Shown here: positions 1-64,000 of the stretch, in pieces | Numbering within the stretch: position 1 is the stretch's first letter | Layout: each line of letters opens with the position of its first letter | From: Nitrospira sp. | GTDB taxonomy: Bacteria > Nitrospirota > Nitrospiria > Nitrospirales > Nitrospiraceae | Direction of reading: 5' to 3' | Length of the DNA: 64,000 nt | Assembly (NCBI GenBank): GCA_030123565.1 | Contig: CP126122.1 | Location: 496,001-560,000 of the forward strand | Notes under the pieces: model-generated | The model's input: the letters and a program-made list of their open reading frames with translations, nothing else | The model's database searches: none | Told to the model about the DNA's origin: nothing | Position numbers and translations under genes: made by a program

Positions 1-20
1 CTCACAAAGGAGAACAGCAT

Positions 21-734
21 ATGAAACGTCATCTTGTCATCTATACGGGTACGCTCGCATTCGTCCTGACCATGGGACCCACGGCCTTCAGCCAGGTTTC
101 GACCGGTGCTGGCGGAGGGGCGCCGGATTCGACCATGGGGAAAGGAGCAGGAAGCGGTGCTCCGACGGAGAGTACCAAACCTGATAAACGCACCGATCTG
201 ACCGGCGGGCAGCAAGGTGTCCCCGAGGGGTATGCGGACACGCCGGTTCGCCAGGGCAAATTAATTGAAATGAAAGACAGCAAATATATCAATGCCCCCG
301 TGTACGGCTCACAAGGGGAAGAGCTTGGAAAAATCCATCAGGTCCTCAAAGATAAAAAAACAGGGGACATTGAATATGTGGTTTTTATCACCAGTTGGTC
401 TCAGCGAGCCATGCCGATCAGATGGAGCCAATTTCAAACGAAAAACGACAAGCTTCAATTGAAACTGAAGAAGGAAGATTTGCAAAATGATGTGAGCATG
501 AACAGCGACAAGGATATGTCTCCGGACGTGAAGGAGTATATGGACCGTATCAACCAGGTGCGGTCTGCACCAACCACCTCAGGCAATCCTGGTGTCCCAG
601 GTCAAAAGGGCGCCGGTGCCACCGGGTCGATGGGAGAGGATAGCGTCGGTGGAGGCGGCCCGAGCGGAACGAGCGGTTTGCCTCCTGGACAGGCGCCGGG
701 ATTCGAGGGGGGCAACCCGAGCAGCAAACGGTAG
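21..734 (+). CDS. Exported PRC-barrel domain protein
   Basis: A 237-residue protein with a clear signal peptide: MKRH, a hydrophobic stretch to about residue 24, and a likely cut after AFS. Residues 80-155 read as a PRC-barrel: a strand region around KYINAPVYGSQGEELGKI, followed by a YVVF strand and the aromatic SWSQRAMPI segment. The C-terminal 60 residues are Gly/Pro/Ser-rich and probably disordered. A good ribosome site (AAAGGAG) lies 6-9 bases before the ATG. PRC-barrels outside photosynthetic reaction centres are generic ligand or RNA-associated folds, so the role in the envelope is unknown. It converges on the next gene, with a strong hairpin between them. The promoter is outside the window. 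Confidence 0.85.
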   Translation: MKRHLVIYTGTLAFVLTMGPTAFSQVSTGAGGGAPDSTMGKGAGSGAPTESTKPDKRTDLTGGQQGVPEGYADTPVRQGKLIEMKDSKYINAPVYGSQGEELGKIHQVLKDKKTGDIEYVVFITSWSQRAMPIRWSQFQTKNDKLQLKLKKEDLQNDVSMNSDKDMSPDVKEYMDRINQVRSAPTTSGNPGVPGQKGAGATGSMGEDSVGGGGPSGTSGLPPGQAPGFEGGNPSSKR

Positions 735-751
735 GATGCGGTTCGGCGGAG

Positions 752-791
752 ACACAAGGGCAGGCGCTCGGAAGAGCGCCTGCCCTTGTGT
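752..791. terminator. Bidirectional hairpin between convergent genes
   Basis: A perfect 18-bp stem (ACACAAGGGCAGGCGCTC and its complement) closed by a GGAA tetraloop lies between two convergent genes. There is no long T-run on either strand. It probably ends transcription or stabilises 3' ends for both genes. Confidence 0.75.
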
Positions 792-813
792 ATGGTCGGA
801 GGAGAGACCGATG

Positions 814-1902
814 TTAGAGACGGTCTGAGAGTCCGATGCCCGACGGCTCAACTTCCGAAACTGCCGGCAGGGACGAACTCACACCGAGCAGCTGCTCGTA
901 CACGTCGATATACTCCTGCACCATCCGTTGTACGGTAAAGTGCCTGTCAAAGGCTTGCCGGCAGTTGCCGCGATTCAGGAGGGCGACATGTCCGACAGAA
1001 CGGACCATTTCATCCATCGTTTCACAGACGAATCCGGTCACGCCATGGTCGATGATTTCCGGCACCGCTCCGCGCCGGTAGGCGATGACCGGGGTGCCGC
1101 ATGCCAACGCTTCGATGAAGACCAGACCGAAGGGTTCCGGCCAGTCATAGGGAGCGAGCAGCGCGTAGGCATCGCCGAGAAAGTCGTCTTTTTCCAGATC
1201 GGTCACTTCTCCCACGAATTCGATGAGTGGATGATCGAGGAGCGGTTCGATGACGGTGCGGTAATAGTCCAGATTCGTCGGATCGATTTTGGCCCCGATT
1301 CGAAGCGGCATCTCGACCTGTTTGGCGATGGCGATGGCCTGGTCCAATCCTTTCTCCGGTGCGATGCGTCCGAGAAACACCAAATATTTCCCCACCTCGG
1401 TATGTGCTTGATACAGATCCGCCGGCAAGCCATGGTGAATCGTTTTTTGCCAATTGGCCCAGGGAATCGGATCGCGTTGGGCATGAGACACGGAGACCAG
1501 GGGCAAGTCGGTGAATTTTCCGAAGACGGGAATCAATTCGGGAAGGTCCAGGCGCGCATGGAGCGTGGTGAGGACGGGCACTCGGCAGCGCCTTGTGAGC
1601 GGGAAGGGTAAAAATTCCAAATGAGAGTGGATCAGATCAAACTCCCCGACCGAATTGAAGGCCTGCTCCAGCAAGGTGATCAAGGGCGCATCATAGTTGG
1701 TCACGACTTTGGAGAGGCGCAACGCTTCCGGACAGATCGAAACGAGGCGTGCCTTGGTGGTGGAGTCCCCGCTGGCAAAGAGCGTGACGTCATGCCCCCG
1801 ACGAACCAATTCCTCCGTGATGAAAGACACGATCCGTTCGGTGCCGCCGTACAAGACAGGTGGAACACTTTCCCATAATGGTGCGACTTGTGCGATCCTC
1901 AT
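814..1902 (-). CDS. Glycosyltransferase family 4 protein
   Basis: A 362-residue GT-B fold glycosyltransferase, likely cytoplasmic and using a nucleotide-sugar donor. The N-terminus MRIAQVAPLWE...YGGTERIV with RGHDVTLFASGDS is typical of GT4 enzymes. The C-terminal donor domain holds FLGRIAPEKGLDQAI (about residue 172), APYDWPEPFGLVFIEALACG (the EX7E-type motif) and GTPVIAYRRGAVPEI. The length is normal. The start has AAAGGAGCC before the ATG. It is transcribed from the palindrome-type promoter at 2027-2071, which points to a stress-related glycan such as a capsule, trehalose-like or envelope sugar. The acceptor cannot be told from sequence. Confidence 0.88.
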   Translation of the reverse strand: MRIAQVAPLWESVPPVLYGGTERIVSFITEELVRRGHDVTLFASGDSTTKARLVSICPEALRLSKVVTNYDAPLITLLEQAFNSVGEFDLIHSHLEFLPFPLTRRCRVPVLTTLHARLDLPELIPVFGKFTDLPLVSVSHAQRDPIPWANWQKTIHHGLPADLYQAHTEVGKYLVFLGRIAPEKGLDQAIAIAKQVEMPLRIGAKIDPTNLDYYRTVIEPLLDHPLIEFVGEVTDLEKDDFLGDAYALLAPYDWPEPFGLVFIEALACGTPVIAYRRGAVPEIIDHGVTGFVCETMDEMVRSVGHVALLNRGNCRQAFDRHFTVQRMVQEYIDVYEQLLGVSSSLPAVSEVEPSGIGLSDRL

Positions 1903-2026
1903 GCTGATGGCTCCTTTGCAAGAAGGTCTCTCGAAGACAGTTCCTGTTGGATGGTTGGAGATCGGTGGCGGTCATCTCTCACTATCCCGGCTTTCGGCGG
2001 CGGACGTGATAACCGGCTCGAGTTCG

Positions 2027-2071
2027 ATCATAGAGTCGAGGTCCGGCCGTTCGTACTAGGTGTCTCCCTAG
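2027..2071 (-). promoter_or_regulatory. Palindrome-type promoter for the glycosyltransferase
   Basis: On the minus strand: CTAGG-N6-CCTAG (2056-2071, perfect half-sites), then 23 bp, then TATGAT (2032-2027). The start codon lies 125 bp further on. On the plus strand no -10 box stands at the same spacing, so the site seems to serve the minus-strand gene. Confidence 0.75.
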
Positions 2072-2149
2072 CGTTCCGTCTGGCCGGTTTGAATGGCGAA
2101 TGGTGAGGTGTTCACTTCCGTTGAGACGTTGCGATACAAGGGACGACAT

Positions 2150-3433
2150 ATGACAGCCGATAAGTCAGAGAACTCCGGAAACCGGGTGGTCATCGTCGGA
2201 GGAGGGTTCGGCGGATTGGCGGCCGCCCAGGCGCTTGAGGAGGCGGCGGTCGAGATCGTTCTGATCGATCGGGCCAACCATCACCTGTTCCAGCCGCTTT
2301 TATATCAAGTCGCCACCGCGGCACTTTCTCCCGGCGACATTGCATGGCCGTTGCGAACGCTGTTTCGTTCGCAGAAAAACATTCGGGTCGTCCTTGCCGA
2401 CGTGCGGAAGATCGATCGGATTGCACAGCGCGTTGAACTGGTTGACGGCGAGCCGATTCCCTACGATCGGTTGATCCTGGCGCCGGGGGCTCGTCACTCC
2501 TACTTCGGCCATCCTGAATGGGAGGCCGATGCGCCGGGTCTGAAAACGCTGCCGGACGCGCTGGAACTTCGCGAGCGGATGCTCATGGCATTCGAGAAGG
2601 CGGAACGTCTGAACGGGACGCAGGATGTTCGTGAACACCTCACCTTCGTCATCGTAGGCGGAGGGCCGACCGGGGTGGAACTGGCCGGGGCGCTTGCGGA
2701 AATAGGGCGGAAGGCCATGGCGCCTGACTTTCCTGTGCTGCATCAAGCCGAATTCCGGATTCTGCTCGTCGAAGGAAGTGGACGCATTTTGGAAGCATTT
2801 CCGCCGGATCTTTCCCGCAAGGCACAGTCGGCGCTCGAGGGTCTGGGCGTCACGGTGATGCTGAACACCAGGGTGGAAAAGGTCACTTCGCAAGGGGTGT
2901 TGGCCGGTTCCCAGTTTATCCGCAGCGCCAATGTCATTTGGGCCGCCGGCAACGTGGCATCCCCGATTCTGAAGTCGTTGAATGTGCCGTTGGATGCTGC
3001 GGGGCGCGTCTTGGTTCAGCCGGACCTCAGCCTCGCCGGAGATCCCTGGATATTTGTGATCGGCGATGCGGCCCATTGTCCCACGCCCGGCGGCAGGCCA
3101 TTACCGGGGTTGGCGCCGGTAGCCATGCAGGAAGGTCGCTATGTGGCGGAAATCATCTGCAAGCAGATTCCGGAAGGGCACCGGCCTCCGTTTGAATATC
3201 GGGATCGCGGGATTTTGGCCACGATCGGCCGCGCCAAGGCCGTGGCGTTGTTCGGGCCCTTTGCGCTCTCCGGCATCGTCGCCTGGCTGGCGTGGTGTTT
3301 CATTCACGTGTTTTTTCTGATCGGATTCCGAAACAGGTTTCGAGTGATGTTCGAGTGGATCTGGTACTACCTGACGTTCAAGCCAGGGGCGAGGTTGATC
3401 TACTGGCGTGGACGCGACAAAGGCGAGCACTAG
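2150..3433 (+). CDS. ndh: Type II NADH dehydrogenase (NDH-2-like)
   Basis: A 427-residue FAD-dependent NAD(P)H:quinone oxidoreductase. It moves electrons from NADH to quinone without pumping protons. The FAD-binding Rossmann motif VVIVGGGFGGLAAA is at residues 12-25, the NADH-binding motif FVIVGGGPTGVELAG at about 165, and the second FAD contact IFVIGDAAH near 305. The C-terminus carries a hydrophobic segment (IVAWLAWCFIHVFFLIGF) and aromatic FEWIWYYLTF, the usual membrane anchor of NDH-2. The ATG at 2150 follows AAGGGACGA; an upstream ATG at 2093 lacks a ribosome site and is less likely. A class using another donor, or a sulfide:quinone-like enzyme, is possible but fits the motifs less well. 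Confidence 0.85.
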   Translation: MTADKSENSGNRVVIVGGGFGGLAAAQALEEAAVEIVLIDRANHHLFQPLLYQVATAALSPGDIAWPLRTLFRSQKNIRVVLADVRKIDRIAQRVELVDGEPIPYDRLILAPGARHSYFGHPEWEADAPGLKTLPDALELRERMLMAFEKAERLNGTQDVREHLTFVIVGGGPTGVELAGALAEIGRKAMAPDFPVLHQAEFRILLVEGSGRILEAFPPDLSRKAQSALEGLGVTVMLNTRVEKVTSQGVLAGSQFIRSANVIWAAGNVASPILKSLNVPLDAAGRVLVQPDLSLAGDPWIFVIGDAAHCPTPGGRPLPGLAPVAMQEGRYVAEIICKQIPEGHRPPFEYRDRGILATIGRAKAVALFGPFALSGIVAWLAWCFIHVFFLIGFRNRFRVMFEWIWYYLTFKPGARLIYWRGRDKGEH

Positions 3434-3463
3434 AACGTCGGCGTCTGTCGTTTCAGGGGTGAA

Positions 3464-3787
3464 CTACTTATTCTTGTGCGGTGGGTTGCCGGAAGGAGGC
3501 GGTGGCGTAGGTGCATCGCCACGTGGAGTTTCAGGGTCGATCGCCATGTGGGGGTCTACGACCGGCGGGGTGACGATGGCCTTGGGATCGGGAGGCATGT
3601 CCGGTTGTTTGTGAATACCAGGGTCGATTCGCGAAGGGGGCGTCGGGGGAGGCGATTCAGGACTCTGAGAACGGGGCGGCTGATCCGGTTCCACCGTTCC
3701 TGTTCCAGGATCGGCTGTAAATAGTCCGGCAGGCGAAGATGTGAAGAGGACTGCTGCCAATATAAAGGAAGCTTGCCCGACCATCAT
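3464..3787 (-). CDS. Small exported proline-rich protein
   Basis: A 107-residue protein with an N-terminal hydrophobic segment (MMVGQASFILAAVLFTSSPAG). The rest is almost wholly Pro, Asp, Glu and Ser (PPTPPSRIDPG, PDMPPDP, PTPPPPSG) with no folded domain visible. The ribosome site AAAGGAGAAG precedes the ATG. It has its own palindrome-type promoter 63 bp upstream. It resembles in style two other proline-rich proteins in the window (9292-9471 and 30434-30901). An extended periplasmic or surface spacer is plausible, but the function is unknown. Confidence 0.7.
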   Translation of the reverse strand: MMVGQASFILAAVLFTSSPAGLFTADPGTGTVEPDQPPRSQSPESPPPTPPSRIDPGIHKQPDMPPDPKAIVTPPVVDPHMAIDPETPRGDAPTPPPPSGNPPHKNK

Positions 3788-3820
3788 GCCTACTTCTCCT
3801 TTGCGCTACCAGTTTAAGCA

Positions 3821-3865
3821 AGTGTATGAATCTTTCCCTCCTTGCTGAACTAGGTGTGTCCCTAG
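3821..3865 (-). promoter_or_regulatory. Palindrome-type promoter for the proline-rich protein
   Basis: Minus strand: CTAGG-N6-CCTAG (3850-3865, perfect), 23 bp, TACACT (3826-3821). It ends about 34 bp before the start codon at 3787. The flanks extend the palindrome on one side (GAACTAGG). Confidence 0.78.
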
Positions 3866-3881
3866 GCCTGCAGTCGATCGT

Positions 3882-4211
3882 TCAGCGGGTATTTCGGCGT
3901 TGAGAAGGCGTGGCGCTTTTCATGACACGTGCGACGGCCTGTTCGACCTTGCCGATCGCCTTGCCCAATAACGTGCCGACCGCACGGCCTACTTTTTTGG
4001 CCTTGCGGGTGGCGCCGGCGGGAACCTTCGAGGCTGCCTTCGAATTCCGAACGGTTTTTTTGACCTGTTTTGAGAAAGGGGCGGTTGCGTTTTTCACCTT
4101 CCGTTTGATGGTATGGGCCGTCGGTCCGATCGTCCGTCGAGTTGTAGACGGCCTGCTCGGAAGTTTTTCGCCCGCACCCCGTACGGTTTTTCTGGCGACT
4201 ATTTTCTTCAA
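3882..4211 (-). CDS. Lysine-rich basic protein, histone H1-like composition
   Basis: A 109-residue, strongly basic protein rich in Lys, Arg, Ala, Thr and Val (KKIVARKTVRGAGEK, KRKVKNATAPFSKQVKK, RKAKKVGRAVGTLLGKAIGK). The chosen TTG start at 4211 has AAAGGAGCACCG in front of it. A longer reading from 4286 has no ribosome site. The composition recalls bacterial H1-like or nucleoid-binding tails, or ribosome-associated basic proteins, but no domain is recognisable. The charge suggests nucleic acid binding. A weak copy of the shared operator lies about 87 bp upstream. Confidence 0.62.
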   Translation of the reverse strand: MKKIVARKTVRGAGEKLPSRPSTTRRTIGPTAHTIKRKVKNATAPFSKQVKKTVRNSKAASKVPAGATRKAKKVGRAVGTLLGKAIGKVEQAVARVMKSATPSQRRNTR

Positions 4212-4297
4212 CGGTGCTCCTTTCGTGCATGGATGATCAAAGCTCAGTGAAACACGAGAATAATCAAGCTTGCAAGAGACGGACAAGAACAGATAGG

Positions 4298-4313
4298 CAA
4301 GGGAAATACCTAG
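4298..4313. promoter_or_regulatory. Weak copy of the CTAGG-N6-CCTAG operator
   Basis: CAAGG-N6-CCTAG lies between two divergent genes. One half-site is exact and the other has one mismatch. No convincing TANNNT box stands 22-25 bp away on either strand, so this is only a candidate. Confidence 0.35.
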
Positions 4314-4384
4314 TTGTCGAAAAGCATGTTGCTACCCACAATGTTATCGCCCTTTGTTCCATTTATGCATTGAGGAGGAAATGG

Positions 4385-5083
4385 ATGATGCGCTGTGGTC
4401 TGTTTGCCGTCGGTCTGCTCTGCGCCATGGTCCATCCGGGAGGCTCAGGATCTTTTCTCGCTATGGCGGCGGATCGCTCGACCGATTCGGCTGCCGCGCA
4501 AGATGACGATGTTCGCCGCCAGCGGCCGGTGGCCGACGGTGAAATCGAGCGGTATGTCTTGGACCCGCGCGGTGAAGTGGAAGGTCTCCTGCTGGCCGAT
4601 GGATCGCACCTGTACGTGACTTCCCGTGCGGCGGATCAATTGGTGCAGGCCCTCAAGCCAGGCGATCACGTGCTGGTCTATGGCCGCCGGAGTCCGGGCG
4701 CACTGCTCATCCAACCTGATATGATCAGAAATCTTTCGACCGGCACGACGTTCGTCGTTCCGTTGCGCCTGGACCTTCCGATGCAGGAACAGGAGCAACA
4801 TTTGTCGGTGACGGAATTGAAAGCCGCAGGAACGATTCGGGTGTTGCTCTACCATCCGATAAAATCGATCGTCCAAGGGATGCTGTTGAGCGACGGCACA
4901 CAGATACGCCTCCCGCTCGATGTCGGCGAGGACGTACGAAAGTCGTTCCATGTCGGCGATTCGGTGACGGTGCAGGGCAACGGTACCGACAATGAATTCG
5001 GTCGATCGATCGAGGCGATCGCGATCAGTAAAGGAGGTGGCCCGCTCGTTCCGTTGGATGCCTCGCTTCGCAGCCTGCCGTAA
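4385..5083 (+). CDS. Exported protein with two OB-fold-like repeats
   Basis: A 232-residue predicted periplasmic protein. The signal peptide runs to about residue 29 (LLCAMVHPGGSGSFLAMAA). Two copies of a beta-rich unit follow. One is ERYVLDPRGEVEGLLLADG with PGDHVLVYGRR (about 53-105). The other is IRVLLYHPIKSIVQGMLLSDG with VGDSVTVQGNG (about 150-205). Each has a conserved GxLLxDG turn and a GDxVxVxG strand, like OB-type folds seen in small exported stress proteins. The start follows GAGGAGG. The small exported proteins at 57544 and 63398 may be distantly related in fold. No enzyme motif is visible. Confidence 0.72.
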   Translation: MMRCGLFAVGLLCAMVHPGGSGSFLAMAADRSTDSAAAQDDDVRRQRPVADGEIERYVLDPRGEVEGLLLADGSHLYVTSRAADQLVQALKPGDHVLVYGRRSPGALLIQPDMIRNLSTGTTFVVPLRLDLPMQEQEQHLSVTELKAAGTIRVLLYHPIKSIVQGMLLSDGTQIRLPLDVGEDVRKSFHVGDSVTVQGNGTDNEFGRSIEAIAISKGGGPLVPLDASLRSLP

Positions 5084-5255
5084 CGCCATACGAATTCCGT
5101 CGCATTCCTCTAGTGTGATGTCCTAAAGATTCATGTCATAAGCCCAGCGGTTTGCCCCCTCACCGTCTCCTCTCCCCCGGTGGGGGAAAGGGCAAGGGAG
5201 AGAGGGGGAGCAGCCCACGCAGATCAATGCAACGAACTTCAGAGACAGGACAGTA

Positions 5256-5380
5256 GCAGGATGCTGAAAAAGTCCGCCAGCGGCGTTCTCGCTTCGCTCA
5301 GCGGCTCCACGTACCGAAAGAGTATTCGTCGCCTCTTTGCTTGCTGCGGCCTTGCTGGACGGCCCTTTTGAGCATCCTGC
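5256..5380 (+). repeat. MITE-like palindromic repeat, copy 1
   Basis: A 125-bp element whose ends are imperfect inverted repeats (GCAGGATGCTGAAAAAGTCC against GCAGGATGCTCAAAAGGGCC read from the other end). The whole could fold into a long hairpin. An inverted copy lies at 49862-49988, matching at roughly four of five positions by eye. A second fragment of the same kind (TTTTTCCGCAGCCTGCTAG) ends at 5460, so 5256-5460 may be nested insertions. It contains no credible gene. Confidence 0.75.
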
Positions 5381-5456
5381 AAGAGTATTCTTCTGCCGTG
5401 CCATCATTGTAGGCCATCGGAGTTTTCGAGCGCCAACAGGGTTTTTCCGCAGCCTG

Positions 5457-5501
5457 CTAGTGGTTCGCCTAGGGGCAATGCGGAGGGTGGTGTCTTATAA
5501 C
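5457..5501 (+). promoter_or_regulatory. Palindrome-type promoter for the outer-membrane protein
   Basis: CTAGT-N6-CCTAG (5457-5472), 23 bp, TATAAC (5496-5501). The left half-site is the end of the adjacent repeat element. The predicted transcript start near 5508 rules out upstream start codons for the next gene. Confidence 0.75.
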
Positions 5502-5540
5502 AAGACGATCTGCAACCTCCTGTGTTCAGTGAATTGTTCG

Positions 5541-6881
5541 ATGAGAATTCCTCAAACGACAATGGATCGCGGTCACGGGGAAATATTCGGCAGGCGGGCC
5601 ATCAGCCTGTTTCTGTGTTCGACGGCTTTCGGTGTGATGCTGTGTGCGGGCTGGGACGGAGTCGCCCAGGCAGAGGAGCCGACGCCTCTGGCCGGTAAAC
5701 CCCATCACACGACCCTGTTCGGCGAAGAAATCTATGTGCCCCCGCGCGATCGCCGCAACGTGACCGCGGCCAGTTTCGGCATTCAGGCGATTCCGAACGG
5801 GCCGAGCCAGATGGAAGTGCTTCCCTTCGGGGCGTTATACGTCTGGCGCAATTGGGATGACGACAACCGCCGATTCCGCGGTACCTTTTCCGGAGTGGTC
5901 AACGATATCGACTACACCATCGGCTTGCGGGAATATCCGAATTGGTCGCTCATCTTTACGTGGGACAATTTCATCCTTCCCCTGGGCCGTTCGGAATATG
6001 TCGAGGGTCAGCGCATCAGGGAAACCGAACTGGAATGGAGCTATGCCTTTGCCGGCGCCGGACTGGGCTATCGACTGCCGGTCCGTCCGTTCGAGCAGGA
6101 CAGCGCATTAAACATGTTTCTCACCTACGAGCCTGGTTATCGCTGGTTCAAGGGAACCACCCACACGTCTCCGCAATACGGCGTGCCGAAGGATACCTAT
6201 GAGGGCCGGATCCATTTTCGCCTTCGCATGGACGCGCTGGCCAGGAATCTCATGGAGCTTCCCCATGAAGGATTCACGCTCGGAGGTGATTTCATCCACG
6301 GGCATCGCGCGAGATGGGACCAGTGGGGCGGGGCCCCGTTCGACAAGCCGGATTTCAAAAAGGAGCAGACCTATCTTCAGGCGACGGCCTACGTGCTGTT
6401 TGCAACCGGCCTTCCGTTCATCGAGAGCGAGAAACATCGTCTCATCACCAGCCTCCATGGGGGGATCGGCAAGGATCAGGACCGCTTCTCCGCCTTCCGG
6501 CTTCCCGGGCGGCCGACCGGCTATGAATGGGAGGCCGTGTCCCTGCCCATGATCCACGGTGTGGCCTTCAACGAATTGTTCCCGCGGCGGTATGCCGTGG
6601 CCAACCTGCAGTACCGCTATGAAGCGCTGTTTTTTCTCTACCCCTATCTCGAAGCGACTTGGGGGCTGGTCGAGCGCCCTCGCTTCACGACGGAAGGGGC
6701 TATCAAGAACGTGACGGATTCGCTGCCGACTCTGGGTGGCGGCCTCATTACCGGGGCGCCGTGGAAGTCTCAAATCGAACTGAATTACACGTATAACTTC
6801 GGTATTTTTCGTGATCCCGGCGGCGGGCCGCCGACCAAGGGCGGGCATGGGCTGATTTTCTTCTGGTCGAAACAACTTTAA
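5541..6881 (+). CDS. Predicted outer-membrane beta-barrel protein
   Basis: A 446-residue protein. A long signal peptide (FGRRAISLFLCSTAFGVMLCAG, cut near AQA) is followed by alternating aromatic and polar strands throughout (ALYVWRNWDDDNRRF, YEPGYRWFKG, ANLQYRYEALFFLYPYLE). The end is hydrophobic (GLIFFWSKQL), as in beta-barrels. The sequence suggests 12-16 strands without a plug domain. The start is placed at the ATG at 5541, or possibly 5562; neither has a strong ribosome site. Reading further upstream is ruled out by the promoter at 5457-5501. The family is not recognised. A transport or surface role is inferred. Confidence 0.75.
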   Translation: MRIPQTTMDRGHGEIFGRRAISLFLCSTAFGVMLCAGWDGVAQAEEPTPLAGKPHHTTLFGEEIYVPPRDRRNVTAASFGIQAIPNGPSQMEVLPFGALYVWRNWDDDNRRFRGTFSGVVNDIDYTIGLREYPNWSLIFTWDNFILPLGRSEYVEGQRIRETELEWSYAFAGAGLGYRLPVRPFEQDSALNMFLTYEPGYRWFKGTTHTSPQYGVPKDTYEGRIHFRLRMDALARNLMELPHEGFTLGGDFIHGHRARWDQWGGAPFDKPDFKKEQTYLQATAYVLFATGLPFIESEKHRLITSLHGGIGKDQDRFSAFRLPGRPTGYEWEAVSLPMIHGVAFNELFPRRYAVANLQYRYEALFFLYPYLEATWGLVERPRFTTEGAIKNVTDSLPTLGGGLITGAPWKSQIELNYTYNFGIFRDPGGGPPTKGGHGLIFFWSKQL

Positions 6882-6969
6882 CCCCCCTCGCTATCATCAT
6901 GAGAGAGTGGTAGGATTCGCCCGACGGCATCTTCCTTGATCTCTCCTCCTCTTTCCCGGGAGCGACAGC

Positions 6970-7653
6970 ATGAAGCCCACAGTACTCATCGCCGACGACC
7001 ACACGCTCGTGGCAGAGGGTATCGAAAAACTTCTGGAGCACGATTTTCAATTATGCGGCAGGGTTGCCGATGGGCGGGCACTCGTCAAGGCCGTCGAGCA
7101 GTACAAGCCGGATATCGCCCTGGTGGACATCGCCCTTCCGTTGCTCAACGGTCTCGATGCCTGCCGCCAAATCAAAAAGGCTGCCCCGGAGGTCAAGCTG
7201 CTCATTTTGACGATGCACGGCGAGCAGTATTTCGTGACCGAAGCCTTCCGTGCCGGAGTCTCGGGCTATATGTTGAAACAATCGGTGGCGGAAGAGTTGA
7301 TCTTTGCCATCAGGGAAGTCTTGAAAGGGCGGCTCTACGTCTCGCCCAGTGTGGCGGAGAATCTGGTCGAACAGGCGCTGCACCCGGACGAAGGCGGACC
7401 CTCACGCTCCATCGAATCGTCCGGCAAGCTGAGCGCGCGCCAGCGTGAAGTGTTGCAGTTGATCGCCGAAGGACAATCGACCAAGGAAATCGCCTCGACG
7501 TTGAATGTGTCGATCAAGACGGTCGAATTTCACAAAACCCGCATCATGAAACAACTCGGCGTCCATAGCACGGCCGAACTTACCAAACACGCCATCGCCA
7601 TCGGTCTCATCGCCATGCCGCGGCAGCCTACCGTACCTGGTCCTCAGGCCTAG
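6970..7653 (+). CDS. NarL/FixJ-family response regulator (LuxR-type HTH)
   Basis: A 227-residue two-domain regulator. The receiver domain covers residues 1-120: acidic pair DDH at 9-11, phospho-acceptor Asp in ALVDIALPLLNG near 52, Thr in LILTMHG near 79, Lys in YMLKQS. The LuxR HTH is at about 155-215 (LSARQREVLQLIAEGQSTKE, then VSIKTVEFHKTRIMKQLG). It should bind DNA as a phosphorylated dimer. No kinase is adjacent, so it may take phosphate from the HisKA_3 kinases encoded 9-23 kb away. It converges on a second regulator with an 11-bp gap. It is a candidate activator of the shared palindrome; this is inference. Confidence 0.93.
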   Translation: MKPTVLIADDHTLVAEGIEKLLEHDFQLCGRVADGRALVKAVEQYKPDIALVDIALPLLNGLDACRQIKKAAPEVKLLILTMHGEQYFVTEAFRAGVSGYMLKQSVAEELIFAIREVLKGRLYVSPSVAENLVEQALHPDEGGPSRSIESSGKLSARQREVLQLIAEGQSTKEIASTLNVSIKTVEFHKTRIMKQLGVHSTAELTKHAIAIGLIAMPRQPTVPGPQA

Positions 7654-7664
7654 TCACGAGTGGG

Positions 7665-8321
7665 CTATGGGTGCTGGTCATCGAGTGTCGTCAATCCCTG
7701 TGAGAGGGCGAATCTGGTCAGTTCGGCCGTCGTGCGGATACCGAGGCGGCGCGTAATGTTCCCCTTGTGAAACTCCACCGCCTTGGTCGAAACCTGCATC
7801 GTGGCGGCGATTTCCTTCGTGGAAAAGCCCTTCGCCAGGAGTCGCAGCACCTCCAGTTGCCGCGGCGTCAGTTTGGATGAAAACCCTTCCGGCTTCACCC
7901 AGGGCGTTTCGATCGCATCCTGTACTTCAAGCGAGAGTTGCGGAGAAACGTATCGCTGATTTTTCATGGCGGCGGAGAGGGCCGACAAGAGTTCGGTCGA
8001 AGCCGACTGCTTCAAGACATAGGCGGATGCGCCCAACTGGAACGCCTGTGAAATATAAAACGGCTCGCTCATCATCGTCACAAAGATCAACTTTGCGTGG
8101 GGGATCGTCGCCTTCAGCTGTCGGGCTACCTCCAACCCGTTCAACGTCGGCATGGAAATGTCCAGCAGGATCATTTCCGGCGCCAGTCCAGGAGCGATGT
8201 TCAGGAGTTCCTGTCCGTCGGAGGCCGTTCCGACAATCTCGAATTCCGGCTCGAGAAGTTGTCGATAGGCCTCCAGCACCAGGTTGTGGTCGTCGGCGAT
8301 GATGATCCGAGCTTTGGACAC
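7665..8321 (-). CDS. NarL/FixJ-family response regulator (LuxR-type HTH)
   Basis: A 218-residue protein with the same architecture as its convergent neighbour. The receiver domain (DDH at about 9-11, Asp in MILLDISMPTLNG near 54, Lys in YVLKQS) is followed by a LuxR HTH (LTPRQLEVLRLLAKGFSTKE, VSTKAVEFHKGNITRRLG). The two regulators are clear paralogues. Its upstream region holds two operator copies, so it may be autoregulated or driven by the other regulator. Its ribosome site is AAAAGGAG ahead of the ATG. Like the first, it is an orphan without an adjacent kinase. Confidence 0.93.
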   Translation of the reverse strand: MSKARIIIADDHNLVLEAYRQLLEPEFEIVGTASDGQELLNIAPGLAPEMILLDISMPTLNGLEVARQLKATIPHAKLIFVTMMSEPFYISQAFQLGASAYVLKQSASTELLSALSAAMKNQRYVSPQLSLEVQDAIETPWVKPEGFSSKLTPRQLEVLRLLAKGFSTKEIAATMQVSTKAVEFHKGNITRRLGIRTTAELTRFALSQGLTTLDDQHP

Positions 8322-8462
8322 GGTACTCCTTTTGAGAGCCCGCTACGCGATGGATTCGGCTACGGGCTTTTTATCCGCCAAGGAACTGTACGGGTACAGA
8401 CATCACCATAACAGGCGTTAGGGTTTCCTTTTACACCACTCCTCGCCCTCAATTCACTCCTT

Positions 8463-8504
8463 ACCATATATCTTGCCGACATTCCTGCCTAGGAATCTCC
8501 CCGG
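8463..8504 (-). promoter_or_regulatory. Candidate promoter for the minus-strand response regulator
   Basis: Minus strand: CCGGG-N6-CCTAG (8489-8504), then TATGGT (8468-8463) after only 20 bp. The operator half next to the promoter is exact, but the spacing is shorter than at other sites. It lies 14 bp from the plus-strand operator at 8518. Confidence 0.45.
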
Positions 8505-8517
8505 CTTCGAACGTCGG

Positions 8518-8563
8518 CCAGGGCTTCGCCTAGTAGGGGGAGCACGCAGAACTATAGTACCGT
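8518..8563 (+). promoter_or_regulatory. Palindrome-type promoter for superoxide dismutase
   Basis: CCAGG-N6-CCTAG (8518-8533). Two overlapping -10 boxes follow: TATAGT at 8553 (19 bp) and TACCGT at 8558 (24 bp). The second matches the spacing of the other sites. Confidence 0.68.
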
Positions 8564-8624
8564 CTGAAGGCCATAGGATTTGTGCTTCGAGGAGGGGCAA
8601 GTAACGTAACAAGAGGGTAGAACG

Positions 8625-9281
8625 ATGAAGGGGGTCGCAATGACAAGATCGCCGGAACTATACAAGGTAAAGTCCTATGATCTCTTCGGCTTGTCGGGTA
8701 TTTCCGACCAGACGGTGCAACTGCATTTTGGATTGTACGAAGGATATGTCAAGGCGGCGAATGCGCTCCGCGCGCAGCTGACCGAATTTATGCGGGACGG
8801 AAAACTGGATCAGGAAGAAATGCCCGCCTATTCTGAACTGACGCGGCGCTTAGGGTTCGAATATAACGGCATGGTGTTGCATGAATATTATTTCGGCAAT
8901 CTCAAGCGAGGAGGAGGGCACCGTCCTGGTGATCGGTCGGCATTCGGGCAAGCCGTCGAACGGAGTTTCGGCAGCTTCGACCGTTGGAAGGCGGATTTCT
9001 GCAGTGTGGGGATGCTGCGGGGCGTAGGCTGGGCGATTTGCAATATCGATCCGTCGAGTGGGCAAGTCTCCAACCATTGGATCTCATTGCATGAGCATGG
9101 AAATGTGGCGGGGTTCGTGCCGGTTTTGGTCATGGATGTGTGGGAACATGCCTATCTCCTGGATTACAAACCCAGCGAACGTAAACAATATATCGATGCC
9201 TTCTTTTCCAACATCGATTGGAATCTCGTCGAAGACCGCCTCCAGTCCGGGTACTCGTCTAGGACGGCGGTTCCTCGTTGA
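8625..9281 (+). CDS. Fe/Mn-type superoxide dismutase
   Basis: A 218-residue cytosolic enzyme that converts superoxide to hydrogen peroxide and oxygen. The four metal ligands are in place: His34 (TVQLHFGLYEGYV), His86 (GMVLHEYYFG), Asp171 and His175 (VMDVWEHAYLLDY). The first helix lacks the usual HHxxHH doublets and reads HFGLYEGYVKAANAL, so this is a divergent member. Its N-terminus is also longer than in E. coli SodB. ATG at 8625 (after AGAGGG) or at 8640 (after AAGGGGG) are both possible starts. It sits behind a shared-motif promoter, fitting an oxidative stress role. Which metal it uses cannot be told. Confidence 0.88.
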   Translation: MKGVAMTRSPELYKVKSYDLFGLSGISDQTVQLHFGLYEGYVKAANALRAQLTEFMRDGKLDQEEMPAYSELTRRLGFEYNGMVLHEYYFGNLKRGGGHRPGDRSAFGQAVERSFGSFDRWKADFCSVGMLRGVGWAICNIDPSSGQVSNHWISLHEHGNVAGFVPVLVMDVWEHAYLLDYKPSERKQYIDAFFSNIDWNLVEDRLQSGYSSRTAVPR

Positions 9282-9291
9282 GGAGGTGATC

Positions 9292-9471
9292 ATGCACAAA
9301 AAATTTTTTGTCATCGGTCATCCCGATCCTGACCCCCTGCCGCCGAATCCGGATCCGTTGCCTGGTCCAGAACCTCCGCCGACTCCCCCTCAACCTTTTC
9401 CTCCCCCCATCCCCCCTCAACCGACGCGGCCGCCGATACCTCAGCTCCGAGAGCGTCATGAGAACGACTAG
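9292..9471 (+). CDS. 59-residue polyproline protein
   Basis: A short protein beginning MHKKFFVIGHPDPDPLPPNP. More than a third of it is proline (PEPPPTPPQPFPPPIPPQP). It has no signal peptide and no fold. The ribosome site GAGGAGG lies just before the ATG, 10 bp after the dismutase stop, so it is probably co-transcribed with it. Similar proline-rich small proteins occur at 3464 and 30434. The function is unknown. The strong ribosome site is the main support for its being real. Confidence 0.55.
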   Translation: MHKKFFVIGHPDPDPLPPNPDPLPGPEPPPTPPQPFPPPIPPQPTRPPIPQLRERHEND

Positions 9472-9483
9472 AGGATTTGCTAG
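9468..9483 (+). promoter_or_regulatory. Weak operator copy before the 98-residue protein
   Basis: CTAGA-N6-GCTAG overlaps the end of the polyproline gene. At 23 bp downstream the hexamer is GATGTT, a poor -10 box. A candidate only. Confidence 0.3.
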
Positions 9484-9586
9484 TAGGCGAGGAGGCAAAC
9501 CTGTGAGATGTTTTACTGCGGAGAAGAAAGGCAAGGGTGTGGTGTCACGCCGTCCGCGGCCATCGCCTGGAGGTAGTCGCTGCCGT

Positions 9587-9883
9587 ATGAATTCGACTGA
9601 GAAGACAGCGATCATTCGTAGATGGGTCGACCCTGCAGAACGGGTCACCGTGGATTTCATGGATGAGAGGGATCTGAACGGCGAAGTGATCGAATGTGAC
9701 GGACTGACCGTCACCTTACTGTTGGAGACGGCCTTTCCGCATTACAAACAACATCTCACGCTCCCGCTCAGCATGGTCTCGGTCGGTGAAGATAAAGGCC
9801 GATATACAAGGAATCCAGAGAAGCCGCTGCACTATGGCCGCCTTCGACTCACAGTGGATGAAAATCGCCCTCAGACGGTATAG
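9587..9883 (+). CDS. Hypothetical protein, small beta-rich
   Basis: A 98-residue reading frame starting MNSTEKTAIIRRWVDPAERV. Beta-strand-like segments follow (VTVDFMDERDLNGEVIECDG, LTVTLLLETAF) and a basic tail. The pattern of a short barrel with a turn DGLTVTLLL recalls small nucleotide- or RNA-binding barrels, but no family is recognised. GGAGG lies 11-12 bases before the ATG, a rather long distance. It overlaps no other credible gene and is followed closely by the CBS protein, so the two may be co-transcribed. Confidence 0.5.
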   Translation: MNSTEKTAIIRRWVDPAERVTVDFMDERDLNGEVIECDGLTVTLLLETAFPHYKQHLTLPLSMVSVGEDKGRYTRNPEKPLHYGRLRLTVDENRPQTV

Positions 9884-9905
9884 CAGCGGCAAAGAGGAAG
9901 GTCTT

Positions 9906-10376
9906 GTGAATAGAGCAACTCACCAGACGGCATCGAACGCGAGGTCGGCGCGAGCGCAGTCCAGCATCTATCTGGAATCCACGATCGACGAGCAATTAGG
10001 ACTGCTGCCGGGAGAGGCACGCAGGGTGAAGAATGCGATGATCTCGGCAGTGACGGTGGCATCGCCGCAAACCAGCCTGAAGGAAGCCGTCTCGCTCATG
10101 AAGGACCTCAACGTGCCCGTGATCGTCGTATATGACGGAAAACGTCTGGCCGGCATGATCACCGATCGGGACATGGCTCTGAGCCATCGAGTGCGAGAGG
10201 CGCCGGAGGAGACGGCGATTGCCCAATTCATGCGGACGAACGTCCCATCCTGCTTTGAAGATGACCTGCTTGTAGATGCCCTATCGTTCATGCATACATC
10301 CAGAACGGAATGGTTACCGGTGCTGGACCGCAGCGAACGTCTGGTCGGGATTCTCTCGGGTTATGCCGTGCCCTAG
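9906..10376 (+). CDS. CBS-domain pair protein
   Basis: A 156-residue protein with two CBS motifs. One is at about 45-95 (SPQTSLKEAVSLMKDLNVPV, GKRLAGMITDRDMA). The other is at about 105-155 (VPSCFEDDLLVDALSFM, WLPVLDRSERLVGILSG). CBS pairs bind adenosine nucleotides and act as energy or ionic sensors; stand-alone forms are common in stress operons. The GTG at 9906 follows AAAGAGGAAG and fits better than the ATG at 9786, which overlaps the previous gene. Confidence 0.82.
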   Translation: MNRATHQTASNARSARAQSSIYLESTIDEQLGLLPGEARRVKNAMISAVTVASPQTSLKEAVSLMKDLNVPVIVVYDGKRLAGMITDRDMALSHRVREAPEETAIAQFMRTNVPSCFEDDLLVDALSFMHTSRTEWLPVLDRSERLVGILSGYAVP

Positions 10377-10413
10377 ACGGGCCCACTTCCGGCTGGGAAA
10401 GATGTGTCATGGG

Positions 10414-10458
10414 CTAGGGGTCTGCCTAGTTCGCGTCTCCGCCTTCCTTCCCTACTGT
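10414..10458 (+). promoter_or_regulatory. Palindrome-type promoter for the small exported/ferritin-like unit
   Basis: CTAGG-N6-CCTAG (10414-10429, perfect), 23 bp, TACTGT (10453-10458). The first start codon downstream is at 10498. Confidence 0.8.
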
Positions 10459-10497
10459 GGGGCATGGAGAGCTGAACAGGAGAGGAGGGCTGGAAAG

Positions 10498-10683
10498 ATG
10501 TCGAATGCGACCACAAAACGGATCGGAGTGATAGTGGCGATCGCTACCTGTGCGCTGGTTGTGGGTGTTCAATCGAAAAGCCCGATCAACCGTCCCTCGC
10601 ACAACAGCTTGAATGCCGAATTCACACCTGAATTAGGCGTGGAATCAGCCTGGCCGCACCTGCGGCAAGACTTCCTGTATTGA
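10498..10683 (+). CDS. Small exported or membrane protein, unknown
   Basis: A 61-residue protein. MSNATTKR is followed by a hydrophobic segment (IGVIVAIATCALVVGVQS), then a polar tail ending in WPHLRQDFLY. GAGGAGGG precedes the ATG by a normal distance. It lies 40 bp behind a shared-motif promoter and 39 bp before the ferritin-like gene, so the two probably share one transcript. No family is recognised; it is either a membrane-anchored peptide or has a cleaved signal. Confidence 0.6.
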   Translation: MSNATTKRIGVIVAIATCALVVGVQSKSPINRPSHNSLNAEFTPELGVESAWPHLRQDFLY

Positions 10684-10722
10684 ATCCCACAGCTGCACCG
10701 TTCATTCTTGAAAGGAGAGACC

Positions 10723-11262
10723 ATGAAAACGGCGAAACCTCAGTCGTCGATCGTCAAGGATGTACAGGCCATCCGAGAACGGGCCAGGCAACATATCGAA
10801 GAGGGTGCCCTCACCGCCGATTACAAGGCCGATCCCGAGACGGTCGTCAAATTGCTGAACGAAGCGTTGGCGACCGAAATCGTCTGCGTGTTACGCTACA
10901 AACGTCACTATTTCATGGCGCAAGGTATGAATGCCGAAAGTGTCAAAGCAGAGTTCCTGGCCCATGCGGCAGAAGAGCAGGCCCATGCGGATGCATTGGC
11001 GGAGCGCATCGTCCAACTGGGCGGAGAGCCGAATCTGTCTCCGGAGGGCTTGTCGGTGCGCAGCCACTCCGAATATGTCGAAGGGGACAGCCTGGAGGAC
11101 ATGATCAAGGAAGATCTGGTCGCGGAACGCATTGCGATCGAGAGTTATCGAGACATGATCTCGTTCGTCGGCAACGACGATCCGACGACCCGCCGGCTGC
11201 TGGAAAACATCTTGATGAAAGAGGAAGAACATGCCGAGGATCTGGTCAGTTTGCTGAAGTAA
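10723..11262 (+). CDS. Ferritin-like diiron protein (bacterioferritin family)
   Basis: A 179-residue four-helix protein. The helices carry diiron-type ligands: Glu in LLNEALATEIVCVLRYKRH (about 45-60), EEQAHAD (about 91-97), Glu in RIAIESYRD (about 142), and EEEHAED (about 169-175). It should store or detoxify iron and use peroxide or oxygen as oxidant. Its length matches bacterioferritin-like or Dps-like proteins, but a haem-binding Met is not evident. AAAGGAG precedes the ATG at 10723. It is co-transcribed with the 61-residue protein and followed by glgX after 45 bp. Confidence 0.87.
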   Translation: MKTAKPQSSIVKDVQAIRERARQHIEEGALTADYKADPETVVKLLNEALATEIVCVLRYKRHYFMAQGMNAESVKAEFLAHAAEEQAHADALAERIVQLGGEPNLSPEGLSVRSHSEYVEGDSLEDMIKEDLVAERIAIESYRDMISFVGNDDPTTRRLLENILMKEEEHAEDLVSLLK

Positions 11263-11307
11263 TGGTCGGCTGACGGTGCAGGGTCTGATGTTTTGCAAGG
11301 AGACGCG

Positions 11308-13455
11308 ATGAAAGTATGGCCGGGCCGACCTTATCCGCTGGGAGCCACGTGGGACGGGGAGGGGGTGAACTTCGCCCTCTTTTCCGAGAATGCCACGTCG
11401 GTGGAGTTGTGCCTGTTCGATGGACCGGATGCCTCGAAGGAATCCCATCGGATTCGCATGGAGGAACGGACCAATCAAACTTGGCATGTCTACCTGCCGG
11501 AGGGGCGCCCCGGCCTCCATTATGGATACCGCGTGGACGGCCCCTACGAACCGGTCGCCGGCCACCGATTCAATGCGGCCAAGCTCCTGCTCGATCCCTA
11601 TGCCAAATCCATTGCCGATACGATTCGGTTGTCCGACAGTATGTTCGGCTACCGCATCGGCGATCCGGAGGGCGACTTGACCCGCGATGATCGCGACAAC
11701 GCCGCCGAGACGCCGAAGTGCGTGGTGGTCGATCAGGCGTTCAGTTGGGGCGGCGATCGCCTGCTCCAGACTCCCTGGTCCAAGACCGTCATCTACGAAG
11801 TGCACGTCAAGGGGTTCACCGCCCGCCATCCGGCCGTGCCGGAGCATATGCGGGGCACCTACGCCGGCCTGGCGACTCCTGCGATGATCGAATATCTGCA
11901 GGGATTAGGCGTGACTGCGGTGGAGTTGTTGCCCGTTCACCATGCCGTGCAGGACAAGCACCTGACGGACCGGGGCCTCACGAACTATTGGGGCTACAAC
12001 ACCATCGGCTTCTTCGCGCCCGACATGCGCTATGCCCTGTCGCCGGTCCGCGGGCGCCACGTGCGGGAATTCAAGACCATGGTGAAAACGCTGCACAGCG
12101 CCGGCATCGAGGTCATTCTGGATGTAGTGTACAACCACACGGCTGAAGGCAACCATCTCGGGCCGACGCTGTCCTTCCGGGGCATCGACAATGCCGCCTA
12201 TTACAGGCTCGTCGCGGACGAACCCCGCTACTACATGGATTACACCGGCTGCGGGAACAGTCTGAACGTCAGGCATCCGAGAACGCTGCAGTTGATCATG
12301 GACAGCCTGCGGTATTGGGTGCTTGATATGCACGTGGACGGATTTCGTTTCGATCTCGCATCCACCCTTGCCCGCGAACTGCACGAAGTCGATCGTCTCA
12401 GCGCCTTCTTCGACATCATTCATCAGGACCCGCTGCTGTCGCAAGTCAAACTTATTGCGGAACCTTGGGATCTCGGGGCGGGCGGCTACCAGGTCGGCAA
12501 TTTCCCGGTCGGCTGGGCCGAGTGGAACGGCAAGTATCGTGACGCGATCAGGCGGTATTGGAAGGGGGACGGCGGGCAGGTCGCCGAATTGGCCTATCGG
12601 CTCTCGGGCAGCAGCGACCTCTATGAGACGAGCGGCCGTCGCCCGTTCGCCAGCATCAACTTCATCACGGCCCATGACGGATTCAGCCTGCACGATCTGG
12701 TGTCCTACAACGACAAACACAACGAAGCCAACGGCGAGAACAACCAGGACGGCCACAACGACAACTTGAGTTGGAACTGCGGCGTCGAAGGGCCGACGGA
12801 GGATCAGGCCGTCAACGACCTGCGGATGCGGCAGAAACGGAACATGCTGGCGACCCTTCTGCTTTCTCAGGGGGTGCCGATGTTGTGCGGGGGAGACGAA
12901 ATCGGCCGAACGCAACTCGGCAACAACAATGCCTATTGCCAGGACAACGACCTCAGCTGGCACAATTGGCGTCTGACCAAGAGCGACCGGGCGTTGCACG
13001 CGTTCGTCCGGCAGTTGATCGCGCTGAGACAAGCGCACCCCGTCTTTCGCCGCCGCCGTTTTTTTCAAGGCCGGCAGATCCACGGCAGCGAGATCAAAGA
13101 CATTGCCTGGCTGCATTCAAACGGCAAGGAAATGGACGAGGCCGATTGGAGCCAGGGGCATCTGCGCGCCATCGGACTCGTCCTGGCCGGCGATGCCATC
13201 GAAGAAACGGACGCCCGCGGCAATCCGATTGAAGACGACACCTTCGTCTTGTTGTTCAACGCCCACCACGAAGCGGTTCCCTTCGTGCTGCCGGAGCATG
13301 GCGAGAACACCGTTTGGCATTTGGTGTTGGATACCTCGGTCAGCAAGTCTCGGTATGCGAATCCCACTTTCAACAACGGTGAACAGTACAAACTCGAAGC
13401 GCGATCATTGGCTATTTTCCGTCGTGAATCTCTCATCAGCCTGTACCTTCAATAA
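11308..13455 (+). CDS. glgX: Glycogen debranching enzyme GlgX
   Basis: A 715-residue GH13 enzyme that hydrolyses alpha-1,6 branches of glycogen. The N-terminal CBM48-like domain ([20 protein letters not shown]) spans about 1-130, followed by the (beta/alpha)8 barrel. The catalytic Asp is in DGFRFDLAS (about 349), the acid Glu in LIAEPWDLG (about 384) and the transition-state Asp in [14 protein letters not shown] (about 455). The conserved VVYNHTAEG and [10 protein letters not shown] segments are present. AAGGAGA precedes the ATG. No other glycogen gene is nearby; instead it lies in a stress block, consistent with use of stored carbon on starvation. Confidence 0.95.
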
Positions 13456-13618
13456 TTCAGCCGGCTCCTCCCTCGTGTTCCATTTGTTCGCTTCTCCCTC
13501 CTGTTAATCCGTCTACTCCGTCCGAAATCATAGTCCGCTATGTCGTCACGGGCCCGTTTCTGAGAGGCCTATCATCAGCATGACTACGTAATGATGCAAG
13601 GGTGAGTTCAAAAATGGA

Positions 13619-13663
13619 CTAGGGGTATATCCAGTCATGGCGCGCAGATTTTGAGGGTATAAC
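13619..13663 (+). promoter_or_regulatory. Palindrome-type promoter for the CsbD unit
   Basis: CTAGG-N6-TCCAG (13619-13634; the second half is degenerate), 23 bp, TATAAC (13658-13663). The predicted start near 13670 favours ATG 13698 over 13668 for the first gene. Confidence 0.65.
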
Positions 13664-13697
13664 GAACATGGTGGCACCAACCTACGAAGGAGACCTC

Positions 13698-13931
13698 ATG
13701 AAACCTGAAAAACCCAAAGGGGTGAAAGGGCGGGTTGTTGTGACGGTCAATAACGAGGAGGCCGCACGAGAGGTTACCCTCTATCGTGGAGGGAAGATGG
13801 GACTCGCCTTTCGATCTCCAGCTCATCGGGTGTTCAAACAAGCAGCCCGGCAACGTCGTGGCGGCGATGCGGCGGCACAGGGAACGTCGGCTTCCGCGGC
13901 CGTTTCACAACAACAAGGAGGATCGCAATGA
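13698..13931 (+). CDS. Hypothetical 77-residue protein upstream of CsbD
   Basis: A small basic protein. Residues 1-45 look folded and beta-rich (VKGRVVVTVNNEEAAREVTL, YRGGKMGLAFRSP). The C-terminus is a Gln/Ala/Gly-rich tail. GAAGGAGA precedes the ATG. Its stop overlaps the start of the next CsbD gene (ATGA), which implies coupled translation and a shared role. No family recognised. Confidence 0.65.
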   Translation: MKPEKPKGVKGRVVVTVNNEEAAREVTLYRGGKMGLAFRSPAHRVFKQAARQRRGGDAAAQGTSASAAVSQQQGGSQ

Positions 13932-14164
13932 ACGCCGATCAATTCAAAGGTAAGTGGGTTCAGTTCAAGGGAGAGGTCAAAAAACAATGGGGCAAATTGA
14001 CCGACGATGACTTGATGCAAATCGAAGGCGACTACGACAAATTCGTCGGCAGGGTGCAGGAGCGATACGGCGATAAGAAGGAAGACGTCGTGCGTTGGGC
14101 GGACGACTGGTATAGCCGTCAGGGTCGGCCCGGCACGGAACGGGAGGCCCATCGGCCGCGTTGA
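13928..14164 (+). CDS. CsbD-family stress protein (cytosolic)
   Basis: A 78-residue protein with the CsbD signature: MNADQFKGKWVQFKGEVKKQ, then WGKLTDDDLMQIEGDYDKFVG and VQERYGDKKEDV. CsbD-like proteins are small helical, highly charged proteins induced by general stress in many bacteria (sigma-B in Bacillus); their molecular role is not known. It overlaps the preceding gene by 4 bp. AAGGAGGATCGC precedes its ATG. A second, exported CsbD follows at 14577. Confidence 0.92.
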   Translation: MNADQFKGKWVQFKGEVKKQWGKLTDDDLMQIEGDYDKFVGRVQERYGDKKEDVVRWADDWYSRQGRPGTEREAHRPR

Positions 14165-14190
14165 GAAGAGCAGGCGAATCGAGAGTCATT

Positions 14191-14222
14191 CAGACAGAGA
14201 AATTTTCAGACAGAGAAATTTT
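14191..14222 (+). repeat. Two tandem copies of a 16-bp unit
   Basis: CAGACAGAGAAATTTT is repeated exactly twice, just before the PepSY gene. It looks like a recent slip duplication in the leader. It may affect transcript structure or spacing. Confidence 0.85.
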
Positions 14223-14241
14223 TATGAAGGAGCATCACACC

Positions 14242-14520
14242 ATGAAGAAAGTCCTAGCGATCGCATTGTTGTCGGGAGTGGTTGCAAGTCCCGCCTGGGC
14301 ATTGTTCGAGACGAACAAGCAATTGGCCGCGACGGCGACGATTACGCTCGAAGAAGCCGTTCGGCAAGCCTTGAAATCGGTGCCCGGAAAGGCAGTAGAA
14401 GCGGAAATCGGGAAGGAAGACGGCCGGACCGTTTATGAGGTGGAAATCATCGACGTGAACAACAAGACGCAAAAGGTCTATGTCGATGCCCAAAGCGGTC
14501 AGACGAAGATCGATCACTGA
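14242..14520 (+). CDS. Exported PepSY-domain protein
   Basis: A 92-residue protein. The signal peptide MKKVLAIALLSGVVASPAWA is cut near residue 20. A single PepSY domain follows (ITLEEAVRQALKSVPGKAVE, then YEVEIIDVNNKTQKVYVDAQ). PepSY domains act in the periplasm, often binding or inhibiting peptidases or accompanying cation handling. The start at 14242 has AAGGAG in front. It sits between the two CsbD genes and is probably on the same transcript. Confidence 0.87.
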   Translation: MKKVLAIALLSGVVASPAWALFETNKQLAATATITLEEAVRQALKSVPGKAVEAEIGKEDGRTVYEVEIIDVNNKTQKVYVDAQSGQTKIDH

Positions 14521-14526
14521 CAGGCC

Positions 14527-14558
14527 GGGCGTGCGGGCATCAGGATGCCCGCACGCCC
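14527..14558 (+). terminator. Intra-operon hairpin
   Basis: A 14-bp GC-rich perfect stem (GGGCGTGCGGGCAT) with a CAGG loop lies between the PepSY and second CsbD genes. There is no T-tract, so it may attenuate or stabilise rather than end transcription. Confidence 0.55.
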
Positions 14559-14576
14559 GCTGCGGAGGAGCGGACC

Positions 14577-14933
14577 ATGAAACTCAGATTGAGACTGCTG
14601 TCGACGGTGGCCTTGACCGGCATGGTCATGACCACGGGCCTGAGCCAGGCCGGTGGGCAACAGGGCGAGGGGATGACCGCCCCACGGGATCTGACCGGCG
14701 CGGCGACCACCGTCGTGAATCAGGACCAATTCGAGGGCAAGTGGAAACAATTCAAGGGAGAGCTGAAAAAGAAGTGGGCCGAATTCACCGACGACGATTT
14801 GTTGGCCATTGAAGGCCGCGTGGACAAGCTTGAGGGAAAAATCCAAGAGCGCTACGGCGATCGCAGGGAAGAGGTCAAGCGATGGATCGATGAGTGGTTC
14901 GATGCCCACGGAACCCGAAAGGAGCAGTCCTGA
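14577..14933 (+). CDS. Exported CsbD-family protein
   Basis: A 118-residue protein. Residues 1-26 are a signal peptide (MKLRLRLLSTVALTGMVMTT, cut near SQA). Residues 46-105 repeat the CsbD pattern closely (NQDQFEGKWKQFKGELKKKW, DDDLLAIEGRVDKLEGKIQE, RYGDRREEVKRWIDEW). CsbD proteins are normally cytosolic; a secreted copy next to a cytosolic one is unusual. GGAGGAGCG precedes the ATG. It probably arose by duplication of 13928 plus gain of a signal peptide. Confidence 0.9.
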   Translation: MKLRLRLLSTVALTGMVMTTGLSQAGGQQGEGMTAPRDLTGAATTVVNQDQFEGKWKQFKGELKKKWAEFTDDDLLAIEGRVDKLEGKIQERYGDRREEVKRWIDEWFDAHGTRKEQS

Positions 14934-14974
14934 TCATGGCCGAACACAAGGTGTATTCAAGGAGGGGTCGTGCA

Positions 14975-15574
14975 ATGAAACCATGGTCGGTGTCGGTCCT
15001 AACCTTCATTCTGGGGTCGGCTGTGACCCTGTCGGTCTTGGCAGCGCCGTCGGTGTCGGCGGCTTCCGACGACCAGGGGTTGTTCGAACAAATCGACATC
15101 GGATTGCTCTCCATCGGCGGCCGTGCCACGTATTTCGATCCGAAAGACGGATCGAGCCGATGGTTCGGGGGCGGGCAGGTACGGCTCCACCCCTCGCGCT
15201 ACCTGGCTTTCGAAGGATCGGTGGATTACCGCCGCAACGATTTCGGAGACACGCGTGTGCACAGCTACCCGGTCATGGTGTCGGCCTTGATCTATCCTCT
15301 CGGAACCACCAGATTGGCCCCCTTCCTGCTGGGGGGAGGCGGGTGGTATTACACCACCGTCAAAGGTCCCGGTGGATTCGACGATACGCAGAACCGCTTC
15401 GGGGCTCATGCCGGCGGCGGACTCCAGTTCTTTTTCAACAAACACGTGTCGATCGACAGCACCTACCGATACCTCTGGCTGGAAAAAGTCGAATCCAAAG
15501 ACCAGAACATCGCGGACAAGAAATTCCAGGACAACGGTCATATGGTCACGATCGGCATCAATTTCCATTTCTGA
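14975..15574 (+). CDS. Small outer-membrane beta-barrel protein
   Basis: A 199-residue protein with a signal peptide cut near VSA at about 33. It has beta-hairpin repeats with aromatic girdles: RWFGGGQVRLHPSRYLAFEG, VSALIYPLG, LLGGGGWYYTTV, AHAGGGLQFFFNKHVSID. It ends MVTIGINFHF, a classic C-terminal Phe for insertion by Bam. An OmpW/OmpA-like eight-strand barrel is likely. AAGGAGGGG precedes the ATG at 14975. The ligand is unknown. Confidence 0.85.
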   Translation: MKPWSVSVLTFILGSAVTLSVLAAPSVSAASDDQGLFEQIDIGLLSIGGRATYFDPKDGSSRWFGGGQVRLHPSRYLAFEGSVDYRRNDFGDTRVHSYPVMVSALIYPLGTTRLAPFLLGGGGWYYTTVKGPGGFDDTQNRFGAHAGGGLQFFFNKHVSIDSTYRYLWLEKVESKDQNIADKKFQDNGHMVTIGINFHF

Positions 15575-15611
15575 GCGCATAGGGATGGGTGTGGAACAAG
15601 AGGTGATTCCC

Positions 15612-15698
15612 ATGTGGAAGCTCATTGGACTGTGGCTCTTAGGCCTGCCGGCAGGCATTGTGTTTTTATTATGGCTGTTCGGAATCGTGAAAACGTGA
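15612..15698 (+). CDS. Small single-pass membrane peptide
   Basis: A 28-residue peptide, MWKLIGLWLLGLPAGIVFLL..., made almost wholly of one transmembrane segment with a short basic tail (IVKT). AGAGGTG lies just before the ATG. An in-frame ATG at 15585 would give a longer form. Such peptides are common in stress loci, but this one is too short to be sure. Confidence 0.45.
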   Translation: MWKLIGLWLLGLPAGIVFLLWLFGIVKT

Positions 15699-15749
15699 CG
15701 CCACAGCGCAGAGCCTGTCATGCTTCACGAAAGACCGAAGGGGACGACG

Positions 15750-15926
15750 ATGCCCGATAAAACGATCCCTCCGAAATCCTGCGCGCATCCACACTGTTCC
15801 TGCCAGGCTGAGGCAGGAAAGGAATTTTGTTCCGATGCCTGCCGCAGTGCCCAGGCTCCGAGCGGCCGCTGTATCTGCGGACATAACGGCTGCGGCGGTA
15901 GAAAGCAGCACGAGCAGGGGCGGTAA
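15750..15926 (+). CDS. Metallothionein-like Cys-rich protein
   Basis: A 58-residue protein with nine cysteines: CAHPHCSCQ, EFCSDACRS, RCICGHNGCGG. The order and spacing match prokaryotic metallothioneins of the SmtA/BmtA type, which bind zinc, cadmium or copper in a metal-thiolate cluster. GAAGGGGACG lies before the ATG at 15750. An upstream ATG at 15720 is also open but has no ribosome site. It complements the Csp-like protein at 30953 as a second metal sponge in the region. Confidence 0.82.
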   Translation: MPDKTIPPKSCAHPHCSCQAEAGKEFCSDACRSAQAPSGRCICGHNGCGGRKQHEQGR

Positions 15927-15977
15927 CATGTCCGCCGATGACCATGGGCGTTCACACTCTCAGAATGAGGTGTCATC

Positions 15978-16145
15978 ATGTTGAGCTGGGCTGTGACATT
16001 CCTCGTGATCGGACTGATCGCAGGAGTACTTGGAGTGACCGGTGTCGCCGGGACAGCGACTCACATCGCGTATATCCTGTTCGTGATATTCTTGATCCTC
16101 GCCGTCGTCGGGATGGTGATGGGCAGGCGCCCTCCCGCTATTTGA
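15978..16145 (+). CDS. UPF0391 (DUF1328) small membrane protein
   Basis: A 55-residue protein with two transmembrane helices: [20 protein letters not shown] and [20 protein letters not shown]. The sequence agrees with the UPF0391/YtjA family, including the LIAGxLGxxGVAGxA loop and a short C-terminal tail. The function of the family is unknown; members are often stress-induced. GAGGTG precedes the ATG. It converges on the large kinase gene with a 12-bp gap. Confidence 0.85.
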
Positions 16146-16157
16146 GAAGTTCGGTCG

Positions 16158-19100
16158 TCATGCCCTCGTGCGGACCGAGCTGATAATGGCTTCGTACAGC
16201 TGTACGGCGGCGCGCTCTTTCGTCAGGAAGGCCACCGCCCCAGCCTGCAGCATCGCATCTTCGACGTGACGCTCATTCTGTATCGACAACCCGATCACGA
16301 CGATGTCGGGATAATGGCTGACAATTCTACGCGTCGCTTCGATCCCGTCGATCTTCGGCATATTGATGTCCATCACCACGACATCCGGTTTGAGGGCGGT
16401 CGTCAACATGATCGCGGATTCTCCGTCGCCTGCTTCACCGATCACTTCCAAGTCCTGGTAATTTTCCAACACGCTTCGTAATCCTTGTCTGACCATCGCA
16501 TGGTCGTCGACGAGGAGGATATGCAAACGTTGTGAAGGGGGGATGGGGGAACCGGCGGGATGTTGTTTTGCGCGTGTCGCCGTGGACGCCTCTGCCGGTT
16601 GGGCCGAAGTCCCGAGCGGAACGGTCAGAAAAATCGACGTGCCTTCTCCTGTCGCGGAGACCAGATTGAGACGCCCCCCGACCGCTTCGATGCGTTCTTG
16701 AACATTGAACAGTCCGAACCGGCCGGGATGATTCCTGTCGGTCTCCATCAGGACCGCCGGGTTGAATCCGCACCCACGGTCGGTGACGGTAACCGTCACG
16801 GCCTCCTCTCCGGCGAGCGCGAGCGAAATAGAAGCTTCGTCCGTGCCGGCATGTTTGACGACGTTGAAGAGCAATTCTCGAACACTCTGATAGAGGATGA
16901 CCGCACGATCCTCGGCCATCGGGAGGTGGTCGATCTCGCACTGGACCGCGACGGTCAACCCATGAGTTTTCATTTGGCTTGCCAGCCATTTGAGCGCTGC
17001 GGGAAGTCCGAATTGATACAAGACCTGCGGGCTCAGCTCTGCGACAAGGGAACGGGTGTAGTTGAGGGATTGCGTGAGCGCATCGTCCGCTTCGCTCAAG
17101 AGTTGTTGTATTTTTTGGTCCCGAACCTGCGGCTTCGCCTGCCCCAATTTCATGCGTCCGACCACAAGCAACTGCGCCAGGTAATCGTGGAGCTCCGTTG
17201 CCAGCCGCCGGCGCTCTTGCTGTTCCGTCGCGCTGAGGTCGGAGGCCAGGGCGCGCAGGCGTTCTTGTGAGCGCAGCAGCGCCTGCGTGCGTTCGTGCAC
17301 GCGTTGTTCCAGTTCCGCCGTCCATTCCTGCAGTTGTTCCTCGGCATGTTTCCGGTCGGTAATATCGATCGCCGCGCCGAGGTACCCGATGAAGGTTCGA
17401 TCCGCCGTCATGAGCGGGACGATACGATCCAGAATCCATCCATAGGTGCCGTCACGTTTGCGCAGGCGGTACTCCATTTCGAACGGCTCATGGCGGTCGA
17501 AGTGCGAGGTGTAGGTCTCCCGACAATTCGCCACGTCGTCCGGATGAATGCCGGAAGTCCATCCGTTGCCCAATTCGTCTTCCAATGTGCGGCCGGTATA
17601 TTCGAGCCAAGACCGGTTCAGCCAGGTACAGCATGTGTCGATGCCGACCATCCGCACCAGCACGGGAGTGGCGTCGGCCAGCATACGGAAATGGGCCTCA
17701 CTCTCCCGTAGGCCGGCTTCCGCCCGTTTCCGCTCCGTGATGTCGCGGACAATCGCATGCCACCGCCTGTCGGGCTGCAGTTTGGCGCTGACTTCCACGG
17801 AAATCGAGCCGCCGTTTTTTCTGCGGAATTTCCATTCCCCCGAATATCGCCGGCCGTCGAGCAGATCGGCTTTGATGTCTTTCAGACGCCGGTAGTCATC
17901 GGGTTCGAGGATATCGGTCACCCTCATGTCGAGCAGTTCTTCGCGGGAATAACCTAACATCTGACAAACACGGTTGTTGACATCCAGGTAATGCCCCGTC
18001 ATATCGGCCATGACGATACCGTCCGAGGCCTGCTCGAACAGATGGCGAAACCGTTCTTCGCTCTCTCGAAGCGCCTGCTCGGTGCGCTTGCGGTCCGTGA
18101 TGTTCGTGACCAGGATATATAACCCTGCCACCGCTCCGTTCGGCATCCGATCCGGGACATATGTGGCCAGGAGCGTCTCCTCGCCGTTTTGCCCCATGAT
18201 CGTGGTCTCGAACGACACCTGTTCACCGGCCAGAGCGCGCCGGATATTGGGTTGCACTCCGGGATAATCTTGTTTCATGAGATCCGAGACGGATTGTCCG
18301 ATGATGCGGTCACGGGACAAGCCAAAATGCCGCTCATACCCCGCATTGACGAACTGATACCGTTCGTCACGATCCACATAGGCGATCAGTCCCGGCAGCG
18401 CATCGGTAATCACGCGCAACTGTTGTTCGCTCTGTCGCAAGGCGTTTTCAGCCCGCTTGCGCTCCGTGATATCGAACATCACCCCGGTGATCTGACGGGG
18501 ATAGCCATGGACGTCGGGAAGCACTTGTCCCGTGGCCGCGATCCAGGCCTCACCGGGAGGGAGAGGGCGGATGATGCGGCATTCCAAATCATACGAGCTC
18601 CGATGCTGAACTGCCTCCCGAATGGTCTGTTCGACCCGCGCTTGATCGTCGGGATGAATGAGTTTCCGAAAGGCGTCGAAGGTGCTGCCGAAGCTCATGG
18701 CCGGAAGGCCGAAGATGGCTTCCAATTCTGGCGACCAGATCAACGTCTGGCTGTCGAGATCCTGGTGAAAGGTCCCCATCCGTCCGGCTTTCAGGGCGAG
18801 GCGGTGGCGAGCCTCCCGCTGCTGGAGGATCTGCAAGATGTGCTTCTTTTGACCGTCGCTTTTGTTCAAGCTGCGGGCCAGAACCCAGAGGAACGCGAGC
18901 ATGATCAACATCACCGCGGCCACGGCCAGCGCCACACCGAAGTTGAAACCGTAATAGCCGGATCGCTGTGCGGTGATCCGAATCCAGCCGGCCAGAATCG
19001 GCAGCGCAATGGCGAAGGGGAGGACACGCCTGAGCATCAGTCCTCCCAAATCCTCACTGGTTAACGTCTCCATAAACCCTCTCTCCGGCCGCGCACAGAG

Positions 19101-19703
19101 GATGCCCACACCGCCCGCCATCAAGAGGAGGGCCGTATAGATGGAGACCGAGGAGAAGGTTCCCACTTTATAGAGCGATTGCACACCGTAGAGGTAACCG
19201 ACTGCGGCGACGCCGCCGATCGTCCCGCCGATCAGGGCTCCATATTGGGCCGGGTCATGCCGGTTGACCAGAGGTCCGTCAAGCCGAAGCAGGGCCAGAC
19301 CCAGCATCAGGACGGCGAATGCGGTGGGAGGAGCCATGCGACCAGGTGGGGAATCCGCCGGCCCCTCCGATACGGTAAAAAACCAATTGATTCCGAGATC
19401 GAGCGCAAACAGATACTCAGTCAACGTGGCGGCGGCCAATAGGCAGGCCAGGGCTCCGCAGCCCTGCGCGACTCGTCGGCAGACGGTCGTCAGGGGAGTC
19501 TCGATCTGTAACCACAAGGCGAGGCCGCAGAGCAGTATTCCCATGGCTGAGTCGGGTTTGATGGAGCTGAAGGATGAATGTAGGGTGGACAGCAGCGTGC
19601 TGTCGTAGGTCCAGCAGAGCAGAACCACCATCGGCAAGACGACCGTAAGGGCAGCGGCCGCTTTGGCCACCTGCTGCAACATTGACAGAACCGGCATGGT
19701 CAT
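16158..19703 (-). CDS. Membrane multi-PAS hybrid sensor kinase with C-terminal receiver
   Basis: About 1181 residues. Residues 1-290 hold eight or nine transmembrane helices, an MASE-like sensor region. Four PAS domains follow at about 305-810 (for example FEQASDGIVMADMTGHYLDV). The HisKA_3 dimerisation helix has its phospho-His in RLATELHDYLAQLLV (about 875). The HATPase domain (VVKHAGTDEASISLAL, TVTDRGCGFNP) ends near 1025. A NarL-type receiver is at about 1060-1175 (DDHAMVRQGLRSV, VVMDINMPKIDG) but has no HTH. The start is placed at the ATG at 19703, although a longer frame is open to 19880. It is paralogous to the kinase at 19958, with a shared-motif promoter upstream. Confidence 0.88.
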   Translation of the reverse strand: MTMPVLSMLQQVAKAAAALTVVLPMVVLLCWTYDSTLLSTLHSSFSSIKPDSAMGILLCGLALWLQIETPLTTVCRRVAQGCGALACLLAAATLTEYLFALDLGINWFFTVSEGPADSPPGRMAPPTAFAVLMLGLALLRLDGPLVNRHDPAQYGALIGGTIGGVAAVGYLYGVQSLYKVGTFSSVSIYTALLLMAGGVGILCARPERGFMETLTSEDLGGLMLRRVLPFAIALPILAGWIRITAQRSGYYGFNFGVALAVAAVMLIMLAFLWVLARSLNKSDGQKKHILQILQQREARHRLALKAGRMGTFHQDLDSQTLIWSPELEAIFGLPAMSFGSTFDAFRKLIHPDDQARVEQTIREAVQHRSSYDLECRIIRPLPPGEAWIAATGQVLPDVHGYPRQITGVMFDITERKRAENALRQSEQQLRVITDALPGLIAYVDRDERYQFVNAGYERHFGLSRDRIIGQSVSDLMKQDYPGVQPNIRRALAGEQVSFETTIMGQNGEETLLATYVPDRMPNGAVAGLYILVTNITDRKRTEQALRESEERFRHLFEQASDGIVMADMTGHYLDVNNRVCQMLGYSREELLDMRVTDILEPDDYRRLKDIKADLLDGRRYSGEWKFRRKNGGSISVEVSAKLQPDRRWHAIVRDITERKRAEAGLRESEAHFRMLADATPVLVRMVGIDTCCTWLNRSWLEYTGRTLEDELGNGWTSGIHPDDVANCRETYTSHFDRHEPFEMEYRLRKRDGTYGWILDRIVPLMTADRTFIGYLGAAIDITDRKHAEEQLQEWTAELEQRVHERTQALLRSQERLRALASDLSATEQQERRRLATELHDYLAQLLVVGRMKLGQAKPQVRDQKIQQLLSEADDALTQSLNYTRSLVAELSPQVLYQFGLPAALKWLASQMKTHGLTVAVQCEIDHLPMAEDRAVILYQSVRELLFNVVKHAGTDEASISLALAGEEAVTVTVTDRGCGFNPAVLMETDRNHPGRFGLFNVQERIEAVGGRLNLVSATGEGTSIFLTVPLGTSAQPAEASTATRAKQHPAGSPIPPSQRLHILLVDDHAMVRQGLRSVLENYQDLEVIGEAGDGESAIMLTTALKPDVVVMDINMPKIDGIEATRRIVSHYPDIVVIGLSIQNERHVEDAMLQAGAVAFLTKERAAVQLYEAIISSVRTRA

Positions 19704-19901
19704 AGTGGAACGACGACCATCATATCCATACCGTTGCTCCGTGCTGCTTTCGGAATCAACGTCAAGAGAAAGATGGGTGAACACTTGTTGCTCAGGGGGA
19801 AGATAGGGACACCGGCGCGATCGCGAGTCCGAATCGAGCAGCAGCGAGCAGCTGTCGCTGAGTATGGGGCACCTCCACAATCACACGTCACGCGCCGAAA
19901 T

Positions 19902-19946
19902 AAGATACCCTGTGGAAGCCGATGTGGGAACTGGGGGATTCCCCAG
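19902..19946 (-). promoter_or_regulatory. Palindrome-type promoter for the membrane PAS kinase
   Basis: Minus strand: CTGGG-N6-CCCAG (19931-19946), 23 bp, TATCTT (19907-19902). The operator is the core of a perfect inverted repeat with 9-bp arms (GAACTGGGG and CCCCAGTTC, 19928-19949, 4-bp gap). Its core has G in place of A in both half-sites. Confidence 0.7.
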
Positions 19947-19957
19947 TTCTCCGGTTG

Positions 19958-21928
19958 TCATGATTCGACCGGGCAATGGTTGATGATGACTTCATACAGC
20001 TGGCCGGCCGCCGACTCTTTGGGCAGAAAGGCTGCGGCGCCGGCCTCGGTCATAGCCAGCTTGACCTGAGGATCGTTTCTGACGGAGATTCCGATCACGG
20101 TAATGGGGTCCAGCTCCCGGCACAGTATCCGGGTGGCTTCGATGCCGTCGATCAGCGGCAGATTGACATCCATGACCACCACATCGGGACGCAGTGAACG
20201 GGCCATGATGACGGCATCTTGCCCGTCTGCCGCTTCGCCGACGACGGTGAGATTCGCATAGCCGTCGAGAATGCTGCGGAGTCCTTGGCGAACCATGGCA
20301 TGGTCGTCCACCAGGAGGACTCTCACTGACCGGTTCGCAGAACCGGGCGCCGCGGCCTGAACGTGGGCTGCTGGGGGATACGAAGGCGGTGGGGATCCCA
20401 TGGCCTCTTGGGAGAGGGACAGGCGCAAAATGACCGAGGTGCCGGCGCCGGGGGAAGAGAACAATTCGCACTCTCCTCCCAACAACTGCATCCGTTCACG
20501 AATGCTGAGTAACCCGAACTTATTCGACTCGCCGGATCGGGCGAGCGCCGCGACATCGAACCCTATTCCTCCGTCCTCCACGCAGATCCACAATTCATTG
20601 TCCTCATCGACGTTGATGGTAATGTCGGCCCGGTCCGTATGGGCATGTTTGACGATATTGAACAACAGCTCGCGCACCGATTGAAACAGCAAGACGGCTT
20701 GATCATCCGGAAGCGTGAAGGAGCGCGGACCGGTTTTGACCGTGACGTCCAGAGAATGTTGTTTCATTTGGGCGCCCAGCCAGACCAAAGATTTTGACAG
20801 CCCGAACTGATAGAGAATATGGGGGCTGAGTTCGGCTACCAGAGAGCGGGTATAGGTGAGGGCCTGATCCAACATCTGGTCGACCGTCGTCAGGGCTGCG
20901 GATAGGTCCGCATCCAGGATCCGCGGAATGGTTTGGGAAAGCCTGAGGCGGCTGGCCACGACCAATTGGGCGAGATAGTCGTGCAGCTCGGTGGCGAGCC
21001 TTCGGCGCTCGCGCTGTTCGGTCAAGGTCAGGTCCGATGCCAGACTGCGCAGCCGTTCCTGAGAGGCGAGCAGCTCGCGGGTCCGTTCAATCACGCGCCG
21101 TTCCGAATCAGCGGCGAGTTGTTGCAGTTGCTTCTCCGCCTGCTTGCGATCGGTAATGTCCACCAGCATATTGATCCCGCCGGCTACCCTCCCCGCTTCG
21201 TCCCGGATCGGAGTCGGATAGGGGAGCACCGGCACCCGCGTTCCATCCGGCCTTTCGACGATCGCCTCCACCCCTCGAACGGACCGGTTCTCTTTCAGCG
21301 ACAAGGCCATCGGACATTGATCCAGCGGGATCGGCGCGCCGTCCGGCCTATACAGACGCCAGGATCCACACCATTGCGTGGTGCCCAGTTCAGGACGGCA
21401 CCCCCAAAGCTGTTCGGCAGCCTGGTTATAGTGGGTGATTTTTCCGTCGGCATCGGTGGTGTAGACGGCGGCGGGGAGCGCGTCGACCAGTTCCGCCAAT
21501 CGCCGCTCAGTCTGTTTACGCTGAGAGATGTCGCGGGCGATCTTCGATGCGCCGATGATTCGCCCAGACCTATCTTTAAGAGGGGAGACGGTCAAGGAGA
21601 TTTCGACGGTCGTCCCGTCTTTCCGTCGCCGGACCGTCTCATAATGCTCAATGCGCTCACCGCGCCGGAGTCGCTCCAAGATCTTGGGTTCCTCATCGAG
21701 CCGGTCCTCTGGAATCAAGCGCTGCACCGGTTGCCCTATCATTTCGTGGGCTTGATATCCGAAGAGCTGTTCGGCTCCGGCATTCCAACTCGTGATGACG
21801 CCCTCGAGATCTTTGGAAATGATCGCATCGTCGGAAGATTCCACGATGGCCGCCGCATGGGCCAGGGTAAATTCGATCTGACTAGGATGTACCAGACCCT
21901 TGCCCACTTCGTGGTTCATAGTTTCCAT
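19958..21928 (-). CDS. Soluble PAS-PAS-HisKA_3 hybrid kinase with receiver
   Basis: A 656-residue cytosolic kinase without transmembrane segments. PAS1 is at about 20-140 (AAIVESSDDAIISKDLEGVI) and PAS2 at about 145-265 (LVDALPAAVYTTDADGKIT). The HisKA_3 domain has its His in RLATELHDYLAQLVV (about 310). The HATPase domain (NIVKHAHTDRADITI, EDGGIGFDV) ends near 490. A NarL-type receiver is at about 535-650 (DDHAMVRQGLRSI, VVMDVNLPLIDG, no HTH). It is probably a redox, light or small-ligand sensor through its PAS domains. With no output domain, phosphate must go to another protein. It is divergent from the heat-shock-like gene, each with its own operator. Confidence 0.9.
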   Translation of the reverse strand: METMNHEVGKGLVHPSQIEFTLAHAAAIVESSDDAIISKDLEGVITSWNAGAEQLFGYQAHEMIGQPVQRLIPEDRLDEEPKILERLRRGERIEHYETVRRRKDGTTVEISLTVSPLKDRSGRIIGASKIARDISQRKQTERRLAELVDALPAAVYTTDADGKITHYNQAAEQLWGCRPELGTTQWCGSWRLYRPDGAPIPLDQCPMALSLKENRSVRGVEAIVERPDGTRVPVLPYPTPIRDEAGRVAGGINMLVDITDRKQAEKQLQQLAADSERRVIERTRELLASQERLRSLASDLTLTEQRERRRLATELHDYLAQLVVASRLRLSQTIPRILDADLSAALTTVDQMLDQALTYTRSLVAELSPHILYQFGLSKSLVWLGAQMKQHSLDVTVKTGPRSFTLPDDQAVLLFQSVRELLFNIVKHAHTDRADITINVDEDNELWICVEDGGIGFDVAALARSGESNKFGLLSIRERMQLLGGECELFSSPGAGTSVILRLSLSQEAMGSPPPSYPPAAHVQAAAPGSANRSVRVLLVDDHAMVRQGLRSILDGYANLTVVGEAADGQDAVIMARSLRPDVVVMDVNLPLIDGIEATRILCRELDPITVIGISVRNDPQVKLAMTEAGAAAFLPKESAAGQLYEVIINHCPVES

Positions 21929-22002
21929 GTATGCCGTAGCATGCCCTCTAACGCGCGCCTGCAGACGCGCAGGGCAAGTACTCGCAGTTTGCTTTCCGCC
22001 GC

Positions 22003-22047
22003 ATGATAGAGGGAGGGGCCTCGCATAACAACTAGGAAAACCGCTAG
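22003..22047 (-). promoter_or_regulatory. Palindrome-type promoter for the soluble PAS kinase
   Basis: Minus strand: CTAGC-N6-CCTAG (22032-22047), 23 bp, TATCAT (22008-22003). The start codon is at 21928. The divergent operator at 22063 lies 15 bp away. Confidence 0.78.
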
Positions 22048-22062
22048 TCCTGGAGGTAGGCG

Positions 22063-22106
22063 CCAGGGATTCTCCTAGTGGTGTGATCTCAAGAAGACGG
22101 TATGGT
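22063..22106 (+). promoter_or_regulatory. Palindrome-type promoter for the Hsp20-like gene
   Basis: CCAGG-N6-CCTAG (22063-22078), 22 bp, TATGGT (22101-22106). The -10 box covers an ATG at 22102, so translation must start later, at 22144. Confidence 0.75.
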
Positions 22107-22143
22107 GCGACATGGCAATCGGCCTCAGCAGAGGAGGAGTTCC

Positions 22144-22497
22144 ATGATGAATGTGAATGGTAGCGCAGCAGGCGTCAACCAACAGGAAAGGGAGGGAGGG
22201 GCATTCCCGTTTGTTCAGGGTGGAGGTCCCATCATCGAAGTGTCGGAGTTGGACGGGGCTTTCAATGTCTATGCGGATTTCAGCATGCTGGCCGGACGGT
22301 CGGGGCCACCGGAGGTGGCGATTGAATTTGCCCAACAGGGGGTGGTGATTACCTGTGGAACGGTTCAACGGTATATCCCGATTCCCACCGACGGCAAAAT
22401 TGAACAGGCAATGGTCAAGAATGCCGACGGCATCGTCCGCATCTCCGTGCCGACGGCAGGTTTGGGCCATCGCTGGCGTTCGATCGTCATGTGGTGA
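22144..22497 (+). CDS. Small heat-shock (Hsp20-like) protein, divergent
   Basis: A 117-residue protein. Residues 30-115 follow the alpha-crystallin pattern: IIEVSELDGAFNVYADF, EVAIEFAQQGVVITCG, QRYIPIPTDGKIEQAMVK, then DGIVRISVP. The last two strands resemble the fxLPxxVDxxxI and nGvLxIxvP elements of Hsp20 proteins. The C-terminal IxI motif is not evident. If correct, it is a holdase that binds unfolding proteins. GAGGAGG lies before the ATG at 22144. It is a single-gene unit with its own operator. Confidence 0.65.
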   Translation: MMNVNGSAAGVNQQEREGGAFPFVQGGGPIIEVSELDGAFNVYADFSMLAGRSGPPEVAIEFAQQGVVITCGTVQRYIPIPTDGKIEQAMVKNADGIVRISVPTAGLGHRWRSIVMW

Positions 22498-22621
22498 CGA
22501 TCGTGCGATGTCTCCCATAATTTCGGCACATTTGGGGAACATTCCGACTTCTCTGCCACCCCTCTGAAGGGTACCGTCGCCTTCGTCTCACCGAACCCCA
22601 ACTTCCCATCTTTTCTTGTAA

Positions 22622-22666
22622 CTAGGGGTTCCCCTAGTCTGTCACTTTATCGGACAAGCCTATAGT
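22622..22666 (+). promoter_or_regulatory. Palindrome-type promoter for the HAMP-array kinase
   Basis: CTAGG-N6-CCTAG (22622-22637, perfect; flanks AACTAGG...CCTAGTC), 23 bp, TATAGT (22661-22666). It is the clearest copy in the window. Confidence 0.85.
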
Positions 22667-22751
22667 ATTTCCCCTCTACTTCTAAGAATCTCTTAGCCGC
22701 TCTCGAATCTTTCTCATCGCGGACTCATGCATGTTGGATCGGAGGACAGAG

Positions 22752-25700
22752 ATGAAGATCAAGTCGAATTCACGATCAGGCAATCGGCAGGCCGCCGGCG
22801 TCGTCCATGACGACAGTCATGATAAGGCCATTCTGCACATCCTCCAAGCGGTCAAAAACGGAGACTTTTCGATGCGGCTGCCGGCTGAATGGACCGGCTT
22901 GGTGGGGAAAATCGCCGATGAAATCAACGGCCTCATTGATTTGAACGCAATGTTCGCGGAAGAATTCAAACGCGTCAGCCATGCGGTGGGCAAGAAAGGG
23001 AAATTGTCCGAGCGGGCGTCGGTGCCGGAGGCGAGGGGCGAGTGGAAAACGAATATTGAGGCGGTCAACGGGCTGATCGAAGACCTCGTTCGGCCGACAA
23101 CGGAAATGGCCCGCGTCATCGGAGCTGTGGCCAAGGGCGACCTGACACAATCCGTGGCGCTGGAAGCGGAAGGCCATCCGCTTCGAGGGGAATTTCTCAG
23201 TACTGCAAAAACCGTGAACAGTATGGTCGGCCAGCTTGACGCGTTTGCCGCGGAAGTCACGCGGGTGGCTCGGGAGGTCGGGACGGAAGGCAAGCTCGGG
23301 GGCCAGGCGGTGGTGCCAGGCGTGGCGGGGACCTGGAAGGACTTGACCGACAACGTCAATTCGATGGCCAGCAACCTGACGAACCAGGTGAGGAACATTG
23401 CGGAAGTGACGATTGCCGTGGCGAATGGTGACCTGTCCAAAAAGATCACGGCGGACGTGCGTGGCGAGATTCTTCAGCTCAAGGACACGATCAACACGAT
23501 GGTGGATCAACTGCGCAGTTTTGCGGCGGAGGTCACGCGGGTCGCCCGAGAAGTGGGCACAGACGGCAAGCTCGGGGGCCAGGCGGTGGTGCCAGGCGTG
23601 GCGGGGACCTGGAAGGACTTGACCGACAGTGTGAATTCGATGGCCAGCAATCTCACGAACCAGGTGCGCAATATTGCCGAAGTGACTGTGGCCGTGGCGA
23701 ACGGCGACCTGTCGAAAAAAATCACGGTGGATGTACGGGGCGAGATTCTCCAGCTCAAGGACACGATCAACACGATGGTGGATCAATTGCGCAGTTTTGC
23801 GGCGGAGGTCACGCGGGTGGCCCGTGAAGTGGGCACGGACGGCAAGCTGGGCGGGCAGGCGCAGGTGCGGGACGTGAGCGGGGTGTGGAAGGACCTGACG
23901 GACAGCGTGAATTCCATGGCGAGTAATTTGACGGCGCAGGTGCGCAACATCGCCGAGGTCACGACGGCGGTGGCGAACGGCGACCTGTCGAAAAAGATCA
24001 CGGCGGACGTGCGTGGCGAAATTCTCCAGCTCAAGGAAGCCATCAACACGATGGTAGACCAACTGCGCAGTTTTGCGGCGGAGGTCACGCGGGTCGCCCG
24101 AGAAGTGGGCACAGACGGCAAGCTCGGGGGCCAGGCGGTGGTGCCAGGCGTGGCGGGGACCTGGAAGGACTTGACCGACAGCGTGAATTCGATGGCCAGC
24201 AATCTCACGAACCAGGTGCGCAACATTGCGGAAGTGACGACGGCGGTAGCGAACGGTGACCTGTCGAAAAAGATCACGGCGGACGTGCGGGGCGAGATTC
24301 TTCAGCTCAAGGACACGATCAACACGATGGTGGATCAACTGCGCAGTTTTGCTGCCGAGGTCACCCGGGTCGCCTTGGAGGTCGGGACGGAAGGGAAGCT
24401 GGGCGGGCAGGCGCAGGTGCGGGACGTGAGCGGGGTGTGGAAGGACCTGACGGAAAGCGTGAACCTCATGGCCGGTAATCTGACCGATCAGGTCCGCAAC
24501 ATTGCCGAGGTCACCATCGCCGTCGCGAACGGTGATCTCTCGAAAAAAATCACCGTGGATGTGCGGGGGGAGATTCTCCAGCTCAAGGAAGCCATCAACA
24601 CGATGGTGGATCAACTGCGCAGCTTCGCCGCGGAGGTCACGCGGGTGGCCCGCGAGGTCGGGACGGAAGGCAAACTCGGAGGACAGGCCGCGGTATCAGG
24701 GGTGGCCGGTACCTGGAAGGACCTGACCGACAGTGTGAATTCCATGGCCAGCAACTTAACCGATCAAGTGCGGAACATTGCCTATGTGACGATAGCCGTC
24801 GCGAACGGCGACCTGTCGAAAAAGATCACGGCGGATGTGCGGGGGGAGATTCTCCAGCTCAAGGAAGCCATCAACACGATGGTAGACCAACTGCGCAGCT
24901 TCGCCGCGGAGGTCACGCGGGTCGCGCGCGAGGTCGGGACGGAAGGGAAGCTCGGGGGCCAGGCGCAGGTGCGGGATGTGAGCGGGGTGTGGAAGGACCT
25001 GACTGACAGCGTCAACCTCATGGCCGGTAATTTAACGGACCAGGTTCGCAACATTGCCAATGTGACGATTGCCGTGGCGAATGGTGACCTGTCCAAGAAA
25101 ATCACCGTGGACGTGCATGGTGAAATTCTCCAGCTCAAGGAAGCCATCAACACGATGGTGGATCAACTGCGCAGTTTTGCCGCCGAGGTGACGCGGGTCG
25201 CGCGCGAGGTCGGCACCGAAGGGAAACTCGGTGGACAGGCCATCGTGCCGGGTGTTCCGGGGACTTGGAAAGACCTCACGGAAAGCGTGAATCTCCTGGC
25301 CGCCAACCTTATGACGCAAGTGCGCGCGATCGCCGAAGTGGCGACGGCCGTGACCCAGGGGGACCTCACCAGGTCCATTCAAGTCCAGGCGCGCGGCGAG
25401 GTGGCGGAGCTCAAGGACAATATCAACGTCATGATCCGGACCCTGCGCGCAACGACGGAACAGAACACCGAGCAGGATTGGCTCAAGACCAATCTGGCCA
25501 AATTCACACGCATGATGCAGGGGCAGCGGGATTTGACGACGGTGGGTGATCTGCTCCTGACCGAGCTGGCTCCGCTCGTCAACGCGCAATATGGTGCCAT
25601 TTACCAGCACGATGCCGGGGAGAAACCCTTGCTGCGTCTGCTGGCGAGTTATGCCGGTGAGAATGGGGACATCGTGCCGGACGAAATGAGGATCGGAGTC

Positions 25701-28211
25701 GGGCTCGTCGCGCAATGCGCCCGAGAAAAGCGACGCATCATGCTGACCGACGTCCCTCCCGACTATATACGGATCCGTTCCGGGCTGGGGGAGGCGCAGG
25801 CGCGCAACGTCATCGTATTGCCGGTTTTGTTCGAAGGCCGGACCAAGGCGGTGATCGAGCTGGCGACCCTGTCCGAATTCACTCCGACGCATGTGGCGTT
25901 TCTCGGCCAATTGACGGAGACGATCGGGGTGGTGGTGAATACGATCGAAGCGACCATGCAGACCGAAGGTCTTCTGCAACAGTCGCAAAACCTGGCCACG
26001 GAGCTGCAGGCCCAACAAAAGGAACTCCAGCAAACCAACGAGGAGTTGGCCAAGAAGGCGCAACAGCTTGCGGAGCAAAATGCGGAGGTGGAACGAAAGA
26101 ATCGTGAAATCGAGCAGGCCCGGCATGCGTTGGAAGACAAGGCGCGCGAGTTGGCACTGGCATCCAAATACAAATCCGAATTTCTGGCCAATATGTCGCA
26201 TGAATTACGGACGCCGTTGAACAGCATTCTGATCCTGGCCCAACAGCTCGGAGAGAATCCGGACCGCAACCTCAGTTCCAAGCAGGTGGAGTTTTCCAAG
26301 AATATTCATGCGGCCGGCGCGGATCTCCTCAATTTGATCAGCGACATCCTCGACCTGTCCAAGATCGAATCCGGCACGGTCACGGTTGAGCCGGAAGAAG
26401 TGCTCTTCATGAAGGTGCGGGAGGCCACGGAGCGCAGCTTCCGTCATGTGGCCGAAGCCAGACAGTCGGCCTTCCATATCGAGATCGACCCCCAGTTGCC
26501 CCGCAGCCTCGTGACGGACTTCAAGCGGTTACAGCAGGTGTTGAAGAACCTCCTGTCCAACGCGTTCAAATTTACGTCTCATGGTCGGGTCACATTCAGG
26601 ATCCGCCGCGCCTTGGCCGGCTGGAACCTGGACCATCCGGTGCTCAGCACCGTTCCGACCGTCGTGGCATTCGAAGTGAGCGATACCGGCATCGGCATTC
26701 CGGTCGAAAAGCAGAAGATCGTGTTCGAGGCGTTTCAACAGGCGGACGCGGGGACGAGCAGGCGCTTCGGCGGAACGGGACTCGGGCTGGCTATCAGCCG
26801 CGAGTTGGCCATGTTGCTGGGCGGCGAGATTCGTTTGGTCAGCGCTCCCGGGGAAGGCAGCACGTTCACGCTGTATTTGCCGGAGGCCTACATGGGCCCC
26901 GCGCCGGAGCTGATTCTTCCCAAATTCCAGTCGCAGCAACAGACGCCGTTGCTTGTGCAACAGGCCCATCATCTAGAAGATATTCCGGACGATCGCGAAA
27001 CCATCATGCCCGGCGAACCGACCGTGCTGATCGTCGAAGATGATCCGCATTACGCCCGCGTACTCTTGGGAGCCGTCCGCGAGAAGGGCCTGAAGGGCAT
27101 CGTCACCGCCCACGGCCGCCTCGCCCTGAGCCTGACTCGCGAATACAAGCCGGTGGCCATCACGTTGGATATTTTCCTTCCGGACATGCTGGGTTGGACG
27201 GTCCTGAGCCACCTCAAGCAGGATCCGGAAACCAGGCATATTCCCGTCCAGATCCTGACTGTGGAAGAGGAACGGTTGCACGGTCTCGGGCATGGCGCGT
27301 TCGCCTACATGATCAAACCGACCACAACCGAAGACCTGGGTGACACGTTCGGACGTCTGGTGGACTTCACCAGGCCCAGGCGCAAACGATTGCTGCTCGT
27401 AGAGGACAATGAGATCGAACGCCGGAGTCTCTGCGAGTTGCTGATTCATGACGAGGTGGACATCGTTCCAGCGGACAATGGGGCACGCGCATGGGACCTG
27501 CTCTCCCGGCAGCATTTCGACTGCGTCGTGTTGGATCTGCGGCTGCCCGACATGTCCGGTTTCCAGATCCTCGAACGCATCCGCGAACACGAGGCCTTGC
27601 GCAATATCCCCGTGATCGTCTCGACCGGCAAGGACTTGAGCGAGGAAGAAGAGATTCAGCTTCGGGAACTGTCTCAAGGGATCGTGTTGAAGGGCGTACA
27701 GTCACCCGAGCGGCTGTTGGATGAAGCGACCCTCTTCCTGCATTTGGTGGTGACGCAACTTTCCCCGGAAAAACAGCAGATGCTGGAGCGAGTCCGGCAA
27801 AGCGACGATGCGTTGGTCGGCAAGAAGGTATTGGTTGTGGACGACGATATCCGGAACATTTTCGCCCTCACCAGCCTGCTGGAGCGACATGGGATGGAGG
27901 TGACGAGCTGCGAAACCGGGCGTGAGGCCGTTCAAAAAGTGGAGGATGATGAGGACCTCGACATGGTGCTGATGGACATCATGATGCCGGAAATGGACGG
28001 ATATGAAACCATGCGGCAGATCAGGCAGAATCCGCGTCATCGTCTCCTGCCGATTCTAGCCTTGACGGCGAAGGCCATGAAGGGCGATCGTGAACGGTGC
28101 TTACAAGCCGGCGCGTCGGATTATATCGCGAAACCGGTCAATACCGATGAGTTGCTGGCTCTCCTGCGCATCTGGCTCTATGGGCGCAAGAAAGCCATGC
28201 GGAGACCATGA
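22752..28211 (+). CDS. Giant soluble HAMP-array hybrid histidine kinase
   Basis: About 1819 residues with no transmembrane segment. Residues 1-175 hold degenerate HAMP-like units. Residues 176-912 hold eight 92-residue HAMP repeats, almost identical in protein and DNA (276-bp period). A GAF domain follows at about 916-1070, a coiled coil, HisKA with the phospho-His in [19 protein letters not shown] (about 1150), HATPase (about 1250-1375, [22 protein letters not shown]), and three receivers (Asp in [36 protein letters not shown]). The plan matches group III (Nik1-type) osmosensing kinases of fungi and their bacterial relatives. The ATG at 22752 follows GGAGG. It is followed within 80 bp by another kinase gene. 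Confidence 0.92.
23279..25486 (+). repeat. Eight tandem 276-bp HAMP-coding repeats
   Basis: Units begin near 23279, 23555, 23831, 24107, 24383, 24659, 24935 and 25211. Two linker types alternate: [11 protein letters not shown]-like and [11 protein letters not shown]. Long stretches are identical at DNA level, which points to recent duplication or gene conversion. The last unit is the most divergent and leads into the signalling helix. Confidence 0.9.
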
Positions 28212-28290
28212 CCTCTAACAGGTTGAATGATGAGTCATAAATGGTCGTCCACCACAGTCAGCATTCGTGCTGCGCGCAAGGAGTGTGCCC

Positions 28291-30374
28291 ATGAATGAGA
28301 TTCCCGCCAAAATTCTGTTGGTGGACGACGACGCCAGAAGTCTCATGGCGATGGAGACGCTGCTCATGGGACCGGGGCGCGTCATCATCAAGGCGGATTC
28401 GGGCCAGGAAGCGTTGCGCCAGGTGCTTCGCCACGATTTTGCCGTCATTCTGCTCGATGTCCGCATGCCTCGAGTAGACGGGTTCGAGGCGGCCGAATTG
28501 ATCAGGCAGCGGGAGCAATCGCGCCATATCCCGATCATCTTTCTGTCGGCCGTCGACAAATTGGAGGAGGATGTGTTTCGGGGACTGGCGAGCGGCGCCG
28601 TCGATTATTTATTCAAACCGGTCGTGCCGGAGGTCCTGCGCAGCAAGGTGTCCGTCTTCGTCGATCTGTACCGCATGCGCGAGTGTGTGAAGTTGCAGGC
28701 GGTCCGGGAAGGCGAGGAGCGATTCCGCCTGCTGGTGGACAGCATCAAAGATTATTCGATCCTTCTGCTCAGTCCCGACGGGACCGTGACCAGCTGGAAT
28801 CCCGGCACGCGCCTGATCGAAGGGTATGACGCCCATGAAGTGATCGGCCGAAATCACTCGGAGTTCTTCACGGCGGACGATATCGAGCGGGGGTATCCCT
28901 CCTTGGCACTGGAGATGGCGGCCTCCGCCGGACAGCATGAGGACGAAGGCTGGCGGGTGCGGAAGGACGGCACGAGATTCTGGGCGAATGTGGTGCTGAC
29001 TGCCATGAAGGACGAGGCGGGCAAGCTGAACGGCTTCGCCCGCGTGGCGCGCGATCTGACGGAGCGCAAGGTGGCGGAAGAGCAATTACGGACCCTCGCA
29101 ATGGAATTGGAACAGCGGGTCAGCGAGCGTACCCAGGAATTACTGCAATCTCGGGCGCGCCTGCGGGAACTCGCCACCGAGCTCACCTTGACGGAACAGC
29201 GCGAACGTCGCCGGTTGGCCGGAGAGTTGCACGATTATCTGGCGCAGTTGCTCGTGTTGATCAGAATTAAAATCCGGCAAACCTCTTCCCTTGTCAAGGA
29301 GGCGCCCCCCACGTCTCTGCTCATGGAGGCCGACCGGGCCATTATCGATTCATTGAACTATACCCGCTCCCTGGTCGCGGAACTGGCGCCGCCCCCTCTA
29401 CAAGAATTCGGCCTGCTTGAAGGATTCGGCTGGCTGGCGGAACAGATGCAGAATCATGGGTTGACCGTCACCATCAAAAAAACATTCAGCACATCGTGCT
29501 GCCGGGCGATCAGGCGGTGCTGGTGTTTCAATCTACCAGGGAGCTGTTGTTCAATGTGCTCAAGCATGCCGGAACAGACCAGGCGGAGGTGACCGTCGAT
29601 ACCGATCAGGCTGGGCACCTCGTGGTGACCGTGGAGGACCGCGGTCATGGTTTCAATCCGGATGAAATGACGGGACATCACGACGAACGGAAGCGGTTCG
29701 GACTCTTCAGTGTGCGCGAGCGGGCCGAAGCCATGGGAGGCCGCCTGGTTGTGACCTCTGTCCTCCACCAGGGAACCTGTGCGGCATTGACTATTCCCTA
29801 CCGGCCTGTCCCGCCGAAAGCGGAGGCTGGGCAGAGGTCCGAATTAGGAGTCCTGAGTCCTGAGTTTGCGGAGTCTGGAACCCTGGAGAACGCAACACTT
29901 GGAACTCAGAACTCAGGACCCCGACGGGAGATGGTGATCCGGGTACTGTTGGCGGACGACCATGCCATGGTGCGGCAGGGATTGCGCAGTATTTTGGATG
30001 CCTACCAGGACATTTCCGTGGTCGGTGAAGCGGCCGACGGAGAGGAGGCGGTGGAACTGGCCGGGGCGCTTACCCCGGACGTGATCGTCATGGACGTGAA
30101 TATGCCTAGGATGGACGGCATCGAAGCCACTCGCCGGATCAAAAGCCATTGGCCGGGGCTGGTCGTCATCGGTCTCTCTGTCTCCAATCGCGGGCAAGTG
30201 GAATCGCTCCTGCTGGAGGCAGGTGCCAGCTGTTATGTCTCCAAGGAAGCGGCGGGCGATGAATTGCACGGCGCCATTATGGCGGCCGTGCAGCGTGATC
30301 TCGATGCCTATCAGACAGTGAAGGTCGTGACGGCGTTACCGGCTGAACAGGCGCCCCATCCATTATCCGAATAG
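28291..30374 (+). pseudogene. REC-PAS-HisKA_3-HATPase-REC kinase split by a frameshift
   Basis: The frame from 28291 (AAGGAG before the ATG) gives a receiver (DDDARSLMAME, VILLDVRMPRVDG), PAS (about 145-260) and HisKA_3 (RLAGELHDYLAQLLV). It then leaves frame at a run of seven A (29476-29482), just inside the ATPase domain. A shift of -1 restores the expected reading: VLPGDQAVLVFQSTRELLFN, then VEDRGHGFNPDEM and a NarL-type receiver (DDHAMVRQGLRSI). The joined product would have about 694 residues and resembles the kinases at 16158 and 19958. The cause may be a real mutation, slippage on A7 that makes both forms, or a sequencing error. The second half alone has no obvious strong start. Confidence 0.75.
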
Positions 30375-30433
30375 GCTCTGTTCGCACACCGGGACGAGCC
30401 TCAGATGACGAACAATCGGGGGCCCGGTACCCC

Positions 30434-30901
30434 TTATCTGGGTATGGAAGGCGGTGGCAACTCCGGCGCGGTGCTCTCCATCACCCGAATCGCGCGCTGC
30501 CTTGTATCTAACTTGAGGGTGACCCGCTGTCCGGGGGAAAGATTGAGGAATAACTCAGGTTTGACGATTTCAAACGTCACCTCCCTTCCGAGATCGGTAG
30601 TGATCAGCCCTTTGTTCTGCACCAAATCCACCTTTCCCAGGATTCCGGAGACGGTTTCGTATTCTTCTGCGGCCGCCTCCGCGAACAAGTACGGGAGTGA
30701 GCGCGACTGGTTCGTCAGTTCGGGCGGGAGTAGCGGCAGTGGTGCCGGCGGCGGACTAGGAACCGGTTCGCCTGGTTTGGGAGGGACCGTCGGACCGGGA
30801 CCAGGCTGAGGAACAGGGGCCGGCACGTCCTGCCCTGAGGGGCCCCAACCGATGAGCAGGATTCCGCTCACGAACATTGCACCCACGATTCCGTTCAACA
30901 T
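30434..30901 (-). CDS. Membrane-anchored or exported proline-rich protein
   Basis: A 155-residue protein. The N-terminal hydrophobic segment is MLNGIVGAMFVSGILLIGWG. A Pro/Gly/Val-rich spacer follows (VPQPGPGPTVPPKPGEPVPS), then a folded C-terminal part at about 70-145. That part is beta-rich (YETVSGILGKVDLVQNKGLI, FEIVKPELFLNLSPGQRVTL) and looks like a small OB-type barrel. AGGAAGG precedes the ATG. It is 51 bp downstream of the Csp-like gene on the same strand, so it may belong to its transcript. Function unknown. Confidence 0.68.
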   Translation of the reverse strand: MLNGIVGAMFVSGILLIGWGPSGQDVPAPVPQPGPGPTVPPKPGEPVPSPPPAPLPLLPPELTNQSRSLPYLFAEAAAEEYETVSGILGKVDLVQNKGLITTDLGREVTFEIVKPELFLNLSPGQRVTLKLDTRQRAIRVMESTAPELPPPSIPR

Positions 30902-30952
30902 CGGGCCTTCCTGACCGGCGGACTCCGGTCCCTCTTCCTTCGCAAGGACCTC

Positions 30953-31354
30953 TCAGGCACTCGCCCCGGCGGGGTTCGGCACCGATTGCACGACCATTTG
31001 GTGGCAGAGTCCGGCGCAGCGACGGCACTCCTTCGCGCAGTCCCCGCAAAGAGGGTGGTGAGGGGCATGTTGTTCGCAGAGGCCGGCGCACAAATCACAG
31101 ACTTCGGCACACAATGCGCACAGTCGAACGGCGAAAACGGATGCCCGTCCCATCCATTGGGCAGAAAGCAGACAGATGTCGGAGCAATCGCGGCAAAGTC
31201 GAATGCAGCGAACCATCAAGTCGTGAGCGGCGTCATGTTGCATCCCGATCATATCATCCGCGCAGGTATTACAGATGCGGGCGCAGTCCAAGCAGGCCTG
31301 GATGCAATCTTCTTTATGTTGGCTGATCGAATGGGCTGATGGAGCCATCGCCAT
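30953..31354 (-). CDS. Csp-like four-helix Cys-rich (DUF326) protein
   Basis: A 133-residue helical protein with about 20 cysteines in CxxxC and CxxC spacing along each helix: CIQACLDCARICNTCAD, CIRLCRDCSDICLL, CALCAEVCDLCAGLC, CGDCAKECRRCAGLCHQM. This is the pattern of the DUF326/Csp family, whose members fill a four-helix bundle with thiolates and store many Cu(I) ions. No signal peptide is visible, so this would be a cytosolic (Csp3-like) form. AAGGAGGAGG precedes the ATG. A shared-motif promoter stands upstream. Confidence 0.9.
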   Translation of the reverse strand: MAMAPSAHSISQHKEDCIQACLDCARICNTCADDMIGMQHDAAHDLMVRCIRLCRDCSDICLLSAQWMGRASVFAVRLCALCAEVCDLCAGLCEQHAPHHPLCGDCAKECRRCAGLCHQMVVQSVPNPAGASA

Positions 31355-31391
31355 GCCGGTACCTCCTCCTTGCAGTTGTTCACATATAAGT

Positions 31392-31437
31392 AGCGTAAGC
31401 TGAACCGCCTGTTTCCGGCTACTAGGGAAACCTCTCG
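31392..31437 (-). promoter_or_regulatory. Palindrome-type promoter for the Csp-like gene
   Basis: Minus strand: CGAGA-N6-CCTAG (31422-31437), 24 bp, TACGCT (31397-31392). Only the promoter-proximal half-site is exact. Confidence 0.6.
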
Positions 31438-31569
31438 TCGCCGCCTTGATCCGCCGGCTTGCATGATTCCTGAGCGGTTCGTCGCGAAATTGCAGAGTTG
31501 CGACGCGAGGTCCGGAACACGAAGTATAATTATTTGCCGAAGTCGTATGGCATTTTCTCGGACAGACCC

Positions 31570-31616
31570 CTAGGGTTGTGACTAGCTGTGCAGTGCTCGA
31601 CGAAGTACGTTATGGT
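31570..31616 (+). promoter_or_regulatory. Palindrome-type promoter for the phospholipase D-VTT gene
   Basis: CTAGG-N6-ACTAG (31570-31585), 25 bp, TATGGT (31611-31616). The start codon is at 31649. The spacing is the longest of the set. Confidence 0.62.
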
Positions 31617-31648
31617 GACGCGCAACGTCGAGGGATAAAAGGAGACCG

Positions 31649-33817
31649 ATGGTAACCCCTTCGCCGTTATTGGTGTGTGGTCGAAATTGCTGGCGGCTTG
31701 AGCCGATGGAAAAGGCGGCCTTCCTTGTCGACGGGGAGGCATATTTTCAGGCCTTCCGGGATACTGCCTTACAAGCGAAACATTCCATCGTGATTCTAGG
31801 ATGGGATCTCGATACCCAGATCGAATTGGTAAAGGGGGGCGACAAGCAACCGGAATTTCCTACAAGGCTCGGTGAGTTTCTGGTCGCGTTGTTACGGCGT
31901 AAACGAAAACTCAGGGTCTATGTGCTCAATTGGGATTTTGCGATGATTTATGCGCTGGAGCGGGAGTGGATGCCGACGGCCGAAACGGGATGGAGCCGTC
32001 ATCGCCGGCTCTCCTACCAGGTGGACGGCCAGCATCCCATGGGCGCCTCACACCATCAAAAGGTCGTGGTCATCGACGACACGATCGCGTTCGTCGGTGG
32101 GCTGGACTTGACCAAATCGCGATGGGACACCAGGGGCCATGTATTTCAGGATCCCCGCCGGGTTGAACCGGACGGAACTCCCTATGCTCCTTTTCACGAC
32201 GTTCAAATGATGGTTGCAGGCGAAGCGGCGGGAGCTTTGGGCGAGCTGGCCCGCGCCCGCTGGCTGAATGCCACCGGCAGGAGACTTCCGCCGCCCGGCC
32301 GGCGCCCGGTGGAAGAACTCTGGCCTGCCGCCTTGTCGCCCGATGTGGAGCATTGCCGGACCGGCATCCTGCGAACACAACCCGCCTATGGCGGGCAGGC
32401 GGAGATTCGGGAGATCGAACAGGCATATTTGGATGGAATCAAAAGCGCCCGACGGTCCATTTATATCGAGTCGCAATACTTTACGGCGAATGTGATCGGT
32501 CGTGCGCTCGCGGCGCGGCTGTCCGAGCAGGATGGTCCGGACGTGGTGTTGGTGCTCCGTCACAATTGTGACGGATGGCTGGAGCGCCAGACGATGGACA
32601 GTCTTCGGGCCCGGGTCTTGAGGGAGATGGAACTTGCCGACCATTATGGGCGACTTCGTGTGTATGCCCCGACGGTGCCCGGAACCAATGGAACGGAGAA
32701 AATCGCCGTTCACAGCAAACTGCTTATTGTAGATGAAGATTTCGTTTGTATAGGGTCTGCCAATGTCTCGAACCGCTCCATGGGATTCGATACGGAATGC
32801 AATCTCGCGATCGAGTCTTGTGGGCAACCGCAGATCCAAGCCGCCATCGCCGCGCTTCGCAACGACCTGATCGGTGAACACCTCGGAGTTGAGCCGAACA
32901 TGGTGGCGGAGCAGATTCGCCGTCTCGGCTCACTCACTCGCGCTATCGAGACCTTGCGCGGTGGGACCCGAAGCTTCGAAGACGGGTGCTTCGACTTGAG
33001 TGGAACTGCCGCTCCATTGATTCCGGAAAATCTGCTTATCGATCCGGAACGTCCCATGGACGCAGAGGAGGTCTTGGGCACCATCGCCCACCAGAAGGAA
33101 CACGAGCATATCGGGCGGCGTGTGGTCGTCGCGGTCTCAGGGTTGGCGGCTCTGGGAGTCTTGGCTGCGGCCTGGCGCTGGACACCGTTGGGCGAACTCA
33201 TCAATGTCGGTGATCTGGTCGATGCGGTGCAGGCCAGGGGCCGCGGCCCCACGGGATTGCTGGCATTGTTGGGCGGGTACATCGTGGGCGGGTTTCTTGC
33301 GATTCCCATTATGCTGCTCATCATCGTGACGGTTATCGCGTTCGGCCCATGGATGGGGGGGCCGTCCGCCTTGGCAGGCGCGCTCTTGAGTGCCCTTACC
33401 CTCTTTGCGCTCGGGCGGGCGCTGGGGAGATATCGAGTCCAACGGTTGGCCGGCCGTCGTGTGGCGCACTTGAGCAGACGCATCGCCAAGCGGGGGCTCT
33501 GGGCGATTTTGATGGTCAGGATCTTCCCCATCGCTCCGTTTTCCATGGTGAATCTTGTTGCCGGCGCCACCTCGCTCTCCCTCCGGGATTTCCTCCTGGG
33601 AACCGCCCTTGGCATGAGTCCCGGCATTGTAGTCCTGTCGGCCTTCGTCGATCGTCTGGAAGAAGCGGTTCGAGAGCCGAGTCCCCTGGCCTTTGCCTTG
33701 CTGGGTGTACTGGTCGCCGGCGCTTGGAGCGGTGCCTGGTATTTGTCACGGCGCTTGCAGGTGAGGCGGCCTGCCGTGCCTCCGGCCACCGAGGAAACTG
33801 CCGTTGATGCCGCGTAA
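31649..33817 (+). CDS. Phospholipase D-like / VTT (SNARE-associated) fusion protein
   Basis: A 722-residue fusion. The N-terminal half has two HKD motifs: HHQKVVVIDD (about 134) and HSKLLIVDEDF (about 354), each followed by GG or SAN elements. This is the cardiolipin synthase/phospholipase D arrangement for transphosphatidylation or hydrolysis. The C-terminal half (about 490-715) is a VTT/DedA-like membrane domain (GGFLAIPIMLLIIVTVIAFG, MVRIFPIAPFSMVNLVAGAT). A soluble lipid-active domain tethered to a putative lipid scramblase-like domain makes sense for membrane remodelling. AAAGGAG precedes the ATG. The stop overlaps the start of the next gene. Confidence 0.9.
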   Translation: MVTPSPLLVCGRNCWRLEPMEKAAFLVDGEAYFQAFRDTALQAKHSIVILGWDLDTQIELVKGGDKQPEFPTRLGEFLVALLRRKRKLRVYVLNWDFAMIYALEREWMPTAETGWSRHRRLSYQVDGQHPMGASHHQKVVVIDDTIAFVGGLDLTKSRWDTRGHVFQDPRRVEPDGTPYAPFHDVQMMVAGEAAGALGELARARWLNATGRRLPPPGRRPVEELWPAALSPDVEHCRTGILRTQPAYGGQAEIREIEQAYLDGIKSARRSIYIESQYFTANVIGRALAARLSEQDGPDVVLVLRHNCDGWLERQTMDSLRARVLREMELADHYGRLRVYAPTVPGTNGTEKIAVHSKLLIVDEDFVCIGSANVSNRSMGFDTECNLAIESCGQPQIQAAIAALRNDLIGEHLGVEPNMVAEQIRRLGSLTRAIETLRGGTRSFEDGCFDLSGTAAPLIPENLLIDPERPMDAEEVLGTIAHQKEHEHIGRRVVVAVSGLAALGVLAAAWRWTPLGELINVGDLVDAVQARGRGPTGLLALLGGYIVGGFLAIPIMLLIIVTVIAFGPWMGGPSALAGALLSALTLFALGRALGRYRVQRLAGRRVAHLSRRIAKRGLWAILMVRIFPIAPFSMVNLVAGATSLSLRDFLLGTALGMSPGIVVLSAFVDRLEEAVREPSPLAFALLGVLVAGAWSGAWYLSRRLQVRRPAVPPATEETAVDAA

Positions 33818-34611
33818 TGCCCACCGGAAAGGACGCAGCCGAGATGCGCATGCGGGTGGCCTCGTATAACATCCATCGGGGGGTCGGCAGAGATGGGCGA
33901 TATGAGCCGGGGCGCATCCTCCGGGTGCTTCTGGAAATGGAGGCGGACATTGTCGCGCTGCAGGAAGTCGATTTGTTGGGGCCGGACGCCGTTCAGATTT
34001 TGCCCTGGTTGGCCACGAAGACGAAGATGACCGCCGTGGCCGGACCGGTGTTGTCACGGGCGGAGGGGGACTACGGCAATGCACTGCTGACAAAGTTCTC
34101 CGTCCAGCAGGTCAGACGATGGGATCTGTCCATCGGCCGTCATGAGCCTCGCGGAGCGCTGGACGTCGACTTGAACTGGCAGGGACGGTCCGTTCACGTG
34201 GTCAACACCCACCTGGGGCTCTGGCCGCAGGAACGTCCGTTGCAAGCCAAGCGGTTGTTGGAACTGCTCGCGGTGGAGCGGCATGATGTGACGATTTTGT
34301 TGGGCGACCTCAACGAATGGCATGTCTGGGGAAAATCGCTGCGGCTCTTGCGCCGGGTGTTCGGCAGTCCGGCCGCCCCCTCGACCTTTCCAGCCGGCTG
34401 GCCGATCATGGCGTTGGATCGTATTTGGGTCTCGCCCTCCCAGGCGCTTCTGGCCGTTCGCGCCCACAGGACCGAGCAAAGTCGTGTTGCCTCGGACCAT
34501 TTGCCCGTGAAGGCGGAGATCAGTCTATACGGGAGGAAGACGGACAGTATCCATGCCTATGGTTTGGCGACCAATGCTGCCTCGTGGGTATTGGCTAGCT
34601 TGACCGTATAG
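33817..34611 (+). CDS. Endonuclease/exonuclease/phosphatase (EEP) family protein
   Basis: A 264-residue enzyme with EEP motifs: VASYNIHRGVGRDG (metal-binding Asn), DIVALQEVD (Glu), NTHLGLWPQERPLQ (His), LLGDLNEW (Asp/Asn) and SDHLPV (catalytic His). Members cut nucleic acids or phosphoesters of lipids and inositols. Its ATG overlaps the stop of the phospholipase D-VTT gene (TAATG), which implies coupling; a lipid phosphoesterase role is therefore more likely than DNA repair. The downstream ATG at 33844 is an alternative start. Its 3' end overlaps the convergent gene by 55 bp. Confidence 0.87.
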   Translation: MPTGKDAAEMRMRVASYNIHRGVGRDGRYEPGRILRVLLEMEADIVALQEVDLLGPDAVQILPWLATKTKMTAVAGPVLSRAEGDYGNALLTKFSVQQVRRWDLSIGRHEPRGALDVDLNWQGRSVHVVNTHLGLWPQERPLQAKRLLELLAVERHDVTILLGDLNEWHVWGKSLRLLRRVFGSPAAPSTFPAGWPIMALDRIWVSPSQALLAVRAHRTEQSRVASDHLPVKAEISLYGRKTDSIHAYGLATNAASWVLASLTV

Positions 34612-35018
34612 CGGCCATGCCCGAGATAACTCATGTGCAGGTGGCCGGTACGGGTGAGACGGTCCACTTCGGAGAAGACCTGATTCCAGGTCAGAGTCGG
34701 ACAGGCCCGGACGAGTGTATCGAGGTCGCAGCCCTCGAGGCCGGCGAGTTCGTCGAGGATGACAGCCGTCACATTGACTTCCGACGATCGTTGGGGCTTG
34801 GGCAGAGGGTCGGGCACCGCCTTATGGTTTCGCTTGGTGAATTGCTGTGAGCAGGAAGGACAATAGGTGTGCGTGAGATGATACTCTCCAGTCGAGAGCT
34901 GATGGGTCTGCATGTAGGCGGTCAAGGTTCCCCATTGCTCTGTGTCTTCCTCATGCTGCTTGTCGTTGCGGACCAGGTTGCATACACAACAGATTGGGAT
35001 GAATATTCCGGTCTTCAT
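34557..35018 (-). CDS. Zinc-ribbon plus winged-helix-like protein
   Basis: A 153-residue protein. Residues 8-60 form a CxxC...CxxC module (ICCVCNLVRND, then TLTAYMQTHQL and HTYCPSCSQQF). This resembles the zinc module found after receiver or PAS domains in many signalling proteins (CxxCxxxRDxxxxW...CPxC). Residues 85-145 look like a winged helix (LDTLVRACPTLTWNQVFSEV, then RTGHLHMSYLGHGRYTVKL). A small DNA-binding or adaptor regulator is plausible. The ATG at 35018 follows AAGGAGG; the longer frame from 35066 would overlap the -10 box. Its own operator lies upstream. Confidence 0.65.
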   Translation of the reverse strand: MKTGIFIPICCVCNLVRNDKQHEEDTEQWGTLTAYMQTHQLSTGEYHLTHTYCPSCSQQFTKRNHKAVPDPLPKPQRSSEVNVTAVILDELAGLEGCDLDTLVRACPTLTWNQVFSEVDRLTRTGHLHMSYLGHGRYTVKLANTHEAALVAKP

Positions 35019-35063
35019 GGTCCCCTCCTTGGTCGCACCCCAACGCCAATTATTCAAGTGTGG

Positions 35064-35109
35064 CATATAACCATGGGAATGCGGGTGAGGGAACTAGCAA
35101 GAGCCCTAG
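35064..35109 (-). promoter_or_regulatory. Palindrome-type promoter for the zinc-ribbon gene
   Basis: Minus strand: CTAGG-N6-GCTAG (35094-35109; flanks AACTAG...CTAGTTT), 24 bp, TATATG (35069-35064). It fixes the gene start at 35018. Confidence 0.7.
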
Positions 35110-35136
35110 TTTTTGCCGGCCTGTAAAAAATCCTGA

Positions 35137-36881
35137 TCACGTCCAAGACGAAGAAGATTCGTGATCGCTGCCTGCTGGAACGGTGTAGCGCTCTTCAATG
35201 GCGCCGCGGATCAAGCGGCGGCTGTCGGGAGCAGGTAGGTCGGACTGCTCTTCGATCCGGCGAACAGCTTCCGCCAGCTTGTCGTCCTTGATGGCGTCAT
35301 TCATCCAAGTCGAGTAATGGTGTTCGCGGAGATGGTGCATCCATGTGGCGTCATCCACTCCTTCGCCGAGTTGCATGAACAGGAGTAGGTTTTGGGCGCG
35401 GAGGTTGAGTAGCCCGGCGGGACCCTTGAAATAAAAGCTTCGATCCGGCGGTAATTCGCCTTCGGCATATTTACGCCGATGCCGGCGCCTCTCAATGTCG
35501 CCGGGGGCGATCTGCAGAGTAAAGGGCGGTTCTTGGGTGGCCCGATTCCAGACGAGTGCCTGGCCCGGTTCGAGTTCGGTCGCCGCGACGGCCGGAGCCG
35601 GTTGTCGGATCGCGTCGCAATACTTCGGATGGTGTCGTTCGGCGTATTCCCCAAGGCGATGACCGTATCGACCCTGTCCAGTACCGACTGTTCCATCCGG
35701 TCCGAATGGACCGTCACATAGATCATGCAGGATAACTTATGGGCTAGCACGAGCGAGGCGGGATCCCATTCGGTGGGAAGAAGATGATGGGTTTCATCCA
35801 CCAACATCCAATGCGGTCGGCCGGTTTTTGCCCGCAATTCCTGGAGCCTGGCCAACAGCCCCAAAAAAAACGACGGTCGGTCCTGCAGCGGGAGACCGAT
35901 CAGGTTCACCACGACATGATTCTCGGGATTGGCCAAGGCTGTTAAGATTTCACTCGCGACGGGACCGCGTTGCGCGGTGCCGAACATGATGGCCTGAGGG
36001 AAGCCCTCGTAATCTCCTTCCGGATCGATGATACAGAGTTGATAACCCCTTGCTCCGAGCCGTTCCAGAAGACCGGTCGCCAATGTGGACTTCCCGCTGC
36101 CCGAGGTGCCGGCGAGCAGCAGATTCTGCCGAGCCGGATTCAACATGACGGCTTGATCCCTGTCCCGCCGGCCGAGCAGGATGTGATGTCGGGATACGCT
36201 CTGTTCCGCTGTCTCGAGGTCATTCTCCACGAGGTCGGCGATCAGCTCCGCGACTCCGATTCCATGGTCTCCGGCCGTGGTTCGATCTGCCGTTTCTTTC
36301 AGCATGGGAACCGCATTCGCGACCGCGACGGCATATTCTGAAGAAGCGAGCATGGCATGGTCGTTTTCTCCATCGCCGATGGCGACGGTATTGTGCGGCG
36401 ACAATTCCAACTCTTTCAGCGCGGCCATCAAACCTGTGGCTTTATTGATTTCTGCCGGGAGGATCATGACGGCGCCTTTGTTGAAGACGATGCGGAGTTC
36501 AAGGCCGAGATCTCGAATCACATCCAAGACGACCGTCTCATAGGGAACGCAGGTCGCCACAATGGACCGCCCGATGCTGAGGTGTCGTACGGCTCGACGT
36601 CGCAATTCGTCCAGGAAGGCCGGTGGAGGGGCTGGAGCGAGAAGGGCATAGTCATTCGTCGTCGGCCGATACAGCACAGCGCCGTTTTCCGCCACCACGC
36701 GCTCGCACAACGACACCTGTGGGAATATCTCCAACAATTCGGGCAAGAGACGGCCCGTGACCAGGATTAATTTTCGACCCGAGGCCACCAGGCGTTCGAT
36801 CGCATTGACGGTGTCCTCGGCTACCGTTCCACCGGAGGCCAACGTCCCATCATAGTCAGCCGCCAACGCTATATAACGCAT
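35137..36881 (-). pseudogene. HAD phosphatase-HerA-like ATPase fusion with a frameshift
   Basis: The ATG at 36881 starts a Cof-type HAD phosphatase (ALAADYDGTLASGG with both Asp, then LVTGR, and VAIGDGENDHAML near 205). It is fused to a P-loop ATPase of HerA/DUF853 style (LLLAGTSGSGKSTLATGLL, Walker B HWMLVDETHHLLP). Near 35626 the frame breaks: the frame used so far turns Ser/Pro/Arg-rich. The neighbouring frame gives sensible protein (ELEPGQALVWNRATQEPPF, KYAEGELPPDRSFYFKGPAG, MQLGEGVDDATWMHHLREHH) to the stop at 35137. One missing base in the Arg codon of DTIR would explain it. The intact product would have about 581 residues. Sequencing error or true loss cannot be told apart here. Confidence 0.8.
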
Positions 36882-36934
36882 CTCATCGGTCCCTTCTGCT
36901 GAACCCGTGCTGGGTGTCTGGTCCCGTGGCACAG

Positions 36935-36979
36935 CTTATACGGCTTTCAGGCTTAGGGTGCAGCTAGGAAGTCTCCTAG
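36935..36979 (-). promoter_or_regulatory. Palindrome-type promoter for the HAD-ATPase gene
   Basis: Minus strand: CTAGG-N6-CCTAG (36964-36979, perfect), 23 bp, TATAAG (36940-36935). The distal CTAG is also the end of the repeat element at 36976-37071. Confidence 0.8.
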
Positions 36980-37071
36980 CAGGATACTCAAAAAGTCCGC
37001 CGCCGGTGTTTTCGCAAGACATTGCCGCCTCACTCTCTCGGCAGCGTTCAGAAACGTGGCTCGCCTGCTAG
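36976..37071. repeat. Degenerate MITE-like repeat bounded by CTAG
   Basis: A 96-bp element starting CTAGCAGGATACTCAAAAAG and ending GGCTCGCCTGCTAG. The left end matches the repeats at 5256 and 49862; the interior is diverged or partly deleted. Both borders are CTAG. Each border touches a copy of the 16-bp operator. Confidence 0.65.
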
Positions 37072-37083
37072 GGAGGTTCCGAG
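37068..37083 (+). promoter_or_regulatory. Weak operator copy upstream of the lipoprotein gene
   Basis: CTAGG-N6-CCGAG, 39 bp before the ATG at 37123. No -10 box stands at the standard spacing. The CTAG here is the right border of the repeat element. Confidence 0.35.
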
Positions 37084-37122
37084 GTGGCGCTGTAGGATCT
37101 TTGTGTCACAAAAAAGAGTGCG

Positions 37123-38142
37123 ATGAAGAACTCGCAGATGAATGGGACGATCCCTCGACGCGGCACATGGCTGCTGTGCATGATTCTCTGGCCACCGATA
37201 GCACTCATGGGCTGTACGACAGTGGCCGACTCGACCCAGCAGGGACCCGCGACTGAACAGAGCCAGCGTTGTGTTCCCTCCTCGGCCAAGCGCGCTCGCG
37301 CTTTTTCGAGCACCTTCGCCGTTCCATCTGCCCCTCCCACGGCGGCGGCTGCTGCCCGGTTTAGCCCTGAAGCGCTGCGCATAGCGGAAGTGGTGGGAGT
37401 GCTTCCACTCCTCAATGAGATCAGTGAATTGTCAGCATCGTTCCGACAGGAGCCCATCGAGATGTTGATTCGGCGTCAGCGGTTCACGGACCGTATTCTG
37501 TTGACTTTTTTCGAGGTCGCATCGGCCACCGCCGAGATCGTCTGCGAGCGAGATCGAGCCGACCAGGTCGCCGATCGGATCGACGAGGTCGATAGCACAC
37601 GAATCAAGAGCTTGACGATTGCCTCGATTGTGATCGGGAGCATAGCCAGTATCGTCTCCGGAGGAGTGGGCCTTGCGGCAGAGGCGAGCGTTGCCGGTGA
37701 CTCGGCGGATGTGGCCGGCGGGCTCCTGGCCTCCTGGTTTGGAGTGTCCGCGCTTTTCACCCATTCCGAGGTGGAGTTTCATCATGATCGAAACCTCCTC
37801 GAAGAGATTTGGAACGATCCGCAAGAGCCGCAGATGTTTTCACCAGCTCTGTGGCGTTTTCTGCATCGTCCCCAGGCCGCAGGGAGGGATACTCCTCGCG
37901 AGCAGGTCCTCAATGCCTGGCGCCAACCGGGTCGATTAGGCGAACAGGGATCGGGGGACGAACAGCAGAGACGCGCCTTGTTATTCGGCCATAGAGGCCG
38001 GTACACAGCCCCCGACTTACGTGCCAGAGCCTCTATGCTCGAAACACTGGAGTCCTCCATCAGGCTCTTGCATGAAGAATTGGAAGTGCTGGTTCAGGAG
38101 ATGGCCGGTGATGATGCGCAGGTTTCTCGAGGAGACTCCTAA
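37123..38142 (+). CDS. Predicted lipoprotein with hydrophobic hairpin
   Basis: A 339-residue protein. The signal sequence ends in a lipobox (PPIALMGC, Cys at about 31). Residues 95-145 are helical and charged (MLIRRQRFTDRILLTFFEVA). A long hydrophobic glycine-rich hairpin is at about 165-205 (LTIASIVIGSIASIVSGGVG). The C-terminal half is hydrophilic and ends in a coiled-coil-like helix (LESSIRLLHEELEVLVQEM). The start could also be the ATG at 37138. The iron permease-like gene follows after 15 bp, probably on one transcript. No family is recognised; a periplasmic stress or envelope role is possible. Confidence 0.7.
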   Translation: MKNSQMNGTIPRRGTWLLCMILWPPIALMGCTTVADSTQQGPATEQSQRCVPSSAKRARAFSSTFAVPSAPPTAAAAARFSPEALRIAEVVGVLPLLNEISELSASFRQEPIEMLIRRQRFTDRILLTFFEVASATAEIVCERDRADQVADRIDEVDSTRIKSLTIASIVIGSIASIVSGGVGLAAEASVAGDSADVAGGLLASWFGVSALFTHSEVEFHHDRNLLEEIWNDPQEPQMFSPALWRFLHRPQAAGRDTPREQVLNAWRQPGRLGEQGSGDEQQRRALLFGHRGRYTAPDLRARASMLETLESSIRLLHEELEVLVQEMAGDDAQVSRGDS

Positions 38143-38157
38143 GGGAAGGAGCGCGAT

Positions 38158-38598
38158 ATGGGTTCACGCGACAAGACGGTTCAAGGGAGCAGTGTCTTCA
38201 CCCGCTTCGCCAACTATTCCGCCAGTGTGTTGGGAAGTGTGACGGCATTCGGGATGGCGATGGGGATTGTGATTGTCTGGGGAGTGATGGGTCCGTTCTT
38301 CAATTATAGCGATACATGGCAGCTGGTCATCAATACGGGCACCACCATCGTCACGTTCCTCATGGTCTTTTTGATTCAGAATACGCAGAATCGGGACAGC
38401 GCGGCGATCCAACTCAAATTGGATGAAATCATACGGTCCACGAAGGGCGCTCATAATGCTCTGCTCGACCTGGAAAAACTCAGTGCAAGCGACCTAGAGG
38501 AAATTCGTTCCTTATATCAAAAATTGGCGGAGAAGGCCCGTCGCAATAAAAAGGGTGAGTGGGGTGATACTGGCACACCGGAGGTCAATTCGGCCTAA
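38158..38598 (+). CDS. Low-affinity iron permease-family membrane protein
   Basis: A 146-residue protein with two transmembrane helices: FGMAMGIVIVWGVMGPFF and LVINTGTTIVTFLMVFLIQN. The motif QNTQNRDSAAIQLKLDEIIR follows directly. This layout is characteristic of the bacterial low-affinity iron permease family (PF04120). The C-terminus is a charged coiled coil. Transport by this family in bacteria is not well proven. GGAAGGAG precedes the ATG, and it follows the lipoprotein gene closely. Confidence 0.88.
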   Translation: MGSRDKTVQGSSVFTRFANYSASVLGSVTAFGMAMGIVIVWGVMGPFFNYSDTWQLVINTGTTIVTFLMVFLIQNTQNRDSAAIQLKLDEIIRSTKGAHNALLDLEKLSASDLEEIRSLYQKLAEKARRNKKGEWGDTGTPEVNSA

Positions 38599-38909
38599 CC
38601 ATTACCCAGGGAGTTTATCCGTGCTCTTCTTTGTGCGGGCAGAGATCATCAGTTGCCGGCCCATTCCACATCGCTGCCGGCCATTCAAGTATTCATCCGG
38701 CGGCGAAAAACATAGCCGTCCGTTCAATCTCCGCGTCAACATCGTCAATCGCATTCGAGAGATGTGCCGTCGTTCAGAATGACGATGGATTTACCTTCCG
38801 GGACCAAGACTGAGTCTAGGGATTATCCGAGTAGGCATGGCAAGGGCGCATGATATTTTGAAGTGTCTGCTGCGAACATGCTGCTCGCAAGCCAAGCCAT
38901 GAGGGGCCG
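38599..38909. other. Intergenic stretch between iron permease-like and Cys-rich genes
   Basis: About 310 bp with no credible gene. It contains the palindrome-type promoter at 38816-38859. I see no clear terminator hairpin. Confidence 0.5.
38816..38859 (+). promoter_or_regulatory. Palindrome-type promoter for the Cys-rich/Ku unit
   Basis: CTAGG-N6-CCGAG (38816-38831), 22 bp, TATTTT (38854-38859). One half-site has a mismatch. It is the only promoter candidate before the Ku gene. Confidence 0.58.
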
Positions 38910-39101
38910 TTGATACTCTGTCCTTATGACTGTAATTCGTGCATTGACCCATCTTGCAGGCAGGATGGGTGCAAACGCATCAGCGAGATCGTGTGGGACA
39001 TTTGCGACGGCTGCGGCGAGCCGGTGGGTTGCGTCAATTGCGCAAGCCTGTGCGTGATCTGCGTCGAATATCAGCCTGCCGATCCTCCCCAAAAGGTATG
39101 A
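38910..39101 (+). CDS. Small Cys-rich zinc-binding-type protein coupled to Ku
   Basis: A 63-residue protein with eleven cysteines in CPYDCNSCIDPSC, CDGCGEPVGCVNCASLCVIC. The spacing suggests two or three zinc sites. It starts at TTG 38910, behind GAGGGG. Its stop lies 2 bp before the Ku start, so the two are almost certainly co-translated. A short zinc protein attached to a Ku-LigD repair locus is not a standard part of bacterial end joining. Function unknown. Confidence 0.6.
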   Translation: MILCPYDCNSCIDPSCRQDGCKRISEIVWDICDGCGEPVGCVNCASLCVICVEYQPADPPQKV

Positions 39102-39103
39102 CC

Positions 39104-39970
39104 ATGCCTCGATCATTGTGGAAGGGCGCGATCAGCTTCGGACTGGTGAATATTCCGGTCATCCTCTACTCGGCCGAAAATCGCAACAGCTTCGACCTGA
39201 CCCTGTTGGACCGGCGCAATATGAAGCCAGTCGGCTTTAAGCGGTACAACAAGGAGACAGGGAAGGAGGTGACCTGGGGCCACATCGTGAAAGGATATGA
39301 ATATGAAAAGGAACGGTATGTGGTTCTGACCGAAGAGGACTTCCGGCGCGCCAATATCGAGGCGACTCAAACCGTGGACATCCTGAACTTTGTCCAGGCG
39401 GAAGAGATCGCACCGATGGCCTTTGAGACACCGTACTATTTGGCGCCGGATAAGCGAGGGGAGAAAGGATATACCCTTCTGCGGGAAGTCTTGAAAAAGA
39501 CCGGCAAAGTGGCGATTGCTACCGTGGTGATCCGTACTAGGCAATATATCGCGGCGCTGATTCCATGGAATGACATGCTTCTACTGAATACGCTGCGTTA
39601 TGCGAATGAGATTCGACCGAGTAAAGACCTGGAAATACCGGCCAAGAGCTTGAGAACCGCCGGCGTCACCTCCCGCGAGTTGGATATGGCGATCACGCTG
39701 GTGGAGGAAATGTCGGACGCCTGGAAGCCGGAGCGGTACAAGGATACCTACCACGATGATCTGATGCGATTGATCAACAAACGGATCAAGGCCGGACAAA
39801 CCGAGGTCATTGCGTCGCCGACGGAGGAAGAGGAAGAGAAGAAGCGGCAACCGGGCAAGGGCAAAGTGGTGGATTTGATGGCGCTTCTCAAGCGAAGCGT
39901 GCAACAGTCCGGTAGGCCGAAACGATCTGCCTCCAAGAATGAGCGGCAGGCGCATCGCAAGAGCGCATGA
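39104..39970 (+). CDS. ku: Ku DNA end-binding protein
   Basis: A 288-residue bacterial Ku homodimer subunit. It binds broken double-strand ends and recruits LigD. The N-terminus MPRSLWKGAISFGLVNIPVI is diagnostic, followed by the beta-barrel ring (YNKETGKEVTWGHIVKGYEY, VDILNFVQAEEIAPM, YTLLREVLKKTGKVAIATVV). The C-terminus is Lys/Arg-rich (RPKRSASKNERQAHRKSA), as expected for contact with DNA and LigD. AAAAGG precedes the ATG at 39104; an ATG at 39098 is also in frame. It leads a Ku-DUF72-LigD group. Confidence 0.96.
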   Translation: MPRSLWKGAISFGLVNIPVILYSAENRNSFDLTLLDRRNMKPVGFKRYNKETGKEVTWGHIVKGYEYEKERYVVLTEEDFRRANIEATQTVDILNFVQAEEIAPMAFETPYYLAPDKRGEKGYTLLREVLKKTGKVAIATVVIRTRQYIAALIPWNDMLLLNTLRYANEIRPSKDLEIPAKSLRTAGVTSRELDMAITLVEEMSDAWKPERYKDTYHDDLMRLINKRIKAGQTEVIASPTEEEEEKKRQPGKGKVVDLMALLKRSVQQSGRPKRSASKNERQAHRKSA

Positions 39971-39983
39971 CGTGAGTGATGAG

Positions 39984-40730
39984 ATGGCTGTTGTGCGGAT
40001 CGGGACCTCCGGATGGCATTACTCCCATTGGCGCGGACCCTACTATCCGCCGGATCTTCCGTCCCGCCTCATGCTGGACTACTACCGGCGGGATTTCGAC
40101 ACGGTGGAGATCAACAATAGCTTTTATCGTCTGCCCGCTCCGGCGACCTTTCGGAGCTGGAAAGATGCGACTCCAGCGGGATTTTGTTTTGCCGTCAAGG
40201 CCAGCCGTTATCTCACCCATCGAAAAAAACTACTCGATGCCAAGCCGGCCCTGAACCGGTTGCTGTCTGCGGCCGAGCAGCTTGGGGATAAGCTTGGCCC
40301 GATCTTGTTTCAATTGCCTCCCCATTGGCGTTGCAACCAGGGTCGGTTACGACGGTTTCTCAGCCTCCTTCCATCCCGACATCGCTATAGCATCGAATTT
40401 CGTGATCTGAGCTGGCACAACCAAGAGATCTATCGATTGCTGCAAGATCACAATATCGCCTGTTGTATCTATGAGCTAGGTGGGTTTCGCTCCGCCGTCG
40501 AGGTCACGGCGGATTTTGTCTATGTCCGTCTTCATGGGCCGGGAGCGAAATATCAGGGGGATTATCCGGCACGAACGCTGAAGTCCTGGGCGCTTCAGAT
40601 CCACCGTTGGACAGAGGCCGATATCGACGTGTATGTGTATTTCGACAACGATCAGGCCGGTTATGCCGTTCGCAATGCACAGGCGTTGAAGAGGGCCGTG
40701 GGGCGTTCGATGCTGAGAATCAAGGCATAG
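39984..40730 (+). CDS. DUF72 family protein (YecE-like)
   Basis: A 248-residue TIM-barrel-like protein of the DUF72/YecE family. Visible motifs are RIGTSGWHYSHWRGPYYP, FDTVEINNSFYRLP, FCFAVKASRYLTH, ILFQLPPHW, YSIEFRDLSW and DVYVYFDNDQAGYAVRNA. The function is unknown, although the family often sits next to DNA repair genes. The ATG at 39984 or GTG at 39972 both fit; the ribosome site is weak, so translation may be coupled to ku. LigD follows from its own promoter. Confidence 0.9.
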   Translation: MAVVRIGTSGWHYSHWRGPYYPPDLPSRLMLDYYRRDFDTVEINNSFYRLPAPATFRSWKDATPAGFCFAVKASRYLTHRKKLLDAKPALNRLLSAAEQLGDKLGPILFQLPPHWRCNQGRLRRFLSLLPSRHRYSIEFRDLSWHNQEIYRLLQDHNIACCIYELGGFRSAVEVTADFVYVRLHGPGAKYQGDYPARTLKSWALQIHRWTEADIDVYVYFDNDQAGYAVRNAQALKRAVGRSMLRIKA

Positions 40731-40732
40731 GG

Positions 40733-40778
40733 CTAGGGAAATCGTCAGCTGCACTCAAGGCTGTCGCTGCCATACAGT
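40733..40778 (+). promoter_or_regulatory. Palindrome-type promoter for ligD
   Basis: CTAGG-N6-GTCAG (40733-40748; second half weak), 24 bp, TACAGT (40773-40778). The start codon is at 40808. Confidence 0.6.
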
Positions 40779-40807
40779 GATCGATACGAGCGGTCGTGGG
40801 GAGTCCC

Positions 40808-43411
40808 ATGGGTCTTCAACAATATCGGAAAATGCGGGATTTCAAACAGACGCCTGAGCCGCGCGGCAGATCCGTTTCGCCTGCGGAACACCTGCAGTTC
40901 GTGATCCAAAAACATGCTGCCGGCCGCCTGCATTACGACTTCCGTCTGGAGTTGGACGGAACGCTGAAAAGTTGGGCGGTTCCGAAAGGGCCCAGCCTCG
41001 ATCCGGCACACAAGCGCTTGGCGGTCCACGTCGAAGACCATCCACTCGACTATGCCGGATTCGAAGGCATCATTCCTCCCAAACAATATGGCGCCGGGAC
41101 GGTCCTCCTGTGGGATCGCGGCTACTGGTCTCCCGTCGGCGATCCCCGTTCGAGTTATCGCCGCGGTCGGTTGAAGTTCGCTCTGCATGGCGAAAAGTTG
41201 CATGGCCTGTGGAACCTCGTCCGCATGGGCGGACGACAGGAGGCCGGTAAAGAAAACTGGCTGCTGATCAAAGAACAGGACGAGGAGGCGCGCAGGGGCC
41301 GCCAGGGGGACGTGACCGACAAGCTCACGGAAAGCGTCGCCAGCGGCAGGACCATTGAACAGATCACCGGCGGTCGCCACCGGGTGTGGCAGTCCAATCG
41401 CTCATCCGATAAGGAGAACAACGCTAGAGAGCGATCCTCTCCGTCTCATCCACCTCCCGGCGCTCATAAGGTCTCTCAAGAATCGTGGGTTGCCCCGCAA
41501 TTGGCGGCCCTGGTCGAACAGATCCCGACCGGAGAGGGATGGGTGCATGAACTGAAATATGACGGCTACCGGATCTTATGCCGGGTGAAGGACGGCGCGG
41601 CGACATTGTTCACGAGAAACGGCCATGATTGGACATCGAAACTTCACCGTATCGCCGAGGCGACCGCCGCCTTGCCGGTCAAGAACGCCTGGCTCGACGG
41701 CGAGGTGGTCGCGCTGAAGCCTGACGGGCGCATCAGCTTTCAAACCTTGCAGAATGCGTTCGATGCGCGTTCCGACAGCGACCTTGTCTACTATGTGTTC
41801 GATCTCTTGTATCTCGACGGTTACGATCTCAGGCCTGTGCCCCTGATTGAACGCAAACGTCTGCTGGCGTCGCTGCTCAAGGGCGGACGCTCCGGAGTGA
41901 TCAGATACAGCGACCACAAAGCCGGACAGGGGGACGTTGCCTATGCGGAAGCCTGCCGCAACGGGATGGAAGGTTTGATTGCCAAGCGAGCCGATGCCGC
42001 CTATCGTGCCGGTCGAAATCGCAATTGGGTCAAGGTCAAATGCGGTCGACGGCAGGAATTTGTCATCGGCGGATATACCGAACCCTCAGGCTCACGGGTC
42101 GCCTTCGGCGCGCTGCTCCTGGGGGTCTACGACGGGCGGGGCAGACTTCGATTTGCCGGACGCGCCGGGACGGGGTTTTCAGAGCCTGTTCTCACGGACC
42201 TGCACAGGCGATTGAGGGCCTTGGAGCAATCGCAACCTCCGTTCGCGGATCCACCGCGCGGCGCCGATCGTCACGGTGTGCACTGGGTCGCCCCGGAGTT
42301 GGTGGCGGAGGTGGCGTTTGCGGAATGGACGAGCGAAGGGCAATTGCGACAAGCCTCCTTTCAAGGTCTGCGCGAGGACAAAGATCCTCGATCTGTGGTG
42401 CATGAGCGACCGGCGCCGCAAGCCTCCGGAGAAATCGACGCCAAGAGCAGCAACCGCCGCCGAAGACGTCGGGTTGAGACAGCGACATCGGCGCAGGCAT
42501 CACGTCGTCCGCCTCGTGATGGCTCCGCTGTCGTGGCCGGGGTCACGCTCAGTCACCCTGATCGGGTTTTGTTTCCTGAACAGAACCTGACGAAACTGGC
42601 TCTGGCTCGATATTATGAGGCGGTGAGCGAATGGATTGTGCCGCACGTGAAGGATCGGCCCTTGACCCTGGTCCGCTGCCCGGAAGGCCATGACAAGGAA
42701 TGTTTTTATCAGAAGCATGCGAATGAGCGAATTCCGGATGTGGTCGGCCGAGTCGAAATTCCCGAAGAGGGCGGGGCCTCCTGCTATATGGTCGCCGATT
42801 CATCGGCGGCTCTCATTGGGCTGGTTCAGATGGGTGTGCTGGAGTTGCATACTTGGGGAGCCAAGCGGGACAAGCTCGATCGTCCGGACCGTATGGTCCT
42901 CGACCTCGATCCGGACCCATCGGTCCCCTGGCGGTCGGTCATCGAGGGCGCGCAGTTGGTACGGACGTTATTGAGTGAATTGCAGCTGGTCTGTTTCGTC
43001 AAGACCACCGGCGGCAAAGGGATCCATGTCGTTGTGCCGCTGCGACGTGTTCACGCTTGGGAAGAGGTGAAGACCTTTTCCCAGGCTCTGGCCGACCATC
43101 TCGTTCGAATGATCCCGGAGCGTTTTGTCGCGAATATGGCAAAACAGAAGCGGAAGGGAAAAATCTACGTCGATTATCTGCGCAACGCCAAGGGAGCCAC
43201 GGCGGTGGCAGCCTATTCGACAAGGGCCAAGCAGGGCGCTCCTGTGTCGGTTCCGTTGGCCTGGGACGAACTGTCCGCCGATGTCCGCTCAAATCACTTT
43301 ACGGTCGCGAACCTGCCTGACCGCTTGCAGCATCTGCGTGAAGATCCCTGGCGGGAGTACTTCACCGCCGCACAGAAGATCACCCGCAAGATGTGGTTGG
43401 CCCTCCGCTGA
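40808..43411 (+). CDS. ligD: Multifunctional ATP-dependent DNA ligase LigD
   Basis: An 867-residue enzyme with the three LigD activities in the order phosphoesterase, ligase, polymerase. Residues 10-165 are the 3'-phosphoesterase (VIQKHAAGRLHYDFRLELDG, EDHPLDYAGFEG). The ligase domain has the nucleophile Lys in ELKYDGYRILCRV (about 249), LDGEVVALKPDG and VKVKCG, with an OB domain after it. The polymerase/primase domain spans about 575-860 (LSHPDRVLFPE, LDLDPDP with metal-binding Asp, KTTGGKGIHVVVPL). It joins double-strand ends with Ku, filling or trimming them first. The ATG at 40808 follows GGGGAG; a GTG at 40796 is an alternative. Confidence 0.96.
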   Translation: MGLQQYRKMRDFKQTPEPRGRSVSPAEHLQFVIQKHAAGRLHYDFRLELDGTLKSWAVPKGPSLDPAHKRLAVHVEDHPLDYAGFEGIIPPKQYGAGTVLLWDRGYWSPVGDPRSSYRRGRLKFALHGEKLHGLWNLVRMGGRQEAGKENWLLIKEQDEEARRGRQGDVTDKLTESVASGRTIEQITGGRHRVWQSNRSSDKENNARERSSPSHPPPGAHKVSQESWVAPQLAALVEQIPTGEGWVHELKYDGYRILCRVKDGAATLFTRNGHDWTSKLHRIAEATAALPVKNAWLDGEVVALKPDGRISFQTLQNAFDARSDSDLVYYVFDLLYLDGYDLRPVPLIERKRLLASLLKGGRSGVIRYSDHKAGQGDVAYAEACRNGMEGLIAKRADAAYRAGRNRNWVKVKCGRRQEFVIGGYTEPSGSRVAFGALLLGVYDGRGRLRFAGRAGTGFSEPVLTDLHRRLRALEQSQPPFADPPRGADRHGVHWVAPELVAEVAFAEWTSEGQLRQASFQGLREDKDPRSVVHERPAPQASGEIDAKSSNRRRRRRVETATSAQASRRPPRDGSAVVAGVTLSHPDRVLFPEQNLTKLALARYYEAVSEWIVPHVKDRPLTLVRCPEGHDKECFYQKHANERIPDVVGRVEIPEEGGASCYMVADSSAALIGLVQMGVLELHTWGAKRDKLDRPDRMVLDLDPDPSVPWRSVIEGAQLVRTLLSELQLVCFVKTTGGKGIHVVVPLRRVHAWEEVKTFSQALADHLVRMIPERFVANMAKQKRKGKIYVDYLRNAKGATAVAAYSTRAKQGAPVSVPLAWDELSADVRSNHFTVANLPDRLQHLREDPWREYFTAAQKITRKMWLALR

Positions 43412-43491
43412 CCCGCCGCCGTCAATCCAACATGTTCGCAGTCGAAAGTCTTCTGCTCACCGAGAAAGACTAGGGTGCCTTTGTAACCGAC

Positions 43492-43536
43492 CTGGGGGGA
43501 GTGCTAGTAGAGCCGATCGTGCCGGCCTGATATCAG
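43492..43536 (+). promoter_or_regulatory. Palindrome-type promoter for the zinc-ribbon protein
   Basis: CTGGG-N6-GCTAG (43492-43507), 23 bp, TATCAG (43531-43536). A nearby CTAGG at 43470 has no partner half-site. Confidence 0.62.
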
Positions 43537-43595
43537 TGATCATGACATTCGGGTTGAGTGCCCAATGCATTGGATGACGATGAAAGGAGAGGCGT

Positions 43596-43853
43596 ATGGA
43601 CGGCATGACGATTCCCATCTCCGTGGTCGCGGGCAATAGACAAACCGCCGCACAGGCAGCGGTTGAGCCAGAGGGCTGTGGCCGTTGCGGAGGATTGTTG
43701 GTCGGCGAGCGTTGTATGGACATCGGCGAAAGTTTGGGGGGCTATTGGTTCTGGGCCATGCGCTGCATTCAATGCGGCGACATCGTGGACGAGGTTATTT
43801 TGCGGAATCGCTCTGCGCAGACGGAACCGGCGCAAGTCGTGCGCGCCGCTTAG
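43596..43853 (+). CDS. Small zinc-ribbon protein
   Basis: An 85-residue protein with CGRCGG (about 28-33) and CIQCGD (about 57-62), two knuckles of a zinc ribbon about 30 residues apart. Between them lies a WFWAMRC strand. There is no signal peptide. GAAAGGAGAG precedes the ATG. It is a single-gene unit behind a shared-motif promoter. Zinc ribbons of this size often act in transcription or as redox sensors; the role here is unknown. Confidence 0.7.
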   Translation: MDGMTIPISVVAGNRQTAAQAAVEPEGCGRCGGLLVGERCMDIGESLGGYWFWAMRCIQCGDIVDEVILRNRSAQTEPAQVVRAA

Positions 43854-44058
43854 CCACAAACCTGCCACGCCGTTATGTGCAAGAGGCAAGAGGATGGAGA
43901 AATGGCGCAGGCACGGTGTCGCACGACGATAGTGTGATTCGATTATGCTCGCATAACCCTGTCGACAGGAACGGGGGCCGGATGAGCGAGGTCATTGAAG
44001 CGCAGGATGGTCTGTTTCCCTTGAGTGTGGTTTCTCTCGGATCCTGTCCGGCCGTTCC

Positions 44059-45810
44059 TCATACGACTTCGCGGATTTTATTCTCGACCAGCGTCTTCAC
44101 GAGTCCCCACCGGTCCTCCGTTCCTCGCGCCATCGCCTTCGCGAACTGCCAGGCCTGTACGGTGGTGATCTTGCCGGGCAGGGGAGGCTCCAACGGATCG
44201 ATCACCGCCTGGACGACGACCGGGCCGGGAATGGCGAAGGCCTGTTGCAACACGGTTCGAACCTGACGGGGATCGTCGACCGTGAATCCTCTCGCTCCGC
44301 AGGACTCGGCAAAGGCGGCGAAGTCGATCGGTTGCAGCTCGACGCCGTATTGAGGATTGCCTTCGAAGGCCAACTGTTCCCATTTGATCATGCCGAGGAG
44401 ATTGTTTTTCAGTACTACGATCTTGACCGGCAGGGCATACTTCATGAGTGTCGCCAACTCTCCCATCAACATGGTGAACCCGCCGTCTCCCACAATGCAG
44501 ACGACTTGCCGCCCTGGAAAGGCGATGCCGGCTCCGAGGCTGTAGGGGAGGCCGTTGCCCATCGACGCCAAGTTGCCGGAAGCTGAAAATTCCATCATAC
44601 CCTTCATCGCAATATGGCGGGCGGCCCAGGTGGTCACCGTGCCGGTGTCGCAGCACACAATGGCATCGTCGGCCAGGAATTCGTTCAGGGCGCGCACGAC
44701 CACTTGGGGTTTGAGCGGCTGGTCCATGCGGGTGCCGCGTTCTTCCATCAGGTCATGCCACTGTTTCATCTTCCCCTGCGCCTCTTCGAGAAAACGGCGA
44801 TCGGTGTTCGGCCGTAGGAGGGGCAACAGGGCGCGAAGCACGTCCCAGCAATGGCCCACCAGTCCCACTTCGACGGGATAACGGAGGCCGATGCGGGCCG
44901 CATCCAGATCGATCTGAATGGCCCGAGCCTGCCCTGGTTTCGGATAAAACTCCAGGTAGGGAAAACTGCTGCCGGCGATGATCAGCGTGTCGCAGGTCTC
45001 AAGGACTTCCTGAGACGGAGCAGTGCCCAGCAGGCCGATGCCGCCGGTGGTCAACGGATGGTCGTCCGGCACCACGCCTTTTCCCAGGAGGGGCTTGACG
45101 ATCGGCGCGCCGAGCATTTCGGCGAGTTGCAGTAGTTCTGATTTTGCACCCAGACAGCCTCGACCGGCAAGGATCGCGATCTTCGATCCGGCAGCGATGA
45201 CGGAGGCCGCCGTGTCGAGCAGGGTTCGGGATGGGAGTGGAAGCGGGTCACTATAAAGATCGCCGCTGTGCCGGGGAATGTTGGCCTTGGACCGTTGATC
45301 GTCCGCGCTCCACTCTTGAATGTCCTTCGGAATCGTCAGGTGGGCGACCGTTCGTCTGGAGATAGCGGTCTTGACGGCTTCATCCACCACATTGCCGACG
45401 TGCGCCGGCCCCATCACACGCTCACTGTAGGCGGCGACATCGCTGAACAGCTTGTTCAGATCCACGTCCTGTTGATAATGCGTTCCGATCAAGTCGTGGA
45501 AGGTGTGTCCCGTGATGGCCAGCACCGGTTGGCCGTCGCATTTGGCGTCATAGAGGCCGTTCAACAGGTGGATGCCGCCCGGACCGGAGGTGGCGAGGCA
45601 AACGCCCAGCCGTCGCGTGAACTTGGCATACCCGCAGGCCGCCAGGGCGGCGGACTCTTCATGCCGCACCAGGATGAGTTTGATTTTGTTCCGATGCGTG
45701 CGAAGCGCTTCGTAGATGCCGTTGATGCCGTCGCCCGGCAGGCTGAAGACCGTATCGACGCCCCAGTCGATCAACCGCTCGATCAAGAGGTCCGCCACCG
45801 TGATCGTCAT
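44059..45810 (-). CDS. Thiamine pyrophosphate enzyme, pyruvate oxidase-like
   Basis: A 583-residue TPP enzyme. The N-terminal Pyr domain has the catalytic Glu (LILVRHEESAALAACGYAK) and GPGGIHLLNGLYDAK. The central FAD/DHS-like domain follows (KIAILAGRGCLGAKSELLQL). The C-terminal PP domain has the TPP motif IVGDGGFTMLMGELATL...LKNN. The overall layout is that of pyruvate oxidase/PoxB and acetolactate synthase. PoxB-type enzymes are quinone-linked and act in stationary phase, which would fit the context. The start chosen is the ATG with AAAGGA 6 bases ahead. It is coupled to the AI-2E gene upstream. Confidence 0.85.
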   Translation of the reverse strand: MTITVADLLIERLIDWGVDTVFSLPGDGINGIYEALRTHRNKIKLILVRHEESAALAACGYAKFTRRLGVCLATSGPGGIHLLNGLYDAKCDGQPVLAITGHTFHDLIGTHYQQDVDLNKLFSDVAAYSERVMGPAHVGNVVDEAVKTAISRRTVAHLTIPKDIQEWSADDQRSKANIPRHSGDLYSDPLPLPSRTLLDTAASVIAAGSKIAILAGRGCLGAKSELLQLAEMLGAPIVKPLLGKGVVPDDHPLTTGGIGLLGTAPSQEVLETCDTLIIAGSSFPYLEFYPKPGQARAIQIDLDAARIGLRYPVEVGLVGHCWDVLRALLPLLRPNTDRRFLEEAQGKMKQWHDLMEERGTRMDQPLKPQVVVRALNEFLADDAIVCCDTGTVTTWAARHIAMKGMMEFSASGNLASMGNGLPYSLGAGIAFPGRQVVCIVGDGGFTMLMGELATLMKYALPVKIVVLKNNLLGMIKWEQLAFEGNPQYGVELQPIDFAAFAESCGARGFTVDDPRQVRTVLQQAFAIPGPVVVQAVIDPLEPPLPGKITTVQAWQFAKAMARGTEDRWGLVKTLVENKIREVV

Positions 45811-45812
45811 GG

Positions 45813-47009
45813 TCATTCCTTTCGATTCCCGCGAGATGGTGAGGGTCCGGCGGCTCTGTGCGCGAGCCTGGGAAGAACCAGTTCCTGCGCCAGGATCTTG
45901 AGACAGGCCGCCACGGGAATGGCGAGCAGGAGCCCGTAAAATCCACCCAGCGCGCCGCCGATAAACACCACGAGCAAGACCGTCACGGCGTTCATGTCCA
46001 TGGATTGACTCTGAACCCATGGTGTCAGCAGCCAACTCTCGATGAACTGCACGACGAGATAGGCCAGAGACGGCCAGACGACGACCGTCATGAGGTCGAA
46101 GCTTCCGGCGCCGCTCGACAAGACATCCAAATACTTCAGGAGAATGGCCAACGGCCAGCCGACCAATGAGGCATAGGGAATAATGGTGAGAATGCCGGTG
46201 ATGAGACCAAGCAGAAACCAATAGCGTATTCCGGTCAGCGCCCACCCCAGGGAATAGAGGACAGCCGAGCCAAACGCGATCGCCAGCCGTCCCCGGAAGA
46301 AGCCGCTGACCGCATGGTCCATCCGTTGCACGATCTGCCTTGTCCTCGGGCGATAGTCGGCGGGAATGTAGCGCTTGACCTGGCTGATCGCGCTGTCGAA
46401 CTGCCAGGCGAAGAAAAAGAAATAGATGGGGATCAAGATGAACGCCAGGACGACATCGGCCGTCGTGCCGATGACCGTCCCGAGCACTCCGAATGCCTGG
46501 CCTGTGCCGGAGAACAGCGGCCTCAGGATCGAGAGCGGATCATCTCTCAGGCTCGTGGCGATGGTCGATAGGTGTTCCGAAAAATCGCCGAGGCGTATGT
46601 GATATCGCTGCGCGATACTCTGAAGATACCCCGGCGCTCGCTCCGCGAACGACTGGACCTGTTCGGCGAGGAGCGGACCCAGCCAGGTAATCAATCCGCC
46701 CATCACCAGCGCAGAAAGAAACAGCACGACGGAAATCGTGACGGGACGGGGAATGTGCCATTGCGTCTCCGCCCGTCTGATCAACGGGTTGAACAGGTAC
46801 GCCAGCAAGAGCGCGATCAGCACGGGAGTAAAGACTCCGCGCAGGTAATAGCCGAACCAGAGGAAAAAGAGGCCGCCACCCAGCCAAAGCAGGTCTCTGA
46901 TCGGCGTGATCTCCCACAGATGGCGATCGGCAGGAGGAGGGGAGGCTGTTTCCTCGGATGGCGATGGGGCCTTGTTTTCCGTCAGCAGGTCGGGGTAGTC
47001 CTGTTTCAT
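45813..47009 (-). CDS. AI-2E family transporter (TqsA/PerM-like)
   Basis: A 398-residue membrane protein with about eight helices. Characteristic pieces are GYYLRGVFTPVLIALLLAYL, ISVVLFLSALVMGGLITWLG, FGSAVLYSLGWALTGIRYWF, IPYASLVGWPLAI and the C-terminal VLLVVFIGGALGGFYGLLLA. The family exports autoinducer-2 or acts as sodium/proton antiporter; the substrate here cannot be told. It overlaps the TPP enzyme start region by a few bases and lies 33 bp downstream of the YihY gene. All three genes may be one unit. Confidence 0.9.
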   Translation of the reverse strand: MKQDYPDLLTENKAPSPSEETASPPPADRHLWEITPIRDLLWLGGGLFFLWFGYYLRGVFTPVLIALLLAYLFNPLIRRAETQWHIPRPVTISVVLFLSALVMGGLITWLGPLLAEQVQSFAERAPGYLQSIAQRYHIRLGDFSEHLSTIATSLRDDPLSILRPLFSGTGQAFGVLGTVIGTTADVVLAFILIPIYFFFFAWQFDSAISQVKRYIPADYRPRTRQIVQRMDHAVSGFFRGRLAIAFGSAVLYSLGWALTGIRYWFLLGLITGILTIIPYASLVGWPLAILLKYLDVLSSGAGSFDLMTVVVWPSLAYLVVQFIESWLLTPWVQSQSMDMNAVTVLLVVFIGGALGGFYGLLLAIPVAACLKILAQELVLPRLAHRAAGPSPSRGNRKE

Positions 47010-47042
47010 AGAAGCATCACGTCCCTTTCGTCTGAACTGTTG

Positions 47043-48017
47043 CTATGAGTCTTCGCCGACCGGTTCTGCTTGCGGGCCTCGCAGGCGCGAGGAACGAAGG
47101 GCGGCAGCCGCATGCTCGATCTGGGCGTTGATCTCTCCTCCGAGCAACATCACGACTCCGGTCAAATAAAGCCACAACATGAGGACGATGACCCCGGCTA
47201 TGGATCCATAGGCGGCATTATAATTCCCAAAGTGGTCCACATACGCTTTAAATCCGAGCGAGACTCCCACCCACAGGGAGACGGCACAGACGGAACCGGG
47301 AGTGACCCAGCGCCAGTCATGCTCCACATCGGGACACACATAATAGATGATCGCCAGGGCGAACAGCATCAACATCACGGCGACCGGCCATTGCAGGATA
47401 TGCCAGGCGATGAGGAACAGCCAGCCCAAGCCGACCATATCGGCAATCCATTCGCCGATGCGTGCACCATACAGGATCAATGTGATGGAGACGATGATAA
47501 ACCCGGCGAGCCCGACAGTCAGTAGGGTGGCGATCACTCTGACTTTCCAATAGGGTCGCGTCTCGTGGGCTCCGTAGACGACATTGAGGGCTTCCATAAT
47601 CGCCGTCACGCCGCTTGAGGAGGCCCAGAGCGCGCCTAGGAGCCCGAGCGACAGGATATCGCCGCTACTGCCCCTGACTACGTTATCCAAGTATTTCTCG
47701 AGCAGCGAGAGGGCATCAGCCGGCAACACGGTCCGGAGATATTCCATCAATTCCGGCATGGCCTGGTCGAGCGGAAACAATCCCATGAGCGCCGTGAGGA
47801 ACAGGAGGGCCGGAAAAAGAGCCAGCAAGAAATAATAGGCCAGTTGCGCGGCCCGTCCAAGAATCTCGTCCTTCTGACTTTCTTTCCACAAACATCGGCC
47901 GAAGTCCCTCCACCCCAGGCCGCCGAGTTTCCAAGGGTTCCAACGGGGGGAGGAACTGGTCAACGAAGCCGCCAAAAACTTATCTCCGCCTTGTCGAGGT
48001 GTTTGTTCGAGCGACAA
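47043..48017 (-). CDS. YihY/virulence factor BrkB family membrane protein
   Basis: A 324-residue protein with six transmembrane helices. The family hallmarks are RAAQLAYYFLLALFPALLFL, SSSGVTAIMEALNVVYGAHE, VGLAGFIIVSITLILYGARI, YYVCPDVEHDWRWVTPGSV and ASIAGVIVLMLWLYLTGVVM-like text near the end. Mistaken in the past for ribonuclease BN; the function is unknown, possibly lipid or solute transport. The best start is TTG at 48017, as no ATG lies near the N-terminus. Confidence 0.9.
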   Translation of the reverse strand: MSLEQTPRQGGDKFLAASLTSSSPRWNPWKLGGLGWRDFGRCLWKESQKDEILGRAAQLAYYFLLALFPALLFLTALMGLFPLDQAMPELMEYLRTVLPADALSLLEKYLDNVVRGSSGDILSLGLLGALWASSSGVTAIMEALNVVYGAHETRPYWKVRVIATLLTVGLAGFIIVSITLILYGARIGEWIADMVGLGWLFLIAWHILQWPVAVMLMLFALAIIYYVCPDVEHDWRWVTPGSVCAVSLWVGVSLGFKAYVDHFGNYNAAYGSIAGVIVLMLWLYLTGVVMLLGGEINAQIEHAAAALRSSRLRGPQAEPVGEDS

Positions 48018-48179
48018 TAGCCCTGTCGCGTCTTCAGCGATCAGGACGATGCTCCGGCTCTTACGGAATTACCGAAATGGTGCCGCTGGTTTTCCAGGAC
48101 GGCATATTTGATCTGATCTATCCCGCGCGTTGGGTATTGGAAAGAGAGTCTGCTCAATGGGTCCTGTACATGGTTCGCG

Positions 48180-48899
48180 TTATGGCGCTGCCGGATATTC
48201 GCCGGATGCGCGGTCTCGGGTTCCGTCGCCCTGTGTAGAGACCGAAGATTCTTTCCGTCGAGAAGGGCGATCGTCCTGCGGCAAGAGGACTGAAAGGTTG
48301 ATGCCCAAGGATCGCGCAATCTCGGGCATCATCTTTCGTGTGAATTCGACTATCAGCGCACTCCCCGCCCGCATCAGCACGGTCTTGACCTGCTCCGCTT
48401 CCTGGCCGAGTTCCCGCGACAGGGAATCCCAGATGTTCATTCCGTCCTGAGCCGATCGCCCCGCATGGGACCGTGGTCCGCTGGGATAGTAATCGTACAC
48501 TCCTTCCTCCTTGCCGGACGGTCGTGTTTGCCGATCGGACTCCTGCATGACCCTGGAGCCATGGGCACTTGGCGGGTAATAGGGATAGACCCCCCTGGGG
48601 TGAGCGCGACTGCGCAGTTCTAAAAGTCCTATCGTATAACCGGCGCAGAGGGCTCCCCCCAGCATGAGCCATGGATGTTCACCTACCTTCCGACTGGGAT
48701 CCAGAACCACCTTGGTCTTATCCAGCAGGTGATTGACGTTCTGTGTCGTATGGTCGAGCAGATGTGAAAACGTCATCGTTGCTCCCTCCGTCGTCTCCTT
48801 AATACGCTGTTCGAGTAATTCAAGCTTCTCGGCAATCGCGACTCTCGTATGAACGATGTTTTTCAGGTCCTGGTCGATAGCACGTGTTCTTTGATCCAT
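48180..48899 (-). CDS. Hypothetical membrane-associated protein (DUF3618-like N-terminus)
   Basis: A 239-residue protein. Residues 1-60 are a charged helix (RAIDQDLKNIVHTRVAIAEK). A short membrane segment is near 85 (WLMLGGALCAGYTIGLLEL). The middle is Tyr/Pro/Ser-rich and disordered (GVYPYYPPSAHG, GVYDYYPSGPRSH). A C-terminal helix follows (VKTVLMRAGSALIVEFTRKM). The N-terminus has the look of DUF3618-type proteins. The ATG at 48899 follows GAAGGA and overlaps the end of the holin-like gene upstream, so the two are coupled. Confidence 0.7.
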   Translation of the reverse strand: MDQRTRAIDQDLKNIVHTRVAIAEKLELLEQRIKETTEGATMTFSHLLDHTTQNVNHLLDKTKVVLDPSRKVGEHPWLMLGGALCAGYTIGLLELRSRAHPRGVYPYYPPSAHGSRVMQESDRQTRPSGKEEGVYDYYPSGPRSHAGRSAQDGMNIWDSLSRELGQEAEQVKTVLMRAGSALIVEFTRKMMPEIARSLGINLSVLLPQDDRPSRRKESSVSTQGDGTRDRASGEYPAAP

Positions 48900-49270
48900 C
48901 GGGCATTTTCCTTCAGAGAGTGAATGGCGCGGAACGGCCAGAGTCGTAGGCTCGCCCCCAATTTTGTCGTGTTGTACAGAAGCACGCCGGATCCCACGGC
49001 GGACAATAGTCCCACGATTCCATAACAGGCCCATAAGGTCAGGGGGGTGTACGTGTGGAGCCAATGAACCAGCGTCAGGAGAATGGACGTCGTGGCCATG
49101 AGGCTCAACAGGAAGCCGATCCCGGCTTGAAACAGTCCCAGGACGAACTTGCGGAGTTCGTACTGTATTTCGTGCCGAGCCAGTCTGATCTCTTGCTCAA
49201 AAAGGCTTCGCATGTCGGCGGCAAGACCGCTCACCAGTGCGGCAATCGAGATCGGATGGGGTTTATCCAC
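48863..49270 (-). CDS. Phage-holin-like (PF07332) membrane protein
   Basis: A 135-residue protein. An N-terminal amphipathic helix (LFEQEIRLARHEIQYELRKF) is followed by two transmembrane helices (FQAGIGFLLSLMATTSILLT and LTLWACYGIVGLLSAVGSGV). This is the actinobacterial holin/YqjE-like family, which is not necessarily viral. It starts at GTG 49270 behind AAGGAACG. It stands between an ElaB/YqjD-like gene and the DUF3618-like gene, the usual YqjD-YqjE-YqjK type grouping. Confidence 0.82.
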   Translation of the reverse strand: MDKPHPISIAALVSGLAADMRSLFEQEIRLARHEIQYELRKFVLGLFQAGIGFLLSLMATTSILLTLVHWLHTYTPLTLWACYGIVGLLSAVGSGVLLYNTTKLGASLRLWPFRAIHSLKENARWIKEHVLSTRT

Positions 49271-49291
49271 GGGCGTTCCTTTGTGCTCGGT

Positions 49292-49642
49292 TCAATCGGC
49301 GCGGACGCGAGACAACAGATAGCCGCACCCCAATCCGAGGAGGAGTGTTTGCAGCGGATACCGCCGGATGAGAATTTCGAGATCTTCCACGATACCGCTG
49401 AGGCCCTGTTGCTGGAGATAGAGGGGGGTCTGTTTTGCGCCCCGCGAAACGGCATCTGCCGCCTCACCCGCTTTACCGCCTTCGGGCAGCTGTTCCCGCG
49501 GGCTGTCGGCGGCGGATTTCAAGGCCTCTCCCGCCCGCTTCGTCTTTCGATCGGCGGATGCAATCGTATCGGCGGCGGCTTCCTTGATGGTCACCTCTGC
49601 CTGCCGGCCTGTTTCTTCCAAATTCATTTTCTCCCCTTCCAT
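49292..49642 (-). CDS. ElaB/YqjD-like membrane-anchored protein
   Basis: A 116-residue protein: a charged helical body (TIKEAAADTIASADRKTKRA) followed by a C-terminal membrane segment (YPLQTLLLGLGCGYLLSRVR). E. coli ElaB/YqjD have the same plan, bind ribosomes at the membrane and are induced in stationary phase. GGAGGAGGGG precedes the ATG at 49642. It is the first gene after a shared-motif promoter, followed by the holin-like and DUF3618-like genes. Confidence 0.75.
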   Translation of the reverse strand: MEGEKMNLEETGRQAEVTIKEAAADTIASADRKTKRAGEALKSAADSPREQLPEGGKAGEAADAVSRGAKQTPLYLQQQGLSGIVEDLEILIRRYPLQTLLLGLGCGYLLSRVRAD

Positions 49643-49740
49643 GAGCCCCCCTCCTCCAGTCAATGGCGGTGATTATTGATACGCTGTCCGCTCCCATACA
49701 TTGTGCGAGCGACGGTTTTTGTTCGGCTCCCCACCTTCTC

Positions 49741-49785
49741 AGAGTAATGTGGCCTTCCGCCTTCCTGAACTGGGCAAAGCCCTAG
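49741..49785 (-). promoter_or_regulatory. Palindrome-type promoter for the ElaB/holin-like unit
   Basis: Minus strand: CTAGG-N6-CCCAG (49770-49785; flanks GAACTGGG on the plus strand), 23 bp, TACTCT (49746-49741). The distal CTAG is the edge of the repeat region. Confidence 0.75.
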
Positions 49786-49861
49786 CAGCCTGTTGAAAAA
49801 TCATTTCCACAGCCTTGAAAGATCGAACCGCAGTGCGTCGCGGACAGGACCAGAAGCGCTC

Positions 49862-49988
49862 ACAGGATGTTCAAAAAGGCCGTCCAGCGAGGCCGCAGCG
49901 AGCGAAGAGGCGAATCGTACTCTGCGCCGTACGTAGAGCCTCTGAGCGACGCGAGAACAAAGCTGGCGGGCTTTTTCAACATCCTGCT
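49862..49988 (-). repeat. MITE-like palindromic repeat, copy 2 (inverted)
   Basis: This copy is in the opposite orientation to 5256-5380 and alike over its full length. Ends are imperfect inverted repeats (ACAGGATGTTCAAAAAGGCC and GGGCTTTTTCAACATCCTGC). The larger block 49782-49990 begins and ends with CTAG and holds an extra terminal fragment (CAGCCTGTTGAAAAATC), so it may be nested. No credible gene lies inside. Confidence 0.75.
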
Positions 49989-50022
49989 AGGCGCATGGCG
50001 CAGCTACGCTCATACGTAGGTG

Positions 50023-51126
50023 TCATCGAGTGGGAGATTGCGTGTGTACCTGTTTCGGTCTGGGCACCGGCGGGCGATGGATCTGTAGCCGAACGTCCGG
50101 CCTGGTGCGTTTGGCGGGGAGACGAAGGGGAACCGTTCGTCCCAGCCGGGCCGAGCGGTGCAACGCTTCGATGATCTGCACATCGATGAGTCCTTCGACC
50201 CCGTTTGGTTCCGGCTGCCGATCTTCCCGCACGCAAGCGGCAAAGTAGATCAGTTGAGGAGCAAATTGGTCGCCTGGTTTGAAGGTACGTATGCAGGTCT
50301 TCCCGTCGATGGTAATGGAGGCTTTCAGGCTGCCGATACATTCGTATGCCGGCTCGACGCGTACCCGGCCTTTCGTCCCCACGATTTCATACATGGCGGC
50401 ATCCGCCGCGCCGAAGCTGCAGGTGAAGGCGGCCAGGCGATCGTGGGGAAAACGCAGGACCGCGCCGGCCGATTCCTCCACGTTGTGAAAGCGTCGGTCA
50501 TTTCCGCGACCGACCATGGCCGTGACTTCCATCGGCTCGTCGCGGAAGAGGTACCTTGCGGCGTTGATGCAGTAGATGCCGATGTCGTAGAGGGGTCCGC
50601 CGCCCAGTTGTGATTTGAGTCGGATGTCGCCGGATCGAACCTGTTGGGTGAACACCGAATGGAACAGCCTGGGTTCGCCCAATCGGCCGGAATGCAGCAG
50701 CGCGATCGTCTGGAGATTACAGGCTTCGAAATGCAATCGATAAGCGACCATCAATTTGACGCAAGAAAGTTCGGCGGCACGAAGCATCTTGCGGCAGTCG
50801 CCGGCGGTGACTGCCAGGGGTTTTTCGCAGAGGATATGAACGCCCGCCTTGGCTGCCCTCACGGCGTACTCACGGTGGAGGCTGTTGGGGAGCGTGATGT
50901 AGACGGCATCGACCTTACCGCTGCGCAGACACTTCTCGTAATCCTTATATGCATAGGTCCGGGTGACGCCGTATTGCTTGCCGAGGGCGCGGCGTTTCAC
51001 GGCATCGTCCGACACCAGCGCGGCGAGCCGAGCCGAGGATTTCGCATGGGCAAAGGCGGGGAGGACGGCGACCTGGGCGATATGTCCGAGTCCTACAACG
51101 GCGAATCGCAGAGGGGCTCTGCTCAT
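50023..51126 (-). CDS. Gfo/Idh/MocA family oxidoreductase
   Basis: A 367-residue NAD(P)-dependent sugar or polyol dehydrogenase. The Rossmann motif FAVVGLGHIAQVAVLPAFAH is at the N-terminus. EKPLAVT (about 98), with the conserved Lys, sits at the cofactor site. The C-terminal domain has GGGPLYDIGIYCINAARYLF, the typical GGGxxxDxGxY motif. It is nearest in look to glucose-fructose oxidoreductase-type members, without a signal peptide. It starts 1 bp after the hemerythrin stop, so the two are on one transcript and likely coupled. Confidence 0.9.
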   Translation of the reverse strand: MSRAPLRFAVVGLGHIAQVAVLPAFAHAKSSARLAALVSDDAVKRRALGKQYGVTRTYAYKDYEKCLRSGKVDAVYITLPNSLHREYAVRAAKAGVHILCEKPLAVTAGDCRKMLRAAELSCVKLMVAYRLHFEACNLQTIALLHSGRLGEPRLFHSVFTQQVRSGDIRLKSQLGGGPLYDIGIYCINAARYLFRDEPMEVTAMVGRGNDRRFHNVEESAGAVLRFPHDRLAAFTCSFGAADAAMYEIVGTKGRVRVEPAYECIGSLKASITIDGKTCIRTFKPGDQFAPQLIYFAACVREDRQPEPNGVEGLIDVQIIEALHRSARLGRTVPLRLPAKRTRPDVRLQIHRPPVPRPKQVHTQSPTR

Positions 51127-51127
51127 T

Positions 51128-51583
51128 CTACAAGTCTCCTCGCCCTTCCGGCGAAGGAATGTGATAGGTCGCCTTTTCCAGAGCCGCCGGAAGCAGGTCG
51201 CGCTCTTCCGCGACGAAATGTGCCTGGACGGTCTGCATCATGTCCTCGAAAAATTCATCCAATGCCCGATCGTCGTCTGCTTCGGCATGCTGCAATTCCC
51301 ACATCATCGCCTTCACCTCTTCATGCTCGAGCAATGCCTCTTCCACCATTCTTCTCTGCCGATCCCCCCTGTTTCGGATGTCTCCATACAGCAGCTCTTC
51401 TTCCGTTTGGAAGTGGGCGGCAAGCTGATGGAGAATTTGTTCCACGATCGCATGCCGTGAATCCGCGGGAGCGGAGAGATAGTGACGAAATAACGTCAAG
51501 ATGTTTCGATGGTCGTCTCGCACCATTTTTCTGATTCGAGCGGCGGTCTGCAAAGCCCACGCGAAATGTGTATGTTGCGTCAT
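51128..51583 (-). CDS. Hemerythrin HHE-domain protein
   Basis: A 151-residue four-helix protein. Ligand pattern: His in MVRDDHRNILTLFRHYL, His...Glu in LAAHFQTEEELLYG, His in EALLEHEEVKAMM, and His...Glu in VQAHFVAEERDLLP. HHE proteins hold a diiron site for oxygen, NO or iron sensing and repair. The ATG at 51583 follows GAGGAGG. The longer frame (from 51679) runs through the promoter and is rejected. It heads a two-gene unit with the oxidoreductase. Confidence 0.9.
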   Translation of the reverse strand: MTQHTHFAWALQTAARIRKMVRDDHRNILTLFRHYLSAPADSRHAIVEQILHQLAAHFQTEEELLYGDIRNRGDRQRRMVEEALLEHEEVKAMMWELQHAEADDDRALDEFFEDMMQTVQAHFVAEERDLLPAALEKATYHIPSPEGRGDL

Positions 51584-51642
51584 GATACAAACCTCCTCGC
51601 GCATCGATAGTTCACTGTCCGCCGTGGTTCTATTCAGCTGTG

Positions 51643-51687
51643 ACCGTACCAGACGCAAGGCAATGTGCGAACTGGGCAAGACCCTAA
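51643..51687 (-). promoter_or_regulatory. Palindrome-type promoter for the hemerythrin unit
   Basis: Minus strand: TTAGG-N6-CCCAG (51672-51687), 23 bp, TACGGT (51648-51643). The plus-strand reading GAACTGGGCAAGACCCTAA closely matches the site at 49770. Confidence 0.7.
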
Positions 51688-51759
51688 TCGATGCGGAATA
51701 GGGGAGGGCGGCGGAGCCGGGACGCCAATGTGTCGCCGGCTCCGCTTCCGGGCAGCGGG

Positions 51760-53235
51760 TTACCGGACGTCCTGCCGCAACAGGGCTCGCGTTCCGTTTC
51801 TTTCCAGCGTCACATGGGCCGTGGCGCCGGCGGTTCCTTCCAGCAGAATGGTCGCCATCAACCCCTGCGGGGATGATTGGGCTCGATCGGGCTGTTGTCG
51901 CGTCACGAGGATGTCCATCGTGAGGTCGCCCGACCGGTGCGTTCCCGTGATGGCCTGTTTCATGCGGTCAACCTGGGCGGACAGATCGATTGCCAGGGCC
52001 TGCCGGAGTTTGTCGTGGAGTCCCCGATCGACCTGTTGCCAATAGCCGACACGAATGGTGTCGATCGCCGTTTTCGATTCGCCGGCCATTTGCAGATCGG
52101 GGATCGAAAGACTTTTCCCTCCGTCATCCAGGCGAGGTGTGCCCCAATAGTAGATCGTCCCCTTGAGATCGCCGCTCGTTTCGACCGTTACCAGAACGCG
52201 GCCGTTGGCATCCGCGGCGGATATGCGTTCGACCACGGCCGTCTCCGCCGCCGTGTTATCGAGAACAATCGTTTGATGGAACAGCCGGTTCTGTGCCTGA
52301 TGGGTGAGCAGTTGGTACGAAATCGGGATCCTCGCCAGCATCCTGAACGGTGCGTTGTCGGACGGCAGGGTTCCGGAATTCACGAGGGCGACGGTGGGTG
52401 GCGCTTCCGGGCAGGTCGGTTCATAGGTGACGAGGGGCATTTGTTTCGCCGTGCCGAAGATGATCGTGTCTTGAGTCGTGCCTTTCTGCCGCCCCACCGT
52501 CACCTCTCGCGGGTTGCCGTAGAGACAGGCGCGGGTGTTGAGCGCCGTCACCGGCAGGGACAGAGGTCCTTCGAGATCGTCCCATAGGCGTTGGAAAGGA
52601 ATGCTGAAGGCTTCGGGCTGCACGGCTTCCGCCAGGGCGATCTTGATCTCAGGGAGCGCGAACAGTTCGGGCAACTGATCCTTGACGGAGATGTTGAACA
52701 TGTTGCAGCGTCCGTCGCTTTCCGGTTTCAGTTCGACCGCCAGGTGAGATGGTTCGAAACCGAACGCCACGGATTCCTGATCCTGCATGAAAACGAGTGC
52801 GCCGGTTGCATCCAACGTCGTATAGATCGGCTCCAGCCGGCAGGCCCGCGAACTCCCGCGCGCCTCGATCTCGCCTTTGTACTCCGCATGGATCGCGACG
52901 AGGCCGTCCTGGATACGGACTTGCGGGTCGCCGTTCCTCACGAAGGTCCAGCGAAACTCCTGCTCGAACGGATGTCCCGCCTCCGTGACGCGTTCCGGTA
53001 CCGCGTCGCGAATGGCGGTTTGAATCGGCGTGAGGTCGGTTGTGATCCGGACCGGCACCTGGGAAATCGGAGCCCGTGATTCTTCCTTGTTCATCACCGC
53101 GAAGGAAGGCATGGCGCTGGTGATGGGAGGCGGAACCGGCTTGGTCGAAGAGCGTGGAATGGAATGGCTGCAGGCGCCGGTGAAGAGGAGGATGAAGAGC
53201 AGCACCGGGACGATGAATCGAATAGAGTGCTTCAT
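51760..53235 (-). CDS. DUF4403 family lipoprotein
   Basis: A 491-residue protein. The signal peptide ends in a lipobox (LLFTGAC). The body has two related tandem halves typical of DUF4403 (TDLTPIQTAIRDAVPERVTE, YKGEIEARGSSRACRLEPIY, then SYQLLTHQAQNRLFHQTIVL). The family resembles periplasmic lipid-binding TULIP-like proteins in predicted topology, but the function is unknown. The ATG at 53235 follows GGGAGGC. It is in line with two further small lipoproteins upstream. Confidence 0.82.
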   Translation of the reverse strand: MKHSIRFIVPVLLFILLFTGACSHSIPRSSTKPVPPPITSAMPSFAVMNKEESRAPISQVPVRITTDLTPIQTAIRDAVPERVTEAGHPFEQEFRWTFVRNGDPQVRIQDGLVAIHAEYKGEIEARGSSRACRLEPIYTTLDATGALVFMQDQESVAFGFEPSHLAVELKPESDGRCNMFNISVKDQLPELFALPEIKIALAEAVQPEAFSIPFQRLWDDLEGPLSLPVTALNTRACLYGNPREVTVGRQKGTTQDTIIFGTAKQMPLVTYEPTCPEAPPTVALVNSGTLPSDNAPFRMLARIPISYQLLTHQAQNRLFHQTIVLDNTAAETAVVERISAADANGRVLVTVETSGDLKGTIYYWGTPRLDDGGKSLSIPDLQMAGESKTAIDTIRVGYWQQVDRGLHDKLRQALAIDLSAQVDRMKQAITGTHRSGDLTMDILVTRQQPDRAQSSPQGLMATILLEGTAGATAHVTLERNGTRALLRQDVR

Positions 53236-53312
53236 GATGAGCCTCCCTGACAGGACATGGCCTCTGCGGCGGTTTTCGCGCACGCGAGTCGCTTCGGTTC
53301 GATGGGACGGAC

Positions 53313-53753
53313 TCAGCGCAAGGCCTCAGATTGCGGAACCGCCAGATGTCGTCTGAGTGCGGTCAATGCTTCACGGTTGCCGGTCGCTTCGACCGGGAAC
53401 AGCGAGGCGTACTGTTCCTGGGAGACTGCGCCGAATCGTGCTTGACGGTCCGCTGGAATGTCGAGCAAGACGCCCAGGGACGTGAGGTATTCCCCGCTTC
53501 CTCTGGCGATGTCCTCTCGTAAATCGTCCGCCACGACGGCCGTATAGAGCATGACCCGTTGATCCTTCTCGACCATGCCGTCACCGGTGAACATCGAATC
53601 CGGGGAGGTGCTGGAGGAGAATTTGACGGTAGAGTCCACCGTGGCCTTGGTCGTGTTGCAGGCCGTGAGGGAAGCCAAGGCTGCGAGTACCAGCATCGTG
53701 GTCACCATGCTCTTCATCCAACATGCGGTCTGTTTGTGTTCAGTCTGGTTCAT
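53313..53753 (-). CDS. Small lipoprotein (DUF3015-like)
   Basis: A 146-residue protein with an N-terminal signal and lipobox (LAALASLTAC). The mature part has strings of Ser/Thr, then DQRVMLYTAVVADDLREDIA, RGSGEYLTSLGVLL and EQYASLFP. The GEYLxSLxxLL text recalls DUF3015 proteins. AGGGAGC precedes the ATG. It is followed by the DUF4403 gene after 77 bp and preceded by the BON lipoprotein. Confidence 0.65.
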   Translation of the reverse strand: MNQTEHKQTACWMKSMVTTMLVLAALASLTACNTTKATVDSTVKFSSSTSPDSMFTGDGMVEKDQRVMLYTAVVADDLREDIARGSGEYLTSLGVLLDIPADRQARFGAVSQEQYASLFPVEATGNREALTALRRHLAVPQSEALR

Positions 53754-53778
53754 CTGGGGCTCCCTGTGATCGGCTGTA

Positions 53779-54087
53779 TTACTGTGATTGAATCTGCAAA
53801 TTGTTATTCACGGTTCGTACGCCGTTGACCTGCCGAGTCAGTTCGACTACCCGCATTTTCTGCTCTACGGACGGCACTACGCCATTCAAGGTCACCACTC
53901 CGCGTTCCGTATCCACATCAATACGGGAAAAATTCGACAATCGATCCGAAGACAGTTTTGATTGGACGGCGGCAGTAATGGAAGCATCGTCGATGGTTTG
54001 ACCGGTTGTTTTCCCCGTGGTCGATTGGCAGCCCACGATTGACAGCATCGCAATGCCGAGAGCGAAACCTGTGAGATTATTCAGCAT
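53779..54087 (-). CDS. BON-domain lipoprotein
   Basis: A 102-residue protein. The signal peptide ends in a lipobox (MLSIVGC). One BON domain follows (IDDASITAAVQSKLSSDRLS, IDVDTERGVVTLNGVVPSVE, VNGVRTVNNNLQI). BON domains bind phospholipid and protect the envelope against osmotic shock (OsmY). The ATG at 54087 follows AGGAGAAGG. Confidence 0.9.
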   Translation of the reverse strand: MLNNLTGFALGIAMLSIVGCQSTTGKTTGQTIDDASITAAVQSKLSSDRLSNFSRIDVDTERGVVTLNGVVPSVEQKMRVVELTRQVNGVRTVNNNLQIQSQ

Positions 54088-54144
54088 GATCCTTCTCCTT
54101 TGTTCGAGTCCGTTCACCTGCCATCGACGATAGGCTGGTAGACG

Positions 54145-54471
54145 TTATCCCCGTCGGGACGCCGCGTCGGCGGCTGTCTTTTCAGCCATCTGCGCGGTCT
54201 CATCGACGAATTCCCGCGCGGCTCGCCCCGCATGACGCAGCGCCTGTTTGCCGCCTTCGACGTATGCTTGCCCTCGCTCGACGGCGGTGTCCCATACGGC
54301 CCGACCCTGTTCCGCCGCCTCGTCGAGTTCGTCCTTGGCCTTGGCCGCATAATCGCGCAGGGTCGAGCGAAGCTCCGGTCCCGATTGTGGAGCCAATAAC
54401 AATGCGATGCCGGCGCCGATGAAGGCCCCTGCCATAAAGGCCGACCAGTTGGAAGATTCGTTCGTATACAT
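54145..54471 (-). CDS. YtxH-domain protein
   Basis: A 108-residue protein. Residues 10-30 form a glycine-rich membrane segment (FMAGAFIGAGIALLLAPQSG), followed by PELRSTLRDYAAKAKDEL and a long charged helix (EEAAEQGRAV-type). This is the YtxH pattern, a general stress family in Bacillus. GGAAGGAGG precedes the ATG. The BON, DUF3015-like and DUF4403 genes follow, all on the same strand. Confidence 0.9.
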   Translation of the reverse strand: MYTNESSNWSAFMAGAFIGAGIALLLAPQSGPELRSTLRDYAAKAKDELDEAAEQGRAVWDTAVERGQAYVEGGKQALRHAGRAAREFVDETAQMAEKTAADAASRRG

Positions 54472-54561
54472 CTGTCGTCCTCCTTCCCTGTTTTTTGTAT
54501 TGTGCGCATGAGGTGAAATTCAAACACTCGATTAAGCGGCTCCACGCTTCCGCTTGCGATC

Positions 54562-54605
54562 ACCCTATCAGGATGATGAAAATCTCCCACTAGGCAAGGC
54601 CCTGG
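54562..54605 (-). promoter_or_regulatory. Palindrome-type promoter for the YtxH unit
   Basis: Minus strand: CCAGG-N6-CCTAG (54590-54605), 22 bp, TAGGGT (54567-54562). The start codon is at 54471. Confidence 0.68.
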
Positions 54606-54660
54606 TTGAGTCGGACGCGGCCCCTTGGCGCATGTCGTCGCGGAATGTGTCGGACTGTGT

Positions 54661-54705
54661 CCAGGGGTTTTCCTAGCTTTGTTCCTCCTCACGGATGGCT
54701 ATCGT
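54661..54705 (+). promoter_or_regulatory. Palindrome-type promoter for the MFS pair
   Basis: CCAGG-N6-CCTAG (54661-54676), 23 bp, TATCGT (54700-54705). The first MFS gene starts at 54788. Confidence 0.75.
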
Positions 54706-54787
54706 GGAGCAGGTATCGTCGGTACGATTCGATCGCCGGAACATAGCGCCGGTCTAGGGGGCCATTGTCGAATTCCGGGAGGAGGGC

Positions 54788-56053
54788 ATGATGTCTCTCG
54801 ATGCATCGGATGGAACGGTCAGTCGAGGGTGGCGTCTTATCAGGACGAAAGACTTCGGGTTGCTCTGGTGGGGACAGGTGACATCTCAGGTCGGTGAAGG
54901 GCTGAATAAAGTCGCCCTCTTATGGTTCGTCTATGGGTTAACCGGATCGGCGATGAAAATGACCGTCGTGGGGCTGTTGCAGACGGTTCCCCCGTTGCTC
55001 TTCGGGCCTCTCATCGGCGTGTATCTGGATCGATGGCATAAGAAAAAGGTGATGGTATGGGTGGATCTGCTTCGGGCGGTCTTGACCTTCATGATCCCGG
55101 CTCTGTATGCGGCCGACGCGCTGTCGATCGAAGGTTTGTATACACTGATTTTTCTGACGTCCGTGGTGTCCACGGTATTCGGTCCTGCGCTGGTCTCGGC
55201 CGTGCCCCTACTGGTTCGGCCGTCCGAATTGATGTCCGCCAATGCGCTGATTCAAGGGACCAACAACATCGGTATGCTCTTGGGCCCTGCGATCAGCGGC
55301 GTGATGATTGCGTTGATCGATGCGGAGAATGTGTTGTTCGTCAATTCGGCGACGTTCCTGATCTCTGCCTTATGTCTCTTGCCCATTCGGTTCATGGTTC
55401 CTCAGGCGCAACAGGCCCAGGTGTCTCCGTCCATCTGGAAAGAACTGTCCATCGGTTTCCGGTTCGTGTTCAAACACCAGTCGATGGTTCTGACATTGGT
55501 GGTGATTTCGTCGCTGTACAATCTCGGGGTCAGCGCATTCGTCTTTATCCTGCCGGTCTATGCTAAGGAATTTCTCCAGGTTGGGCCGGTGCAATTGGGA
55601 TGGCTGTGGTCGGCTCTGGGCGTCGGGATGTTGACGGTCTCGACCTGGTTGGCTTGGAAACAGCACTGTGACATGCAGGGCCGTTTGCGCATCGTGGTGG
55701 GCGGGATGACGGTCGGAGGGATTGCGGTCTGCAGCCTCAGTCTCCTTGAAACGCCGCTCGTCGCGGCAGCCGTCGTCATTGTCATCGGAGGGAGTACCGC
55801 GGTGCTGAATCCGATCGTGTGGGCCCTGCTGCAGGAAGTGACACCGGAACCCCTCATCGGCCGGGTGTTGACGACGTTCAGCGTGGGGTCGATGGCAGCC
55901 GCGATGGCCGGCATGACAGGATTCGGCTGGGTGACCGATGCAGTCGGACCGGCAGCAAGCCTCGTGGGATTGGGCCTGGTGTTGTTATTGACGGCGGGAG
56001 TGGCCGTGCAATGTACCCGTCGAACGATCGGTCTGAATGCGGCGGTTGCGTAA
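54788..56053 (+). CDS. MFS transporter (enterobactin-exporter/tetracycline-type), copy 1
   Basis: A 421-residue protein with twelve helices of the EntS/MFS_3 type. Motif A-like text between helices 2 and 3 reads FGPLIGVYLDRWHKKKVMVW. Other hallmarks are LLGPAISGVMIALIDAENVL and GRVLTTFSVGSMAAAMAGMT. It is likely a proton-driven exporter, but the substrate is unknown. GGGAGGAGGG precedes the ATG. It is a clear paralogue of the next gene. Confidence 0.9.
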   Translation: MMSLDASDGTVSRGWRLIRTKDFGLLWWGQVTSQVGEGLNKVALLWFVYGLTGSAMKMTVVGLLQTVPPLLFGPLIGVYLDRWHKKKVMVWVDLLRAVLTFMIPALYAADALSIEGLYTLIFLTSVVSTVFGPALVSAVPLLVRPSELMSANALIQGTNNIGMLLGPAISGVMIALIDAENVLFVNSATFLISALCLLPIRFMVPQAQQAQVSPSIWKELSIGFRFVFKHQSMVLTLVVISSLYNLGVSAFVFILPVYAKEFLQVGPVQLGWLWSALGVGMLTVSTWLAWKQHCDMQGRLRIVVGGMTVGGIAVCSLSLLETPLVAAAVVIVIGGSTAVLNPIVWALLQEVTPEPLIGRVLTTFSVGSMAAAMAGMTGFGWVTDAVGPAASLVGLGLVLLLTAGVAVQCTRRTIGLNAAVA

Positions 56054-56107
56054 GCCGGACGGGCGAGCCTCAAGTGAGTCGGCTCCCTTTCAAAGGGTGT
56101 ATCCATT

Positions 56108-57460
56108 GTGGATGTGATCATTGGTGTGAGTCATGCGAGTCCAGGGATGAGACGTGGGAGGCCATCAGCGCAGGCAGCTCTGATCGAGCTGCATGATGCG
56201 CATACCCTTCACGCAGACGGTACGGCCCATGCCTCAAAGATGACGCACCGATGGTTGCTCACTCGTGATTTCAGTTTGATGTGGTGGAGTCAGGTTTTCT
56301 CGCAAGTCGCCGACGGGGTCAGCAAACTGGCTCTGTTGTGGTTCGTCTACGCGATCACCGGGTCCCCGCTGAAGACCGCCGTGATCGGCCTGTTGCAGAC
56401 ATTACCCCCGATTGTCCTCGGGCCGTTCATCGGGGTGATGGTCGACCGGCTTCCCAAGAAGGCCATCTTGATCGGCAGCGACCTCGCCCGCGGCGTGCTG
56501 ATCGGCTTGATCCCCTGTTGGGTGTCGGTTCCGAACTTCACCGTGGAGTCTCTCTACGTGCTGACGCTCCTGTATGGGATCGCCACCGCCGTATTCGTTC
56601 CCACCCTGTCCTCCGCCGTACCGTTCATGGTGCGTCGTCCGCAATTTACCGCCGCGAATGCGCTGCTCCAGAGCACGACGAGCTTCGGCATCATCATCGG
56701 ACCGGCCTTGAGCGGGATCGGCATTGCGTTTTCCGGCTCTCAAGAGGTGCTCTGTATGAATGCCGTCACCTATCTGGTCTCGGCCGCTTGCCTCTTACCG
56801 ATCCGATTGCAAGGCGCGGACTTTGCCCATGGGGAAGGCATAGTGACACACATGATTCGCCATATGGTCGAAGGGGTTCGCTATGCCTTGATCACGCACC
56901 GCCGCCTGCTGCTCCTGATTCTGATGGCCTCCGTGTACACATTCGGCACAGGGGCGTTCACGACGCTGTTCCCCGTGTTCGGACGGAATCTACTCGGGCT
57001 CGGGCCGGTCGAGGTGGGGTACCTCTGGTCGTGGCTGGGGGTGGGGTTGTTTCTGACCTCGCTGGCCTTGATCAGGTTGAGCGCCTGGAGTCTTCGCCGT
57101 CGCGCCTTCGCCATCGTCGCGTCCGCGGTGCTCGGAGGCGCTGCGGTCTGCGCCTTGGTGTGGGCCAGGGATTTTCGAGTCGCGGCCCTGCTCGTGGTCT
57201 GCATCGGGATTGGGTTCGGCGCATGGACACCGATCGCCTGGGGCATCATTCAGGAAACGGTTCCATCCGGAATGGTGGGGCGGGTCATGGCGGTGTACAC
57301 GGCTGTCGCGACGGCCACGTCGATGGCAGGGATGAGTTTTTTCGGGTGGGTGGCGGAATCGTTCGGATCTTCTGCGGGGGTGATCGGCATTGGAACCGTT
57401 CTGTTTGTGTTGGCATCGGCCGGTAGCTGGTTCAGTCGGAGCGTCCACGCGTCCGTATGA
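56108..57460 (+). CDS. MFS transporter, copy 2
   Basis: Up to 450 residues. Twelve helices align with the preceding protein: LGPFIGVMVDRLPKKAILIG, IIIGPALSGIGIAFSG and VGRVMAVYTAVATATSMAGM. The two genes are a tandem duplication that has diverged strongly. The start is uncertain: GTG 56108, ATG 56147 or ATG 56240 are all in frame, and none has a strong ribosome site. The gene is 54 bp after copy 1 and likely co-transcribed. Confidence 0.87.
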   Translation: MDVIIGVSHASPGMRRGRPSAQAALIELHDAHTLHADGTAHASKMTHRWLLTRDFSLMWWSQVFSQVADGVSKLALLWFVYAITGSPLKTAVIGLLQTLPPIVLGPFIGVMVDRLPKKAILIGSDLARGVLIGLIPCWVSVPNFTVESLYVLTLLYGIATAVFVPTLSSAVPFMVRRPQFTAANALLQSTTSFGIIIGPALSGIGIAFSGSQEVLCMNAVTYLVSAACLLPIRLQGADFAHGEGIVTHMIRHMVEGVRYALITHRRLLLLILMASVYTFGTGAFTTLFPVFGRNLLGLGPVEVGYLWSWLGVGLFLTSLALIRLSAWSLRRRAFAIVASAVLGGAAVCALVWARDFRVAALLVVCIGIGFGAWTPIAWGIIQETVPSGMVGRVMAVYTAVATATSMAGMSFFGWVAESFGSSAGVIGIGTVLFVLASAGSWFSRSVHASV

Positions 57461-57543
57461 CGGGGCAGGCAGATCGCAGACGGCGATAGGCCGTGCCGAG
57501 CGGCGGAGACGTGGACATATGTACAACTGGAAAGGAGGGTGCC

Positions 57544-57861
57544 ATGAAGCCACGTTCATACATGTTGATCGTCACGGTGCTTGTCTGGATCGCGGGAGCC
57601 TCGGTCGGTCACGCGGCCAACTTCGTCGGAACGACGATTGAACGGATCGACTCCGCTCAGCAAACCGTGACCTTCAAAACGCAAGACGGCCAATCATGGA
57701 CGTTGCAGGTGTCGGATCCACGCGTCCTTCAAGAGAAACCCCTGGCAAGGGGTGACCAGGTCACGGTGGAAATCGATATGAACGACAAGATTTCCCACAT
57801 CAGCAAGCTTGGGAATTCGGAAACCTCTTCGCCGGATGTGCGGCAGTCGGAGCCGCGGTAG
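57544..57861 (+). CDS. Small exported protein, OB-like
   Basis: A 105-residue protein. The signal peptide (MLIVTVLVWIAGASVGHAA) is cut near 25. A compact beta-rich domain follows (TTIERIDSAQQTVTFKTQDG, WTLQVSDPRVL, GDQVTVEIDMNDKISHISKL). The motif order (strand, DGQ turn, RGDxVTVE) is close to the exported proteins at 63398 and 4385. GAAAGGAGGG precedes the ATG at 57544. Function unknown. Confidence 0.75.
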   Translation: MKPRSYMLIVTVLVWIAGASVGHAANFVGTTIERIDSAQQTVTFKTQDGQSWTLQVSDPRVLQEKPLARGDQVTVEIDMNDKISHISKLGNSETSSPDVRQSEPR

Positions 57862-57937
57862 AAGAGAGTGTTGCGGTATGGTCGGGACCTGCGGAAGATA
57901 AAGCTTGAAAACCAGGAAGCGCATCGACTGAACGGAC

Positions 57938-57974
57938 GCGCCTCCGGAGGAGGCTGGGGCCCCTTCGGAGGCGC
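57938..57974. terminator. Hairpin between convergent genes
   Basis: A 9-bp GC-rich stem (GCGCCTCCG and CGGAGGCGC) with a 19-base loop that contains GGGGCCCC. It stands between two convergent genes. There is no T-tract. Confidence 0.5.
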
Positions 57975-58005
57975 ATCGGTCTGAAGCATCGATCTGAAGG
58001 GTTCG

Positions 58006-58422
58006 TCAGCGCTGATTGGCCTGGTCGCGCTTGCAGCTTTCCTCGGCCAACATCCGCTGGCCGGCTGAGGCATCGTTCGGGATCCGTCCCATGCAGGCAT
58101 CGAGGCTGTCGCCCACCGCGCCGGCTGCCGCCCGATTTCCGCTCTTGGTGGTGGCGTTTCCTGCGACAGACTGGCGAAGCTTCTCTTCTCTCTGGCAACC
58201 TTCCTCGGCGAGCATGCGGGTACCGGCCGTGCCGCCGGGTGGGATACGTGCCAGGCAGGCTTGAAGCGAGTCGTAAGCCGGCGCAGCGGCTTTCATCGAA
58301 GAGCTTGCCGGCGACGCCTGCGTCGAACCGCTGCTGGTGATCGTTTCTTCTGTAGCACAGGCGCTGAGCAGGAGCAGGGAAAAGGATAGGACCAGGGCAC
58401 CGTGAGAACGCGTGTACGTCAT
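58006..58422 (-). CDS. Small lipoprotein with two Cys-pair repeats
   Basis: A 138-residue lipoprotein (lipobox LLLLSAC). The mature part has two copies of a 30-residue unit: SLQACLARIPPGGTAGTRML followed by AEEGCQRE, and SLDACMGRIPNDASAGQRML followed by AEESCKRD. Each has two Cys about 22 residues apart, likely a disulfide in a helical hairpin. They are joined by a Ser/Ala/Asn linker. AGGAGG precedes the ATG at 58422. It follows the Gld-type cassette on the same strand; its function is unknown. Confidence 0.75.
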   Translation of the reverse strand: MTYTRSHGALVLSFSLLLLSACATEETITSSGSTQASPASSSMKAAAPAYDSLQACLARIPPGGTAGTRMLAEEGCQREEKLRQSVAGNATTKSGNRAAAGAVGDSLDACMGRIPNDASAGQRMLAEESCKRDQANQR

Positions 58423-58506
58423 TGAAGAATCCTCCTTTATCATGAACGATGCGCGCACAGTAGCATAAACCCGCCTCGCCTGGAAACACCTCCGAGTGCC
58501 TCTCGA

Positions 58507-59883
58507 TCAGGACGTTCCGCCCGTTCCCTGTCCCCGGCCCAGGAGGGCAGGGCGAGAGGGAATCTGAGTCAGCAGATCGGGGCGCACCTGGAACACGCCG
58601 GGAATGCGATGGCCGATAGCATACACAAGGCCGCCGACCTGGCTTCCCAATGCGAGCCGGCCGGCAACGCGCCCGTCCTTGCCTGTGGCGACGAACTCGG
58701 CGACGGGCGCCACAAGTCCATAGGGCGCCAGCGGACCGGCTTGCTTGAGGACACGTTCCTCCGCCGGGAGGTTGACGATGCGACTGACGAGCAAGTCCGC
58801 GACGTCCTGACGGACCTTCTCGGTCGGCTGGTCTTCGAGCACCCATTCATTCTGGTCACGAATGAGCACGTACTGTTCGTCCCTCGTCTTGATGGAAAGT
58901 ATGGCGATATCGCCGATATCCACCCCGAGCAGGCGCTTATCCTGGACCGCGAACAGGTCCTTGGTCAGGTCCTTGATCGCCGAGGGACTGATTTTGTAAA
59001 TCGGACCGTCGGGCGTCGTTTGGGCATAGGCTTCGCCGCTGGCAGGGTCCGGCTGAAAGAGCCGCACCACATGGTCCACGCCTGCGGCATGCAGGGTGAT
59101 TTTCACTTTGGGTTTGGTCAGGGATTGGGCGAGCGCATCCCGCTCAGGCCCTGGGTCGACGACGGCGAGCGCCTTCAGGTCTTCCAACCTGAAGAGCAGG
59201 GCCTGGATGGCTGTGCGGTCTCCGTCTGCTTCGATCGGATAGCGGATTTTCCATTTCTTTTTCGGCCTTTCCTCTTGTGCGTAGAGCACGATCTCCGTCG
59301 TGGGGTAGGTGAGGCGAAGCCGTTCCGCCTCCTGCTGGTTGAACTGCAATACCTCCTTGCGTCGCAACGACAGCAGCGTCCTGTTCAGAAAGTCTTTCGG
59401 CGCCAGATCGGTGAGGAGCACGGCTTGATCGGAGGCCCGCAAGACATAGAGGGTGGAGGATAGGGGACCGGCATCGCCGATCGACAGGGTTTCCTGCCCG
59501 GTGCCGGTCCCCAGCGTAATGACCGTGGAGGGCCGATCGAGGCCGAACGGAGTCAACGAAGCCGGCTGCTCTTCGACGAGCCGCGAGACCTTTCCCGTGA
59601 CCAGGGCGCGGAGCAACGCCTGCACCTGCCGTTGATCGGCGTCGGTGTGAATCGGTGCCGTGATGGTCCAGGCCTGGCCTGCTGTCTGGGTTAGGACGAC
59701 TTCACCGGACTGACTGCGGACCGTCAACGTGGTGATGTCCGGCTCGTGGAACGACAAGATTCGCTTGGCCTGGACGGCCGTCGCTTCCTCGGTCCGCTGT
59801 TCCGGGAGTTCGACGAGATACAGGTACAGTCCGAGCCCTGCGAACAGGCCTGCCAGCACCATCGTCGGCCAGTAGCGCGTCAT
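58507..59883 (-). CDS. DUF4340 protein of the GldG cassette
   Basis: A 458-residue protein with one N-terminal membrane helix (TMVLAGLFAGLGLYLYLVEL). Repeated beta-rich modules follow: ITTLTVRSQSGEVVLTQTAG, LKALAVVDPGPERDALAQSL and ILSIKTRDEQYVLIRDQNEW. DUF4340 proteins regularly follow GldA/F/G-type ABC genes and are thought to be extracytoplasmic partners. It starts 4 bp after the GldG-like gene, so the two are coupled. Confidence 0.88.
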   Translation of the reverse strand: MTRYWPTMVLAGLFAGLGLYLYLVELPEQRTEEATAVQAKRILSFHEPDITTLTVRSQSGEVVLTQTAGQAWTITAPIHTDADQRQVQALLRALVTGKVSRLVEEQPASLTPFGLDRPSTVITLGTGTGQETLSIGDAGPLSSTLYVLRASDQAVLLTDLAPKDFLNRTLLSLRRKEVLQFNQQEAERLRLTYPTTEIVLYAQEERPKKKWKIRYPIEADGDRTAIQALLFRLEDLKALAVVDPGPERDALAQSLTKPKVKITLHAAGVDHVVRLFQPDPASGEAYAQTTPDGPIYKISPSAIKDLTKDLFAVQDKRLLGVDIGDIAILSIKTRDEQYVLIRDQNEWVLEDQPTEKVRQDVADLLVSRIVNLPAEERVLKQAGPLAPYGLVAPVAEFVATGKDGRVAGRLALGSQVGGLVYAIGHRIPGVFQVRPDLLTQIPSRPALLGRGQGTGGTS

Positions 59884-59887
59884 GACA

Positions 59888-61417
59888 TTACAGGCGGCGC
59901 CGTTTCCGCCAGACCAGGAGGCCGGAGAGGAAAGTCATGGCCGGAAGGAAGATGACTTGGACGTAGAGCAGGATGCGTTCTTGCAGCGGGTTGGGGACGA
60001 AGGGGCGGAGCGCCGGATCTTTGGGCGTGAGGGAAATGAGATCTCGCTCTTCCGTGAGCCAACCGATCGAACGTTGAAAAAAATCACTGTTGCCGGGGAA
60101 ATTGATGAAGCTGTTGCTGGCAAAGGCGGAGTTGCCGACGATGATGAGCGCGGGCCTGGGTTTTCCTTCGTCGGGGGCCTGTTTCGGAGTCAAGGCCGCT
60201 GCCAGCGCCAGGGGGCCCTGGATGTCTTCCTTCTCGTTGTAACTCACGACCCGCCCCTTGATATCGGTCTCGGCCCAGCTGCGCGGCGATGTGCGGGCGA
60301 GGGGCACATAGTCCCAGTCTTTTCCCTTGTCCTCGTGGAAGACCAGGTGGCGGGCCAAGGGAAACAACACGGCGGCGGTCAGTTCATGCGTAATTTCGTG
60401 GTCTGTAAATGTTCGGACCAAGAGAGCGGTCAGATCGCCTTGCGCCAGCCGGTCCTGCAGGTCGACTAGAACGCCGCGTCCCAATTCCAGCCCCCAGGTG
60501 CCCAGGAGATCATCGATATTGGCTTGCGTATCCGGATCGACCAGCACCATGAGGTGTCCGCCCTTGGCGACATAGGTCCGAATCCGTTCCTGTTCTTCCT
60601 GGGTCACCGCGCGACGCGGCCCAGCAATGATCAGCACGTCGGTGTTCTCCGGCACAGCGGATTCCTGGAGCAGGGTGACGGTGCCGATGTCGTAGCCCTG
60701 TTTTTGCAGCACTTCTTTCGTCATCGCGAGCCCGCCCCGGTCTTTATCTTCCAGGCTCCGTTCTCCATGGCCTTCCAAAAACACGAGCCGCTTCTTGCTG
60801 TCTCTGGAGACGCGGAGCAGGGCGCCCGTGATTTCCACTTCGGCCGGCGACGTGATGCGAACCGACTGCGGACCGCTTTCGAAGATGGCGATGTCGGTCC
60901 TGGTGATGCCGTAATTCTGCGCCACCTTCGGCTGGCGTTCGGGATCGATGAACTGGACGGTCAGTTTGGGACTGGCCTGTCGGTAACTATCGAACCGTTC
61001 CTTGTAGGCTTGATACCCCGGGTCCTTCTCCCTGGTGAAGACGGTGACGTTGACGTCTCTGGTCAAGCCGCGAAGGACGCGATGGGTTTCCGGCGCCAGC
61101 GTGTAGTTCTGGTTTTCCGAGAAATCCCAGCGGACGGAATGGCGAGCGGCGAGGAAATTGATGATGGCCAGAATGGCGACAAAGAGCGCCACCATGAGGG
61201 CGCTGTTTGCTCCCATGCGGGTGGACCGTTGTGCGGAAAGTTTTTTCAGGCGCTCGAAACGGGTAACAAAAAACCAGATGAGGCAGGCCAGCGCCGACCC
61301 TTCCAAGAGCGTGACGAGCCAGAGTTTCTCCGGTACCAAGGAATAGGCGATCAATCCCGCCACGGCCAGGCCGGCCCCGACGGCTCCGATGGGCAGGGGG
61401 TTGCGACTCATTTCCAT
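59888..61417 (-). CDS. GldG-like ABC transporter auxiliary protein
   Basis: A 509-residue protein. Two or three N-terminal helices (GAVGAGLAVAGLIAYSLVPE, MVALFVAILAIINFLAARHS) are followed by an extracytoplasmic domain of the GldG/ABC_transp_aux type (WDFSENQNYTLAPETHRVLR, VTVFTREKDPGYQAYKERFD, RLVFLEGHGERSLEDKDRGG, GGHLMVLVDPDTQ). A C-terminal helix ends in basic residues. In gliding Bacteroidetes GldG works with GldA and GldF; in other phyla the transported substrate is unknown. The alternative start at 61411 is possible. Confidence 0.9.
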   Translation of the reverse strand: MEMSRNPLPIGAVGAGLAVAGLIAYSLVPEKLWLVTLLEGSALACLIWFFVTRFERLKKLSAQRSTRMGANSALMVALFVAILAIINFLAARHSVRWDFSENQNYTLAPETHRVLRGLTRDVNVTVFTREKDPGYQAYKERFDSYRQASPKLTVQFIDPERQPKVAQNYGITRTDIAIFESGPQSVRITSPAEVEITGALLRVSRDSKKRLVFLEGHGERSLEDKDRGGLAMTKEVLQKQGYDIGTVTLLQESAVPENTDVLIIAGPRRAVTQEEQERIRTYVAKGGHLMVLVDPDTQANIDDLLGTWGLELGRGVLVDLQDRLAQGDLTALLVRTFTDHEITHELTAAVLFPLARHLVFHEDKGKDWDYVPLARTSPRSWAETDIKGRVVSYNEKEDIQGPLALAAALTPKQAPDEGKPRPALIIVGNSAFASNSFINFPGNSDFFQRSIGWLTEERDLISLTPKDPALRPFVPNPLQERILLYVQVIFLPAMTFLSGLLVWRKRRRL

Positions 61418-62178
61418 CGCGACGAATCCACGATCCGGTGGGCGAGGAACAACATCAGGACGGTTCCGCTGATGTAATAGACCAGGTCTTTCGTATCGAC
61501 CAGGCCGCGCACCAAATGGTCGAAGTGTTCCATGAACGATAAATACGACACCACATTGCCGGCCGGCGTATCACCCAGGAGCGCGCCGAGCCCGGCCAGG
61601 AGCCAGCACATCAGGAGCAGGCCGAAGCTGGTGAAGGCGGCCACGATTTGATTTTCCGTGATGGATGAGGCGAAGAGGCCTACGGCGAGAAAGAACCCTC
61701 CGAGCAGCGCCAAGCCGAGGTAGCCGGTGAGGACCGGATACCAGTCGAAATCGCTGAAGAGCGCCAGCGTGAGCGGGACCAAGGTGGTCACGAGGAGCAT
61801 CCCGAGAAACACGAGATAGACGCTCATGAATTTCCCGACGATAATGTCGGTGGTCCGCACCGGGGCGGTCATGAGAAATTCGAAGGTGCGGAGCTTCCGT
61901 TCCTCGGCCAGCAGGCGCATGGTCAAGATGGGGAGAATCAGCAACAGGACGAACCGCATGCTGGCAAAGAGGTTGCGGAAGACGAGGTCGTTCAGGTTGA
62001 TCTGCGCCATGCCGCCCTGCATTTGCATCAACTGGATGGCTTGGGCTCCGGTGAAGACGATATAGAGGTATGCCAGGAAGCCGAAGGTCAGCAGGAAGAC
62101 TCCGCCGACCACGTAGACGATCGGCGAGACGAAAGAGGAACGCAGTTCCTTCGCGATGAGGGCTTGAACAGGTGCCAT
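61408..62178 (-). CDS. ABC-2 type permease (GldF-like)
   Basis: A 256-residue protein with six helices. N-terminal VQALIAKELRSSFVSPIVYV and later LRTFEFLMTAPVRTTDIIVG are typical of ABC-2 permeases. The rest of the helices are ALLGGFFLAVGLFASSITEN and LLMCWLLAGLGALLGDTPAG. The ATG at 62178 is 5 bp after the ATPase stop. It pairs with GldA-like ATPase (62183-63148) and GldG-like protein (59888-61417). Confidence 0.9.
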   Translation of the reverse strand: MAPVQALIAKELRSSFVSPIVYVVGGVFLLTFGFLAYLYIVFTGAQAIQLMQMQGGMAQINLNDLVFRNLFASMRFVLLLILPILTMRLLAEERKLRTFEFLMTAPVRTTDIIVGKFMSVYLVFLGMLLVTTLVPLTLALFSDFDWYPVLTGYLGLALLGGFFLAVGLFASSITENQIVAAFTSFGLLLMCWLLAGLGALLGDTPAGNVVSYLSFMEHFDHLVRGLVDTKDLVYYISGTVLMLFLAHRIVDSSRWK

Positions 62179-62182
62179 AGCG

Positions 62183-63148
62183 TCAGTCAGTGTTGTTGGT
62201 GGTCCCATTCGGCAGGGACAGGCTGTCTTCATGTTGCGTCAGCCGGAGGAAGACGTCTTCCAGGGTCATGGAGACCGGTTTCATTTCCAGCAGGCCCCAG
62301 TCCTGTCCGACGGCAAAACGTGCCACCTCTTCCCGGATATCCCTGCCCAACGCACATTCGATGAGGAAGGTGCCGGGATCGGCGGTCGCCAACACATGTT
62401 CCACCCCCGCGACCTCGCGGAATCGGTCGAACGCGTCGGATGGAGGCGCCTTGAGGGTGATGCTGATTTTTTCCGACCGCCGCAACCGTGCCGACAGTTG
62501 GTCCGGCGTATCTTCGGCGACGATGCGCCCGCCGTTGATGATGACCACGCGCTGACAGACGGCGGTCGCTTCCGGCAGGATGTGCGTACTCAAGATGACC
62601 GAGTGTGAGCCGGCCAGGCTCTTGATCAATTCCCTGATTTCGATGATTTGTTTCGGGTCGAGGCCGACCGTGGGCTCGTCCAAAATCAAGACAGGTGGAT
62701 CGTGGATCAACGCTTGAGCAAGGCCGACCCGCTGGCGATAGCCGCGCGACAGGTTGGCGATGAGCCGCTGACGGACCGATCCCAGGGAGAGCCGCTCAAC
62801 CACACGATCCATGCCGGCCTTCAGCTCCGCGCCGCTGAGCCCGCGGAGCCTGCCTACGAAGGAGAGATATTCGAAGACCGTGAGCTCCTGATAGACCGGC
62901 GGCGTTTCAGGCAGATAGCCGATTCGTTGCTTCACCGCTTCCGGTTGATCCGCGCAATCGAACCCTGCCACCTGTGCCGACCCTTCCGTCGCCGGCATGA
63001 AGCAGGTGAGGATGCGCATGGTCGTGGTTTTTCCCGCGCCGTTCGGACCGAGAAATGCCAGGACCTCGCCTTTCTCGACCCGAAAGGTGACGCGATCGAT
63101 CGCGGTGAGGTTTCCATACCGTTTGGTGATGTTGCGAACGTCGATCAT
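62183..63148 (-). CDS. ABC transporter ATPase (GldA-like)
   Basis: A 321-residue ATPase. Walker A is LGPNGAGKTTTMRIL (about 34), the Q-loop is GYLPETPPVY, the signature LSRGYRQRVGLAQAL and Walker B PVLILDEPTVGLDP. The C-terminal 80 residues form the extra domain of ABC-2 ATPases (ISITLKAPPSDAFDRFREVA). It is the first gene of the four-gene cassette. No shared-motif promoter was seen in front of it. Confidence 0.93.
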   Translation of the reverse strand: MIDVRNITKRYGNLTAIDRVTFRVEKGEVLAFLGPNGAGKTTTMRILTCFMPATEGSAQVAGFDCADQPEAVKQRIGYLPETPPVYQELTVFEYLSFVGRLRGLSGAELKAGMDRVVERLSLGSVRQRLIANLSRGYRQRVGLAQALIHDPPVLILDEPTVGLDPKQIIEIRELIKSLAGSHSVILSTHILPEATAVCQRVVIINGGRIVAEDTPDQLSARLRRSEKISITLKAPPSDAFDRFREVAGVEHVLATADPGTFLIECALGRDIREEVARFAVGQDWGLLEMKPVSMTLEDVFLRLTQHEDSLSLPNGTTNNTD

Positions 63149-63397
63149 GCAGTCGAGATGGACGGCTGGATGGGTCTGATTCCTGCTGTTCGTTGATACG
63201 GTGCGCGGTGTGGCAAATCACGTTGATATTACCGACCGCCTTCGATGCAGTCAAGAGCGGTGCATCCGCTTTCGCTTCGTTGCGGGACAAGAAAAATTTC
63301 CGTCCGACTTTACACTGTGGTTCGTACCTGGTACAGTTCCGCCACTTTTCGATCAGTTGCTCCGCACGACGCATGGGGAAGAGGTGTCGCCGAAACG

Positions 63398-63772
63398 ATG
63401 AGCGTCATGATCCAGCCGCGACCGAGTTTGTTGGGTGTGTTAGTGATCGGTGCGTTGCTCTGCGTGACCCTCGCCGGACTCGGAAGTGTGCTGAACTCCG
63501 TACATGCCGCCAACAATACGGTGCACGAGATCAGGGGGACGGTCGAAGCCGTTCACGCGGGGGATGACCCTCCCGTCATCGTCGTGAAGGGGCTGTACGG
63601 ATCCAAGGAAGAAGTGGTGGTCGGGGCGGTCCTCGCACAGGGGGCCGTCATTCTGCGGGGGAAGAAGCGGATCGGTCTCGATCGCATCCATGTCGGAGAC
63701 AACGTGACGTTGAAGTACGTCAAAACCCGTGACGGTCTCACTGTTCGATCGATCATACTCCATCGCAATTGA
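63398..63772 (+). CDS. Small exported OB-like protein
   Basis: A 124-residue protein. Signal segment LLGVLVIGALLCVTLAGLGS is cut near HAA at about 41. The mature domain reads HEIRGTVEAVHAGDDPPVIV, LYGSKEEVVVGAV, and VGDNVTLKYVKTRDGLTVRS. It resembles the small exported protein at 57544. The ATG at 63398 has GAGGTG 12 bases upstream; ATG 63407 is another start. It is divergent from the ABC cassette. Confidence 0.7.
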   Translation: MSVMIQPRPSLLGVLVIGALLCVTLAGLGSVLNSVHAANNTVHEIRGTVEAVHAGDDPPVIVVKGLYGSKEEVVVGAVLAQGAVILRGKKRIGLDRIHVGDNVTLKYVKTRDGLTVRSIILHRN

Positions 63773-63824
63773 TGCCGATGGTACACACGGTGGTGGGTTA
63801 CTCATAAGGAGGTAGAGAGAGCCT

Positions 63825-64000
63825 ATGATTCGACAGCATGTGGTGCGGGGGCTGTCCGCACCGGTGGCTGCAGGGTTGCTGTTCTTGTTGGGATGCTCCG
63901 GAACAGGCGACATCATTCCGATGAACCTGACCCCAAAGCCGCCCAGGGAGAGCAACGGCACCGGTCCAGCGGTCAAACTGATGGCAGGACCTCGGGTCAC
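63825..64000 (+). CDS. Lipoprotein, 5' part only
   Basis: The reading frame is open to the end of the window (58 whole codons). The signal segment (VVRGLSAPVAAGLLFLLGC) ends in a lipobox Cys at about 24. The mature part starts SGTGDIIPMNLTPKPPRESN. AAGGAGG lies 10-12 bases before the ATG. The product cannot be named from this part. Confidence 0.65.
   Translation, partial: MIRQHVVRGLSAPVAAGLLFLLGCSGTGDIIPMNLTPKPPRESNGTGPAVKLMAGPRV

Follow-up and report, generated by a model that had tools for sequence, protein, structure and literature searches.

IS5-related MITEs of Nitrospira duplicate CTAG words at stop codons and operator-like sites

Results

Three MITEs at operator-like sites

The window analysed here, a stretch of 64,000 nt (bases 496001–560000 of a single-contig 4.6-Mb Nitrospira genome), contains three MITE bodies at 5257–5456, 36980–37067 and 49786–49986, which are 88–201 bp long and carry no transposase gene, as is the case for IS5-family MITEs. 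Their borders read CTAG at five of the six ends, in agreement with the preliminary description of this DNA (36976–36979, 37068–37071, 49782–49785, 49987–49990 and 5457–5460); the sixth, to the left of the 5257–5456 copy, is GTAG (5253–5256), presumably altered from CTAG. When these four bases are assigned to a target duplication, the element proper begins at CAGG. Full copies of ~200 bp end in CAGGCTGNNGAAAAA and CAGGATGNTGAAAAAGNCC and contain an inverted repeat of 125 bp with a strong fold. The minus-strand copy 5257–5456 (200 bp) consists of a long hairpin part (5257–5380) followed by the end CAGGCTGCGGAAAAA on the minus strand. The plus-strand copy 49786–49986 (201 bp) has the left end CAGCCTGTTGAAAAA, the right end CAGGATGTTGAAAAAG on the minus strand and, on its right, a 125-bp hairpin of −62.5 kcal/mol (z −6.6). 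The plus-strand copy 36980–37067 (88 bp, left end CAGGATACTCAAAAAGTCCGCC) is short and diverged: 39 nt match the copy at 5254 with 85% identity, the 125-bp hairpin of the full copies is absent, and folding returned no significant hairpin.

At each of the three sites, a target duplication doubles as the half-site of a putative, conserved CTAG-N8-CTAG-like operator. The left duplication of the 36980–37067 copy is at the same time the right half-site of the operator CTAGGAAGTCTCCTAG (36964–36979), which faces the minus-strand gene with TATAAG starting ~23 bases beyond its edge; the right duplication is the left half-site of a second operator, CTAGGGAGGTTCCGAG (37068–37083), which overlapped the first and is now set apart by the insertion. 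The first operator is kept in the relatives G013, G010, G008 and G012, with a TTAG variant in G002, and the second shows 0–2 changes in five relatives. The right duplication at 5457–5460 restores the left half-site of the operator CTAGTGGTTCGCCTAG (5457–5472), which precedes the ATG at 5562 by 105 bases and is followed ~24 bases downstream by TATAAC. The left duplication at 49782–49785 serves as right half-site in the conserved GAACTGGGCA[AG]AGCCCTAG, within the degenerate operator CTGGGCAAAGCCCTAG (49770–49785). This operator lies upstream of two genes, one for a small protein on the minus strand (49292 to ~49642) and one that is holin-X/YqjE-like (48863–49270). The earlier statement that each element touches an operator copy is thus borne out, with an exact operator at the 36976 and 5457 sites and, at the 49782 site, a single mismatch (CTGG-N8-CTAG) that is kept in relatives. 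All three sites retain one unbroken operator with its own TATA-like −10 hexamer ~23–25 bases away, a weak one for the operator 49770–49785. In this small sample, the insertions 5257–5456 and 49786–49986 lie on the promoter-distal side and leave both operator and −10 untouched. Neighbouring genes encode (i) an uncharacterised lipoprotein-like protein and a HAD-hydrolase/ATPase at 36980–37067, (ii) a conserved protein without Pfam match at 5257–5456, and (iii) the operon of the holin-X/YqjE-like membrane protein at 49786–49986. As a set, these genes are only a loose fit to a stress or envelope regulon.

The window holds 10 CTAG-N8-CTAG sites, compared with 0.1 expected from shuffles. In the complete genome of 4.6 Mb there are only 19, and 13 of these fall within 83 kb that overlap the window. 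The cluster spans 2056–36979 in window coordinates and 450286–532979 in the genome, its sites are often CTAGGGGTNNCCCTAG-like, and many have a TATA-like hexamer starting 22–25 bases from one edge; for three sites, the orthologous promoter was located in relatives. We infer that these sites function as operators. As a group, they resemble a regulon gathered in one region under the control of an activator, for which the NarL-type response regulator encoded at 6970–7653 is a candidate. One operator copy (22622–22637) lies ~95 bp upstream of the start of a hybrid histidine kinase (1826 aa, 22731–28211) with eight 276-bp repeats encoding a run of HAMP domains. Outside the cluster, a full MITE copy at genome positions 2466485–2466691 lies ~60 bases from a CTAG-N8-CTAG site (2466752–2466767), with no contact between the two.

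Relatives carry the uninterrupted sites

The 36976 site is empty in the relative G013 (L143) and reads CTAGGAAGTCTC-CTAG-GGAGGTTACGAG, with one CTAG at the centre. In G013, the uninterrupted CTAGGAAGTCTCCTAGGGAGGTTACGAG lies upstream of the orthologue of gene 37123–38142; the corresponding window sequence is CTAGGAAGTCTC followed by CTAG-element-CTAG and GGAGGTTCCGAG. Four more relatives have the same unbroken tandem operator site with small changes. For the 5457 site, 18 relatives have CTAGGGGTTTCACTAG or a near variant upstream of the orthologue of 5562–6881, all without an element. The left half-site of these element-free alleles (CTAG/CCAG-GGGTTTCACTAG-like) is CTAG in 12 relatives and CCAG in 6, which contradicts the earlier proposal that the end of the element supplies this half-site. 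The 49782 site is empty in 10 relatives, which read GAACTGGGCA[AG]AGCCCTAGTC with CTGG on the left side in 8 and CTCG (CTCGGC) in 2. From these empty orthologous sites it follows that all three elements inserted into conserved operator-like sites at a CTAG that was already present.

Copies elsewhere lie mostly at stop codons

We determined the extent of the family and the location of its other copies. Each of two queries finds ~50 matching places in this genome, far above chance, and the family is present in 57 of 61 related genomes. The number of element ends in this genome, ~55, corresponds to 61 pattern matches minus a few spurious ones. Flanks and empty sites were analysed for 70 full copies with both ends found, collected across related genomes, many of them fragmented assemblies. 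Of this genome, selected stretches of sequence were used.

The location of all three window copies in operator half-sites would suit an active steering of the element to stress-promoter operators, through contact with a regulator or through operator structure, beyond its preference for CTAG. We consider such steering very unlikely. Within the window, 29 of the 34 intergenic CTAGs are operator-like (exact or one-mismatch pair), so that three operator insertions out of three are the expectation of CTAG targeting alone, with a chance of 0.62. Only two of the ~55 element ends in the genome touch an exact operator, both of them in this window, and one further end touches a degenerate operator. Across relatives, half-sites at ±12 from the 70 empty sites are in excess (15 vs. 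~5.6 expected) but are not commoner than at other multiples of 6, with offsets 6, 18 and 30 being about as high. The periodic signal is probably codon periodicity, and the ±12 excess loses its meaning as support for operator steering across relatives.

TAG or TAA stop codons, assigned from ORFs of at least 80 codons and not from curated genes, coincide exactly with the insertion in 19 of the 29 copies with long flanks, i.e. two thirds, compared with 81 of 252 control CTAGs (p = 0.0008). A stop word common to two convergent ORFs is found at 4 of these 29 copies and at 3 of the 252 controls (p = 0.003), where the controls include coding CTAGs from which selection would remove insertions, so that both comparisons combine target choice with survivorship. 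Selection against insertions within genes contributes to the stop-codon enrichment. The copies L104, L067, L011 and L081 lie exactly on a YTAR word that terminates two convergent ORFs, both of which still end at a stop of their own once the element is in place, with a hairpin between them.

The preliminary description had regarded CTAG as rare and concentrated in operators, and the element as steered to stress promoters for this reason. The concentration in operators is confirmed for the intergenic CTAGs of the window, and element copies elsewhere are not at operators; steering describes the local situation only and fails as a general rule. The survey of copies and empty sites that had been suggested as a check did return CTAG flanks genome-wide, but most copies lie far from operators.

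The target duplication is 4 bp and the ends match an IS5-family IS

Identical 4-bp flanks are found in 53 of the 70 copies (CTAG 42, CTAA 4, TTAG 4, TTAA 1 and two others), and the remaining 17 flank pairs are non-identical, representing old copies or misassigned ends. As CTAG alone cannot separate a TA duplication from a CTAG duplication, copies at other words were used for this distinction. The flanking base at one end covaries with the complement of the base that comes first inside the opposite end (Fisher p = 3.6 × 10−8), and no covariation of the flanking base with the first base of the same end is detected in the 70 copies (p = 0.26). Cross-end covariation and identical flanks together define a target duplication of 4 bp, YTAR. 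CTAG accounts for 42 of the 51 YTAR duplications, compared with 28% of all YTAR words in the sequence around the copies (p = 2 × 10−13); the family inserts at YTAR with a strong preference for CTAG and duplicates those four bases.

The same genome contains two copies of an intact IS5-family IS of 1317 bp with the 17-bp TIR CAGGCTGCGGAAAAACY and CTAG/CTAG flanks; a copy of this IS in N. defluvii is flanked by TTAG/TTAG. Its transposase (363 aa) matches DUF772 and DDE_Tnp_1, and the IS5-family model NF033581 at 285 bits (cut-off 140). The MITE ends CAGG[AC]TGNNGAAAAA share the TIR core with this IS. Together with the 4-bp YTAR duplication, these TIRs support the earlier suggestion of an IS5-type MITE that uses CTAG. 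MITE and IS have only ~15 terminal bases in common, and the interior of the MITE does not derive from the IS by simple deletion, so that the actual partner could be a different member of this IS group. The MITEs are probably moved in trans by the DDE transposase of an IS5-family IS. Among related ISs in other phyla, CTAG is again the flanking repeat in most cases where such a repeat was identified. IS1182-type elements, reached via PF13751, were rejected as partner: several are bordered by CTAG, but their TIR differs (CTAGGAGCCTGTCCGACATTG). The Nitrospira transposase families found with PF13751 (L118, L119, L120 and L121) have the terminal repeat CTAGGAGCCTGTCCGACATTG or CTAGGAGCCTGTCCGAGTAA and are CTAG-bordered.

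The flanks also bear on a reading of the family as IS630/Tc1-mariner MITEs, in which TA would be duplicated, the terminal inverted repeat would start with G or A and CTAG would be a flank preference only. All outer ends carry TA, for which they were selected, IS630 elements are known to prefer CTAG, and IS630-type DDE_3 genes exist in the genome. However, the flanks of the 70 copies include matched pairs of CTAA, TTAG and TTAA and covary across ends, which calls for a duplication of 4 bp and not the 2 bp of a TA duplication, and none of the four IS630-type DDE_3 loci has ends that match the TIRs of the MITE, whereas the IS5-family copies do. Cross-end covariation and the absence of matching TIRs at the DDE_3 loci lead us to reject the TA-duplication model, and we regard an IS630 origin of the family as highly improbable. 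That the borders belong to the terminal repeat of the element and not to the target, as the prevalence of CTAG at the ends, where it could be taken for the outer four bases of an inverted repeat, might suggest, can hardly be the case, since empty sites hold one CTAG without the element and the borders differ in matched pairs (TTAG/TTAG, CTAA/CTAA).

Discussion

MITEPsy1 of Pseudomonas syringae pv. phaseolicola is an IS5-related MITE that inserts after CTAG or YTAA with duplication and is thought to derive from ISPsy2, an IS5-family element of the same genome (PMC3189936). MITEPsy1 has the TIR GGAAGGTCTGAAAAAGCC, a length of 100 bp and few copies, whereas the Nitrospira family has CAGGCTG..GAAAAA; the location at stop codons and operators seen in the Nitrospira family is absent from the part of the MITEPsy1 account considered here (PMC3189936). 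CTAG is also cited as the usual direct repeat of IS5 (PMC10379815). The Nitrospira IS resembles the IS5 family (NF033581) in the DDE transposase, the 4-bp YTAR/CTAG duplication, the length of ~1.2–1.4 kb and the TIRs of 16–17 bp, and the Nitrospira MITE differs from that family in having no gene and a long internal hairpin. The TIR of E. coli IS5 differs in sequence from the TIRs found here. IS630/Tc1-mariner MITEs likewise have TA at the insertion point, but their duplication is 2 bp and that of the Nitrospira family 4 bp. In the literature searched, the coverage of which is incomplete, we found no described MITE of Nitrospira, this family included, and no regeneration of stop codons at CTAG.

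Taken together, we consider it highly probable that the elements are IS5-family MITEs whose YTAR/CTAG duplication regenerates the stop codon or operator at the insertion site, with steering to operators being only a local by-product. An IS5-family transposase would cut at YTAR, preferentially at CTAG, and repair would duplicate the four bases. In this GC-rich genome, CTAG is scarce and mostly part of a functional word, either (i) a TAG stop codon, on either strand or, for convergent genes, on both at once, or (ii) within the region studied here, a putative operator half-site. Duplication of the palindromic CTAG as a whole would place a complete word on each flank and thereby regenerate the stop codon or operator, so that the signal remains intact after insertion because the entire palindromic word is duplicated. 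The insertion at 36980–37067 would have separated two overlapping operators and left each of them complete. The placement at stress promoters would be a by-product of local CTAG density and not a property of the element. The insertions would then be selectively and functionally neutral, and the intact signal probably explains how the element spread with little harm. More tentatively, and with considerable doubt, the element may have hit upon a target that repairs itself, or selection may have favoured such a target, namely a 4-bp palindrome that in GC-rich genomes is mostly a two-strand stop or the half-site of a dimeric operator. The separation of the two operators of a divergent promoter at 36980–37067 could then rewire regulation without loss, and the hairpin at gene ends might act as a transcription terminator.

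For the abundance of one MITE family in Nitrospira, this mechanism would provide a countable rule, in which the duplicated word mends the damage caused by its own insertion. The 36976 site represents a natural experiment, where overlapping operators of a conserved regulon have been split and clean empty alleles are available in relatives.
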